A stretch of DNA of 64,000 nt from Dysidea avara (taxonomy: Eukaryota > Porifera > Demospongiae > Dictyoceratida > Dysideidae). The DNA lies in contig NC_089285.1 in the NCBI RefSeq assembly GCF_963678975.1, forward strand, positions 10,278,694-10,342,693, in the 5' to 3' direction. Below the pieces are notes generated by a model that saw nothing but the letters and a program-made list of their open reading frames with translations, was not told the origin of the DNA and searched no databases. Both the position numbers and the translations under genes were made by a program. Below, piece by piece: positions 1-64,000 of this stretch (its first letter is position 1; each line of letters opens with the position of its first letter).

Positions 1-2457
1 GTGACCTTGAGAGTTGATGTCTGGCTAGCTGTGCTTAATGGTAAGTAGGTTCTCATTATTACCAGTTATGATTTCATTGTGCATATCTTTCTTGTAAGCA
101 AGGAGGGATACACATTTTCTGGCCCATGTGTAGCTGTAACAATTACACTGAAATTTTACTGGACTCACTGCCTTGTGGTGTAGGCACCTATTATCTTAAT
201 AGCTTCTTTTTGTTTTTGTGTAATTAATTGTTTTGGTATTGTGATTTTCTGGTGCCTAAACTCTCTTACCTGCGTAATTGTTTATCATATCTGCTGGAAC
301 AAACACTGCTCTAAGTGCTGGCTTTATACATGCTGTATGGGTAGTTTATCATGTTGGTGTATGTGACCCAATCCTAGCAATGTAATTGTTATTAATACAT
401 TCCTTGCTAGCTTGACAGAGACCATCTCCTCTCCACCTTGTGCTTTTCTTCTCCTCTACTCTGTTTCATATTCCATCCCCACCATTATCTCAATGACTCT
501 CTTGGAATCAAAGGGCTTATAAAGCATTGATAGCAAAATTCCATATTTTTTTTCATGAGATAAAATATGTGGCAGCAAAGAGTCTAAAGGCCACAGCCTC
601 CCAGTAAGTAACTGTAGTCATTTAGACATCTGAACGTTCACTAGAATCAACTATAGGTAGCTATATGCAATGGGAAAGATCAAGTGAGACAAGTTTAATT
701 CCCAATAACTAGCTAAACATATTGTATTGATTTTTCACTTTTAAAGAACAAGTTTTATGTAATTGCTTGATTGTTCTATATTGATACTTGAACGTTCTAT
801 CATGATCCTGGCATGGCAGTGGTTTATACATCTATCTTCCAAAGTTAAACAGAAAGTCCAAGTTATTGTTGGGTGTGGGTGTGTGGATTAGAGCTGAAAC
901 AAATATCAAATTTAGTATTCGAATAGTTTGAATAGTACAACAAGCGATCATTCATATAGTCTGAATAAGTTATTTTGCTTGAATTTACATGACTTGATTT
1001 GTAATTCTCTATTTTAAATTCCATGATAGTGTTTTAAATACACTGCAATTACCTTTCACCACTAAAATATAACCTAATCACAAGTAAAATTGAAAATAAA
1101 TTGTTAAAATATAAAACATATCCAGTGTTTACCCAAAACTTACTGGTTAGACATCATGTCATTTGTGTAGAATTCATCCACTGACTGACCAGTTTAAGGC
1201 CTGTTATTTCTTCAGTTGAATGATCTTCTTGTCTTCCTCATGTATCATTGTTAAAGGGACTATAGACGGTAGCGCTCAAACATAACATCACACTGCTCAG
1301 TTGCGAGTGGTTAAAAAACTCGGTAATTAAAGGGTGTGCTGTTTCCTTCACGAGTATTCATCTCGTTTTGTATGGGATGAATACTCGCAAAGGAAATGGG
1401 TGCCACGCCCTTTAATTAGCAAGGTTTTTTATCACTTACCATGAGCAAGTGCGATGTTACATTTGAGCAGTACTGTACTACAATAGAAAATGTACATACA
1501 TTCAATTACAGCAGTTTTTGAGTGGCAAGGTCCAACATATTTCATGTCCTTCACCACTGTGAGGGATTCCATTGCAAGTTTGTCAACTGTTGCAATATCA
1601 ACATTAAAGGTTATTAATTGGGAGTGTGGTTCTCACAATGAATCAATCAATCCAAGTTATATGCAGCAATTTACAATGATTGGTATACTGGTGTAATTTA
1701 AAATTATATGTTTTTAAAAAGTTGTGAAACAACTTAAATGAACAGATTTTCCATGCACAACAATGTTATAGTATCATCTCTTATTTCACTACTTTTTATA
1801 TCTCTACTAGTTACACTAGTTTATTTGTTTCTTTTACAGGTAGGATATACACATGTGGCTATATATGTATTACGGTGACTGCTTTATTAGAGTATTATCC
1901 TGATTTTCAGCAAAATGCCGCCAAAGAAACACTCAATACTTACATCATCAATCTTAGCGTGTACTTGCATGCTAAGATTGATGACAAGCGATCATTACCT
2001 TGACAACCTGTGGAATCAAAGTACTTTATTTTTCATATAATTTTGTTAAGATAAAATATCTGGCAACAACAGGTCTGGGGGGCACAGTGCCCTCCCTCCA
2101 TCACAAGTAATAGTCATTTAGACATCTGGAAGTTCACTAGAATCAACTCTGTAGGTAGCTACATGCAGTGGGAAACATCAAGTGGAGAAAGCAAGTTTGA
2201 TTCCCGATAGCTAGCTACCTATTTAAGTGCTTATTAGGATACTTACACACTTACCCATTTTCCTGGCATGGTAGTGATTTCTTACCAAAATATGCCTCCT
2301 GGGGAAGTGATCCTCTTCAGTGAAAAATGAGGGATATTTGTCAACCACCACATGTGGCTTCAGTAGTGAAGCTGTATGTATTGGTGGAAGTGAAGATCTT
2401 TTAAAAACTAATCGTTTCTTGTTAACTAGATAGTGGACTCTTCTTAGAGGTGGACCT
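1..2457. repeat. Copy 1 of a ~2.5-2.9 kb duplicated block
   Basis: Nearly collinear with 5775-8690. It shares the opening 'gtgaccttgagagttgatgt', the 'ttcgaatagtttgaatagta' stretch near 0.9 kb, the foldback element at 1261-1480 and the 'aacactcaatacttacatc' stretch near 1.93 kb. Copy 1 lacks about 106 bp found in copy 2, exactly between two 'cagttatgatt' direct repeats, so copy 1 is the deleted version. It ends where the antisense LINE begins. No convincing host gene is seen; the ORF at 1490-1696 is not shared in frame with copy 2. Confidence 0.85.
1261..1480. mobile_element. Foldback MITE, copy 1
   Basis: Long imperfect inverted repeat. The left arm reads '..gcgctcaaacataacatc' and the right arm ends '..gatgttacatttgagcagt'. 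An inner stem pairs 'attaaagggtgtg' with 'cacgccctttaatt'. No ORF. The same structure lies at 7145-7353 in the duplicated block. Confidence 0.75.
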
Positions 2458-2558
2458 TGTATTTATTTATTTTATTTATTAATGCTTTATAGTACACACA
2501 TACAAGCATGAGCTTAGGTACACACACAGATACAAGAATTGACAATATACATGGTGTA

Positions 2559-4228
2559 CTAAAGGTCTGTAGGCTTGTTCCTACAGCCAAAAGTAGTAAT
2601 TATAAAATAATAATAAAAGAACACATGATAAATTGTCTTAAACAGTGTGTAGTTAATCGAGAAATGATCAGTAACACACCGACTACAGGGACAGTGGTAG
2701 TGCAGTGTATGGGGGTTGAGGGGGTCAAAGTTATGAATGAAATGATTCCAGAAGTGGGACTTGACTCTGTTCCTGATAGTGTCAATAGACAGATTAACGT
2801 CAATTAATGGAAGCGCATTCCATAAGCGACAGATCCTTACAAAGTAAAAGTGTCGTTGCTTGTTAGTGGTAGAGGGATTGTGATGTAATTTGAAGCCTCC
2901 TAATCTGGCACTGGTAGAGAAGGAAATAAAATGGTGAATGTTGAAACTACTGGTTGGATTTTTGATAGATTTGATGAAAAACATGATGTCTGAAAGTTCA
3001 AAGGTGTGCATTAATGGGAGAAGCTCTAGTTTGAGAAGTCTAGTTTTATAGTCGGAAATGTAATCGTTCAAAATATACTTTGTGGCTCGTCTCTGAAGAT
3101 GTTCTAGGTTACTGATGTCTTTCACTAAATATGGACGCCAGATAGGGGAGCAGTACATGAGCTGAGACCTGATTAGAGATACGTATAGCTTAACTTTAGT
3201 CAGTGGTGGTATAGATGAACTGAAGGTTCTTCGTACAAGACCCAATGTCTTATAAGCTTTACTTATAATAATGTCATGATGAGTTTTCCATTCAAGATTA
3301 TCACTTAATGTAACTCCGAGATCTTTATGTGATTGTTTAGTAATGATTATGTTACCACTAATAGTATATGATGTAGGAGACTTCCGGTTAAAAGATAAAT
3401 GGCAGCTTTTAGATGAGTTAAAATGTAAATTAGAGGATGTACTCCAGCTAAAGAGGTTGTCAATGTCACGTTGTAACAGTTGTTCGCCAGGAGGTGTCTT
3501 AATGTGCCTGAAACATATGGTGTCATCTGCAAATAGTAAAGCCTCACTGTCAGTAATAGAATTAGGTAGATCATTCATAAGCATGATAAAGAGAAATGGA
3601 CCGAGAATACTGCCCTGGGGTACCCCAGATTCAACAGATAAAAGATCAGAATAAAAGTTATTAATAGAAACAAACTGGGATCTGGTACTAAGGTAGGCTT
3701 GAAGCCAAAGCCACAAGCTACCTGAAATGTTAAAGTTATGAAGTTTGGACAATAGATAAGAATGGGAAACCGAATCAAAAGCCTTACGGATATCTAAGTA
3801 GATGGCATCAAATTGGTCACGAGAAGAAAATGCATTGTGTAGAAATAGAAGTAGCTGTTGAGTAGTAGACCGATTGCACATATATCCAAACTGAGCAGGG
3901 TTGATGTAGGCCGAAATGTGATCAACCATTTTGTTGTAGATGACACGTTCTAGAACTTTAGATGTATTACTGAGTAGAGAAATTGGACGGTAATTTTTCA
4001 CTGAGGTGGGATCACCTGATTTAAAAATTGGAACAATCTTATGGACTTTCCAGTCTCTAGGCAAGTATGAAAACTGAAGCGTTAAATTAAATAAATAGCA
4101 GAGAGGTTGATAAAGGGCTGTGGCACACCTTTGTAAAACAATTGGTGGTATTCCATCAGGTCCCGTGGCTTTGGTGGTATCTAAATTAAGAAGAACGTTA
4201 AGTACTTCACTATCAGATATATTGAAGT
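2559..4228 (-). pseudogene. LINE reverse transcriptase, C-terminal ORF
   Basis: Copies element RNA into DNA during target-primed reverse transcription. The methionine at 4064 opens a 501-aa ORF, but homology starts upstream of it: 'KATGPDGIP', typical of the start of the RT domain, is in frame at about 4.16-4.2 kb. From that methionine, visible RT blocks are 'NYRPISLLS' (about 24-32), the first catalytic aspartate in 'LDIRKAFDS' (D91), 'SGVPQGSILGP' (146-156) and 'LLFADDT' (176-182) with both aspartates kept. A thumb and C-terminal part follows. The polymerase residues look intact, but a +/-1 frameshift near 4.23 kb separates this ORF from its upstream half, so the copy is probably dead. Family CR1/L2/Jockey-like by motif order; the exact clade is not resolved. 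Confidence 0.9.
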
Positions 4229-4708
4229 ATGATGATCAATGTCATCAGGGGGTACAGGATGGCTTGATGCTTTGGTGAATACTGAATAAAAATATTTGTT
4301 GAAAAGGGAGGCTTTAGCTGAGTCAGAGTTGGCAGAGATGGAGTCATAATAAACAGAACATGGAATACAATTGGAATTTGTTAAACTTCGAATGTACTTA
4401 TAGATTTTAGAGTTGCTGTAGGAAAAGTTAGAGATCAAAGTAGATTCATAGTCAGCCTTAGTATTGCTTATTTCAGCTTGGAGTAGTGTTTCGTTATTTT
4501 CAAGTTTGAGTTTATTCTGTTCAGAGGGATGCTTATTGTATTTACGTCTAAGAGTTCGAACACGATTAATATTGTGTCTAATAGAAGAGTTGAACCATTT
4601 AGGCTGATTGTAGCGATTGACTCTAACAGTGGGTATAAACTGTTTTATCCCATCCTTGATAAGTTCACTAATGTAGCACCATACATATGCGTTACATATT
4701 TTGTCCAT
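4229..4708 (-). pseudogene. LINE linker region between endonuclease and RT
   Basis: Reads in a different frame from the RT ORF. 'QPKWFNSSIRHNINRVRTLR' and the lysine/asparagine-rich helix after it are typical of the linker that precedes RT in CR1-like elements ('KWF...R..RK.'). The frame runs into nonsense near 4.23 kb, where one base change restores continuity with the RT half. No endonuclease motif is found upstream. Confidence 0.75.
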
Positions 4709-4928
4709 TTCTGTAGTAAAGTGTTGTTAAACTTCAATAAATCAGTGTATTGCATTTTCTTGTACGTTTATGCAGTACAGAACTTTCAATCAATAAGCTG
4801 GTGATGTGTACTGAGGTGTTCTGATGTTGTTGTAGCTACAACGGTTGAAACATGTGATCAATTGTGACATGCTAAAATTATTCATGAAGTGCAAATGATT
4901 TAGTTGTTAGATTACTTACCTTCCTTAA

Positions 4929-5774
4929 TCATTACAACATATTTGTACTGTCATATGGGAGGAAAGAATTACGTATTTTTGTATAGATTTACTGGGATAT
5001 AAAGGCATGCTACTCTCCTAATAGAGAACTATTGTGTAGAAATGACTTGGCCTGCAATGTACAAGTGAAATGTATTCCAAGAAGCTGATATTTTTCAAGA
5101 AGGTAACTAACTGTTTAGCATCAGCTTTAGCTTTAAAAATGAAATATTTATGTTGCTTTCCAATTTTGTTGTAGTGTCGTCTCTTATTTCATTACTTTTT
5201 ATATCCCTACTAATTACACAAGTTCACTTGAGGGAATGTTTTCTTTTTCGTTGCATTACAGCTAGGACATACACTATGTATAGGGTGACTGCTTTATTTT
5301 CAAGACTATGCCAAATATACTTAAAATAATGGATAATGAAGATCTTCTATGGAGAGGTCAACCCCCAATGCAGATAGCTGCTGACCTGCACCTCTTTATT
5401 AGAGTCTTATCCTCATTTTCAAGCACAACACTGCCTAAGAAATACTCAATACTTCCATCATCAATCTTAGTGCTTACTTGCATGCTGCTGACAGCCTGAG
5501 GATTCTCAAATTAGCAGACATAAGTGCAACACACTTTGTCAAAGGATCACCTTGAACCCTTTGTATAATACTTACAATAACTGTTAGCCTTGATCCACTC
5601 TGCATCATGTGTTCTCTATACTATTGTAGTCCTAGTGTTCACCATCAGAGTCATTCACACACAGAATGATTTTGAGGGTGACAACTAGCCCACCACAGTC
5701 AATAGACTAACACTGTCACATGTGTCACTAACATTGTCCTGGGTATCAACTCTTGTAAAGGTCACTGAATTGTG
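4929..5774. repeat. Spacer with an internal partial copy of the duplicated block
   Basis: 5163-5520 matches 1762-1975 and 7592-7830 ('tctcttatttcattactttt', then 'atcatcaatcttagtg'). 4929-5160 shows no recognisable feature. The short ORF at 5308-5499 lies within the repeat and has no family resemblance. Confidence 0.6.
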
Positions 5775-5797
5775 TGACCTTGAGAGTTGATGTATGG

Positions 5798-6070
5798 TCA
5801 GTTGTGCTTAGTGGTAAGTAGGTTCTCATTATTACCAGTTATGATTTTTCCTGCTTTATCTTTGAAATTCCTTCTATCGATACGTTTACAATCCTTACGA
5901 ATGGCATCTTGGAATTCAATGGGAAAAGGATTTATGTGATCTACAGTTATGATTTCATTGTGCATATCTTTAAAGTGCTTCTTGTAAGCAAGGAAGGATG
6001 CACGTTTTCTGGCCCATGTGCAGCTGTAACAATTACACTGAAATTTTACTGGACTCACTGGTGTAGGCAC
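5798..6070 (-). CDS. Short ORF with a C2H2-like zinc-finger pattern
   Basis: A 90-aa ORF. Near its N-terminus 'CYSC' is followed by 12 residues and then H-x4-H ('KKHFKDMH'), the spacing of a C2H2 zinc finger, and then by a basic segment ('RKDCKRIDRRNFKDK'). I do not recognise the protein. It lies inside a duplicated block, and copy 1 has lost most of it, so it is more likely a transposon-encoded DNA-binding exon than a host gene. No second finger, promoter or splice partner is evident. Confidence 0.3.
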   Translation of the reverse strand: MPTPVSPVKFQCNCYSCTWARKRASFLAYKKHFKDMHNEIITVDHINPFPIEFQDAIRKDCKRIDRRNFKDKAGKIITGNNENLLTTKHN

Positions 6071-7144
6071 CTATTATCCTAATCTTCTTTTTGCTTTTAT
6101 GTAATTAGTTGTTTTGGTATTGTGAATTTCTGGTGCCTAAACTGTGTACTTGCTTATCATATCTGCTGCCACAAACACTGCTTTGAGTGCTGGCTTTATA
6201 CATGCTATATGGGTAGTTTATCATGTTGGTATATGTGACCCAGTCCTTGAAATATAATTATTATTATTAATACACTCTTCACTAGCTTGACAGAGACCAT
6301 CTCCTCCCCACCTTGTGCCTTTTCTTCTCATCTACTCTGTTTCATATTCCATCCCCACCATTATCTCGATGACTCTCTTGGAATCAAAGGGCTTATAAAG
6401 CATTGATAGCCAAATTCCATATTTTGTCATGAGATAAAATATGTGGCAGCAAAGAGTCTAAAGGCCACAGCCTCCCAGTAAGTAACTGTAGCCATTTAGA
6501 CATCCGAACGTTCACTATAATCAACTATACGTAGCTATATGCAATGGGAAAGATCAAGTGGGGAAAAAGCAAGTTTAATTCCCAATAGCTAGCTAACTAA
6601 CTAGATTTGTTAATGAACAAGTTTTATGTAATTGCTTGACTGTTCTATATTGATACTTGAACGTTCTATCGTGATCCTGGCATGGCAGTGGTTTATACAT
6701 CTACCTTCCAAAGTTGAACGGATAGTCCAAGTTATTGTTGGGAGTGGGTGTGTGGATTAGAGCTGAAACAAATATCAAATTTAGTATTCGAATAGTTTGA
6801 ATAGTACAACAAGCGATCATTCATATAGTCTGAATAAGTTATTTCGCTTGAATTTACATGATTTGATTTGTAATTCTCTATTTTAAATTCCATGGTAGAA
6901 TTTTAAATCCACTGCAATTACCTTTCACCACTAAAATATAACCTAATCACAAGTAAAATTGAAAGTAAATTACTAAAATTAAATTACTAAATCCAGTTAC
7001 AAATAGCAAAAACATATCCAGTGTTCAAAACTTACTGGTTAGACATGTCATTTGTGCAGATTTCATCCATTGACTGATCATATAAGGCCTGTTATTTCTT
7101 CAGTTGAATGATCTTGTCTTCTTCATGTATCATTATTAAGTATC

Positions 7145-7353
7145 TACGGTACTGCTCAAACATAACATCGCACCGCTCAATTGCAAGTGATTAAAAAACT
7201 CACTTATTAAAGGGCGTGGTACCTGTCTCCTTCATTAAGTATTCATCTCATTTTGAATACTCGCAAAGGAGATGAGTGCCACGCCCTTTAATTAGTAAGT
7301 TTTTTAATCACTTGCCATGAGCAAGCGCGACGTTACATTTGAGCGGTACTGTA
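7145..7353. mobile_element. Foldback MITE, copy 2
   Basis: The left terminus 'tacggtactgctcaaa' pairs with the right terminus 'tttgagcggtactgta'. The arms continue through 'aagtgattaaaaaac' against 'gttttttaatcactt', and an inner pair 'attaaagggcgtgg' and 'ccacgccctttaatt' closes the hairpin. No coding capacity. Better preserved than the copy at 1261-1480. Confidence 0.8.
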
Positions 7354-8690
7354 CTATAATAGAAAATGTACATGCATTCAATTACCTGTTCCAACATATT
7401 GCAAGTTTTGTCAACTTTTGCAATATCAACGTTGAAGGTTATTAATTGGGAGTATGGTTCTCACAATGAATCAATCAATCCAAGTTATATACAGCAATTT
7501 ACAATGATTGGTATACTGGTGTAATTTAAAATTATATGTTTTTAAAAAGTTGTGAAACAACTTAAATGAACAGATTTTCCATACACAACAGTGTTATAAT
7601 ATCATCTCTTATTTCACTACTTTTTATATCTCTACTAGTTACACTAATTTATTTTATTTGTTTCTCTTGCAGATTGGCTATATATGTATTACAGTGACTG
7701 CTTTATTAGAGTATTATCCTGATTTTCAGCAAAATACCGCCAAAGAAACACTCAGTGCTTACATCATCAATCTTAGTGTGTACTTGCATGCTGCCAGCGC
7801 CTTAGGCTCTTAAATTGATAGATGTAAGTACAACACATGTTTTGACCTAAACAATTTTCATCATACTTAGAATAACCGTTACTTGTATCACCTTGCTCCA
7901 CTGTATGGCATGTGTTCTCCTTACTAGAGTGGTCCTAGTGTTCGCCATCAGAGTCATTCACACACAGAGTGATTTTGAGGGTGACAACTAGCCCACCACA
8001 GTCAGTAGACTAACACTGTCACATGTGTCACTAACATAGTCCTGGGTATCAACTCTTGTAAAGGTCACTGAATTGTGTGACCTTGGGAGTTGATGTCTAG
8101 CTATTTATGCTTTGCACTGTTGTATAACAGCATGCTTGTGGGCTTTTCTACTTGGGCTTCAGGTATTCCATTCTTGCCATTACCTTGACAACCTGTGGAA
8201 TCAAAGTACTTTATTTCTCATATAGTTTTGTCATAAGATAAAATATCTGGCAACAACAGGTCTGGGGGCCACAGTGCCCTCCCCTCTATCACAAGTAATA
8301 GTCATTTAGACATCTGGAAGTTCACTAGAATCAACTATAGGTAGCTACATGCAGTGGGAAACATGAATTGGAGAAAACAAGTTTGATTCCCGATAACTAG
8401 CTACTTGATTCCCGATAACTAGCTACCTAGTTAAGTGCTTGACTACTCTATTAGGATACTTACACACTTACCCATGGTAGTGATTTCGTACCAAAATATG
8501 CCTCCTGGGGAAGTGATCCTCTTCAGTGAAAAATGAGGGATATTTGTCAACCACCACATGTGGCTTCAGTAGTGAAGCTGTATCTATTGGTGGAAGTGAA
8601 GATCTTTTAACAACTAATCGTTTCTTGATAACTAGATGGTGGACTCTTCTTAGAGGTGTACCTTTTATGGAGACTGACTAGATGGTGGAC

Positions 8691-9668
8691 TGTTTCTTAG
8701 AGGTGGACCTTGTATGGAGACTGGTTAGTTGCGGAAAATTGTTTGCTAATGGTGATGTCATGGCAGAGGAATGGGCATCATCAAAACTTGTATGGAGAAT
8801 TAAAGATTGTGGGTAATTGTAAGCAAACAGAAATGGTGCCATCGTTTGATTCCAACTTCTCTGACAAGATGCAAAAATCTGATTGAGAGAAAGACATCTT
8901 GTAGCCAAACTAATCCTAACAAGATTGGGCAGCTGGAGTTAACACAGATGTAGTAGCTGCTTCATGGTCTTGTTCAGGTACAACTGTTGTAAACAACTCC
9001 TTATAAGGCAATAATTCTACTACAGCTTCTTCAGTCACAACTGTACTTTTCCATTATCAATGGGCGTGGTCACTCTCAAACGAGCTAATTAACTTGACAG
9101 ACAGCTAATGGGTTTGCATTTTACCAATTTCAGTTATCCTCTAGTTTCTCAAGTGTAATTCTCCATGGCAAAAATTATTCACCTTGTGAAGACCGGCTGG
9201 TTTTTTGCTGTCAATTCAGTTGTGACAAATTTTCGTGCCACAAAGCAACAACTTCAATTGGCAAAATCTGTCATAATAATAGCTAATGATAGTATGTACA
9301 CATCGAGCTTAACATTTAATAGAAGTAAAGAACTTTTAAAGATCAGCTTTTGGACAGCTCCCTTTTTTTGGTTCATTCAATACTTTTGACTATCAAAAGG
9401 GGAGAAACACAGAAGCTAATATAGTGAAATGTTTTAGTAATGCTGTTTACATTGAATTGGTAACTTTCAAAAAGCCTCAAATTTGGTGATACTTGTGTAA
9501 TAAGAGTATACATACTAACACACCTGGTGATGTCCTAGCTGGTGATGTTGTAGATGTCCTAGCTGGTGATGATCACAAAAAGTCAACAATTATGACACAA
9601 CCTTAAATCATTATAACTAGTTTGGCAACTATATTAACTGTTTTAAGTGTGTAGCTAGCTATCATACT
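8691..9668. other. No recognisable gene
   Basis: Contains short unrelated ORFs on both strands (8678-8908 and 9165-9389) with no family resemblance, and a small direct repeat 'gtcctagctggtgatg' at about 9.53-9.57 kb. Nothing else is supported. Confidence 0.6.
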
Positions 9669-10020
9669 AGTGCTGAGCGATAGTAAAAATTTTACTATCA
9701 CGATAGTTACTCATTAAATATCGCGATAGTGAATATTATCCCGATAGTTTATGAAACACCAAAGTCTCAGTTGTATAGCTATGATTTGCAGTCATATAGA
9801 AAGTTATTTTGCATGCACAGGACATTTGTTAATTAACTGCGTGAGCGGCTGATGAATACGGACTTTTGGTAAAGCTTTTACAGGCCACTCCTTTGTAAGA
9901 AAGCTGGTAATACCAACTGTAAAACAGTATAGAAGGGTTGTTAATACCATTTTAATGCAGATCTGAGCTTATCATAACTATCGCGATATATCGCACTATC
10001 GATACTATTGCTCAACCCTA
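9669..10020. mobile_element. MITE with 'GAGCGATAG' type ends
   Basis: The left end 'tagtgctgagcgatagta' and the right end 'tactattgctcaaccctat' are imperfect inverted repeats. Both are followed inward by clustered 'cgcgata' and 'tatcg' stretches ('tatcgcgatag' left, 'tatcgcgatatatcg' right). No coding sequence. Confidence 0.65.
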
Positions 10021-11394
10021 TATCATACTACTACCCCCAAGGAGAAAACCTGGAACCGAGCTTGTACAGAATGCAAGAATATCCAGAAAATAATTACGAA
10101 TGTTTAGAGCTGACAGTATTGTCATCAAATGAGTATATGCTGCCCTGTGTTAACAATACGATATCATTAATAATATCAAATTACTTCAACTTAGCTAAAC
10201 ATTGCAAGAACAATTGGCTGCCAGGTACATATACAAGGGAGAGGTCAACTAAACAAGTCAGTATAGACTAGTACGCAGGTGTGTCCTCTATCTTCTTTCA
10301 CCCATCTGTTTTCCTTTCAAGTGTACACCTATAGGATATGCATCATTAGTTAATACAGTGAAACAAGACACTACAATATCAGGGGTGACATAATATGTAG
10401 CTCTGACTGATCTGGACCAGCTCTTCCAAAATCAAGATCAATATAATACTCTACTAGAATACTCAAATTGTAGTACACAGAGTAACCAATGTCATTAAGA
10501 CCATGGCTATAAACACATTAAGTTGGCATCATTTTATAGTAGTATATGAAACATTTACTTCAATCTGAGATCTAGCCCTGAGGTATATAGAGTATGATAT
10601 GGTTTTTTTTTTGTTTCAATCACATTTGGTTTAGTGCATGAGCAATAGACCAGTAAGTGAAGTGTATACCCAATTCTCTTTCAATGTTGGATGAGGGTGC
10701 ATTGTCAGTCATGGGCTCTCCATTCTCTAGTGAAATAACTTCTTGACATTAATCTTCTTTAGAACAGTAAAACAGTATGATAGCTATACTCCAGTGTAAG
10801 TATGTACATTTAACACTTATGCAGTTAACTGATCATTTTGATATATTATAATCTGATATTCCAATAGGGAAAGTAACATGGTATTAGTGGCTGGTTACCC
10901 ATCAGTATGAGAATTAAAGCCTGTACCAAGTCACTTTGACTCCACCTGTTCTTGTTGTGGAGCATCTTAATTATAGAGGAACGCTTATGATCTGCAATAC
11001 AATAGAACACATTAAACACAGCAGTGTAGCTATGACAGTTCAAGGCACTGCTTATCTGTACCTCCGCTCATCTCTAGATCTAGAACGAGAGTTTCTATTA
11101 TACAAAAGAGATGAGATTATTGTAAATAGTACTTGGGTAGCTATATATACCTGGTGTTGTGCCTTGCTGCCACTGAACCCATAGTGGTTGGTGCCAAGCA
11201 ACTTCGTTCTTCATGTCAGTATCTCTAACCAGTCTATTAAAGTGTAGCCAGCTATCACCTGCAAATCCTGACAATTCTGGCAATTCTTTTTTCCTGGCCA
11301 AGCACAGCTGAGCTGCCTGCCCAGTAATAAATAGCTAACAGTGTATAAAACTAACACGATCACTACTCACTATATAGGTATAGTTGAAGTCATT
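10021..11394. other. No recognisable gene
   Basis: AT-rich sequence with only short ORFs (for example 10008-10271 and 10936-11184) that lack family motifs and splice context. Overlapping frames on both strands argue against coding. Confidence 0.55.
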
Positions 11395-11648
11395 TTGCAC
11401 CATTTTATGCGTTACATATTTTGTCCATTTCTGTAGTAAAGTGTTGTTAAACTTCAATAAATCAGTGTATTGCATTTTCTTGTACATTTATGCAGTACAG
11501 AACATTCAATCAATAAGCTGGTGATGTGTACTGAGGTGTTCTGATGTTGTTGTAGCTACAATGGTCGAAACATGTGATCAATTGTGACATGCAAAAACTA
11601 TTCATGAAATGTAGATGGTTTAGTTATTAGATTACTTACCTTCCTTAA
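11395..11648 (-). repeat. Second copy of the LINE 5' flank segment
   Basis: About 250 bp closely matching 4675-4928, from 'gcgttacatattttgtcc' to 'gattacttaccttcctt'. No RT portion follows it here. It is either a LINE copy that lost its body or part of the duplicated block. Confidence 0.75.
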
Positions 11649-12165
11649 CCCTTTAAGGACTGCTGCCGTAATATTACGTCCAAATTAGGTATTGCTCGAA
11701 TGACCAGTGCCGTAATATTACGTCCAAGATTATAGACAGTAAACAAAGAGCTATAACTCCGCAACAAATGAAGCTATTAGATCGAAACAGGGGCCATTGT
11801 ATTCGCCATTCATAGGCGATTCTTTTGATATATAAGGCCAACTTATCACGCAAAACTAAGCCCGTGTAAAATTCCTAACAAAGTACAAACATTTAATATT
11901 TACACAACAATAAAACTAACCTTGTAGAAATCGCTCCATACCTTTGGCTGTGTTCATCGTATTAACTTCAAATAAAGTTCAGAGTGCTCACTATTTAGAG
12001 GCGAATAATTTGACATACAAGATCATGTGATGCGGTTTTTAAAAAAGTTAAATGGCGGACTGTTTTTTTGATTGTGTCACGAAGAAATTGATCGCGTGTA
12101 GGTGTTTGAAACTCACCTTAGTGCTTTTAAGACATTGGTTCTACACTTTGGTAAGTTAGATAATG
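11645..12165 (+). mobile_element. Putative TTAA-target element, left end only
   Basis: The 4675-4928 repeat breaks exactly at a TTAA, which is followed by 'ccctttaaggactgctg'. Two direct copies of 'tgccgtaatattacgtccaa' lie 42 bp apart, each with the perfect palindrome CGTAATATTACG. A TTAA target plus a C/G-rich start and subterminal repeats is the piggyBac-like pattern. No matching right end is found before sequence of the duplicated block resumes near 12.17 kb, so the assignment is tentative. Confidence 0.4.
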
Positions 12166-12204
12166 CTTATCCTCATTTTCAAGCAAAATACTGCCTAAGA
12201 AACA

Positions 12205-12988
12205 CTCAGTAGTGATTTTCTGGTGCCTAAACTCTCCCTTGCATGTGTACTGGTTTATACATGCTATATGGGTAGTTTATCATGTTGGTGTATGTGACCC
12301 AGTCCTAGAAATATAATTATTATTATTAATACACTCTTTGCTAGCTTGACAGAGACCATTCCTCCCCACCTTGTGCCTTTTCTTCTCTACTCTGTTTCAT
12401 ATTCCATCCCCACCATTATCTCGATGACACTCTTGGAATCAAAGAGCTTATAAAGCATTGATAGCCAAATTCTATATTTTGTCATGAGATAAAATATGTG
12501 GCAGCAAAGAGTCTAAAGGCCACAGCCTCCCAGTAAGTAACTGTAGCCATTTAGACATCCAAACGTTCACTATACGTAGCTATATGCAGTGGGAAAGATC
12601 AAGTGGGGAAAAAGCAAGTTTAATTCCCAATAGCTAACTAACTAGCTAAACATATTATATTGATTTTTCACTTTTAAAGAACAAGTTTTATGTAATTGCT
12701 TGACTGTTCTATATTGATACTTGAACGTTCTATCATGATCCTGGCATGGCAGTGGTTTATACATCTACCTTCCAAAGTTGAACGGATAGTCCAAGTTATT
12801 GTTGGGTGTGGGTGTGTGGATTAGAGCTGAAACAAATATCAAATTTAGTATTCGAATAGTTTGAATAGTACAGCAAACGATCATTCATAATCTGAATAAG
12901 TTATTTTGCTTGGATTTACATGACTTGATTTGTAATTCTCTATTTTAAATTCCATGATAGTATTTTAAATACACTGCAATTACCTTTC
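12205..12988. repeat. Copy 3 (partial) of the duplicated block
   Basis: Matches 197-1052 and 6112-6930, starting 'gtgattttctggtgcctaaa' and ending at 'ctgcaattacctttc'. It stops before the foldback MITE position. Preceded by a 45-bp scrap of the block's other end ('tcctcattttcaagcaaaat'). Confidence 0.8.
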
Positions 12989-14279
12989 TGGTGGGTAAAA
13001 CTTCTTCAACATATTTACATGGAATACCGATTATGCCTCCGCCTATCATGCATGTCTACCTCATAATTCACTTTTCCCACCTGGTCAAAATTGTGACTGG
13101 ATTTTTCCTTTGTTCTGCTTGTAGGAAGGAACTGCAATTCAGCGAATGATTTGCCTATTCATGGAGAACTTTTAAAATGAACTGACCGATCAGTCGATTC
13201 AATATCTCATTTACCAAATTGATATAATGTCAAACACCAAGAATTCACAATATAATTAAATTTTTATAGGTAAATAAATACACAATTATGATACAACTTG
13301 GTCTTCCTACATTGAGAATGCTTCCACGGGTAAAAACTGATTTCTCAGTAATTCATCCATAATCAACTTATTGCGAGGAAGAGAAGACTGGGATTGATCA
13401 AAAGAGAGGCTTTGAAGAAGACTTAAATCTGTGTTGGTCCTTGCGTTCTGCTTCAAGTCACATCCACTTGTCAAACAAAATACATAGTCTTATAACCTCA
13501 GTCTATTTGTTTCTTGGATGTTTGATATCCTGATTGCTAGACTCATATTTTGTCAATGGGTGATATCATTTTCAGGAACACAGACAATACCACATCTCCT
13601 AGCATGTCTGCAGTTGCTTGGGTAAAGTAGGGCTCTGTTAACAGGTGGTTGGGAAGAAAGGCAGTGGCTAATGGCTTATTAATATCCCGATACCCGTAAG
13701 TAGTAAGTAATCGTGTGCTCTTTCTGCTATGAAGTGTTGAATTGTTAATTTGTTCTTAAAGACAAAACAATATCGCTAGGTAGCTAGCTATCGGCCATCA
13801 TTGAGGCTTGCAGTAATCAAGGATAATATAAAGCAGTTAACATTTTATACAGGGTTTACATTTTGTTACATTTAATGGTTTGCTATCTTAGACCAGCATT
13901 ACTGTACTTCACTACAATGCACATGAGAGTGAAAAAGAAGCCATCTTTAAAGGTCATAATCATTCCTTGACACCACTTGATGAATTTGTTCTTACTCCCT
14001 ATCGACTAAGAGCATTCTCTTAGACATGTGTGTCACATATAATTATTACATGGGTTAATTTAAAGAAGTACCAACATGTCAACTCTTAGTGCACAGATTA
14101 AGATATCTGTGTGCATAAACCACTCTAGAAATATATGACATAGATTGATCCATGATCCATACCCTGGTGCAGCCCTTCTTTCCAAACCCTGGATGCGCCT
14201 TTGTAGCTGATATTAAATGCAAGAAATAAGGCATTAACATATGAGTCCTGCTCAAAATTTGTTCATGATAAATGGCTAG
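12989..14279. other. No recognisable gene
   Basis: I see no ORF with family motifs, no terminal inverted repeats and no tandem array in this stretch. Confidence 0.5.
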
Positions 14280-14504
14280 CTAGTACTTGAAAATCCTTTT
14301 CAGGTTCGTTGAAATTATATAAATGTCATCCTTCTTGTTTACTGCTACTCCAGAGAATTCAATAATATCAGATTCAAGTTTGTGCACAAGTATGTTTCTG
14401 TCAAAAATGATAATTTGTTTGTTGCCTTGAGTCACAAATATGAAGTTATTAAGGTAAATGGCTACTCTCAATGAAGCCTGAAACTGATTTGCATGGACAT
14501 ACAC
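14280..14504 (-). pseudogene. NHL-repeat-like beta-propeller fragment
   Basis: A 74-aa ORF with the rhythm of two NHL blades: 'VAIYLNNFIFVTQGNKQIIIF' followed about 20 residues later by 'GVAVNKKDDIYIISTNLKRI'. The second resembles the NHL pattern GIAVD-x-DGNIYV-x-DT-x-N-x-RI. NHL propellers occur in TRIM-NHL and extracellular proteins. Stop codons lie directly upstream (TGA TAA), and no RING, B-box or further blades are present, so this is a fragment or relic exon. Other beta-propeller types are possible. Confidence 0.45.
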
Positions 14505-14760
14505 TTCTTATCAGTGATTACATTCATTTACCATGAAGTATCTGTGCTGACTTAGGACATCTGAGTAAGGTCTTTTCTTGGGGTTGCCAGATAGCTACTA
14601 ACTACCGTATACGCGGTTTTTTTCTAGGGAAGAAATTTTCACGAATGCCATGATTTGGAGGTTTTCGCGATTTTATTTCCATGAATACTGCTTTTGAATC
14701 ACATGATTAAACTTTACTAATCACGTGAGTTTACGCGGTAACCACTGCACGCTGAGTTGA

Positions 14761-15022
14761 ATGGATATTAAGCAGTACTTCAAGTCTAGAGATTCAAACT
14801 TTGAAGACACCTTGCCGAAGAAGGTGCCAAAGGCTAGCATACGAGCGGTAGAGAAGGAGCTTAAGGAACGGGCCGAGGCAGTAGCGAACATATGAAGTGG
14901 TGGCTATGTCAAGATTACAGACGAAGAGAGAGCAACGATTGGTGGGTATGCCGTTATGAATGGAGTTACTGCTGCTTTGCGCCATTTCAAGCAAATGAAA
15001 GAATATTCCAAATGGGTGGAAT
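14761..15022 (+). pseudogene. Tigger-like transposase, N-terminal part
   Basis: An ATG at 14761 opens a lysine-rich N-terminus ('MDIKQYFKSRDSNFEDTLPK'). An in-frame TGA at 14893-14895 interrupts it. The frame goes on through 'GGYVKITDEERATIGGYAVM', which resembles the start of the DNA-binding region of sponge and cnidarian pogo-like transposases (inference from memory of the family). It then stops just after 'KWVEF', where the catalytic half begins in another frame. The second helix-turn-helix part and the first catalytic aspartate region are therefore missing, indicating an internal deletion. Confidence 0.6.
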
Positions 15023-15498
15023 TTGACCTTCACTCCAAACCATTGGTCTAACGAACAAGCGATGATGACCTATTTACACGCCATTCTTATTCCATATGTT
15101 GAGAAGACTCGGGCAAATCTGCAATTGAGCAAAAATCACCCAGCACTTGTAATCTTTGATCAGTTCAAAGCTCAAACTACTGAAAACTTTCTTAATGCTT
15201 TGGAACAGCATCACATATCATTTGTAGAAGTACCACTGATCGGTTGCAACCTTTAGATTTAAGCATTAATAAACCGGTCAAGGATCATCTGAAGGGCAGC
15301 TTTCAGGATTGGTACGCTGCTGGGGTACGCAGGAAAATACTAACCGGAGATGGCGACAGAAATGTGATTGATTTGCGTCTTTCTTTGCTGAAGCCATTAG
15401 GACTTCAATGTGCCTGCACTTACATTCAGACTACTGATTTTGTAAGAAATGGATTTCATGCAGCAGGCATAACTGAAGCTATATCAGATCTAGCGTAA
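15023..15498 (+). pseudogene. Tigger/pogo DDE transposase, catalytic C-terminal half
   Basis: Two overlapping frames give one recognisable DDE_1 domain. Frame 1 (15023-15256) has 'FTPNHWSNEQAMMTYL', 'PYVEK' and 'ALVIFDQFKAQTTENFLNAL', the family block holding the second catalytic aspartate. Frame 2 picks up at 'TDRLQPLDLSINKPVKDHL' (about 15.24-15.29 kb), which holds the third acidic site, and ends 'GFHAAGITEAISDLA' at 15498. A small deletion between 'VEVP' and 'TDRLQPLD' causes the frame change. In an intact protein this cuts and rejoins DNA at the element's ends. It cannot do so here. Confidence 0.85.
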
Positions 15499-15600
15499 AG
15501 ATACAGTTAATTGGCTTTTATAAACATGAACAATGCTGTGATGTAATGTTGATTTACCAACTTATATTGAAATTAGTTAAATGTACACAATAATTAACTT

Positions 15601-16986
15601 TTATGGTATATCATGTTTGGTATTGCTATGAAAATGGACAAATGTTTTTTGAGTAGAAGCAGTTAAGTAGGTGCTGACGCATAAGATCTTGATTATACCT
15701 CTTCTGTGAAGGATCTTCTTGAAATGCAATAGATGTTGCAAAAGCAATAGAAAGAGACCACAGTCAGTGCCTCCACATGGTTTCTGCACATTAGCAAATT
15801 TGATATTGCACGGACTACAACAAAACTGTCTTTGCAGCATCTTGTATGAACTTTTGTCCCACCCTGTATATAAGGAGTCATACACATGCACTAACTTGCC
15901 CTTGCTTGTTGTTGCAGCACATACCCAATGATTTCCATTGATATGTAAAATCTGTATGCGATTAGCTGTTTGCTCCTTGTGGTCTTGGTTTTGAAGCAAA
16001 GTCAATCTTAGCCCATTTATTTTAGGAAAAGCTTCCTTCAGCAATCGCTGTGCAACATTGTTGTGCTTATCGGTTAGCATCTGACCTGATGCTAGAATTA
16101 TTTTGTCCCCATTAGTCAATGAAATATCCTTAACCTTCACCCACATGTTACTGTCTTCAGATACTGCAATACTGTTATCAAATAATAACGGCTTTGGTGC
16201 TGCATACGAGTGCTCAGTGTTGATGTAGCGGAGAACATTAATTTGATCCTTGGAAGCTCCCACTGTAGCAGTCGACATCTTATTTGCAGGACCAAGAACT
16301 AGAGTAGAAACTTGACTGGAGAGTGTAGCAGAATGTTGACTGGAGAGTGTAGCAGAAGGTTGACCGGAGAGTGTAGCAGAATGTTGACTGGAGAGTGTAA
16401 CAGAATGTTGACTGGAGAGTGTAGCAGAATGTTGACTGGAGAGTGTAACAGAAGGTTGACTGGAGAGTGTAGCAGAAGGTTGACTGGAGAGTGTAGCAGA
16501 AGGTTGACTGGAGAGTGTAGCAGAAGGTTGACTGGAGAGTATAGCAGAAGCTTGACTGGGGACTGTTACAGTAATAGTGAAGCTGTTATTCTCATCACGA
16601 CACTGCTCCAAGTTACCATTAAAATGTGCTCCCTCTTCTTTCAAACGATACTTTGCCTTTTCAGCTAGATGTTTATAACTGACAAAAGTGTAAATACATG
16701 GCAATTCCAAACCTCCCTGTGGAAGATCACTCGAAAATCTCCTGCCACCTGTGATAGTGCAGGTAATGGACCCACCATGTAGTAGAAAAGTGGAAAACAT
16801 GCATGAAAACTCGCGTGTAACGTGCCCCACAACTACATCCCCAGCCTTCTTGGTGGCGACAGCGAATGGATCAGCATGATTTCGAGGCTCTCTTGCACAA
16901 TTTAGAACTTCTCCTATGGTTGAGCTTCAGATCGCTTGATAAATGTGATAACCTCTCACACAGCTCTGTATCTCAAACTTAAACAT
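15601..16986 (-). pseudogene. Ulp1-type cysteine protease with N-terminal conserved domain and octapeptide repeats (decayed)
   Basis: The likely start is ATG at 16984-16986 ('MFKFEIQSC'). TGA at 16927-16929 interrupts what should be a tryptophan codon, and the frame continues through 'TIGEVLNCAREPRNHADPFA' into the ORF whose first methionine is at 16830. Numbering from there: 1-60 hold 'GHVTREFS', 'ITGGRRFSSDLPQGGLELPC', a block I recall as common in cnidarian and fish proteins and possibly HIRAN-related. 90-172 are octapeptide repeats of the type TLSSQPSA. 240-365 are a C48/Ulp1-like fold with H301 (NGNHWV), D318 (VYDSL), Q349 and C357 (GGTDCGLF). The usual last motif ('YNQDLMRQHLLNC') lies in another frame at about 15.63-15.70 kb, ending with a stop at 15626, so a frameshift follows the active cysteine. 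Ulp1 enzymes cut SUMO-like proteins from targets; whether this one did is unknown. Confidence 0.8.
16311..16558 (-). repeat. 24-bp coding minisatellite
   Basis: About ten tandem copies of a 24-bp unit ('gttgactggagagtgtagca' plus four bases), in frame with the protease ORF and encoding 8-residue S/T/Q-rich units. Variant units (aaca/agca, gttg/cttg) are interspersed, suggesting slippage or unequal exchange. Confidence 0.9.
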
Positions 16987-17199
16987 AGTGTAGTGCGAGG
17001 TGTCGTGAATCGCCAACCATGTGCTACCGGTATGGGTTCGTGCAGCGGTACACACTGCATAGCCGCCCACATGTATTCTATTTCCTTCGTGAAATTTTCA
17101 CAATTATAAATTTTCACGATTATAAATTATCACGAATGCCATCCTATTCACGAAATTCGTGAAAATTTCATCCCTCGAAACCGCATATACGGTAAAAAG

Positions 17200-17560
17200 T
17201 TCGCATACCACAGGTTTTGGTCTTGTGGATTCGCGAGTACCAGATACATCCACTTCCAAGCACATAGCTCTGCTTCTTGCACTCCGGAATCTGTCAATTT
17301 TCCGGTCAAGACTTTCCATAAGAGCTTGTATTTCTCTAGACATGTATTCTACTTTTAACACTTCTTCATATTTTTGTTTTGCTTCTTCATCAATAGTTGT
17401 GGAATTACGTAGTGCTTTATGCCTAGCATTTGCTTAATTTCTACAAAAAATAGAAGATATGTAAAATAGTCTAATTAAAGCACAGTAATTCTTACATTAT
17501 GCCTTCTCTTCCTTCTCCTAGAAATGGCAGGATTGCTGCCCCCTTTCTTTCCTGGCATGC
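17200..17560 (-). pseudogene. Basic / coiled-coil coding remnant cut by the transposon
   Basis: On the minus strand 17200-17437 reads as an open, highly charged segment ('DEEAKQKYEEVLKVEYMSRE', 'ESLDRKIDRFRSARSRAMC') that runs into the transposon's TIR and stops inside it. About 100 bp upstream is a second open piece, 'MPGKKGGSNPAISRRRRRRH', followed by a GTAAGA donor-like site. I could not join the two in frame with a clear acceptor. It may be part of a host gene or another element's DNA-binding protein, truncated by the insertion. Family unknown. Confidence 0.35.
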
Positions 17561-17654
17561 TGCCCTTTCTTAGATTTAAAATATGCCCTTACTGCTCATA
17601 TCAATCATAAAGTGGATGCACATGGAAAACATTTTTGGAACATACGTTTGATAG

Positions 17655-17810
17655 TAGCAGCATTGACATGTTTCGTGACAACTGCTTGCACATTCTTGAT
17701 CATCATCCGATTAAACTGTTTGTTTCTTAAATCTGAAAATACCAGCATTCACGTGTTTCGTGACAACCGCTTGCACGTTCTTTGTTTCTTAAGTTTGAAA
17801 ATACCATAAA
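17655..17810. repeat. Diverged tandem duplication (~85 bp)
   Basis: 'tgtttcgtgacaactgcttg' is repeated as 'tgtttcgtgacaaccgcttg', each copy ending 'tttgtttcttaa' plus 'tgaaaatacca'. The second copy lacks about 20 bp. Confidence 0.8.
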
Positions 17811-18290
17811 GTAAAGTCTCTCAGTACTGAATATGTTATTCATACTTGACACTGAAACCCAGTGCATTTCTTCCACAGCCTCATCATCATTATCCTTCAG
17901 CAACGCATAAGCATTATGTCCAACAGCCTATACTACAAGGCTGCTGCTTCTTGCTGAAATAGAATCGCTTGCCGTTCTGGTTTACAAAAAGTATAAGGAC
18001 CTGTTTTATGACCCTAAAAATTGAGAATGGACACAAAATGAAACCTCATGCTACAGGCATAGAAGAACTGGATTATGAATGAAGATGACGTGATAATTTC
18101 AGAGCTAGATAGCTAGCTATATGGTGGCTATAGCTAGCTATCACATCATTTAAGTGCACCGCCCCTTTCAAGACATGTGACTCCGGCTCATCTGATAGTA
18201 ATCATGTTGCCAATTGTTAGAATGCCAATAACTATACTCCATGCATGCAGCTACAAGATACATCACATGTAGTATATACTTCTTTTACAG
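17811..18290. other. No recognisable gene
   Basis: Contains several 'agctagctat' palindromic snippets near 18.10-18.14 kb and nothing else I can support. Confidence 0.5.
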
Positions 18291-18604
18291 ATTTTACTGA
18301 TGAGGCCAATGCTTTATTATTAGGCTTGGATGACAGTGATGAACAACATAGCCTGTGTGAAAAGTGGAGGTCCTATATTGTGCCTGAAAGAATTCTATCT
18401 GATGTTTATGGTGGTCTGCAAGGAATTTTTGAACTACAACAGGAGATCTTTCTTCAATTTTTTTCAAGATTAACTGCTAATGAATGGAAAAACTGGACCT
18501 TGTTATTCTCGCTACTGACACTGCATGGTATACTTCCTCAAGAACACCTTATGTGTTGGCAGCTGTTTGCAAATGCTTGCAGTACCAGTAACCAGAATCA
18601 AGCA
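18291..18604 (+). pseudogene. Tnp2/CACTA-like transposase exon or fragment
   Basis: Open from an acceptor-like 'cttcttttacag' at 18290 to a donor-like 'caa|gtatgt' after 18604. Encodes about 100 aa with 'EWKNWTLLFSLLTLHGILPQ', 'CWQLFANAC' and 'GGLQGIFELQQEIFLQFFSR'. The pattern W-x-x-(W/F)-(T/S)-L-x-(F/Y)-S-x10-LP-x-x-H/E-x4-W-x-x-F resembles the region just before DUF4218-like parts of Tnp2/Plavaka-type transposases. No catalytic residues are visible and no neighbouring exon was found. Assigned by remembered pattern, so moderate at best. Confidence 0.35.
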
Positions 18605-19033
18605 AGTATGTATTTCCTGCAAGCTTAACATTGGAACAGACACTGTAAGTACATTATATTGTAATGATCCCTTGTAGCTGGTAAATTTAACCATGCATCA
18701 CGGAAAATATTTATATAAAAGATTTTGATCACTGCACCAGAACTTGTCAAATAAATACATCAGTGATTGTGAGACTTTTAACACTAAGTACTGATATGTG
18801 TATGTACAATGCTTATATTGTAATCATCTCCATATAGGTGTAGAATTGTTAAATGAATAGACCTATTTTTGCAAGTTCAATAAGTGAGACGTTGTTACAA
18901 GGTGGAAGTTGTTCACAGACCTCTGGTAAGTAGTATACATTTGTTCTGGTTCACCAGTCATAATATGTTACAAAGAGTAAACAAACAAGTACAAGGGAAA
19001 TATTAAAGAATGAATTTGATTAGGGACCATATA

Positions 19034-19145
19034 GTACAAGGGAGGTGCAGTTATATTTAATCCCTAACTTAGTCATGGGTGTAGACTGAATTAGGGATTA
19101 AATGTCCACTAGTATATTTTCAAGTGTAGGCGACTCCCTTGTTTC
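19034..19145. mobile_element. Short hairpin MITE (CAAGGGAGG family), copy 1
   Basis: The left end 'tacaagggagg' pairs with the right end 'cgactcccttgt', and the inner arms 'atttaatccctaa' and 'ttagggattaaat' pair around a short loop. Same family as 31086-31600 and 47502-47640. Confidence 0.75.
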
Positions 19146-19290
19146 AATACTTATTTCCGTAGTCCCTCGTTTTCCTTATTTTTGTCCCTGGTTTCTCTAC
19201 TTGTTGATATAGACTGCTTGGATAAAAAAATTGCATATAGATAAACTGCATAGCTATTTCAGTTGATTTACTGTGATGTGTCTTGTGATA

Positions 19291-19400
19291 GCAAGCTGAT
19301 CCAGCATCACATTTTTGATCTGAGTAATCCTGCCGTGGTACCATCAGGCTAACAGTTGATCCGAACTATTATCTCAAGATTGATAATAATGATCATCATG
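19291..19400 (+). pseudogene. Broken third copy of exon 4 of the gene A/B family
   Basis: After 'gatag', 'caagctgatccagcatcac' and 'ttttgatctgagtaatcctg' followed by 'accatcaggctaacagttga' align with the exon 4 starts at 37656 and 56963. An extra T in the 'tttttgatctg' stretch shifts the frame, and an insertion 'tgg' precedes 'taccatcagg'. The C-terminal half is not recognisable. It is a relic of another family member about 5 kb upstream of gene A. Confidence 0.7.
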
Positions 19401-19636
19401 TAGATGCAGTTGATTCAAGTCACCAGAACTCCTGAGTCTCATACAATTTATTACTTAAATTACAGATGAATTTTGTATTACTTTAACTGCAGATAGGGAC
19501 CTGCCAATTATGTTGGCATAATTATGAGCATAATAGGTACCTGAAAGCATTGAGCATAATGATAGCATAATAGGAAGAATATTTGAGCTATACTACAATC
19601 CTTAGTGGTCAAAGTATGTATCACAGAAAAAGATCG

Positions 19637-19708
19637 ATATACTCTAATAGAACAGTCAATAACTCTAATAGAACAATCAAGCAGCTGACTGTTCTATTAG
19701 AGTATTAT
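19637..19708. repeat. Cluster of the 'CTCTAATAGA' motif
   Basis: Three copies within 72 bp: 'tactctaatagaacagtca', 'actctaatagaacaatca' and the inverted 'tgactgttctattagagta'. The first and last form an inverted pair. This is the densest occurrence of a motif scattered through the window. Confidence 0.85.
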
Positions 19709-20612
19709 TATTAAAAAAGGGTACACAAAAGGCTTACAGCCTGTACAAGATGGTCGCCAAAACACATACACAGTTCAGCAAACTAAAACAACTGTAAGGA
19801 CAAAATTTCATATGGGATTGAGTTCCAAACAAATGGTGCATTTATGTAGAAGGAATATCTGAATGCATTGATGGAAGATCGAGTCTGCAAAGTCAGTGAA
19901 TGAGATCGTGTAGTGTCAGTGTTAAAATTAAAGTGGTGACAGGAATTGATTGGAGGTAGTGTCTAATCACTGGAATGGACTACTGGACTGACATTTTTTT
20001 TGGTTGTACACATTTTAAGGGTGGGATTACTGTATATTTGGATGACTTGTGACAACACTTCAGCACTGAGTGGTGAGTGTGATTCTAAAGGGTAGTTGTG
20101 ATAAGCCAAATGGGTTAAATTAAACATATTATATTCACTGCTTGATAGTATCTACTCTACTGTATAGCAGATGCTAACATGTAGGTATACCCAGAAATGT
20201 TTCTCTCTATTGTGATACAACTTCCTATTAACAGCTAAATGGCATCTTATACAGTTAACAGAATGCAGACATTTCATTCCAGTAATGAAATATGAGTAAT
20301 TATGCAATGGGATCTAGTTTGTGCATTCACACACACCATCTATGTAACTATGTTATAAAAAGGTCCAGTGATTAGACACTGCCATTGATTAGAGTTTGTT
20401 CATGCATAATGGAGTGCACCATAAAGACACTCTGGTATTGTTGTCGTGATGCCAGCGTAGGCCACTTCAGTTCCTTCAAGCAGTCATCAGTGTGCTTACT
20501 CCACCTGTACAAAGTGGAGTCATATCTACTCTTAATCCATCAAGCAGCTCTATGCTGAACAGACTCTAAAAAGTTGATATTCTTGGTGTACATAGCACAA
20601 TGCAGCCTATTT
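19709..20612 (-). mobile_element. LINE 3' fragment (CR1/L2-like), antisense
   Basis: Two coding remnants in minus orientation. At about 20.44-20.60 kb 'INFLESVQHRAA' leads, after a stop, into 'WIKSRYDSTLYRWSKHTDDC' and 'LKELKWPTLASRQQYQSVF', the post-RT block of CR1/L2 elements. At about 19.79-19.95 kb 'TDTTRSHSLTLQTRSSINAF' and 'RYSFYINAPFVWNSIP' are the extreme C-terminus. Between them is unrelated or decayed sequence. An 'aataataat' tail lies at its 3' end near 19.71 kb. No RT catalytic core is present. Confidence 0.75.
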
Positions 20613-21708
20613 AAGCATAGTGAAGCTTTCTGAGCAATTTTCTGACATGATATACATCATGCATTTTGAAGAGCAAAGATTTGCTTTAGCCACCTATTGT
20701 GTGCCCATAACTACAAATTTAATAGCAAAACATGGGAAACGAGGCATAAAGCATAATTTGAGCATAATTGGTGGATGCCTAACTGTAGAGAAGCAGTACA
20801 CACAATGTATATACATGTTATCTACTGATAATAATTGTGTTCACATGTGGACATAATTCTTCCAGAGATGTATATGCAACTACACAAACTGGTGATATTG
20901 TAAACCACACACTAGTTACCGTATACATAAAAGTGTAATTTTTGTGGATGACAAATTTCAGGATTTTCACACCATAGATCTATAATTAGCCCTGATAATC
21001 AGTATTTTTTTTCCAGGATGAAAATTTTTTCAGGAAGCTAATCAATTAAAATACGCAAAAATTATGTGCCTTCCATCATAATTATTAACCGTTACTCATA
21101 AAAAAAATTACATCAGAAATGTATTTTTAATTCCAACGCTGTCAACAGGCTAAGTCAATAGCTGGATCTTGTAAATTACACCTGTGGTGGCTTGTTCTGG
21201 ATCATCTTATACAGAACGAAGTAACAAGAAAGTTTATATCTGATCCCAAACAGTGTCTGACTAGAAGGATGACCACCCTCTCTACCTCATGTATTTGCCC
21301 ATCATACATTCTGTTCCAGATGATATACAGCATTGAGCCAAAGGGGAGGAGGCATAAGAGGTGGCTAAAGGGTTACATCAAAAAAGATTTCTACATATGC
21401 AGTATAATAGTCTGAATTAAGTTATTTTTGGCAACAAGTACTATTGAATATATGGACATACACAGACACCTATCTTAGCACTTATTGTAACTTAGCAATA
21501 ATCATTATTATAACTTAAACTAGGCACTTAGCTATGCGTACGTACTGTGTACTGATTAGCGTTAAAACCCTGTCGGGTGATTGCTGATTAAAAATAATAA
21601 ACACAGACAGATATGTATGCAGAGATTTGTATAAAACCAGTCAGTGACACAAAGGCCCTGCAAATGTCTTGTTGGTAGTTATTGCTCAAACCTAATATCA
21701 AATAAATT
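20613..21708. other. No recognisable gene; one possible element end
   Basis: At 20.93 kb 'taccgtatacataaaagtg' resembles the 'taccgtat' ends of elements at 14605 and 30592, but no matching right end was found. Otherwise AT-rich sequence without supported features. Confidence 0.45.
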
Positions 21709-22311
21709 ATGTGACCCAATACATTTGGGCACATGCAAAATTTGTGGGAATTCTCAATTGAAAATTTCAGTGATTTTTTAAAATTAACTTTTGCATATTC
21801 TGATAAAGCAACTATTAAGCCTTCTTGCTGTGAAATTTCACACCAATAGCTTCTTTTATCTAGGAGATATACTCAATTATATCAGACCATGTAGTAGTTT
21901 CACTATGCATGGGACAACAATTAACTTACAAATTGGGTGATTTGTTCATTCCCAAAACCAAACATTTTCTTGTCTTTAGACAATAATACAAGTGATTTAA
22001 TTGAGAAAAAGCACAAAACACATGATTAAACTCTCAAGGATCTCTTCATTAATTTAATGGTGATTTTTGTCAACAAAGTGATTTGTCATCAATTTGTCAC
22101 ATCTGATCACTATACAGTTCTATAAACTGATAATGAAAAGTTAGTTTGCAATGTATTAGACAGTAAATTGGCCATATCTTTGGAATGCTTCAACATATCA
22201 TCACAAAATTTTCACACAAGGTAGATAACCACTCAGTGCTTCATTGTAGCTATAAAATAGAAAATTGGCCAATGTGCCCAAATGTATGGTTTTCCAAAAT
22301 AGGGTCACATA
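21709..22311. mobile_element. TIR element with 'ATGTGACC' ends
   Basis: The left 'atgtgacccaatacatttgg' and right 'agggtcacat' termini are inverted, and the inner pair 'acatttgggcacat' and 'atgtgcccaaatgt' is exact. Roughly 600 bp, no ORF, so non-autonomous. Confidence 0.75.
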
Positions 22312-22682
22312 TAAACCATGCTTTTGAATTTAACTTAATTTGTTGATGTCTTTGCAATGGTGAAATTTCTGTCAAATAAGTCTAGGATTTCTCCTTATGG
22401 TTACGGTAACTATCAGATAGGGGATGACAAGGTGAAAGATTCTTTGATTACATCTATACCCTTTTCCAAGTTCATAAAAAACAGTTGAAATAGTAATCAA
22501 TGCTGTGTCACGCACAAGTGCTAAAATACTGCAATTTGGAAACATTTCCACATAAAATTCATAATATTTTCTGCCTGTAGATATAAGCTTACTGCCTTTA
22601 GATTATAGGTATGGCTTTCTAAAGCATTTTGCTAATCAAAATGTTTGGGTAGGTACAGACAACCAAGTACACAATGCACCCC
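22312..22682. other. No recognisable feature
   Basis: Low-complexity AT-rich DNA. I see no gene, TIR or array. Confidence 0.45.
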
Positions 22683-23247
22683 TCTCACAATTGCACAACA
22701 CCGAATACGTGCATGTTAGAATAATATAATGTTGAACGTGAAAAATTTTGAAATTTGAACAATACAAGATTGAATCTGAGAGCATTTTCAATGAAAATTG
22801 TGTATATGAATTAAGTATTGCCATATATATTAACTACACAAGTGGATGAATGAAGCCCTTTAAACAAACCAATGCACTTCATTGTATATATGTATAGGTG
22901 CAGGCAGATTTGGAAAAATTCCATAACAGAACCAACTACATGTTTCCAGTGAATGTTCTATTAGAGTAGTTAGCTGACTGCTCTACTAGAGTATCTCGAT
23001 CTTGTACACCTCCAATGCTGATCCGGGTCCTTGTTACATAAACTTTAGCATAAATCCACTGATAATACCTTAATTGGAAAGATGTTTATAAGGTGGTTTT
23101 ATGAGTATTTGTATTATTAGTGATCAAATAATTATGCTAAGACAAAATTTCATTATAATACTCAGCATATTGATCAAGTAAAACCTAAATATGAAGGGGG
23201 GGGCTTCAGCCCCCAAAGCCCCCCCCCCCCCCCTGGATCCGCCCCTG
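22683..23247 (+). mobile_element. Element ending in 'CTGGATCCGCCCCTG', copy 1
   Basis: About 560 bp that occurs again, inverted, at 43290-43838. The right end 'ggatccgcccctg' is preceded by a long C tract (23219-23233). The interior carries two copies of the CTCTAATAGA motif at 22.95-23.0 kb. The CAGGGG terminus is hAT-like by sequence, but no transposase is present. Confidence 0.75.
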
Positions 23248-23486
23248 TGTACAAGGTACTGTCCTAAAACAAAACACATACAACCACTAAACACACACAA
23301 AATAACACTTACAAAACAAATCAACAACAATAACTGCATTTAAAAATTACAACAAAAATGTTTGTAAATAGCGTGGTGAAAAACAGAACAGCTCTCAATT
23401 CCCAGACTACTGCTTGGTACTTTGTTAAGAGTATCGTCTAGCATTGATTGATGAAGGTGGGGGTATGAGGATTAGTTGTGTACATG

Positions 23487-23765
23487 CAGGGGTGGATCCA
23501 GGCGAGGATCCAGGCGAGGATCCAGGGGGGGTTCCACTTTTGAAAGAGCCTTTCTTACTCGAGATACTCTAATATAGCAGTCACAGTAGTCTTTTGAGGA
23601 GCAGTGTAGCAAGCTATGTATCTAGTTATAAATAAGGATGAGGCCTATATGGTAAGGGGCAGCTATTGACCTTTTTTTTTTTTTTTTGGTCTTCAACTTA
23701 CAGCTAGGCTGAACTTGCAATTCCAGAATGGAACCCCCCTTTTTAAAAGTCTGGATCCGCCCCTG
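23487..23765. mobile_element. MITE with CAGGGGCGGATCCAG ends
   Basis: The left 'caggggtggatccagg' and right 'ctggatccgcccctg' are inverted. Inside are a repeated 'ggatccaggcga', the motif 'gatactctaatatagcagtc' and a run of about 16 T. A related copy ends at 59919. Confidence 0.8.
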
Positions 23766-24066
23766 ACATGGGAATACATTTTGTTAGGTTGCTTGTCTGA
23801 TTTGATCGGAAAGAAATAAAATGCAATGCAATATAATAATTATGGTGAAGGAAGGACTGGCAAGAAGCCTCGGTTAGAGTCCTATAGTAACCCAATATGT
23901 GTAGCTATCCAGGGGGGGGCTCCAGGATTTTTGGTGACTGGTTTCTCATGAAGAGGGTGAAAACCCAAAATAATAGATAACTACAAGCTGAGTATAAGTG
24001 GTCTAAGCAGCAGTGTGCTAGGTAGGTAATTAAGGACTTTTATGTGGCTGTTAGTGTTCCGGCAGT

Positions 24067-24335
24067 CACGTGATTAAAAATAAAAGGTCCTGCAGCCCCC
24101 CTACAGTCTATTTCCAGTTGGTTGACTAGAGAAACAAAGTGTTAAAAGTCACGTGCTTGAAAGTAGCCAATGAGATCAGCAGCCTTCAGTTTAAACTAGT
24201 CTGGTGTGAAATTTCATTGGTTATTTCTATTCACGTGATATTTTTGCATTTGGCTTACGTGGACAACCAACCTGAAATAGACTGTATCCGCCACTACTAT
24301 TATTAATTTTGACGCTGTAAGTAGTGTCTCACGTG
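24067..24335. promoter_or_regulatory. Four CACGTG boxes upstream of gene A
   Basis: CACGTG occurs at 24067, 24150, 24232 and 24330, spaced about 80-100 bp, with the last about 90 bp before the first ATG of gene A. CACGTG is the core site of bHLH-zip factors (USF, Myc/Max, MITF/TFE). The one nearest the ATG sits in 'gtctcacgtgag', matched by 'gtctcacgtgaa' upstream of gene B. Regulatory use is inferred. Confidence 0.5.
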
Positions 24336-24426
24336 AGCTGTCCAGACCACAAAGTTTGGTATTCAGACAGTGAGCCTGTCGTCTGGGGGTGTACGTGTGG
24401 TATTGAGTCGTCTCAGTAGTGAAGTT

Positions 24427-37835
<13,409 letters not shown>

Positions 37836-38549
37836 AAACTGTGTGTAACTACTTTTTTTTTTAATTTATGTAGCTTAAAACTAAAGAGTTAATTTTTTGC
37901 ATATTATGATAGTCCAGGATTTAACTAAGTTAGTGTAAGAACAGTAAAAAGATGGTTGTGTGTTGATAACGGTCCTGAAGAAACCAATGGAGTCCACTGA
38001 CAGTAGTTTGTTAATCCACAAGTAAGAAGAAAATTTAAGTTGCTTGTTCTACAGCACTGTAGTAGAATCCAGCTAGAGTGCAGAGGATCTTTGCAATTGG
38101 GAACTGGTCAGAAACATGTGATCCAGCGATTAAAGGAGTGGGACAGTTATGCCCTTTCTTTAAGGTATTCTTCAAAACTGCTTAGATGTAATAAACTTTG
38201 TTCTGTCATTGCCTACAAGGTGTGGATCCAGAAATTGGCATGGGGAGGGGAACAAACAAGCTAAGTTGTAGGTGGTTTGGGGAGAGCACTGAGATTCTCT
38301 TGTAATATTTAAGTAGCAATGATCACTCCTTAGTAGGTTGATTTTATACCTTGTAGATAGTTGTGAAGTCTTAAAATCTGGCTATGAAATTACACCAGCT
38401 ATACAACAATTATTATTTTTAGAGGTGCTTAGTACATAGGAATGTGCTGGGTGACAATTTGACAGCTATTTTAACTGTAGTTTAGGTATAATATTAAAAT
38501 GGAGGTAATATGTGACCAGATTTTACAGAACCGAAAATGAACTTTGTAA
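37836..38549. other. Gene A 3' flank
   Basis: No canonical AATAAA is evident just after the stop. Weak similarity to the gene B 3' flank ('aattgggaactggtcagaaa' at 38096 versus 'caattgggcacaggtcagaa' at 57337) suggests the duplication extends this far. Confidence 0.45.
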
Positions 38550-38784
38550 GTGTTATCAGTTGTGCAACATGGCCCCTCACTGTCTTTTCATCTTTATCTA
38601 CTATATAGCTACACTCTTCTTCTTTTGAGGATCCAATTTCTTGTTTGCGTACTTTTCTTGTTTGTACATACTGTAAATAGTACCACCACTCACATTCATC
38701 GCACTGGACCTACAGCACAAATTAATGTGGATGTTGTTAACTTTAAAGAGTATATACATTCAGATAAGAGTAGTCCCATCCACA
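38550..38784 (+). CDS. Possible signal-peptide exon
   Basis: An open frame with a hydrophobic run 'LRIQFLVCVLFLFVHTVNS' that would serve as a signal peptide, followed by about 35 polar residues, ending at a good donor 'ccaca|gtaagtag'. No downstream exon of the same phase was recognised and there is no copy near gene B. It could be chance, a relic, or the first exon of an unseen secreted-protein gene. Confidence 0.25.
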
Positions 38785-40373
38785 GTAAGTAGTGAGTGGC
38801 TATACAACACACTTAACAATTAAACAATGCTAGATAATATACATTCGTTACTGAAATATTCATTAGAACTCATAAACTCACCATAAAATCTCTGCCATGT
38901 TATATTTTCCTACTTCATCTCAGTAGGCAATGTGCATGCCTCATTCAATAGCAAAGATTCAGTTCAAAAAGAATTTATTGCACATGCAATTAATTATGCT
39001 AATAATGCTACGCTACAGCCAGATTTACATTAATTTGCAAACTGGAAGATTGCTTTCTCTACAGTTAAATCTCTTTGCTACCTCCCTCAATGTTATTGTA
39101 TCAGCATTCTCCAGGTCTTCCTCTGTTTGGGCAATCATTACATTGTACTTCTCGAGCTCATCTGATTAAAATTGTCTGCTCAACACTCCTTTAGTGCATG
39201 CCATTAGGCACAAATATCCATTTTTAAGTGGAAGCTATAGTGTACTAGCTAAACAATAGATTATGTAGCAACAATAGAATAAAATATTTAATGAAATAAT
39301 ATACATATATGTGACTGAAAAAAATTGGCTAGATTTTCCAATGGATACAAATTAATTAATATGGTTGCTATCACATATGTGTGGGTATTGTTCTATAATT
39401 GTAGGGAAGTATAGGCTCTTGGGAAAATCTTTTATAAGCAGAATAGACCACCGTATGTAATATTATTAATCAATAATTGAAAGCACGCAATAACAACTAA
39501 CTCTTACAGCTACAGTACACAATATTAATATTACAAGTATGCATAATGAATTATTACATCATGTCACATCATTACATTACATCATAAACTCTATTGCAGG
39601 TATGAAGGAGGAGTAGCATTATGTAATAATGGCCTGATTTTTCAATTTTCATTGCATTAATTAAACAATGGATCATGAATCCAATAGGAGTAATATATGT
39701 GTAGCAATTGCAGCCACAATGTACTGTGTGGAAGAAGAAATAAAGATTAAAATTTACAATACGTTTTCAGTGTATGTGGTTGCTATGCAACAGCTAGATA
39801 ATTAACTCGACTATTCTAAAGAACATACAGTACTAGTATACCAGCTTGTGTACTTTCAAAGTAATAGCATTTCCACTGTGGAGAAAAAAAGCACTTGTGC
39901 ATTCAGGAGTGGAAGCGTAGAATGTGACAGCTTTATTATCAAAGTCAACCACTCATAGTATTATTGTGAAATATTACATCATCTGCAGTTTCACAATTGG
40001 TGTAACATTCCTGGAATGTCAACAATCTACAAACAGTACACAACACTATTAGTCAGTCAGCAACTTACTGCTTTCAAATCTATACTTAAACATTAATTGT
40101 TTCGAAATGTATATAAACCTATATATCACCAAGCCTGGAGTTTGATTGTGGGTTTAATTTCACTCAACTGAGGCTACCTTAAAATATGTACGGCCCCCAC
40201 TGATCATCTTTTTCATCTTTCTACTGTTGACTGGATTAATCTAATGGAAATTCTATGAGTTAATGTTAATCAAGAGTAAATTTACTCTTGGTTAATGCAA
40301 ATTGGTTACTTTATTGATACAAACATACCGGCTTTGTTAACCTATCACTACAATAAAATGTGTTTTGTGCATA
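38785..40373. other. Intergenic DNA without recognisable features
   Basis: The ORF at 38930-39169 lacks motifs. No TIRs or arrays noticed. Confidence 0.45.
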
Positions 40374-40427
40374 TCACACACACACACACACACACACATC
40401 ATCCATTGCAGCCACACATCATCCATT

Positions 40428-40465
<38 letters not shown>

Positions 40466-40492
40466 CATCCACACACACACCATCACACATCA
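40374..40492. repeat. Compound (CA)n microsatellite with 'catcatccattgc' units
   Basis: CA runs interrupted by repeated 'cacatcatcca'. The ORF through it is repeat-driven. Confidence 0.95.
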
Positions 40493-40494
40493 TC

Positions 40495-40605
40495 CATCAA
40501 TGTGAACCATCATCCATTAGTTAGCAAATGAGATGATGGTTCACATTTGCTAACTAATGGACAAATGGGTTTACATTTGCTAACTAATGGACAATTGTGG
40601 ACAAT
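40495..40605. repeat. Small inverted/direct repeat cluster
   Basis: 'ccattagttagcaaatg' is followed by two inverted copies, 'catttgctaactaatgg', at 40538 and 40573, so a stable hairpin can form with either partner. Confidence 0.85.
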
Positions 40606-41272
40606 CATCTCCTACATATCACATACACCACAGGAGTGCATGCTATGTAAAGCACATTTAGAGCATACCACATAATTATGCACAAATACACATTTTATTG
40701 TAACATGTCTGTGTAATGGCTTAGACCAAAATAAGTTTATTTATTGCACATAAATTCAATAAAATTGATGCTTTTATGATACATCCTACTACCTCTAAAT
40801 GATAAAAGATGCCATGTACACCAATATACGGTCACACTGCTTGTCTTGTGTGCTTCACACACTATATCCTGAAAGTGTGCCTGCACCCCAAGGGTGTGCT
40901 GCTGGTTGAGTGTGCTATGACCACCTCAGTTTTAACAATGTAGGTTTGCATCATGCAGTAAAGCAAATTATATCTTAATTACAGTAAAGCAAAATACATC
41001 TCATGCAGTTCTAGATAATAGAATAGCTAATCATACCAAAATATGATTGCTCTATAGATGTATATAGCTACCTAGCTAGCTCAATCTTCACTGAATTACA
41101 GAAAACGCTTAGCGAGACTAGCCCCTTCCCCCTCCCTCTTCCCCAAAAAGAAATGAAAGCAGAGTGCCATCCGGCATAGTCAATAGGTACGGCAGTGCAA
41201 AAAACTTTCTGCTTGATATTATATGCAAAGCAGGTTAGCTATAGCCTATACTCAGATGGTACGATTTTCCGT

Positions 41273-41337
41273 ACCATACGCGTATGGTTGTACCGTACGC
41301 GTATACGCATATGGTATGTACCATACGCGTATGGTAC
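41273..41337. repeat. Cluster of long perfect palindromes around ACGCGT
   Basis: ACCATACGCGTATGGT (41273-41288) and GTACCATACGCGTATGGTAC (41318-41337) are perfect palindromes. A third ACGCGTATACGC-type half-palindrome lies between them and 'catatggtat' repeats follow. Confidence 0.95.
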
Positions 41338-41829
41338 AAAATACACATATGGTATAGAACAGAATTACCAAGTTGCAAAATGACTAGCAAATAATGAGTC
41401 AATGAATTCTCCGTATCACATGTCTCCCTGCACTAACATTAAAGGCAATTGATATAGGTTCTGTAATGTTGTATCAAAACATTAGCTGAGCTAATTGAAA
41501 TTTTTGCTAACCAGCTGGATTAGCTACTATACTGGACTGAATAAGTTGTGTTATATCAACAAGGAAATATTTACAGAAAGTTTTCAGTGAATGTTAAACA
41601 ATGTGTCTTAATTAATTGCTAAGCCATATATGGGAATTTAAGAGGAAGTATTTCCTTTTTCATTGTTGGCTATAATAATTATCCACCTGTATCCTGTTAT
41701 GATTGTGTTTAATAAAATGTTGTAAAATAGATGACCTAACAAGGAATATGTGCATTGTTTAAAGTGATAATTTTAGGGGGGACAAGGAAGCTGTGTCATG
41801 CATGCTATCATGAGTCAACACCTTACTTG

Positions 41830-42170
41830 TGTTGTCAGTCGGGACACAAAGGAGGACAAAGGGAAGTCCATGATGCAAGCATTGTACATATTGCAGTTGG
41901 CAAAAAGGCATGCATGTCTCAGGACAAAGCAACAAAGCCTGTAGCCATATCCATTGTTGAGATATGAAGGCAGTCAGACAGCATAAAATTCTGTTATATA
42001 GAAAGATTTTAAAATTTCATCAAATTTATGGGATCGCTCCAAAGATATTTAGGGGCTTGGCTATGCCTAGGAGGTTTGGGTTTTTTGCCCCAACAATAGG
42101 TAATCATCACCCAAAAAACAGTCTTTCATCTTTCCTTTATAGCTAGCTAACAGCTTGGCAGTCACTGATG
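41830..42170 (+). repeat. Repeat family R1, partial copy upstream of gene B
   Basis: 'gggacacaaaggaggacaaa' plus 'gggaagtcc', then 'ttggcaaaaaggcatgc', and an end with 'cctaggaggtttgggttttt'. The donor GT is changed to GG here. Confidence 0.7.
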
Positions 42171-42241
42171 ATCCCTAACTGAACTGTAATTACAGTTATA
42201 TAAATTAAAATAGTTGTGATTTAGAGTCAAAAGTATCGTCT

Positions 42242-42247
42242 CACGTG
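42242..42247. promoter_or_regulatory. CACGTG box upstream of gene B
   Basis: Lies in 'gtctcacgtgaa', about 115 bp before the ATG of gene B, matching the box nearest the ATG of gene A. An inverted CCAAT ('attgg') occurs between it and the ATG at about 42.31 kb. Confidence 0.45.
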
Positions 42248-42362
42248 AATAGCCCCCAAGGTTTAGTAGCTTCCGAGTACTGAATCTCTAATCGAGCGGC
42301 GCCCGCCATTGGTAATTAGGGTAGGACGCTGCCTGACTTCGACTTCGACTGGGAGATAAGTG

Positions 42363-42608
42363 ATGGCCTGTTGCTGCTATGTTGGCGAGAATCTTTGCCG
42401 CTGTTTATTCCTTCGCCGAAAAAAGAGAACCTGCTTACAAGGGTGGCAAACAATTTACAAATATTTACAAGAAACTTTACCTCCAGTTTTGCCGCCAGAA
42501 GATATCGATAAAAATAACTTTACCGTTGTCCAATACAAGAACCTCCGTCTCAAGATTTATGGCAAGATAGTAGTGGATGAAGTCTTATACACACTAGTGA
42601 AATGGGAA
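42363..42608 (+). CDS. Gene B exon 1
   Basis: 82 codons ending 'gaa|gtaagtg' at phase 0. Starts MACCCYVGENLCRC and carries a 4-residue insertion ('QETLPPVLP' versus 'QTVLP' in A). A second frame is open over part of the exon ('GGKQFTNIYKK') but would not keep the silent-change pattern. Confidence 0.76.
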
Positions 42609-45600
42609 GTAAGTGCATCGAATTAATAGAGTATATCAGGACCGAAATGGAACGTGGATATTTCTGGCTAGCTATAGCTATAGCTATAGGGACTGTCCAG
42701 AATGGACTAACAATTAGATTGTAAGTGTAGGTCTATTGTTTATGCCTTTTACATCAATAATGATGGTTTTTCCTCCATGATGGCCCCACCTGGAGATTGT
42801 GCCAATTGGTTCAAAAGGCCTCACCCATTGGGGACCTCTTCAGACCACCCAGCACACTGGCATGCACTTAGCTATCTGATAAGTGCATAGTTCATGCATG
42901 TGGCAGTGCATGCATAGTTTGAATTCATGCCATCGATAAGTGCATAGTTGAACTTGATCATTGTCCTAGTTGCCAACTCAATGTTATATTACTATATTTG
43001 CCATTAACTGAATGTTTGCCATTAAATTATGTAGTACTATATACTTTCATTATATGCTATTATCATGAGTTAATAACTTGTGGTATTAGCTATACTAGAT
43101 AATATATCACAGAGTGTCCTGACAATATACTGTTACCTAATGTAGATTATATAAGGTAGATTATAATGCACATAGCTATGCATGTAATCAAGACACACGG
43201 TAGTGTGTCGTGTGGCCCAAGAAGCCGGCGCGGCACACCGTGAGTATATTAACAGGAAGAAAGTAAACGCGATTTTCACACCTTTGTAGCAGGGGCGGAT
43301 CCAGGGGAGGGGGGCTTTGGGGGCTGAAGCCCTCCCTTCATATTTAGGCTTTACTTAATCAATATGCTAAGTATATTATAATGAAATTTTGTCTTAGCAT
43401 AATTATATGATCACTAATAATATAAATACTCATAAAACCACCTTATAAACATCTTTCCAAGGTATTATCAGTGGATTTATGCTAAAGTTTGTGTAACAAG
43501 GACCTGGATCAGGATTGGAGGTGTACAAGATCGAGATACTCTAATATAGAGTAGTCAGCTAACTACTCTAATAGAACATTCACTGGAAACACGTAGTTGG
43601 TTCTGTTATGGAATTTTTCCAAATCTGCCTGCACCTATACATACAATGAAGTGCATTGGTCTGTTTAAAGGGCTTCATTCATCTACTTGTGTAGTCAGTT
43701 AATATGTATGGCAATACTTAATTCAGGTACACAATTTCCATTGAAAATGCTCTCAGATTCAATCTTGCATTGTTCAAATTTTCCACTTTCAACATTCTTA
43801 TTCTAACATGCACCTATTCAGTGTTGTGAGCCATTATAATAAACAAAAAATAGTACAGCTGAAAATACCAATGATTCTATTTTTGTACTTAAAGTTTCTT
43901 TGGTAAAGCACAGTATCTATATATAGCTTAGCAATTTATGTGATTACTTTTTAATAATGTATAAAATGCATGGCAGTTATGAAATCTAGACAAGTGCATG
44001 CCTAGAGCCAACCTGCCCAGCTATGCGAGCTATGAAATCAAAAGTTGTGTAGAATGCTATAAAATTATCATTTCTTACTTTCCATCTTTAATTTCGTGAA
44101 CTTACCATGAAAACGTATAGCTTAGATATTTTACTCAGAAACAAGACTACACAAAAGATTGAGATATTCTAATAGAACAGTCACATAGATAAGCAATATA
44201 ATAGCTTCTTGCTATGGCTAGAGCAAGTGAAGAGATCAAGATACTCTAATAGAGTACTGTAGCTATATGCTGTTAGAAATGGTCAATTACCAAAGATTAA
44301 TGCTGAGCAAAATATATAATTCTGTGCAAATATGTAGGTATATAATTATATACTGAAAAGAAAAACTGGTGGAAGAAAGTAGATTTATCTAAAAAGGGGG
44401 AGGTTGCCTAAGTGACCTCCCTTATTTTATAGCTATGATCCCTAATTGAACTGAAAATTCCTAATTTTTCCTTGTACTTGTTTGTTTACTTTTTGTAACA
44501 TAACAGTAAAAACAAACTAATGTCCGCCATAATACTATTTTTGTGTAGTGACGTTCACTACTACTTTAGTAGTGGTGTTTATCACCATGTAGTGACGTTC
44601 ACCACCATGTAGTGATGTTCACCACCATGTAGTGATGTTCACCACCATGTTCACCACCATGATGTAGTGACATTCACCACCATGTAGTGACGTTCACCAC
44701 CATGTAGTGACGTTCACCACCATGTAGTTACGTTCACCACCATGTAGTGACGTTCACCACCATGTAGTGATGTTCACCACCATGTAGTTACGTTCACCAC
44801 CATGTAGTGACGTTCACCACCATGTAGTTACGTTCACCACCATGTAGTGACGTTCACCACCATGTAGTGACGTTCACCACCATGTAGTGATGTTCACCAC
44901 CATGTAGTTACGTTCACCACCATGTAGTGACGTTCACCACCATGTAGTGAAGGTCACTACATAAGTAGTGGGTATTGTGGTAGAAATTGGTGAAATTCAC
45001 TGCTAATTTTTAGTGTATCACTGGTAAACCAGTGCATACCACATCAAAAGAAAAAATGGTACCATACTCAATGTTTTTATCTAAATGTGTGCCCTAACTA
45101 TTATAAATTTATTAAAAAACTTAACTATGTTCAGCAGTTACACAGTGTTACAGACAAAGAAAGACCATCACGAGAAGTATCTCTACAATCAATCCAGTTA
45201 GTATAGCCAATATCCATTACAAATGCCATCACACACACTATAGCAACTATGAATCAGTACCTTGTGCTGTCATCAAGAAGATGTTGGACACAAAGGAGGA
45301 CAAAGGTAAAAGTCTTCCTTGTTTGTTGTACTGCAGTATGCCAAATGACACCTGTCGGGCTGAAGTGACTTTCAACAGTGAAAAATCAAGCTCATAGACT
45401 TAGCTGTTATTGAGTTAGCTATGTTTGTCTGAAGGCAGTTAGTTAGTCAATCAGCAGAAAACTTTTCTGTAATAACTTATCTGAAGCGCTAAGAAGACAC
45501 TTTTGGGCTTAATTCTACCTAACCAATACTGCCAAGGTCAATAATCTTTGTGAGGAAGTGCAAACATTCATGATCCTCAATACATAGTACCATACTGTTG

Positions 45601-48600
45601 ATAATTAGAGGGAAATATTTGTTTGTAGTATACAGCCTATAACTTCCCATTTTCAAGCATTATGTATATTCTTCAGCCATTGACTTGATAGTAACCCCCT
45701 TTAGTGCCCTTCTTTTGTTCTGCCCTCCTCAAGGTCATAAAAATCTCATTATTTTAGCACAATTGAAATCCACTATTGAGCATTTGATCAGAGAGCATTT
45801 TCCTGGTACAACAAAGTATTACCACAGGGCACATAGTCAACAGCAGTATAGTTGGCACTGAACTTGAATGAAGAGAATTTAGCATGGTAAGATGGTGAGA
45901 TAAAAGTGGGACCACATCACACCCCCCAAAATCATATACCAAAAGCTTGGGTGTATGAACTGTCAAGGACTAAATGATAATTATTATAACGATTATGATA
46001 TGATAGCTAGTTATGTGTATATGTGACTGAGTCTGGGAAAATAGAACATGTGGCCACTAACTGTACCCCATCACATATCTCATCACTGGAATAGAGTATT
46101 TGCATCCTGTACTTATACATTTAATGTTTAATAAATGATGAAATTTGCGTGGCTATATAGCATAATAAAGTTATGAATCATTAAATTTTGAAAAGTAGGC
46201 AAACTTTATGTGCCTACATGCCCCATTTTCACAAGCCCAGTCACATAATACTTGAAAGCAATGTTATAGACTACATGTCTGATAGCCATTATTGCTTGTG
46301 TTTTAATTTTTCTCATGTATTGCACTAGTACTACCACATTGAGCGATATGCCACATGGATGCGATTTGATAACATAACAGAGGGAGTGTGTTTTATACAA
46401 CACCAGGCAGCAGGCACCACTTATCAGTATGGTTTAACTGAGACAGGACCATGGAATCCGTTACCATCATCTGCACCTTTTGGAGACAGTGAGTCATGTG
46501 TACATATTAGAATTATGTGAATATGCACTAAAACAGCTGAGCTGTGCAGTACAACCTCTAGTAGGAATAATTATGATCAAATGTGAATTAACTGCAGCAA
46601 TACAAATTTGTAACAATAACATTACAGTTTAATTGACAATATTATAGCTGTCACTTCCTGGCTGTTGCCTTTGAGGCATACAAGGTAACCTGGAGGAGAC
46701 TAAGTGTGGAGCTTGACTAGACATTGGCTGGCCTGCAGTTTGAATCCTGAGGTTTGAGGGATATTTTCCTTTGTTTGACCCATTTTCTGTTCTGCGTGCC
46801 TGCCTTGCCTTGCCTTGCCTTGCCTTTCCTGCCTGCCTGCCTGCCTGCCTGCCCTGCCTGCCTGCCTGCCTGCCTACCCTGCCTGCCTGCCTTCAGACAA
46901 GAGTTATTTGATAACAGCTATATAAGGCTATGGGCTTTTTTTTTCACTGTTCGATGTCACTTCAGCTTGACAGGTGTCTTGGCATACTGCAGTATTTACA
47001 ATTCACACATCATGGACTTACCTTTGTCCTCATTTATACCCCATTTCTTTTTGCTAACAGCCCAAGGTGTCAATTTGCGGTAGCACAATGGCTTTCTATG
47101 TTCGTAACTGTATTTTCCGTGGAGACTGGCAGAGGTGCTTCTCTTACTGTTCTTCACTTGTAATGCTATGTAGCAGGCTGAACATAGCTGAAAGCAAAGC
47201 ATAATGCCCAATTCACTGGTATTGATAATTGGGGTACACAAATCGTCCATATTTTTGTGGTGACTGGATTGATTGCAGAGGTGCTTCTACTGTTCTTCAT
47301 TTGCAGAGCTATGTAACGGACTGAAAGTGAAGTGTAATGGCCACTTCAATTTCCAGTCAAAAGTGAATTAGTAGTTTATAGTTTGGACATGCGTTCAGAT
47401 GAAAACATTAACACAGGTACTATTCTTATGATATGATATGTGTGGGTTCACCAGTACAAGTATGAGGAAGTTTAAGTTCAATAAGGGACCATAGGAAAAA
47501 GTAGGAAGCAAGAGAGGTCTCCTACACCTGCAGATACTCTAGTGGACATTTAATCCCTACTTCAGTCATGAGCATAGACTGAATAAGGGATTAAATGTCC
47601 ACTAGTACATCTACAAGTGTAGGCAACCTTCCTTTATCCCTACTTTCTCTATGATCTCTAATTGAACTTAAAATTCCTAATTTTCCTTATATTTTAAACT
47701 GTGTGGCATGTATATAGCTCTGGAAAACTTGCCTTTGTGGTTGCATGCTATAACAAACTCACTAGGAATTGTTGTGAAATGCACCTAGGTCCTCAGTAGC
47801 TATAATTTAAGGTGTATATTACGATCCACTGCAATGACGTTAATGCTAATAATTTTAACAATGCACACAGCCATTATTAAAATTTTTTATCATTAACATC
47901 ATTGTAGCCATTTCTTGGCTGCCACCTTTGATTTCACAACTTTTTCACCCAGGTTTTTTAAGGCCGCACCATTTTTTCACAACTTGACTGTTTTCTGTGG
48001 ATTTTACTTCTTTTTGTACTTTATAAGGTCCCAAAACCAGCCTATGGCTGACTTTGATGTTTGTTTTTACTCACATTCTTCTTTACTATGCAGATACAAT
48101 GATGATTATTGAAGACAGACTTATAAATGTATTTTATTACATGATTTAATTCAATATTTGATAATCATACAGTACGATAGTACTATATAGTAGGGACCAC
48201 AAAGGAGTAGGCGTGGCCCATGAAATAGCATCACCCAAAAACCAGCCTTAATTTTCCCTGATGATGATGAGGCTGTATTGGTTATGTAAAACTAAGCCCA
48301 AAAAAGCTTTCAGATCGACCCGAAATGCTCTTAACGAGTTGCAATTTTAAAAATAATTTATTTAATGGAATTTTCTACTGACTGACTGACTGAGTAACTG
48401 ACTGACTGATGCCTTCAGGCGTAACTCGATAAACGCTAAGGATACGGGCTTGCTTTTTTCACTGTTTGACGTCGCTTCGGCCTGACAGGTACCAATTGGC
48501 ATACCGCAGTACGTACAATGCCTTCTTCATGGACTTACCAGTGTCCTCCTTTGTGTCCCATTCATCTTTGCTGACAGCGAAAAGTGTCGATTTGGTGATA

Positions 48601-51600
48601 GTACATGATGGCTTCCCTTTGTAATGGAAATTGTCCGTATTTGTCATAGTGGCTGTTTTGATAGCAGAGGCGCTTTTCAAACAGTTCTTGATTCGTACTG
48701 CTGTGTAATGGGTTGAACATAGCTGACACGAAGCATAATGGATATTTCACTTTTCAGACGATAATTTTTAAAAATATAACTGGGGTGTGCGGCACCATTT
48801 CTTTCTATATTATTATCATACAGTATGATAGTTACTGTATAGTAGGGACCACAAAGGAGTAGGCATGGTCCACAGAATAATATCACCCAAAGAACAGCCT
48901 CAATTTCCCCTGACGACGATGAGGCAGTATTGGTTAGATAAAACTAAGCCCAAACAAACTTTCAGATCTACCCGAAATGCTTTCAACAAGTTGCTATGGA
49001 ATTTTAAAAATAATTTATTTAATGGAAAATTTCTACTGACTGACTGACTAAATAATTGACAGACTGATGCCTCAGACAAGCGTAACTCGATAACGGCTAA
49101 GGCTACGGGCTTGATTTTTTTACTGTTTGACATCTTTTCGGCCCAACAGGTGCCTTTTGGCATACTGCATATGTACAATGTATTCTTCATTAACTTTCCA
49201 GTGTCCTCCTTTGTGTCCCATTCATCTTTGCTACGAAAAGTGCCAAGTTGGCGATAGCATATGATGGCTTCCCTTTGGTGATAGCATGTGATGGCTTCCC
49301 TTCGTAAAGGAAATTGTCCGCATTTGTCATAGTGGCTATTTTGATAGCAGGGGTCCTTTTCGAACAGTTCTTGATTGGTACTGCTGCGTAACTGGTTGAA
49401 CATAGCCGACAATGAAGTGTAATGGATACTCACTTTTCAGATGATAACCATTTCTTTCTTTCAGTATGCTTGGATTGCAGAGGTGCTTTTCGAACAGTGC
49501 TTGATTCGAAATGCTGCGTAACGGGTTGAACATAGCTGACAATGAAGCATAATAGATACTTCACTTTTCAGACAATCATTGGGGCATGTGGTGCCATTTC
49601 AGATGCGGTATGTGTGGGTTCACCAGTCATAATTTTATAGAAAAAAACGTTAACAAACAAGAAAATTTGAAATTTTCAGCTAGAGTAGGGACCATAATAA
49701 CACACCGATAAAAAGTATTGAAACAAGCTGGAGTAGTGCATGATGTTATTATTACAGTAAAACGATAATAAGTATTATATCCCTACTGTGCACTTCCATT
49801 ATGGTATCTTGGAGCACAGTAGGGATATAACACTTCTTATTGTTTTACTGTGATTTAATATCATGCTTGTTTCAGTGCTTTTTATCAATGTATTATGATG
49901 GTCCCTACTCTAGTTGAAAATTTCCGAATTTTTCTGTGTACTTGTGTTATTGTAATACTCTACACTTTTTGAGTACTTCTAATAGAACATACATAGAATG
50001 TTCTAGAACTTCCATGGTAGATCTATAAAATAACAAATGTTTGATTATAAGTAGATTTCAACTAGAAATTTCATTTATAAAGTAAGTGAGGTGATCAGCC
50101 AAGGTAGCAGTGGTTTAGTGAGTAAGGATGCAGGTGTTAGATATGGACATCACTGGTTCAAACTCTGGTAAGGTTTTTCAACATTTTTGTACACATTTTT
50201 TACCCTGTTGTGACTGCTCTATTAGAGTATCTCGATCCCGAGATTTTACATTTGTTTAGTCTTTGCTATATAACTTTGTCGCTGTAACTCTATTGCTATT
50301 CAAACTATCTAAAGACACTGCTATGATGATCAGCTTATCTACACACCAATGTTCCCTATATTTGGTTTACTCTGTAGCCGTGACAGAAGTTTGATCTTTT
50401 TTTACGCGAATAAACGCTCATAACTGTTTGGATATTTCTCAGATTTACAGCAAACTAGGTATGTGAATCCACCATTACATGCTCTTATTTTGTGCCAAAG
50501 ATCGAGATAATTGAGTAACATGTTTGCGTTATAGTAATTTTGCACAAAGTGTGCGAAAAGAAAAACTGAAGCCCCCATAGATCCCCCCCCCGTATGGTGG
50601 GATCTATTCTATGGAACGAACAGAACGGAATCATAAACTAAACTACGGAACAGAACGCTTTCTCAAAATGAAGCCTGCAGTTTACCATTGCTGAAACTTC
50701 CCTTACAAGTTATTGATGGACCTCCAGCCGGTGATTAAACAAAGCCCCAAGAAAGATAGAAACAATTAAAGGACTGATTGTGGGTTTTAGTCGGTTGTCA
50801 TTAGTAACGAAGTACTTATTGTGGAATTAGCTGTCTCAGTGATGTTTATCTAAGAAATCAAGAAGAGCAGTTAATGGATCACTTATTTTCACTGAAGCTT
50901 GTACTTGTTTATGCTTAGTGTGACTATAGACTACAGTCTGGGGCCAGCATTTCAATCATAAATCAGTACACTGAATGTTGTATGCTACTAAGGAAACAAG
51001 CAGAAAGGCAATGGTGACAAGAAAGAGCCAGCTGAAGGAACTCAGTAAAAATGTGAGGAATTTTGTGCAGTGTGTGAAGCGCAAACATTCTGGCGAACTG
51101 AGTGCCACAACAAGGCTATTTTCTGTGAAAATCAATAAAGTTCATGGATTCATTAACACTGCAGTGGACTAAAACCAGTAGTGAGTTGAAATTTCTCTGT
51201 TGTATGATAAAGAGCTTGCCAAGTATTCGACTGTTAGCCTTGAATCAATACTTGAGACTACTGACAAAATCAACCAGATCTCCTAAACCTTTCATGCATC
51301 CATGCTCATAGCCACCAGACCTTGATTTGGACCAAGATCCTAGGGATTTCTAGAGTGTAACATTTCACATGCTTCTTTCCATACAATGAAACTAGCATGT
51401 ACTGTAATTTGCTGCAACAGTGTGGCTTGTGTGGGCTCCTTGGGAGTCTACCTTGAAATATCAACTACAGCAGATCTAGTGCAGAGCACGCTTTGTAGCA
51501 AGAACCTGTGATCCCACTGGACCAGCTGCATGGACTAAGAATCCTCACTTGAAAATAACGGTGAAAAAATGTTAAGATTATCCCAACATGTGAAGTTACT

Positions 51601-54600
51601 TGATGTGCATACATCCACTTAGCAACATATTCAAGACAAGAAATTACCACCTTTTAATCTCCAACCTTCACCTTCATCCAAGACCCAGCTCATACCAGTC
51701 CACCTTTATTCCATCAGTGATTTTGTGAAATTATATATCTAACCTAGCCAAAGACTTTGCCACTCTAATTCACATCATTTCTTTATAATCACCATATTGT
51801 ATAATTGCCGCTATGTGTATATCTTCATTTGTAAAGTACAAAATAGCTAGGTATGTAAATTGTAAGGTAGGATTCTATATATTGACTAAGAAAATTTAAA
51901 ACAAACTTATAATTTAGAAGACAATAATTATGACAGTCAATTTACTTTAATTTGGATATTTAATGTCTTGCAACCCAAATCTAGGCTCACTCGTCTTTGA
52001 CTGCCATCTAAAAGATTATAGTAAAGAAGTTTTCAGTCAGTAAGAAACACCAACAAGAGTATCATCCAACTCACATGTACTTGTAAATAGTACAGATACT
52101 TTATTAAGTAGCACACAATAATTATAGACTATTAGAACATAATTATTTATGTACATAAGGCAAGAATTTTTAGTTAAAAATATGATACGATTTTCTTTTT
52201 ACTAAGAGAAAAATTCTTATCAATGTCCAAAAATTTGACGAATCCATGCATCTCATCAACCTTCACATTGGTGGTCTAAACTTTCTGAAAGTGATACCAC
52301 GTACTATGTGTTATGATCAACTAGCCTTTTCCTGTCACACCAGTGTCTTTCTGGACAATTTCAGGAAATTCTACTGTGATTATGCTCTGAAACCAATGAA
52401 ATTGATAAATATTGTACTATCTCATCAATATCAGCAGAAACAATAACTGCATGACATCATCCAATCAGCTATACTGTATACATCCAGTAACAGCCTCACG
52501 ATCATGTAATAAATGAATTGAAGAGCACTACTAGGGAAACAATCATTGAGAAGGCTAATCTAGTTGCTAATGAAAACTAACAATCAATCCTTTAATAGGG
52601 TTTTTTTGATCACACGCTACCACTGGAGGTCTGCTGATAACTTGTAATGACGATAGTTTCAACAATGAGTTGCCGCAATTTGAGAAAGCACTATAGTTTA
52701 GTCCATCATTCTATTCTGTTCTGTACCATAGATCCCACCTGTTTAGTTAATGGATCCATGCACTTATAGTGTTCACAGAATATAGCCTCCTTGTGGCACA
52801 CAGCCCAGTCCGCCAGAATGTTTGCGCTTCACACACTGCACAAAATCCCTTACATTTTGACTGAGTTCCTTCAGCTGGCTCTTTCTTGTCACCATTGCCT
52901 TTTTGCTTGTTTCCTTTGTAGTATACAACATTCAGTGTACTGATTTATGATTGAAATGCTGGCCCCAGACTGTAGTCTATAGTCATACTAAGCGTAAACA
53001 AGGTACATACTGTAAGCTTTAGGGAAAATAAGCGATCCATTAACTGCCCTTCTTAGATAAACATCACTGAGACAGCTAATTCCACAATAAGTACTTCGTT
53101 ACTAATGACAACCGACTAAAACCCACAATCAGTCCTTTAATTGTTTCTATCTTTCTTGGGGCTTTGTTTAATCACTGGCTGGAGGTCCATCAATAACTTG
53201 TAAGGGAAGTTTCAGCGATGGTAAGCTGCAGGCTTCATTTTGAGAAAACATTCTGTTCCGTAGTTTAGTCCATGATTCCGTTCCATTCCGTTCCGTTCCG
53301 TAGAATAGAATAGACCCCACCCCCCGTACAGCATAAGAAGAAAAAACACGAAGAAATTAAAATGAAACTTTGAACGCCCATATCTCACAAATGGCTGGTG
53401 CGAATTTAATCAAATTTGCTGTGTGGCGTACCCTGCCTGGTAGAAATCTATAATGCAAAAATGGTGTGCGTTGGAGGAGGGGCCATGGAACCATGCACAC
53501 GTGAAAAAGCTGTTTTCTTTCTTTCTGTCAATATACTGATGGTGTGGTCGCTGGCTTTCTTGGCCGCATAATACACTACCGTGTGTCTTGATGACTCCAG
53601 CCAAGGAAGAACAGCTGCAGATGATTGCATGAAGGTTAAATATATAGTAATTACTTTTCAGTTAGAACATATAGGCTATTCTATTAGGTTGCAAAGAATG
53701 TAGTCAATTGAAGCATTTGTAACTGTTCTATTAGAGTTGGAGGTAATGTGACTGCTCTATTACAGTATCTCATATTTTCGTAGCACTATATTGTACTCTG
53801 TTTCTCAAGCAGCTAGCACCTTCATTGCCTCAATGTTATTATATGTTATGAACTCTTGAAGGGATTATAGCAATGCCACTGGTTGTGTGCAACTTTGAAG
53901 CTATATCTCTTTAGGGAATACTATATTTTTTCATGCTAATAGTTTATGCAGCTGTGTGATTATAGTCTCTTTATCTTAATTAACAGCTATCATTGGTTTC
54001 TCTGGATTAGACGATTTCTCAGATGTTGAACTATTTAATGGCCAGTATGATCTATATTTGCAAGTCATAAATGAAAATGGTGGATATATGGTGCAAGTGG
54101 CAAGGAGAATAAATGTAAGTACTATATAGACTAAATCAGTTCTGCCATACATGTGAAAATATTGCTCAAAGAAGCATATATATATATATATATATATATA
54201 GGTGGCCTGGTAAGACTGACACTTTTAGAGTGGTGTAAATCCAGCACATGAGCACTAATATAATGATGGCTACCAATAGTATATTGTAACTGCCGGGAAC
54301 GTTAAAGGCAATACTTAAATACGCAAATTACTACAGCTAACAGTGACTAGGTGAAACGTTGGTTAGTGACAAGTTAAAAGCTTGGATTGTATGCACTAAG
54401 GAATAGTTAAAACTTCAGACAAATGCAGTATATGTAAAATAGTAACATGAAGTCCTTGTGTTGTGACAGCAAAAGAAGAGCCAGTCTTGTAATGGAAACA
54501 ATGAGAATTGTAGTAGAATAGACTAATATACTACCATGACTACTTTGTACTGTACACATTGCATCAGGTTGTAATGTGTTACCTTTGATACCAGTATTAG

Positions 54601-57142
54601 TGGATATATCTATCCAGCAGTTATGTGATTAAAAGTTAGATGAATCAGAAAGGCCACAAATATCACAGATGGGATCACACCACTGACTTATGAGTTGTAA
54701 GCTAGGATGTTAACCATTGTGCTATTGCTGCCAGGTACCCACCCCATAGTTTATAATAAGAAATTTGTGTAAGATGCAATCTATACCTGATGAGGTAGAA
54801 ACCAAACCTGAACCCAACCCTATCCTAAGAGGTTAGCCTGTTAAGCGTGACATCTTTCACTGTGTTTGTTTTGCTCCTAAATCATGAAAAATTCATGCCT
54901 CCAAAACCCAACCATATTTGTTCAAATTACACTGTATAATTTTCTCCTCATAACTCTTTGGCCTGCTCCACTGCCCTTTTATGTATGTATGTACATATGT
55001 ATGTATGTATGAATGTATGTATGTATGTATGTATGTATGTATGTATGAATGAATGTATGCATGTATGTATGTATGTATAAATGTATGTATGTATGTATGT
55101 ATGTATGTATGTATGCATGTATGTATGTATGTATGTATATATGCATGCATGTATCAAACAGTATGGCAGTACTGTTTAAGTAGGAATAACCCAAAAGTAA
55201 TATGCGCTGCCTAAAATGCTGCCTTTAAAAATCATCCTAGAGATATCTTATTCAACGCGAATATCACCTTTACAGAATAATATACCGCATTAAAAACAAG
55301 AAAACACTTACAAGATACAGAATTTTTTTTTTAAAATCACCCAAAATTTCAGTTTTTCATCTGCCAGCCAGCCTGCCTGTCTGCACTCTCTATTCCAGTA
55401 TACACAAGGGTTTGTGATACAGTTACACTCATGAATATCTGGAACAATGGTAAATGAATAGTAAGTGGCAAGCACAAGAAGTGTTTTAAAAGGTGATAAA
55501 TTGATGGTGAAAATGTTTAGCGGTTGACGACTGGTGAGTGCGGTTTATCTCTTAATAGGTTCAATGATTCATCTTGAAGCCACGCAAATTATATTGGGTT
55601 TCCTAAATCCAATTGTATATCATTGCATTAAAGACTTTGTTGGGATTTGTGGTCTCATTATCTAGCATACACTATTTTGAGGGTGGCTCAAGGGCTGTTT
55701 GATGTTTCTAGAAACTGGTCAAGATACCCTAATAGAGCAGTCACCCTAATACAACAGCAAAGGGAGGGAGGGAGGGGGCCATGTCCCAGACTTCATGGTA
55801 GTGTGCTTCTCACATTAAGGCATTTTTTCACATAAATTTAGCTGTAGAAAATTACAAAAGGTTTGGATTGAAAACCAGTCACCAAACCTAGAGCCCCCAT
55901 ACATTTTCTTTGAAACCACTATACACTAGTATATTCATTAATGTTAAACTAAAGTAGGGATCTAAGCAATAGAAAGTAGTGAAACAAGAGATGAATGATG
56001 GTATTACAGCATAGCTCGGTGGGAAAATCCCTACATTGGCATTTTATAACAATCACTTTGTTCAATGCCAAAGTAGGGATTTCCCACCATGCTATGCTGT
56101 GATACCATCATTCATCCCTTGTGTTTCATTACTTTTTATTGCTTGGATCCCTACTTTATTTTTAAATTAATAAGTTGGTATCTTTTTTTTTGTTATAGCA
56201 TACAACTATACTGTTCTATTAGGGTGACTGCTGTATTAGAGATCTCAAGTCAGCCATTAAGCCACAGCATTATGAATAGAGCTAGGCCAATAATAACGGG
56301 GTGTGTCATCATGATAGATTGTTAAGAGGTATGGTCTCAGTGCTTGATCATTATTAATCATCCAAGATCTTCTTAATAGGCGTGGCATTGAACCTATCGT
56401 GAAGTTACAGGTATCTACCGAGCATAAGCGCCTCAATAAGATTACGGTGTCTAAATATGCTGCTCAAGGAAAGTATGATAGGAAAAATTAATGCCTCAAT
56501 ATGGTTTCAGTGTATGGAGACTAGCCTGATTGAAGATAAAAGGAAAGACAAGGCACAGAGGGCACAGACTCGTCAGAACCCCAAAAGGCACATCCCAGAG
56601 GTGAGTTTGTTATTGTGGCACGAAATGGTGCCCATATGCTGCTTTGTGTGGCCTCCAGCCTTGAAACTGTGGTCAGGCGGGCAGTCAGCTGCAGGCAGCC
56701 AGGTAGGCAGATGAAAATTTGAGTTTTGGTTGTTGTTTTTTAATTCTATATCCGGCCGCCTGTAAGTGTTTTCTTGTTTTTGATGCTGTATGTGATGTTA
56801 GATGGACTAATATTATTCCATAAAGGTGATTTTTGTTGCGTAAGATGTTCCTAGGGTGATTTTTAAAGGTGGCAGCTCACGTAATTTTTGGGAGATCCCT
56901 ACTACCATACTGTTGGATACAAAATTTTTTGTATGTTTATTACACAATATCTCTTATAATAGCAAGCTGATAATTTATCACGTTTTGATCTGAGTGAGCC
57001 TAATGCCATCAGGCTTGTTGTTGATCGGAATTACTATCTCAAGTTTGATAGAGGCACTACACAGATAGTTGCGGATCATACTTCTGGATCCCCCTCTAAC
57101 AATCCTGACTTTAGCTTTAACATAACAATATATACTGATTAA
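42363..57142 (+). CDS. Gene B: tandem paralogue of gene A
   Basis: Exons 42363-42608, 46329-46488, 53987-54114 and 56963-57142 give a 237-aa protein with the same phases as gene A and identical lengths for exons 2-4. The five-residue difference is all in exon 1. Shared cores are 'QHQAAGTTYQYG', 'SDVELFNGQ', 'GYMVQVARR' and 'QADNLSRFDLSEP'. Introns are about 3.7, 7.5 and 2.85 kb. Counting codons by eye over exons 2-4, about 40 differ by amino acid and about 12 silently. There are no stops or frameshifts. The family is unknown to me; the gene is probably functional or recently so. I have no evidence for location or partners. Confidence 0.74.
42620..43289. other. Gene B intron 1, proximal part
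   Basis: 'tggagattgtgccaattggt' near 42.80 kb aligns with 24.77 kb in gene A intron 1. Otherwise nothing recognisable. Confidence 0.45.
43290..43838 (-). mobile_element. Element ending in 'CTGGATCCGCCCCTG', copy 2 (inverted)
   Basis: Reverse complement of 22683-23247, with the 'caggggcggatccagggg' terminus at 43290. Carries the CTCTAATAGA pair at 43538-43580 in the matching position. Confidence 0.8.
43839..44582. other. Gene B intron 1 sequence shared with gene A
   Basis: 43880-44090 aligns with 28610-28860. Two further CTCTAATAGA motifs lie at 44157 and 44238. At 44.39 kb 'aaagggggaggttgcc' resembles an end of the CAAGGGAGG hairpin family. Confidence 0.6.
44583..44960. repeat. 20-bp minisatellite in gene B intron 1
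   Basis: About 19 copies of 'catgtagtgacgttcaccac', with variants gtga/gtta and cgtt/tgtt. Each unit has the near-palindrome GTGACGTTCAC containing the CRE half-site TGACGT. The sequence falls in 60-bp (three-unit) register, and the variant triplet [tga-tgt][tta-cgt][tga-cgt] recurs. Confidence 0.97.
45010..45570 (+). repeat. Repeat family R1, copy
   Basis: Has 'acatcaaaagaaaaaatggt', a shortened 'ctatgttcagcagttacaca' block, 'ggacacaaaggaggacaaag' plus 'gtaaaa', and 'atgccaaatgacacctg'. The GT donor remains but its consensus is weakened. Confidence 0.75.
46329..46488 (+). CDS. Gene B exon 2
   Basis: 160 nt between 'gcactag' and 'gtgagtc', phase 0 in and 1 out. The flanks differ at about 14 residues from gene A; the central 'GVCFIQHQAAGTTYQYG' is unchanged. 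Confidence 0.78.
46690..46765 (+). repeat. tRNA-derived SINE-like sequence
   Basis: 'gactaagtgtggagcttga' resembles a pol III A box and 'cagtttgaatcctga' a B box at the usual distance. It does not fold into a proper tRNA and is followed by T-rich DNA. Confidence 0.45.
46795..46905. repeat. (CCTTG)n / (CCTG)n simple repeat
   Basis: Pentamer 'ccttg' x4, then tetramer 'cctg' or 'tgcc' runs interrupted by 'ccctgcc'. Confidence 0.95.
46905..47370 (-). repeat. Repeat family R1, copy
   Basis: Minus orientation. 'ctttgtcctcatttataccc' corresponds to the donor block, with two tandem 'tgaacatagctg'-type blocks upstream. More diverged than the pair at 48.2-49.6 kb. Confidence 0.7.
47502..47640. mobile_element. 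Hairpin MITE (CAAGGGAGG family), copy 3
   Basis: 'cctacacctgcagatactct' and 'agtggacatttaatcccta' are mirrored by 'ggattaaatgtccactagt' and 'caagtgtaggcaac'. Adjacent to 'ggttcaccagt', as is copy 1, so the hairpin may belong to a larger composite element. Confidence 0.7.
47641..48169. other. Intron 2 DNA without recognisable genes
   Basis: 'attgtagccatttcttggct' at 47.90 kb matches 'attgcagccatttcttaatt' at 28.84 kb. Nothing else supported. Confidence 0.4.
48170..48800 (-). repeat. Repeat family R1, near full-length copy
   Basis: The 'agtagggaccacaaaggagt' terminus is at about 48.19 kb. The 'gacacaaaggaggacactgg' block followed by 'taagtcc' is the reverse complement at about 48.53-48.56 kb. 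Tandem with the next copy, each about 0.65-0.8 kb. Confidence 0.85.
48815..49610 (-). repeat. Repeat family R1, near full-length copy
   Basis: Closely similar to 48170-48800, in direct tandem. It includes a small internal duplication ('gatggcttccctt' twice) and two 'gttgaacatag' blocks. ORFs across it (for example 48900-49433) are not conserved between copies. Confidence 0.85.
49681..49912. mobile_element. Hairpin MITE (GAGTAGGGACCATA family), copy 2
   Basis: 'tagagtagggaccat' and 'atggtccctacta'-type inverted ends, with the same arm sequence ('acaagctggagtagtgcatg') as 36821-37054. Confidence 0.9.
50106..50180 (+). repeat. tRNA-derived SINE-like sequence
   Basis: 'tagcagtggtttagtgagta' resembles an A box and 'ggttcaaactc' a B box. 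Followed by T-rich DNA and a CTCTAATAGA motif at 50.21 kb. Confidence 0.55.
50583..53330. mobile_element. Large foldback element with ~600-bp arms
   Basis: 50583-51180 is the inverted copy of about 52720-53330: 'ggtgggatctattctatgg' against 'agaatagaccccacc', and 'agccagctgaaggaactcag' against 'ctgagttccttcagctggct'. A third, shorter copy of the outer arm segment lies at about 52.62-52.74 kb. The spacer of about 1.5 kb has no recognisable transposase. The outer arms contain repeated 'ccgttccattccgttccgtt'. Confidence 0.85.
53331..53986. other. Intron 2 distal part
   Basis: Contains CTCTAATAGA motifs at 53.73 and 53.76 kb. 'agcaatgccactggttgtgt' (53.87 kb) matches 37.09 kb, just upstream of exon 3 in gene A, so intronic homology survives here. 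Confidence 0.55.
53987..54114 (+). CDS. Gene B exon 3
   Basis: 128 nt between 'aattaacag' and 'gtaagtac', phase 1 in and 0 out. 'DVELFNGQ' and 'GGYMVQVARR' are kept; about 12 codons change residue relative to A and 4 are silent. Confidence 0.8.
54175..54200. repeat. (TA)n microsatellite
   Basis: About 13 TA units just after exon 3 of gene B. Confidence 0.95.
54662..54736 (-). repeat. tRNA-derived SINE-like sequence
   Basis: On the minus strand 'tggcagcaatagcacaatgg' plus 'ttaac' resembles an A-box region and 'ggtgtgatccc' a B box. No complete cloverleaf. Confidence 0.5.
54974..55150. repeat. (ATGT)n tetranucleotide microsatellite
   Basis: About 175 bp of 'atgt' units with 'gaat' and 'gcat' variants. 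ORFs of the H-T-Y-I type across it are artefacts. Confidence 0.97.
55160..55950. other. Gene B intron 3 without recognisable genes
   Basis: A CTCTAATAGA motif lies at 55.72 kb. 55.86-55.92 kb ('ggtttggattgaaaaccagt') matches 37.52 kb in gene A intron 3, again showing intron homology. Confidence 0.55.
55951..56157. mobile_element. Hairpin MITE related to the GAGTAGGGA family
   Basis: 'aaagtagggatctaagcaat' pairs with 'attgcttggatccctacttt', and inside 'gtattacagcatagc' pairs with 'gctatgctgtgatac'. Similar architecture to the two GAGTAGGGACCATA copies but a different interior. Confidence 0.85.
56158..56962. other. Gene B intron 3, distal part
   Basis: An ORF at 56457-56714 has no family motif. 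CTCTAATAGA-type motifs at 56.21-56.25 kb. No other feature. Confidence 0.4.
56963..57142 (+). CDS. Gene B exon 4 with stop
   Basis: 180 nt after 'cttataatag', TAA at 57140-57142. The N-terminal two-thirds are close to gene A. The last stretch before the stop is replaced ('FNITIYTD' versus 'FEITTHSM'). Confidence 0.82.
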   Translation, partial: QADNLSRFDLSEPNAIRLVVDRNYYLKFDRGTTQIVADHTSGSPSNNPDFSFNITIYTD

Positions 57143-57539
57143 TAATAGTGATGGTTTGTGTATGGCTAAATATGGTAAATGTTTTTTTCTCTTAAACTTA
57201 AAGATTTTGTTTTACATTCTTATATAGTGTAGAACCTGACTATGTTTTCATGAAGGAATGAAATTGCCTATTCTACAACACTAAAATAGAATATTCAATA
57301 TCTACTTAGAGTACAAATGACCATTCAGATCTCTGACAATTGGGCACAGGTCAGAAAAATAATTATGTATACCAGTGTTATTAAAGGGCAGCAATATCTT
57401 CAAGATGTTGTAAACTCTCTTCTGTCATCAAGTGATACCAATGTTTTTGCATGCCTGCTGTGTCACATCCATTTTATAAATCCAAACATCTGTGACTGCA
57501 TTATACTTACATGCATGTTGAGATCTATAAGTATATGAC

Positions 57540-58681
57540 AAATTTTGCAAATGCCTTTGATAAAGTTCCACATAAGCGTTTATTATACAAACTCCAATGG
57601 TATGGAATTAGTGGGGGGATTCATCAATGGATTGACTCATTTTTAAGTAACTGATTGCAGAAAGTTACAATTGAAGGCTCCTATGTCAGTTACCTCAGGT
57701 GTGCCACAAGGTACTGTTTTGGCCCCCCTTTTGTTTTTAATATATATCAATGACTTACCTGACTGCCTATCACATTGTACTATAAGATTATTTGCTGACA
57801 ACTGTATATTATACCGACCAATTCAATCCGAAATAGATTCTGTACTGCTGCAAAAGGACATTAATGGATGGTGCAATACCTGACAATACTTGGCAAATGA
57901 AATTAAATATTAATAAATGTTGCTATAAGAGTATATCGCCATGCAATTACCATCATGTTTATCGTATGTTCAACACTCCACTGTCCACTGTTTCGCACTG
58001 TAAGTATAAATACTTAGGTGCTACAATTCAGTCTGACCTTAAATGGAACAAACATGTTCAACAAATTACATGAAAAGCCAATATTTCCCTCATACATGAT
58101 GTTACAACGGAACATCAAGATAGCTTCAACTGAGACCAAGACCCTTGCATACCAGTCATTAGTTAGATCGCAACTTGAATATATGCAGCAATGGTCTGGT
58201 CACCATGGCAGTCCTATTTGATACAAAATATTGAGAAAGTCCAACACCATGCAGCCAGATATGTAACAAATAATTATAGTCCATATATCAGTGTCTCACA
58301 CCTCCTGCATTCACTTGGTTGGGAAACCTTAGAATCCTGCTGTACCAATGCTACACTGTCAATGTTCTATAAAATGATAAATCAACAAATCATAATACCT
58401 TATCTCCAATATTCTAATATCAATTTTACCAGAGGAACTAAAAAACAGTTACAAATTTATTCCATCTCATTGCCACAAAAACACATTTTAGAGCTCTTAT
58501 TTTCCCCACACTGTACCCAAATGAAACAAAGTACCAGACCACATTGTAAATTCATCATCTATTGATCAATTCAAGTTATATTTATTAAATACGTAATTTA
58601 TTGATTTTTTATAATTGCTTTTTGATCTGTAGTGTGTCCTTCAAATTGAAATTGTACAGTAATGGAAAATAATAATAATAT
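57540..58681 (+). mobile_element. Dead CR1/L2-like LINE, RT to 3' end
   Basis: RT blocks are spread over at least three frames: 'FANAFDKVPHKRLLYKL' (57.55 kb), 'SVTSGVPQGTVLAPLLFLIY' (57.68-57.74), 'LFADN' in place of FADD (57.80), 'KYKYLGATIQSDLKWNKHV' (58.0), 'SLVRSQLEY', then 'HAARYVTNNYS' and 'LLHSLGWETLESCC'. The catalytic second aspartate is asparagine and multiple frameshifts exist. It ends in an 'aataataataata' tail at 58668-58681. Inserted about 400 bp downstream of gene B. RT upstream of the first block is absent. Confidence 0.9.
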
Positions 58682-59689
58682 ACATCTTACAACTGTGCAT
58701 TACCCACAATATGATTTGGAGTGATTAAAGCACTTTGTGTCATCTGCAAACAGATGTATAGTAGCTATATAGCACACAAAATGTGGCTGGGTAAATAACA
58801 GTTAGAAACTTTAAAATCATACAGCAAACTAAATTCATAAATGCAAATTCAAGTCCTCTGATATTCAGAGAACTTGGTAGCTCACATCCCTGTCATCAAA
58901 CTTGAACCATATGTACATGTCAACTGACATTGTATGACTATAATCTCTTTTTTTCTATTCAGAATACAGCAGCTTACCTGTAACTGTCAAGTTTCTCAGA
59001 AAGTATAATGACCCACTTAATTTCATCACAGATACCCAAAGACATCAATCTTTACCAAGAAGCTTATTTTTCATGCCTGAGTTTTAGGGCCCTTCTATTT
59101 TAAACATGCATCTGTGCTTCTCTTTTGAAGGTTGGTTGTTTTAGGAATGTAAGCATCAATTTGCTTTGTTTATTATTTTCCATGTTTTGGAGACATTTAA
59201 ATCCTTTAACTTCTTCCTCCTGTAACATATCTTTCAGTTGATTAAAATTTGTCTTACTATGGTATACCCTGTGGTAGCTATCTTCTCTGTTTTAGTGGCA
59301 GCGTAATTCAGATGCCATCTTAATGAAACCTATTGGTGTTGTGTCTAGTTTTTCTGTGCCTGCCCGTGCCCTCGGGTACTAGCCCTTCTAATATATATAT
59401 ACATCTTGAAGCACTACCTGGAAAAACACTTGCCAATATGATTATGTTGGCATAATTTTGAACATAATACATAATGTTAGCACTATCAGGCATAATGTTA
59501 GAGCATAATGGGTAGATTTTGCCATACAGTAAACTACACATCATGCATCTACATAACTATTGTATCTGTAAAGTCTTTTGTAGCCATACCACTGCACATA
59601 GGCGGCGAAAGGGGAGGGGGGGGGCTTAGCCCCCTCCTCAGAATGATATCACGCCAAAATTAATCTGGGGCTGAAAAGTGAAAACCGTG
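58682..59689. other. No recognisable gene
   Basis: AT-rich DNA. At 59.60 kb a G tract beside 'cttagccccctcc' looks like a repeat boundary. Confidence 0.45.
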
Positions 59690-59919
59690 ATAAAGATCGA
59701 GGTACTCTAATAAAGCAGTTACAGTATTGGAGCAGTGTGTAGCAAGCTATGTAAGGATTTTTTTTTGTAGTTTATCAGCTATAAATGCATAGTTGGTGAA
59801 GTGGGAAGCTATTGTCAGCTAGTTGTGACCTTTTTTTTTTTTTTGGTCTCACCTTACCAAACCAGAGATACAATGTAGTGCCTCAGTTCATTTTGACCAT
59901 AAGTCTGGATCCGCCCCTG
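59690..59919. mobile_element. MITE of the CAGGGGCGGATCCAG family, 3' part
   Basis: Shares with 23487-23765 the internal 'gtactctaat' motif, 'agcaagctatgta', a run of about 15 T and the terminus 'tctggatccgcccctg' at 59919. The left end is degraded. Confidence 0.75.
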
Positions 59920-61291
59920 GTCAGCCCCCCCTCATATCAACTACTTCCTCCGCCACTGCCACTGCATGCTTTCCTACATACTGAAAAGGAAGTGTATAGT
60001 GGTCAGTATATAGCCTAATGCTAATTCTAATAAAGCAGTCAGGTACATAAACATTTGACATTAGAGCTGTTGGGCTGCCAATGATGAACTATTTTTGGCC
60101 AAACATTATTGTCAACCACCAATTTTGGAAATTCAGTCTTACTGTCGTGTGAAATAATTAAAAATTCACAATTTACTGTGTTACCATTAAGACAGTTTGG
60201 CACCTGTTAGATTATTTCTGAGAATTTGTAGTAAATCACGGTACTGACTAACAATTGTAACCATTGTAAAGCTGATTCATTGCTTGGAATTTTGGTCATA
60301 AATATTTGAGTTGTCAAATGTGATATCAAGACTGATTTTCCAAAGTAAGGTCGCATATACTGTGTAAAAGCATAAAAATAAACATGGAAGGTGAGACTAA
60401 AAGTATGAGCATATAATAGGTTAAATTTTTGAGCACTGCAAACATAGCAAAACAGGTGAAATTAAAAGCATAATAGGTTAGTGCCTTTTAATATTGTGGG
60501 AATCTCCAGATCAGGTAGTCTTCCACAAACACTCACTTCAGAGAGTGGGATTGTTAATGCCTCCACGAGATTGATGGAGGCTGTTTTATATAAAGGCTGC
60601 CCAGTACTTTCAGAATGTGCTATGGGTGGTTGATTTGGTCTGCTAAGTAGAAGAATGGAAGTAGGACTTGTCCAATAGTAATACTAAATCTATACCCATA
60701 TTGATTCTGCATCATCCAGACATCTAGATTGCTCAGGTAATTGCCAAAGCCTTAATGTTTGATTCTGCCTACACTTATGGAGGAGCTTTAATTTCTGACA
60801 AGCCCTATGCTTAAGACTTACAGGCTTTGTCTGTTTCTTCTTCAGTAACGAGTGTAGAGATGAAGAGATAAAATCATTGCCAATAAAGCAGCTATTCCAA
60901 AAACAGGCAGTTGGCTTTCTTAAAACTGAACAAGCAATTTTCAGTATAAAGAGCAGGTAACATTTATAATCTACAATGTATCATTCAACCAGGGCTCATG
61001 TCACTTTAAAACAGGTTCTGTTCAGAATTGCTACACCATATATTTATAAAGGAGAAAACCATCTTTTTGTATGTCCGTCTACATTCCAGTTGAATTCACA
61101 CATTCTTCTTGTTCTTGTCCTAAACAGAGCACTCATCATCTAGAATAAAACAGCATGTAAATTAAGGCATGCTTAATGCAAGGATGTAGAGCAAAACTGG
61201 TTGGATTTTTTTCTGTTAACCACATGCAAACTTCAAATAAACATTCGACCTATAGCATACCTTTTATAAACCACCATATTTCCATGTGGGG
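59920..61291. other. No recognisable gene
   Basis: Only a CTCTAATAAAGCAGTCA motif at 60.03 kb and a 'caaagtaaggtcgcatat' scrap like the end of the element at 22311. The segment 60.5-60.9 kb is comparatively GC-balanced, but no frame stays open. Confidence 0.45.
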
Positions 61292-61363
61292 TGTTTAGCC
61301 AAGTGGTTAGTGCATGTGCTTTATAAGTATGAAGTCCTGGATTTGAATCCAACTGGTGGCACA
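61292..61363 (+). repeat. tRNA-derived SINE head
   Basis: 'tagccaagtggttagtgcat' is a good A box and 'ggatttgaatcc' a good B box, about 35 bp apart. The acceptor stem pairs only weakly, so this is a SINE promoter rather than a working tRNA. Confidence 0.6.
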
Positions 61364-61583
61364 TTTCCTTTTTTGTTATTGCACCATTTATGGCACCTTT
61401 TCCCCATTCTAAACCTTTTGGTACATCATTTATCTGTTATATATAAGTTTAATTGTCATACAATATTTTTTTCTTTCTTTGTAGTGTGTATACCTACTTA
61501 TAGTCATTATAAGTATTATACATTGGTTCTGGTTGTGAAATTCAAGAAGACTGTATTTAAACTACTGTACCTATCACCAATTG

Positions 61584-61879
61584 TCATAGCTCTTCTCTTA
61601 TTTGATCAGCTAGCTCTGAACATGACACACCCCCATGTTGCTCCATGATGGATAGTAAGTTGTCAAAACTTTTGGTCTGACCAGCTTTAAGGGAGCTAGC
61701 TATCTTCCTCAGAACTAGAGATGATCCTTCTGATGATCTTGCCATTTGTTGGATAACCTCCTCATCCTCAAAACTTATCACTCCTCCACTGATGAAGTGA
61801 CTAGTGAGATTCTTGATGGGTAGTGTACTGGTCAAACTGGCATAGTATTTAGTGAATACTTCCAACTTCTTCTCAGCTC
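61584..61879 (-). CDS. Roc-COR last exon, CARD-like domain
   Basis: Acceptor 'gtttatag|gagctg', phase 1, stop at 61584-61586. About 95 residues with alternating amphipathic helices. 'LVLRKIASSLKAGQTKSF' and 'LLSIMEQHGGVSCSELADQI' fit the last helices of CARD-type domains. The assignment is by pattern, and a death domain is the alternative. Confidence 0.7.
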
Positions 61880-64000
61880 CTATAAACAGTTACATATTAC
61901 ACAACTAACATTGAGATTATCACCCCACCTGATGGAGTAGGTAGATCACCTGATCCACTCAACAAGTCACCATAGTAACCAGGAGGAAGATCAGCATCAC
62001 CAGATGCTGTACAAAAGATGGTATTACCTCTACACACTGCATCAAGAGTGATATGAAGGGTAGAACACTTTGGACAGGGAATCAACAAAGCCGGTCTCTT
62101 TGCTGCAGGCTAGAATACCTTCATGATGTCACCCAGTAATGTAGTAACGTTATCAATTAGTTCCCTTCTTTCTTCACAACTAATCACATCATTTTTCACC
62201 GGCATAGTGATGGTCAACTGAATACTCTTCTTCTTCACACATCGGCTGATGTAATATTTCTGGTGTGCTCCCAATTGTAGTCCCACCTTGCCATGTCTCA
62301 TCCTATAATAAACCACTCAACTTATACACACACACACACACACTACAGACTAACTAACCACAAAAGCTGACCATTTTTTTCCACATTACGACAGATACAA
62401 TCTGCTATCAACTGATTTAAAAGGCTAACTGGAATAAAGCCATCAACAAACTTGAAGTAGATGATCCTCTCTTGTTTGGTATTAGGAGGGTTCCTACCAT
62501 CAATGTGAGGAACAAGAGAAGGAACAATGAAAGTGTCACCACTATCTGGTAATGATGGATAACCTTCTTCACTAAACCAAGCTTCTCTAGTGATATGAGC
62601 TATCAGGTGAAAGCACAGCAAAATATCTACCGCTTGTCGTTTAGTAACCTTTACCACACTGGGGTAGTCTGTGTGGAACTTGTCCAACATGTGCTGGAGA
62701 AGACTCTCATAGAGAATGCCATATTTTGCAAGCCGTTGCTGAGCTTCATCAAAACCTTTACCTCTTTTGTAAGAATGAGCAGTGATGACATAACTGAAGA
62801 GTCTAGCCAACCACCTCGGTGACAAGATCACAAGATTCTTCAAAGACTTTATCTGGCTGAAGTACAAGATGACACGTCTATCATGGAAGTACCTTAGCAC
62901 ACCTTGAAATTCTGGGCTGTTTTCAGCTATGGGAAATGTGCTGTCTGCAATGATTTCAACCATTGTGGATTTTGATATCACTTGCTCTTGGTGCTGCATA
63001 AGTGCTTGTTCAATTTTAAGAAAATACACTGGCTGCTTTGAGTTTAATGAATTAGCAGCTTTAATGGTGGTACTTTTCAAGCGCTCTATCTCTTCATCTC
63101 TACACTTGTTGCTAAGGAAGAAACAGAATTGCTCCAAAGCAGCTTCAATGCTTTCATTCATTCCAGCTAAGTGTTTAGCATAAGGCTTGTCAGAAAGCTG
63201 TTCTATAAGTGTAGGCAAAATCAATTCTTTGGCAATTTTCCAAGCTACCTTGATGTCAGGATGAAGCAAATCAATGTGAGTACCAGCAAGTATTACTGTT
63301 GGCTGTAATGGAGACAGGTCTCCCTCCCTTCCTTCTACTGAGCAGACTGAATCAACTACCTGAAGCCAGTAGTGGATACCGGAGATGATGGTACCACATT
63401 CTGGAGATAGCAGGAAACCTTTACGTGGAACAACCTTACCCATCAATTTCAATGAGGCATTAAATGTGATGGTCACTACTCCACTCTCTGAAATGAAAAC
63501 TGAGTGAGTGTTATGGAAGACTACCTGACCTGGGAAATCCCACGGAGTGAGATTCAGACTATAGGGATCATATTGGAAAGCAGTGGAAGAAACTTCCTGT
63601 GTGGCTTGAGGATGTAGTTCATGTTTACAAGAATCATCTAGGGCCAGCACAGAAGAATTAGACAACTCATTACTGGTTTTCACTAAAGATGTAGCAGAAG
63701 GCATTGGTACATTATTGGTGGCATCAAATGGCATTATTTCTCTTACAACATCTTCCCTTAGCTGGTCAACAAATTGATAATAGAGTAGGTTAGTCTTGTC
63801 AGAGGGGCTAATTCTTGTCCAATTTTTGCAATAAATTTTGCACACATCAACTTTAATAGCTTCTGTGGCAGCTTGACCCTCAACAAACTCTTCATCAAGG
63901 AAAGATGAGATAAGGCAAGTCTTACCAGTATTCTCTGCCCCTACTAGTAATACCTGTAGGTCCCTGGACTCAGCTACTCCTTCTTTCATAGCCAGCGAGT
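61584..64000 (-). CDS. Roc-COR GTPase with C-terminal CARD-like domain (3' part; one in-frame stop)
   Basis: Visible exons on the minus strand are 64000-62359 (open at the window edge), 62302-61930 and 61879-61584, with introns of 56 and 50 bp. Numbered from the methionine at 63989: P-loop GAENTGKT (17-24), switch II DFPGQ (151-155), G4-type THID (237-240), COR segments around 361-402 ('LVILSPRWLARLFSYVI'). The frame is open before that methionine, so the N-terminal part lies beyond the window. The last exon encodes about 95 residues resembling a CARD/death-fold helix bundle ('LTSHFISGGVISFEDEE', 'ASSLKAGQTKSFDNLLSIME'). TAG at 62110-62112 interrupts the second exon in frame; without it the same frame continues ('PAAKRPALLIPCPKC'). 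Roco proteins are GTP-controlled signalling scaffolds; CARD domains pair with adaptors in immunity or cell death. Intact elsewhere, so either a recent pseudogene, a nonsense allele, or a sequence error. Confidence 0.85.
61930..62302 (-). CDS. Roc-COR middle exon, with in-frame TAG
   Basis: Acceptor 'tattatag|gatgag' and donor 'ccatcag|gtgggg' in the same frame as its neighbours. It encodes 'LQLGAHQKYYISRC', 'ELIDNVTTLLGDIMK' and, beyond TAG at 62110-62112, a cysteine-containing stretch 'LLIPCPKCSTLHITLDAVC' (CPKC knuckle-like). A nine-base 'gtattctag' at the stop looks like a mini-intron but is far too short to splice. Confidence 0.75.
62359..64000 (-). CDS. Roc-COR exon (5' end outside window)
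   Basis: Holds the whole Roc GTPase and most of COR. It ends at '..cttttgtg|gttagt', phase 2, joining 'G|atgaga' of the next exon to give LLWMRHG. The donor is GTTAGT. Confidence 0.88.

What the first reader, a model, noticed from the sequence alone, without database searches (positions are those of the whole stretch)
14605..17192. Tigger/pogo-type transposon carrying a Ulp1-type protease gene
Exact TA-flanked ends enclose a DDE transposase relic on + and, convergent on -, a gene with a conserved N-terminal domain and a C48/Ulp1 catalytic set (H301, D318, Q349, C357). Ulp1-like passengers are established in Mutator-like and some other DNA transposons; I know of no clear report in pogo/Tigger elements. 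If recurrent, it implies that a SUMO-type protease is part of this transposon's life cycle.
Basis: partly seen in the sequence, partly recalled or inferred. Interest (0 to 1): 0.72.

Follow-up and report, generated by a model that had tools for sequence, protein, structure and literature searches.

The report
Two-gene transposon with SUMO-protease-like gene
The window holds a dead copy of a "jumping gene" that carries, besides its cutting enzyme, a second gene for a SUMO-protease-like protein with a DNA-binding-type domain; many other copies in the same genome carry both genes in open frames, so the protease looks like a lasting part of how this transposon spreads.

Summary
The window element (14603-17194) is a degraded copy: it lacks about 660 bp of transposase, and its second gene has a stop, a frameshift and Pro where the catalytic Gln is expected. 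But the architecture recurs. In the host genome, 102 of 122 listed transposase hits have a hit of this protease gene within 3 kb, 101 of them convergent. In an every-second-row sample of ranked protease hits, 16 of 20 loci have the same layout. Eighteen of 26 elements could be bounded by TACCGTA-type ends and enclose both genes, at 17 independent sites. Twenty-seven copies have both frames open. Transposase and protease trees of 11 families share 7 of 8 splits; none of 10,000 shuffles did as well. So this is a lineage of two-gene pogo-type transposons whose HIRAN–C48 gene has co-diverged with the transposase. Ulp1 genes in other transposon types are known; my searches of an open-access library showed no HIRAN, and no Ulp1, in pogo elements. 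SUMO specificity and the role in transposition are inferred.

The parts
14603..17194 (.). whole element, TA to TA, 2592 bp (relic; sibling L009 is 3441 bp, L011 3600 bp)
14603..14659 (+). left terminal inverted repeat (TACCGTATACGCGG...)
17142..17194 (-). right terminal inverted repeat
14761..15006 (+). transposase relic, N-terminal part (residues 1-82 of the sibling protein)
   Evidence: tblastn, 91% aa identity
15002..15492 (+). transposase relic, DDE_1 part, joined to the N-terminal part across an internal deletion: the 3 siblings hold about 650-664 bp more here; frameshift near 15235
16684..16986 (-). HIRAN domain of the second gene (start codon at 16986; in-frame stop at 16927-16929)
16312..16566 (-). 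24-bp tandem repeat (10.6 copies, 8 codons each) linking HIRAN and C48; its length varies between copies
15632..16269 (-). C48/Ulp1-type protease domain; frameshift near 15751-15757; Cys-6 position is Pro

Best explanation
The window holds a dead, internally deleted copy of a two-gene cut-and-paste transposon of the pogo superfamily. Gene 1 (plus strand) is the DDD transposase. Gene 2, tail-to-tail with it, encodes a protein with an N-terminal HIRAN domain (a fold known from HLTF as a DNA binder) and a C-terminal Ulp1-type cysteine isopeptidase domain. SHOWN: the two genes share one pair of TIRs at many independent sites, occur together in open frames in many copies, both show restrained amino-acid change between families, and have co-diverged. 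INFERRED: gene 2 serves the element. Most likely HIRAN brings the protease to element DNA or to the broken ends left by excision, and the protease removes SUMO (or a related modifier) from proteins there, either to undo SUMO-dependent silencing or to help the transposase and repair machinery work on the ends.
For: Recurrence: protease and transposase hit lists of the same genome were cross-matched. 95 of 122 transposase hits have a partner within 3 kb, 94 convergent, median gap 158 bp. A further query adds 6, all convergent, and one more adds contig C91 (read by eye): 102 of 122, 101 convergent; the exception, L011, has an inverted C48 segment. Chance expectation is about 0.0016 per protease hit. 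Sample: 16 of 20 protease loci (every second row, rows 8-50 by my count; rows 42 and 46 skipped because already held) carry HIRAN + C48 on one strand and the transposase convergent. TIRs: 18 of 26 elements examined were bounded and enclose both genes; in 16 of these 18 the TIR beats every shuffle (5 per element), window and L013 do not. Between elements, 600-bp flanks match only for L012/L013, so 17 sites. Open frames: 27 pairs, including 6 copies each of two families. Domains at E <= 0.01: HIRAN 8 of 8 members of A3 (three rows with stops had been dropped), C48 12 of 16 of A1, DDE_1 7 of 10 of A2 (fragments among the misses). The A1 profile finds 13 PDB sequences at E <= 1, all named SENP or Ulp-type protease, best 0.0015. 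Between families pS is 0.76-0.87 and pN 0.27-0.48. Co-divergence: 7 of 8 splits shared among 11 family representatives, 0 of 10,000 shuffles as high; 14 of 20 among 23 copies, shuffled maximum 2.
Against: No expression, enzyme or mobility data. HIRAN matches to PDB are weak by sequence (HLTF, E 0.27-0.39), and the two HLTF tyrosines that stack on the bound dinucleotide (Y72, Y93; PMC4666394, passage) align with non-conserved positions here, so DNA-end binding is not assured although the N..D pair and VGHVPR core are kept. 20 of 122 transposase hits have no listed partner; L017 was seen to lack it. In one subfamily (L021, L022, L028) HIRAN and C48 lie in different frames in 3 of 3 copies viewed. 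In L039, one of the 27 open pairs, the transposase from its first ATG is only 356 aa, so 'open' is not always 'complete'. The protease tree has only 2 of 8 strongly supported branches. A related protease domain also occurs in another element type without detected HIRAN (L026, L027, L031).
Confidence: 0.6

Rival explanations
1. Gene 2 is an anti-silencing factor only: it binds element DNA and strips SUMO from silencing proteins, with no part in the transposition reaction, like the plant VANC/KIU proteins in effect.
For: VANC genes that contain a Ulp1 domain (KIU) of Arabidopsis Vandal elements are linked to hypomethylation and escape from silencing (PMC13317346, passages; [quoted passage not shown] A separate second gene fits a trans-acting factor.
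Against: Nothing here separates anti-silencing from a role at DNA ends; HIRAN is known from a repair protein (PMC4666394, abstract listing and passage).
Confidence: 0.3
2. Selfish or inert passenger: a host-derived protease was captured once and is carried along without helping the element.
For: The window copy and its siblings are broken in gene 2 as well as gene 1; capture of Ulp1 by MULEs is known (PMC13317346, passages).
Against: pS near saturation with lower pN between families, 27 pairs with both frames open and matching gene trees are not expected of an inert passenger.
Confidence: 0.07
3. Gene 2 is a processing peptidase that cuts the transposase or another element protein, like adenain-type proteases.
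For: C48 and adenain belong to one protease clan (recalled).
Against: No polyprotein was seen in the element; the profile's 13 PDB hits are SENP/Ulp-type, none adenain.
Confidence: 0.08
4. The two genes are unrelated neighbours: a pogo element inserted beside or inside a repeated protease gene, or the reverse.
For: The protease type is very common in this genome (1024 first-look candidates), and a relative sits in another element type.
Against: Fixed convergent order with a median gap of 158 bp, 94 of 95 pairs; one TIR pair around both genes in 18 bounded elements at 17 unrelated sites.
Confidence: 0.01

Closest known systems
pogo superfamily, Tigger family (PMC7386202; section 8 and passages read)
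   Same: DDE_1 transposase, DDxD spacing 35 (Tigger given as 29-36), TA ends, 3.0-3.6 kb for undeleted bounded copies, within the 1.2-5.2 kb range
   Different: That paper gives one or two ORFs 'encoding transposases'; its main text holds no 'protease', 'peptidase' or 'HIRAN' (supplements not seen). Here a second, convergent gene encodes HIRAN-C48
KIU / Kaonashi Ulp1-carrying MULEs of plants (PMC13317346, passages)
   Same: DNA transposon with a separate gene bearing a Ulp1 domain, strongly conserved, proposed to benefit the element
   Different: Mutator-like elements of plants; the Ulp1 domain sits in a VANC gene; no HIRAN mentioned in the passages seen
Ginger1 transposons (PMC2836005, passages)
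   Same: Animal cut-and-paste elements with a Ulp1 (or OTU) domain, one with PHD
   Different: Ulp1 is a C-terminal domain of the integrase-like transposase itself, not a separate HIRAN fusion gene
CryptonF/CryptonS of oomycetes (PMC3212892, passages)
   Same: C48 peptidase encoded in addition to the recombinase
   Different: Tyrosine recombinase elements; no HIRAN mentioned in the passages seen
HLTF HIRAN domain (PMC4666394, passage; PDB 2mzn, 4xzf, 4s0n)
   Same: HIRAN core with N..D pair and VGH
   Different: HLTF is a SWI/SNF-RING protein; here HIRAN is fused to a protease; HLTF Y72 and Y93 not conserved

Membership tests
pogo superfamily | DDE_1-type transposase above the Pfam cut-off | tested here: met
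   Sibling L010 48.5 bits; L033 48.7, L037 53.8, L021 48.7, L039 54.9 vs cut-off 22; the window pieces alone are below (17.8 and 11.6)
pogo superfamily | TA target duplication / TA at both ends | tested here: met
   TA printed at both ends in 15 of 18 bounded elements; L012, L013 and the left end of L037 were set a few bases off (L037 left end TACCGTACCG at 2882). No empty site was examined, so duplication itself is inferred
pogo superfamily | N-terminal HTH_Tnp_Tc5 or CENP-B_N DNA-binding domain | tested here: inconclusive
   HTH_Tnp_Tc5 in 1 of 10 members, 21.8 bits vs cut-off 22.2; CENP-B_N in none at E <= 0.01
Tigger family | DD29-36D spacing | tested here: met
   35 residues between D362 and D398 of the L033 transposase, one protein measured; the same number also fits the Passer, Fot, Lemi and pogoR ranges
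Tigger family | TIR of 40 bp or less | tested here: inconclusive
   Aligned stretches mostly 38-57 bp, 70 in L011; some run past the TA
Tigger family | Position in the Tigger clade of a transposase tree | not tested
   No reference pogo transposases were at hand
Ulp1/C48 peptidase | C48 domain above the Pfam cut-off | tested here: met
   L009 25.4, L033 27.4, L039 25.5, L032 21.8 vs 20.7; below it: L037 18.0, L012 14.1, window 14.0
Ulp1/C48 peptidase | His-Asp-Cys triad and Gln at Cys-6 | tested here: met
   Met in the family alignment; not met in the window copy, which has Pro at Cys-6
Ulp1/C48 peptidase | Cleaves SUMO (or related) isopeptide bonds | not testable with these tools
   Needs enzyme assay
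HIRAN domain | HIRAN above the Pfam cut-off | tested here: met
   L009 31.1, L033 31.6, L037 30.0, L032 25.9 vs 24.7; 8 of 8 members of A3 at E <= 0.01; below it: L039 21.3, window 19.4
HIRAN domain | Binding of DNA with HLTF's residues | tested here: inconclusive
   N and D of the N..D pair invariant in A3; Y72/Y93 equivalents not conserved
Ulp1-carrying MULE (KIU) | Mutator-type transposase (recalled as the defining gene) | tested here: not met
   Transposase is DDE_1
Ginger1 | Integrase-type transposase with the Ulp1 domain in the same protein | tested here: not met
   Separate convergent gene; DDE_1 transposase

The most novel reading that the evidence does not exclude
A whole lineage of pogo transposons became obligate two-gene elements: a HIRAN-guided de-SUMOylating enzyme, encoded by the transposon itself, acts at the transposon's own DNA ends and is needed for efficient transposition or escape from silencing, making SUMO removal at DNA breaks a built-in step of a cut-and-paste cycle.
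Probability: 0.35. Interest if true: 0.78.

Novelty: new variant of a known kind. Interest (0 to 1): 0.62.

Why it matters
Ulp1-type genes turn up in unrelated DNA transposons (MULE, Ginger, Crypton), but what they do there is unknown. Here the protease has stayed with one transposase lineage through deep divergence, as a separate gene fused to a repair-type DNA-binding domain, and young copies with both frames open exist. That makes 'do transposons need to remove SUMO, and where?' a question that can be tested by deleting one gene, and HIRAN gives a hint of where the enzyme is sent. It also warns that annotating pogo/Tigger elements by transposase alone can miss a second gene.

Tried and rejected
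Rejected: chance neighbourhood; protease nested with its own TIRs (one TIR pair per bounded element); L018 as a deeply diverged family (a decayed relative of L012/L013/L017); L012 and L013 as two insertions (shared flanks). Led nowhere: relatives in viral contigs with A1, A2, A3 (none confirmed) and in bacterial/archaeal genomes with A2 (none confirmed; with A1 no search was possible); phmmer of single proteins against PDB (no SENP, Ulp or HIRAN hit at E <= 1). In one search the C48 rows that involve L034 come from a slice out of frame and were discarded. No eukaryotic genome other than the window's own was searched.

Literature searches behind 'none found': (open-access PMC library; Repbase and most subscription papers are not covered). 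Hits of these searches were seen as listings, except: passages of PMC2836005, PMC3212892, PMC7325037, PMC9219625, PMC4666394 and PMC13317346; section 8 and passages of PMC7386202.

Full report
OBSERVATION. The element at 14603-17194 has TA at both outer ends and matching inverted arms. A plus-strand DDE_1 transposase relic (14761-15492) and a convergent minus-strand gene lie between the arms. The minus-strand gene starts at 16986 and has three parts: a HIRAN domain, a linker of 24-bp tandem repeats (10.6 copies) and a C48/Ulp1-type domain. The window copy is dead. Its siblings hold about 650-664 bp more inside the transposase; the second gene has a stop at 16927-16929 and a frameshift near 15751-15757. 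By alignment with SENP1 the functional Gln should be at Cys-6: 14 of the other 15 rows of A1 have it, one row ends before it, and the window copy has Pro. In a strict ungapped 25-bp test the window's own TIR is no better than the best shuffle (17 of 25 each); its reality rests and on the siblings.

SIBLINGS. A DNA search of the host genome (G000, 550.8 Mb, 108 contigs, not named) finds three copies of about 95% identity: L009 with both TIRs, L011 with both TIRs and an inverted C48 segment, and L010, whose right end and HIRAN part are missing beyond a long repeat array. In L009 HIRAN and C48 are above Pfam's cut-offs (31.1 and 25.4 bits), and in L010 DDE_1 is (48.5). Flanks of window, L009 and L011 are unrelated. 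The repeat linker has 10, 16, 55 and 25 units in window, L009, L010 and L011 by a fuzzy count.

RECURRENCE. I listed the genome's hits to the C48 domain (150 places), to the transposase (122) and to a whole HIRAN-C48 protein of a diverged family (96 places used). Of the 122 transposase hits 95 have a protease hit within 3 kb; 94 are convergent, median gap 158 bp. A query with another family adds 6 and one more adds C91: 102 of 122, 101 convergent. The lists are capped, so 19 of the remaining 20 are unresolved; the twentieth, L017, is a decayed copy in which I saw no HIRAN or C48. From the protease side, I took every second row of the ranked list from row 8 to row 50 (two rows already held were skipped): 16 of 20 loci have HIRAN, C48 and convergent transposase; 4 (L026, L027, L031, L036) do not. 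In one search, 124 of 246 protease places (two overlapping lists together) have a listed transposase within 3 kb; the others were not examined apart from those in the sample.

BOUNDARIES. Of 26 elements examined, I bounded 18 by TACCGTA-type ends, three of them only to within a few bases; all 18 enclose both genes or their relics. In 16 of the 18 the TIR beats five shuffles of its own flanks; window and L013 do not. L019 and L025 also beat them but were not put in the bounded list; L010, L016, L017, L018, L029 and L039 do not. Between elements, 600-bp flanks match only for L012/L013, leaving 17 sites; within L028 and within L037 the left and right flanks share a short repeat. The 17 undeleted bounded elements are 3014-3600 bp long.

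OPEN COPIES. In 27 pairs both frames are open (transposase 468-557 aa, HIRAN-C48 367-458 aa, stop-to-stop, no stop inside the match). Among fetched loci, L033 (481/354 aa), L034 (478/428) and L037 (521/373) have both genes intact from ATG. L039, one of the 27, has HIRAN-C48 of 381 aa from ATG but transposase of only 356 aa from its first ATG. Some families are young: L033/L035 and L032/L034 differ by about 1% in the second gene. In the L021 subfamily HIRAN and C48 are in different frames in three of three copies viewed, by a shared frameshift or an intron.

CONSTRAINT AND CO-DIVERGENCE. Between families pS is near saturation (0.76-0.87) while pN is 0.39-0.48 for HIRAN-C48 and 0.27-0.41 for the transposase (36-47% and 42-59% amino-acid identity). 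Within the window family the ratios scatter from about 0.3 to 1.9 on few changes, as expected for dead copies. Trees of 11 family representatives share 7 of 8 splits, with 0 of 10,000 shuffles as high; but only 2 of 8 protease and 5 of 8 transposase branches are strongly supported. With 23 copies 14 of 20 splits are shared, shuffled maximum 2 in 1000 draws. The congruence is broad, not exact.

WHAT THE SECOND GENE IS. At E <= 0.01 HIRAN matches 8 of 8 members of A3 (three rows with stops had been left out) and C48 12 of 16 members of A1. The A1 profile finds 13 PDB sequences at E <= 1, all named SENP or Ulp-type, five of them below 0.01. The HIRAN profile finds HLTF HIRAN as five of six weak hits (E 0.27-0.39). 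The N..D pair and most of the VGHVPR core are invariant in A3, but HLTF's stacking tyrosines Y72 and Y93 (PMC4666394, passage) are not conserved.

MECHANISM. Shown: a two-gene transposon with co-inherited genes. Inferred: the protease removes SUMO or a related modifier, guided by HIRAN to element DNA or to excision breaks, either against silencing or for end processing. Plant VANC genes with a Ulp1 domain (KIU) are linked to escape from silencing (PMC13317346, passages), which makes the anti-silencing version the main rival. The Ginger authors suggested that Ulp1/OTU domains may activate repair factors (PMC2836005, passages).

KNOWN OR NEW. Ulp1 genes in transposons are known from MULE, Ginger1 and Crypton elements. 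The listings of nine searches of an open-access library showed me none in pogo/Tigger and no HIRAN in a eukaryotic transposon; most of those hits were not opened. Of two pogo surveys, neither main text holds 'protease' or 'peptidase'; 'Ulp' is absent from PMC7325037 and 'HIRAN' from PMC7386202; PMC9219625 holds no 'protease' or 'Ulp'. Repbase was not searchable. Hence 'new variant of a known kind'. Porifera Tigger elements up to 3872 bp are on record (PMC9219625, passage) and may include such two-gene elements unnoticed; this is a guess.

Noticed in passing
L026 2350-5415, L027 3707-5467, L031 4992-7559: A different element or gene family carries a related protease domain without detected HIRAN: P-element-type HTH (Tnp_P_element, just above cut-off) in L026 and L031, a PHD-like finger (below cut-off) after the protease in L026 and L027; the protease domains are nearly identical.
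   Followed up: partly
L036 4770-9069: Protease hit with three long minus-strand ORFs that match no Pfam family at E <= 0.01.
   Followed up: no
L011 3778-4233: In this sibling copy the C-terminal part of the protease gene is inverted in place within the element.
   Followed up: no
window 16312-16566; L010 4431-5758: The coding minisatellite in the second gene ranges from 10 to 55 units between four copies of one family, with a 24-bp period that keeps the frame.
   Followed up: partly
genome places matching query 2508-2588: Many short matches to the right end only, mostly at 78-83% identity, look like small non-autonomous relatives that share the TIR.
   Followed up: no
L012 and L013 (contig C15, about 36 kb apart): Flanks on both sides are 96-97% identical, so these two copies arose by duplication of the host segment and not by transposition.
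   Followed up: yes
window 17092-17135: A 16-bp tandem repeat (2.8 copies) lies just inside the right TIR.
   Followed up: no
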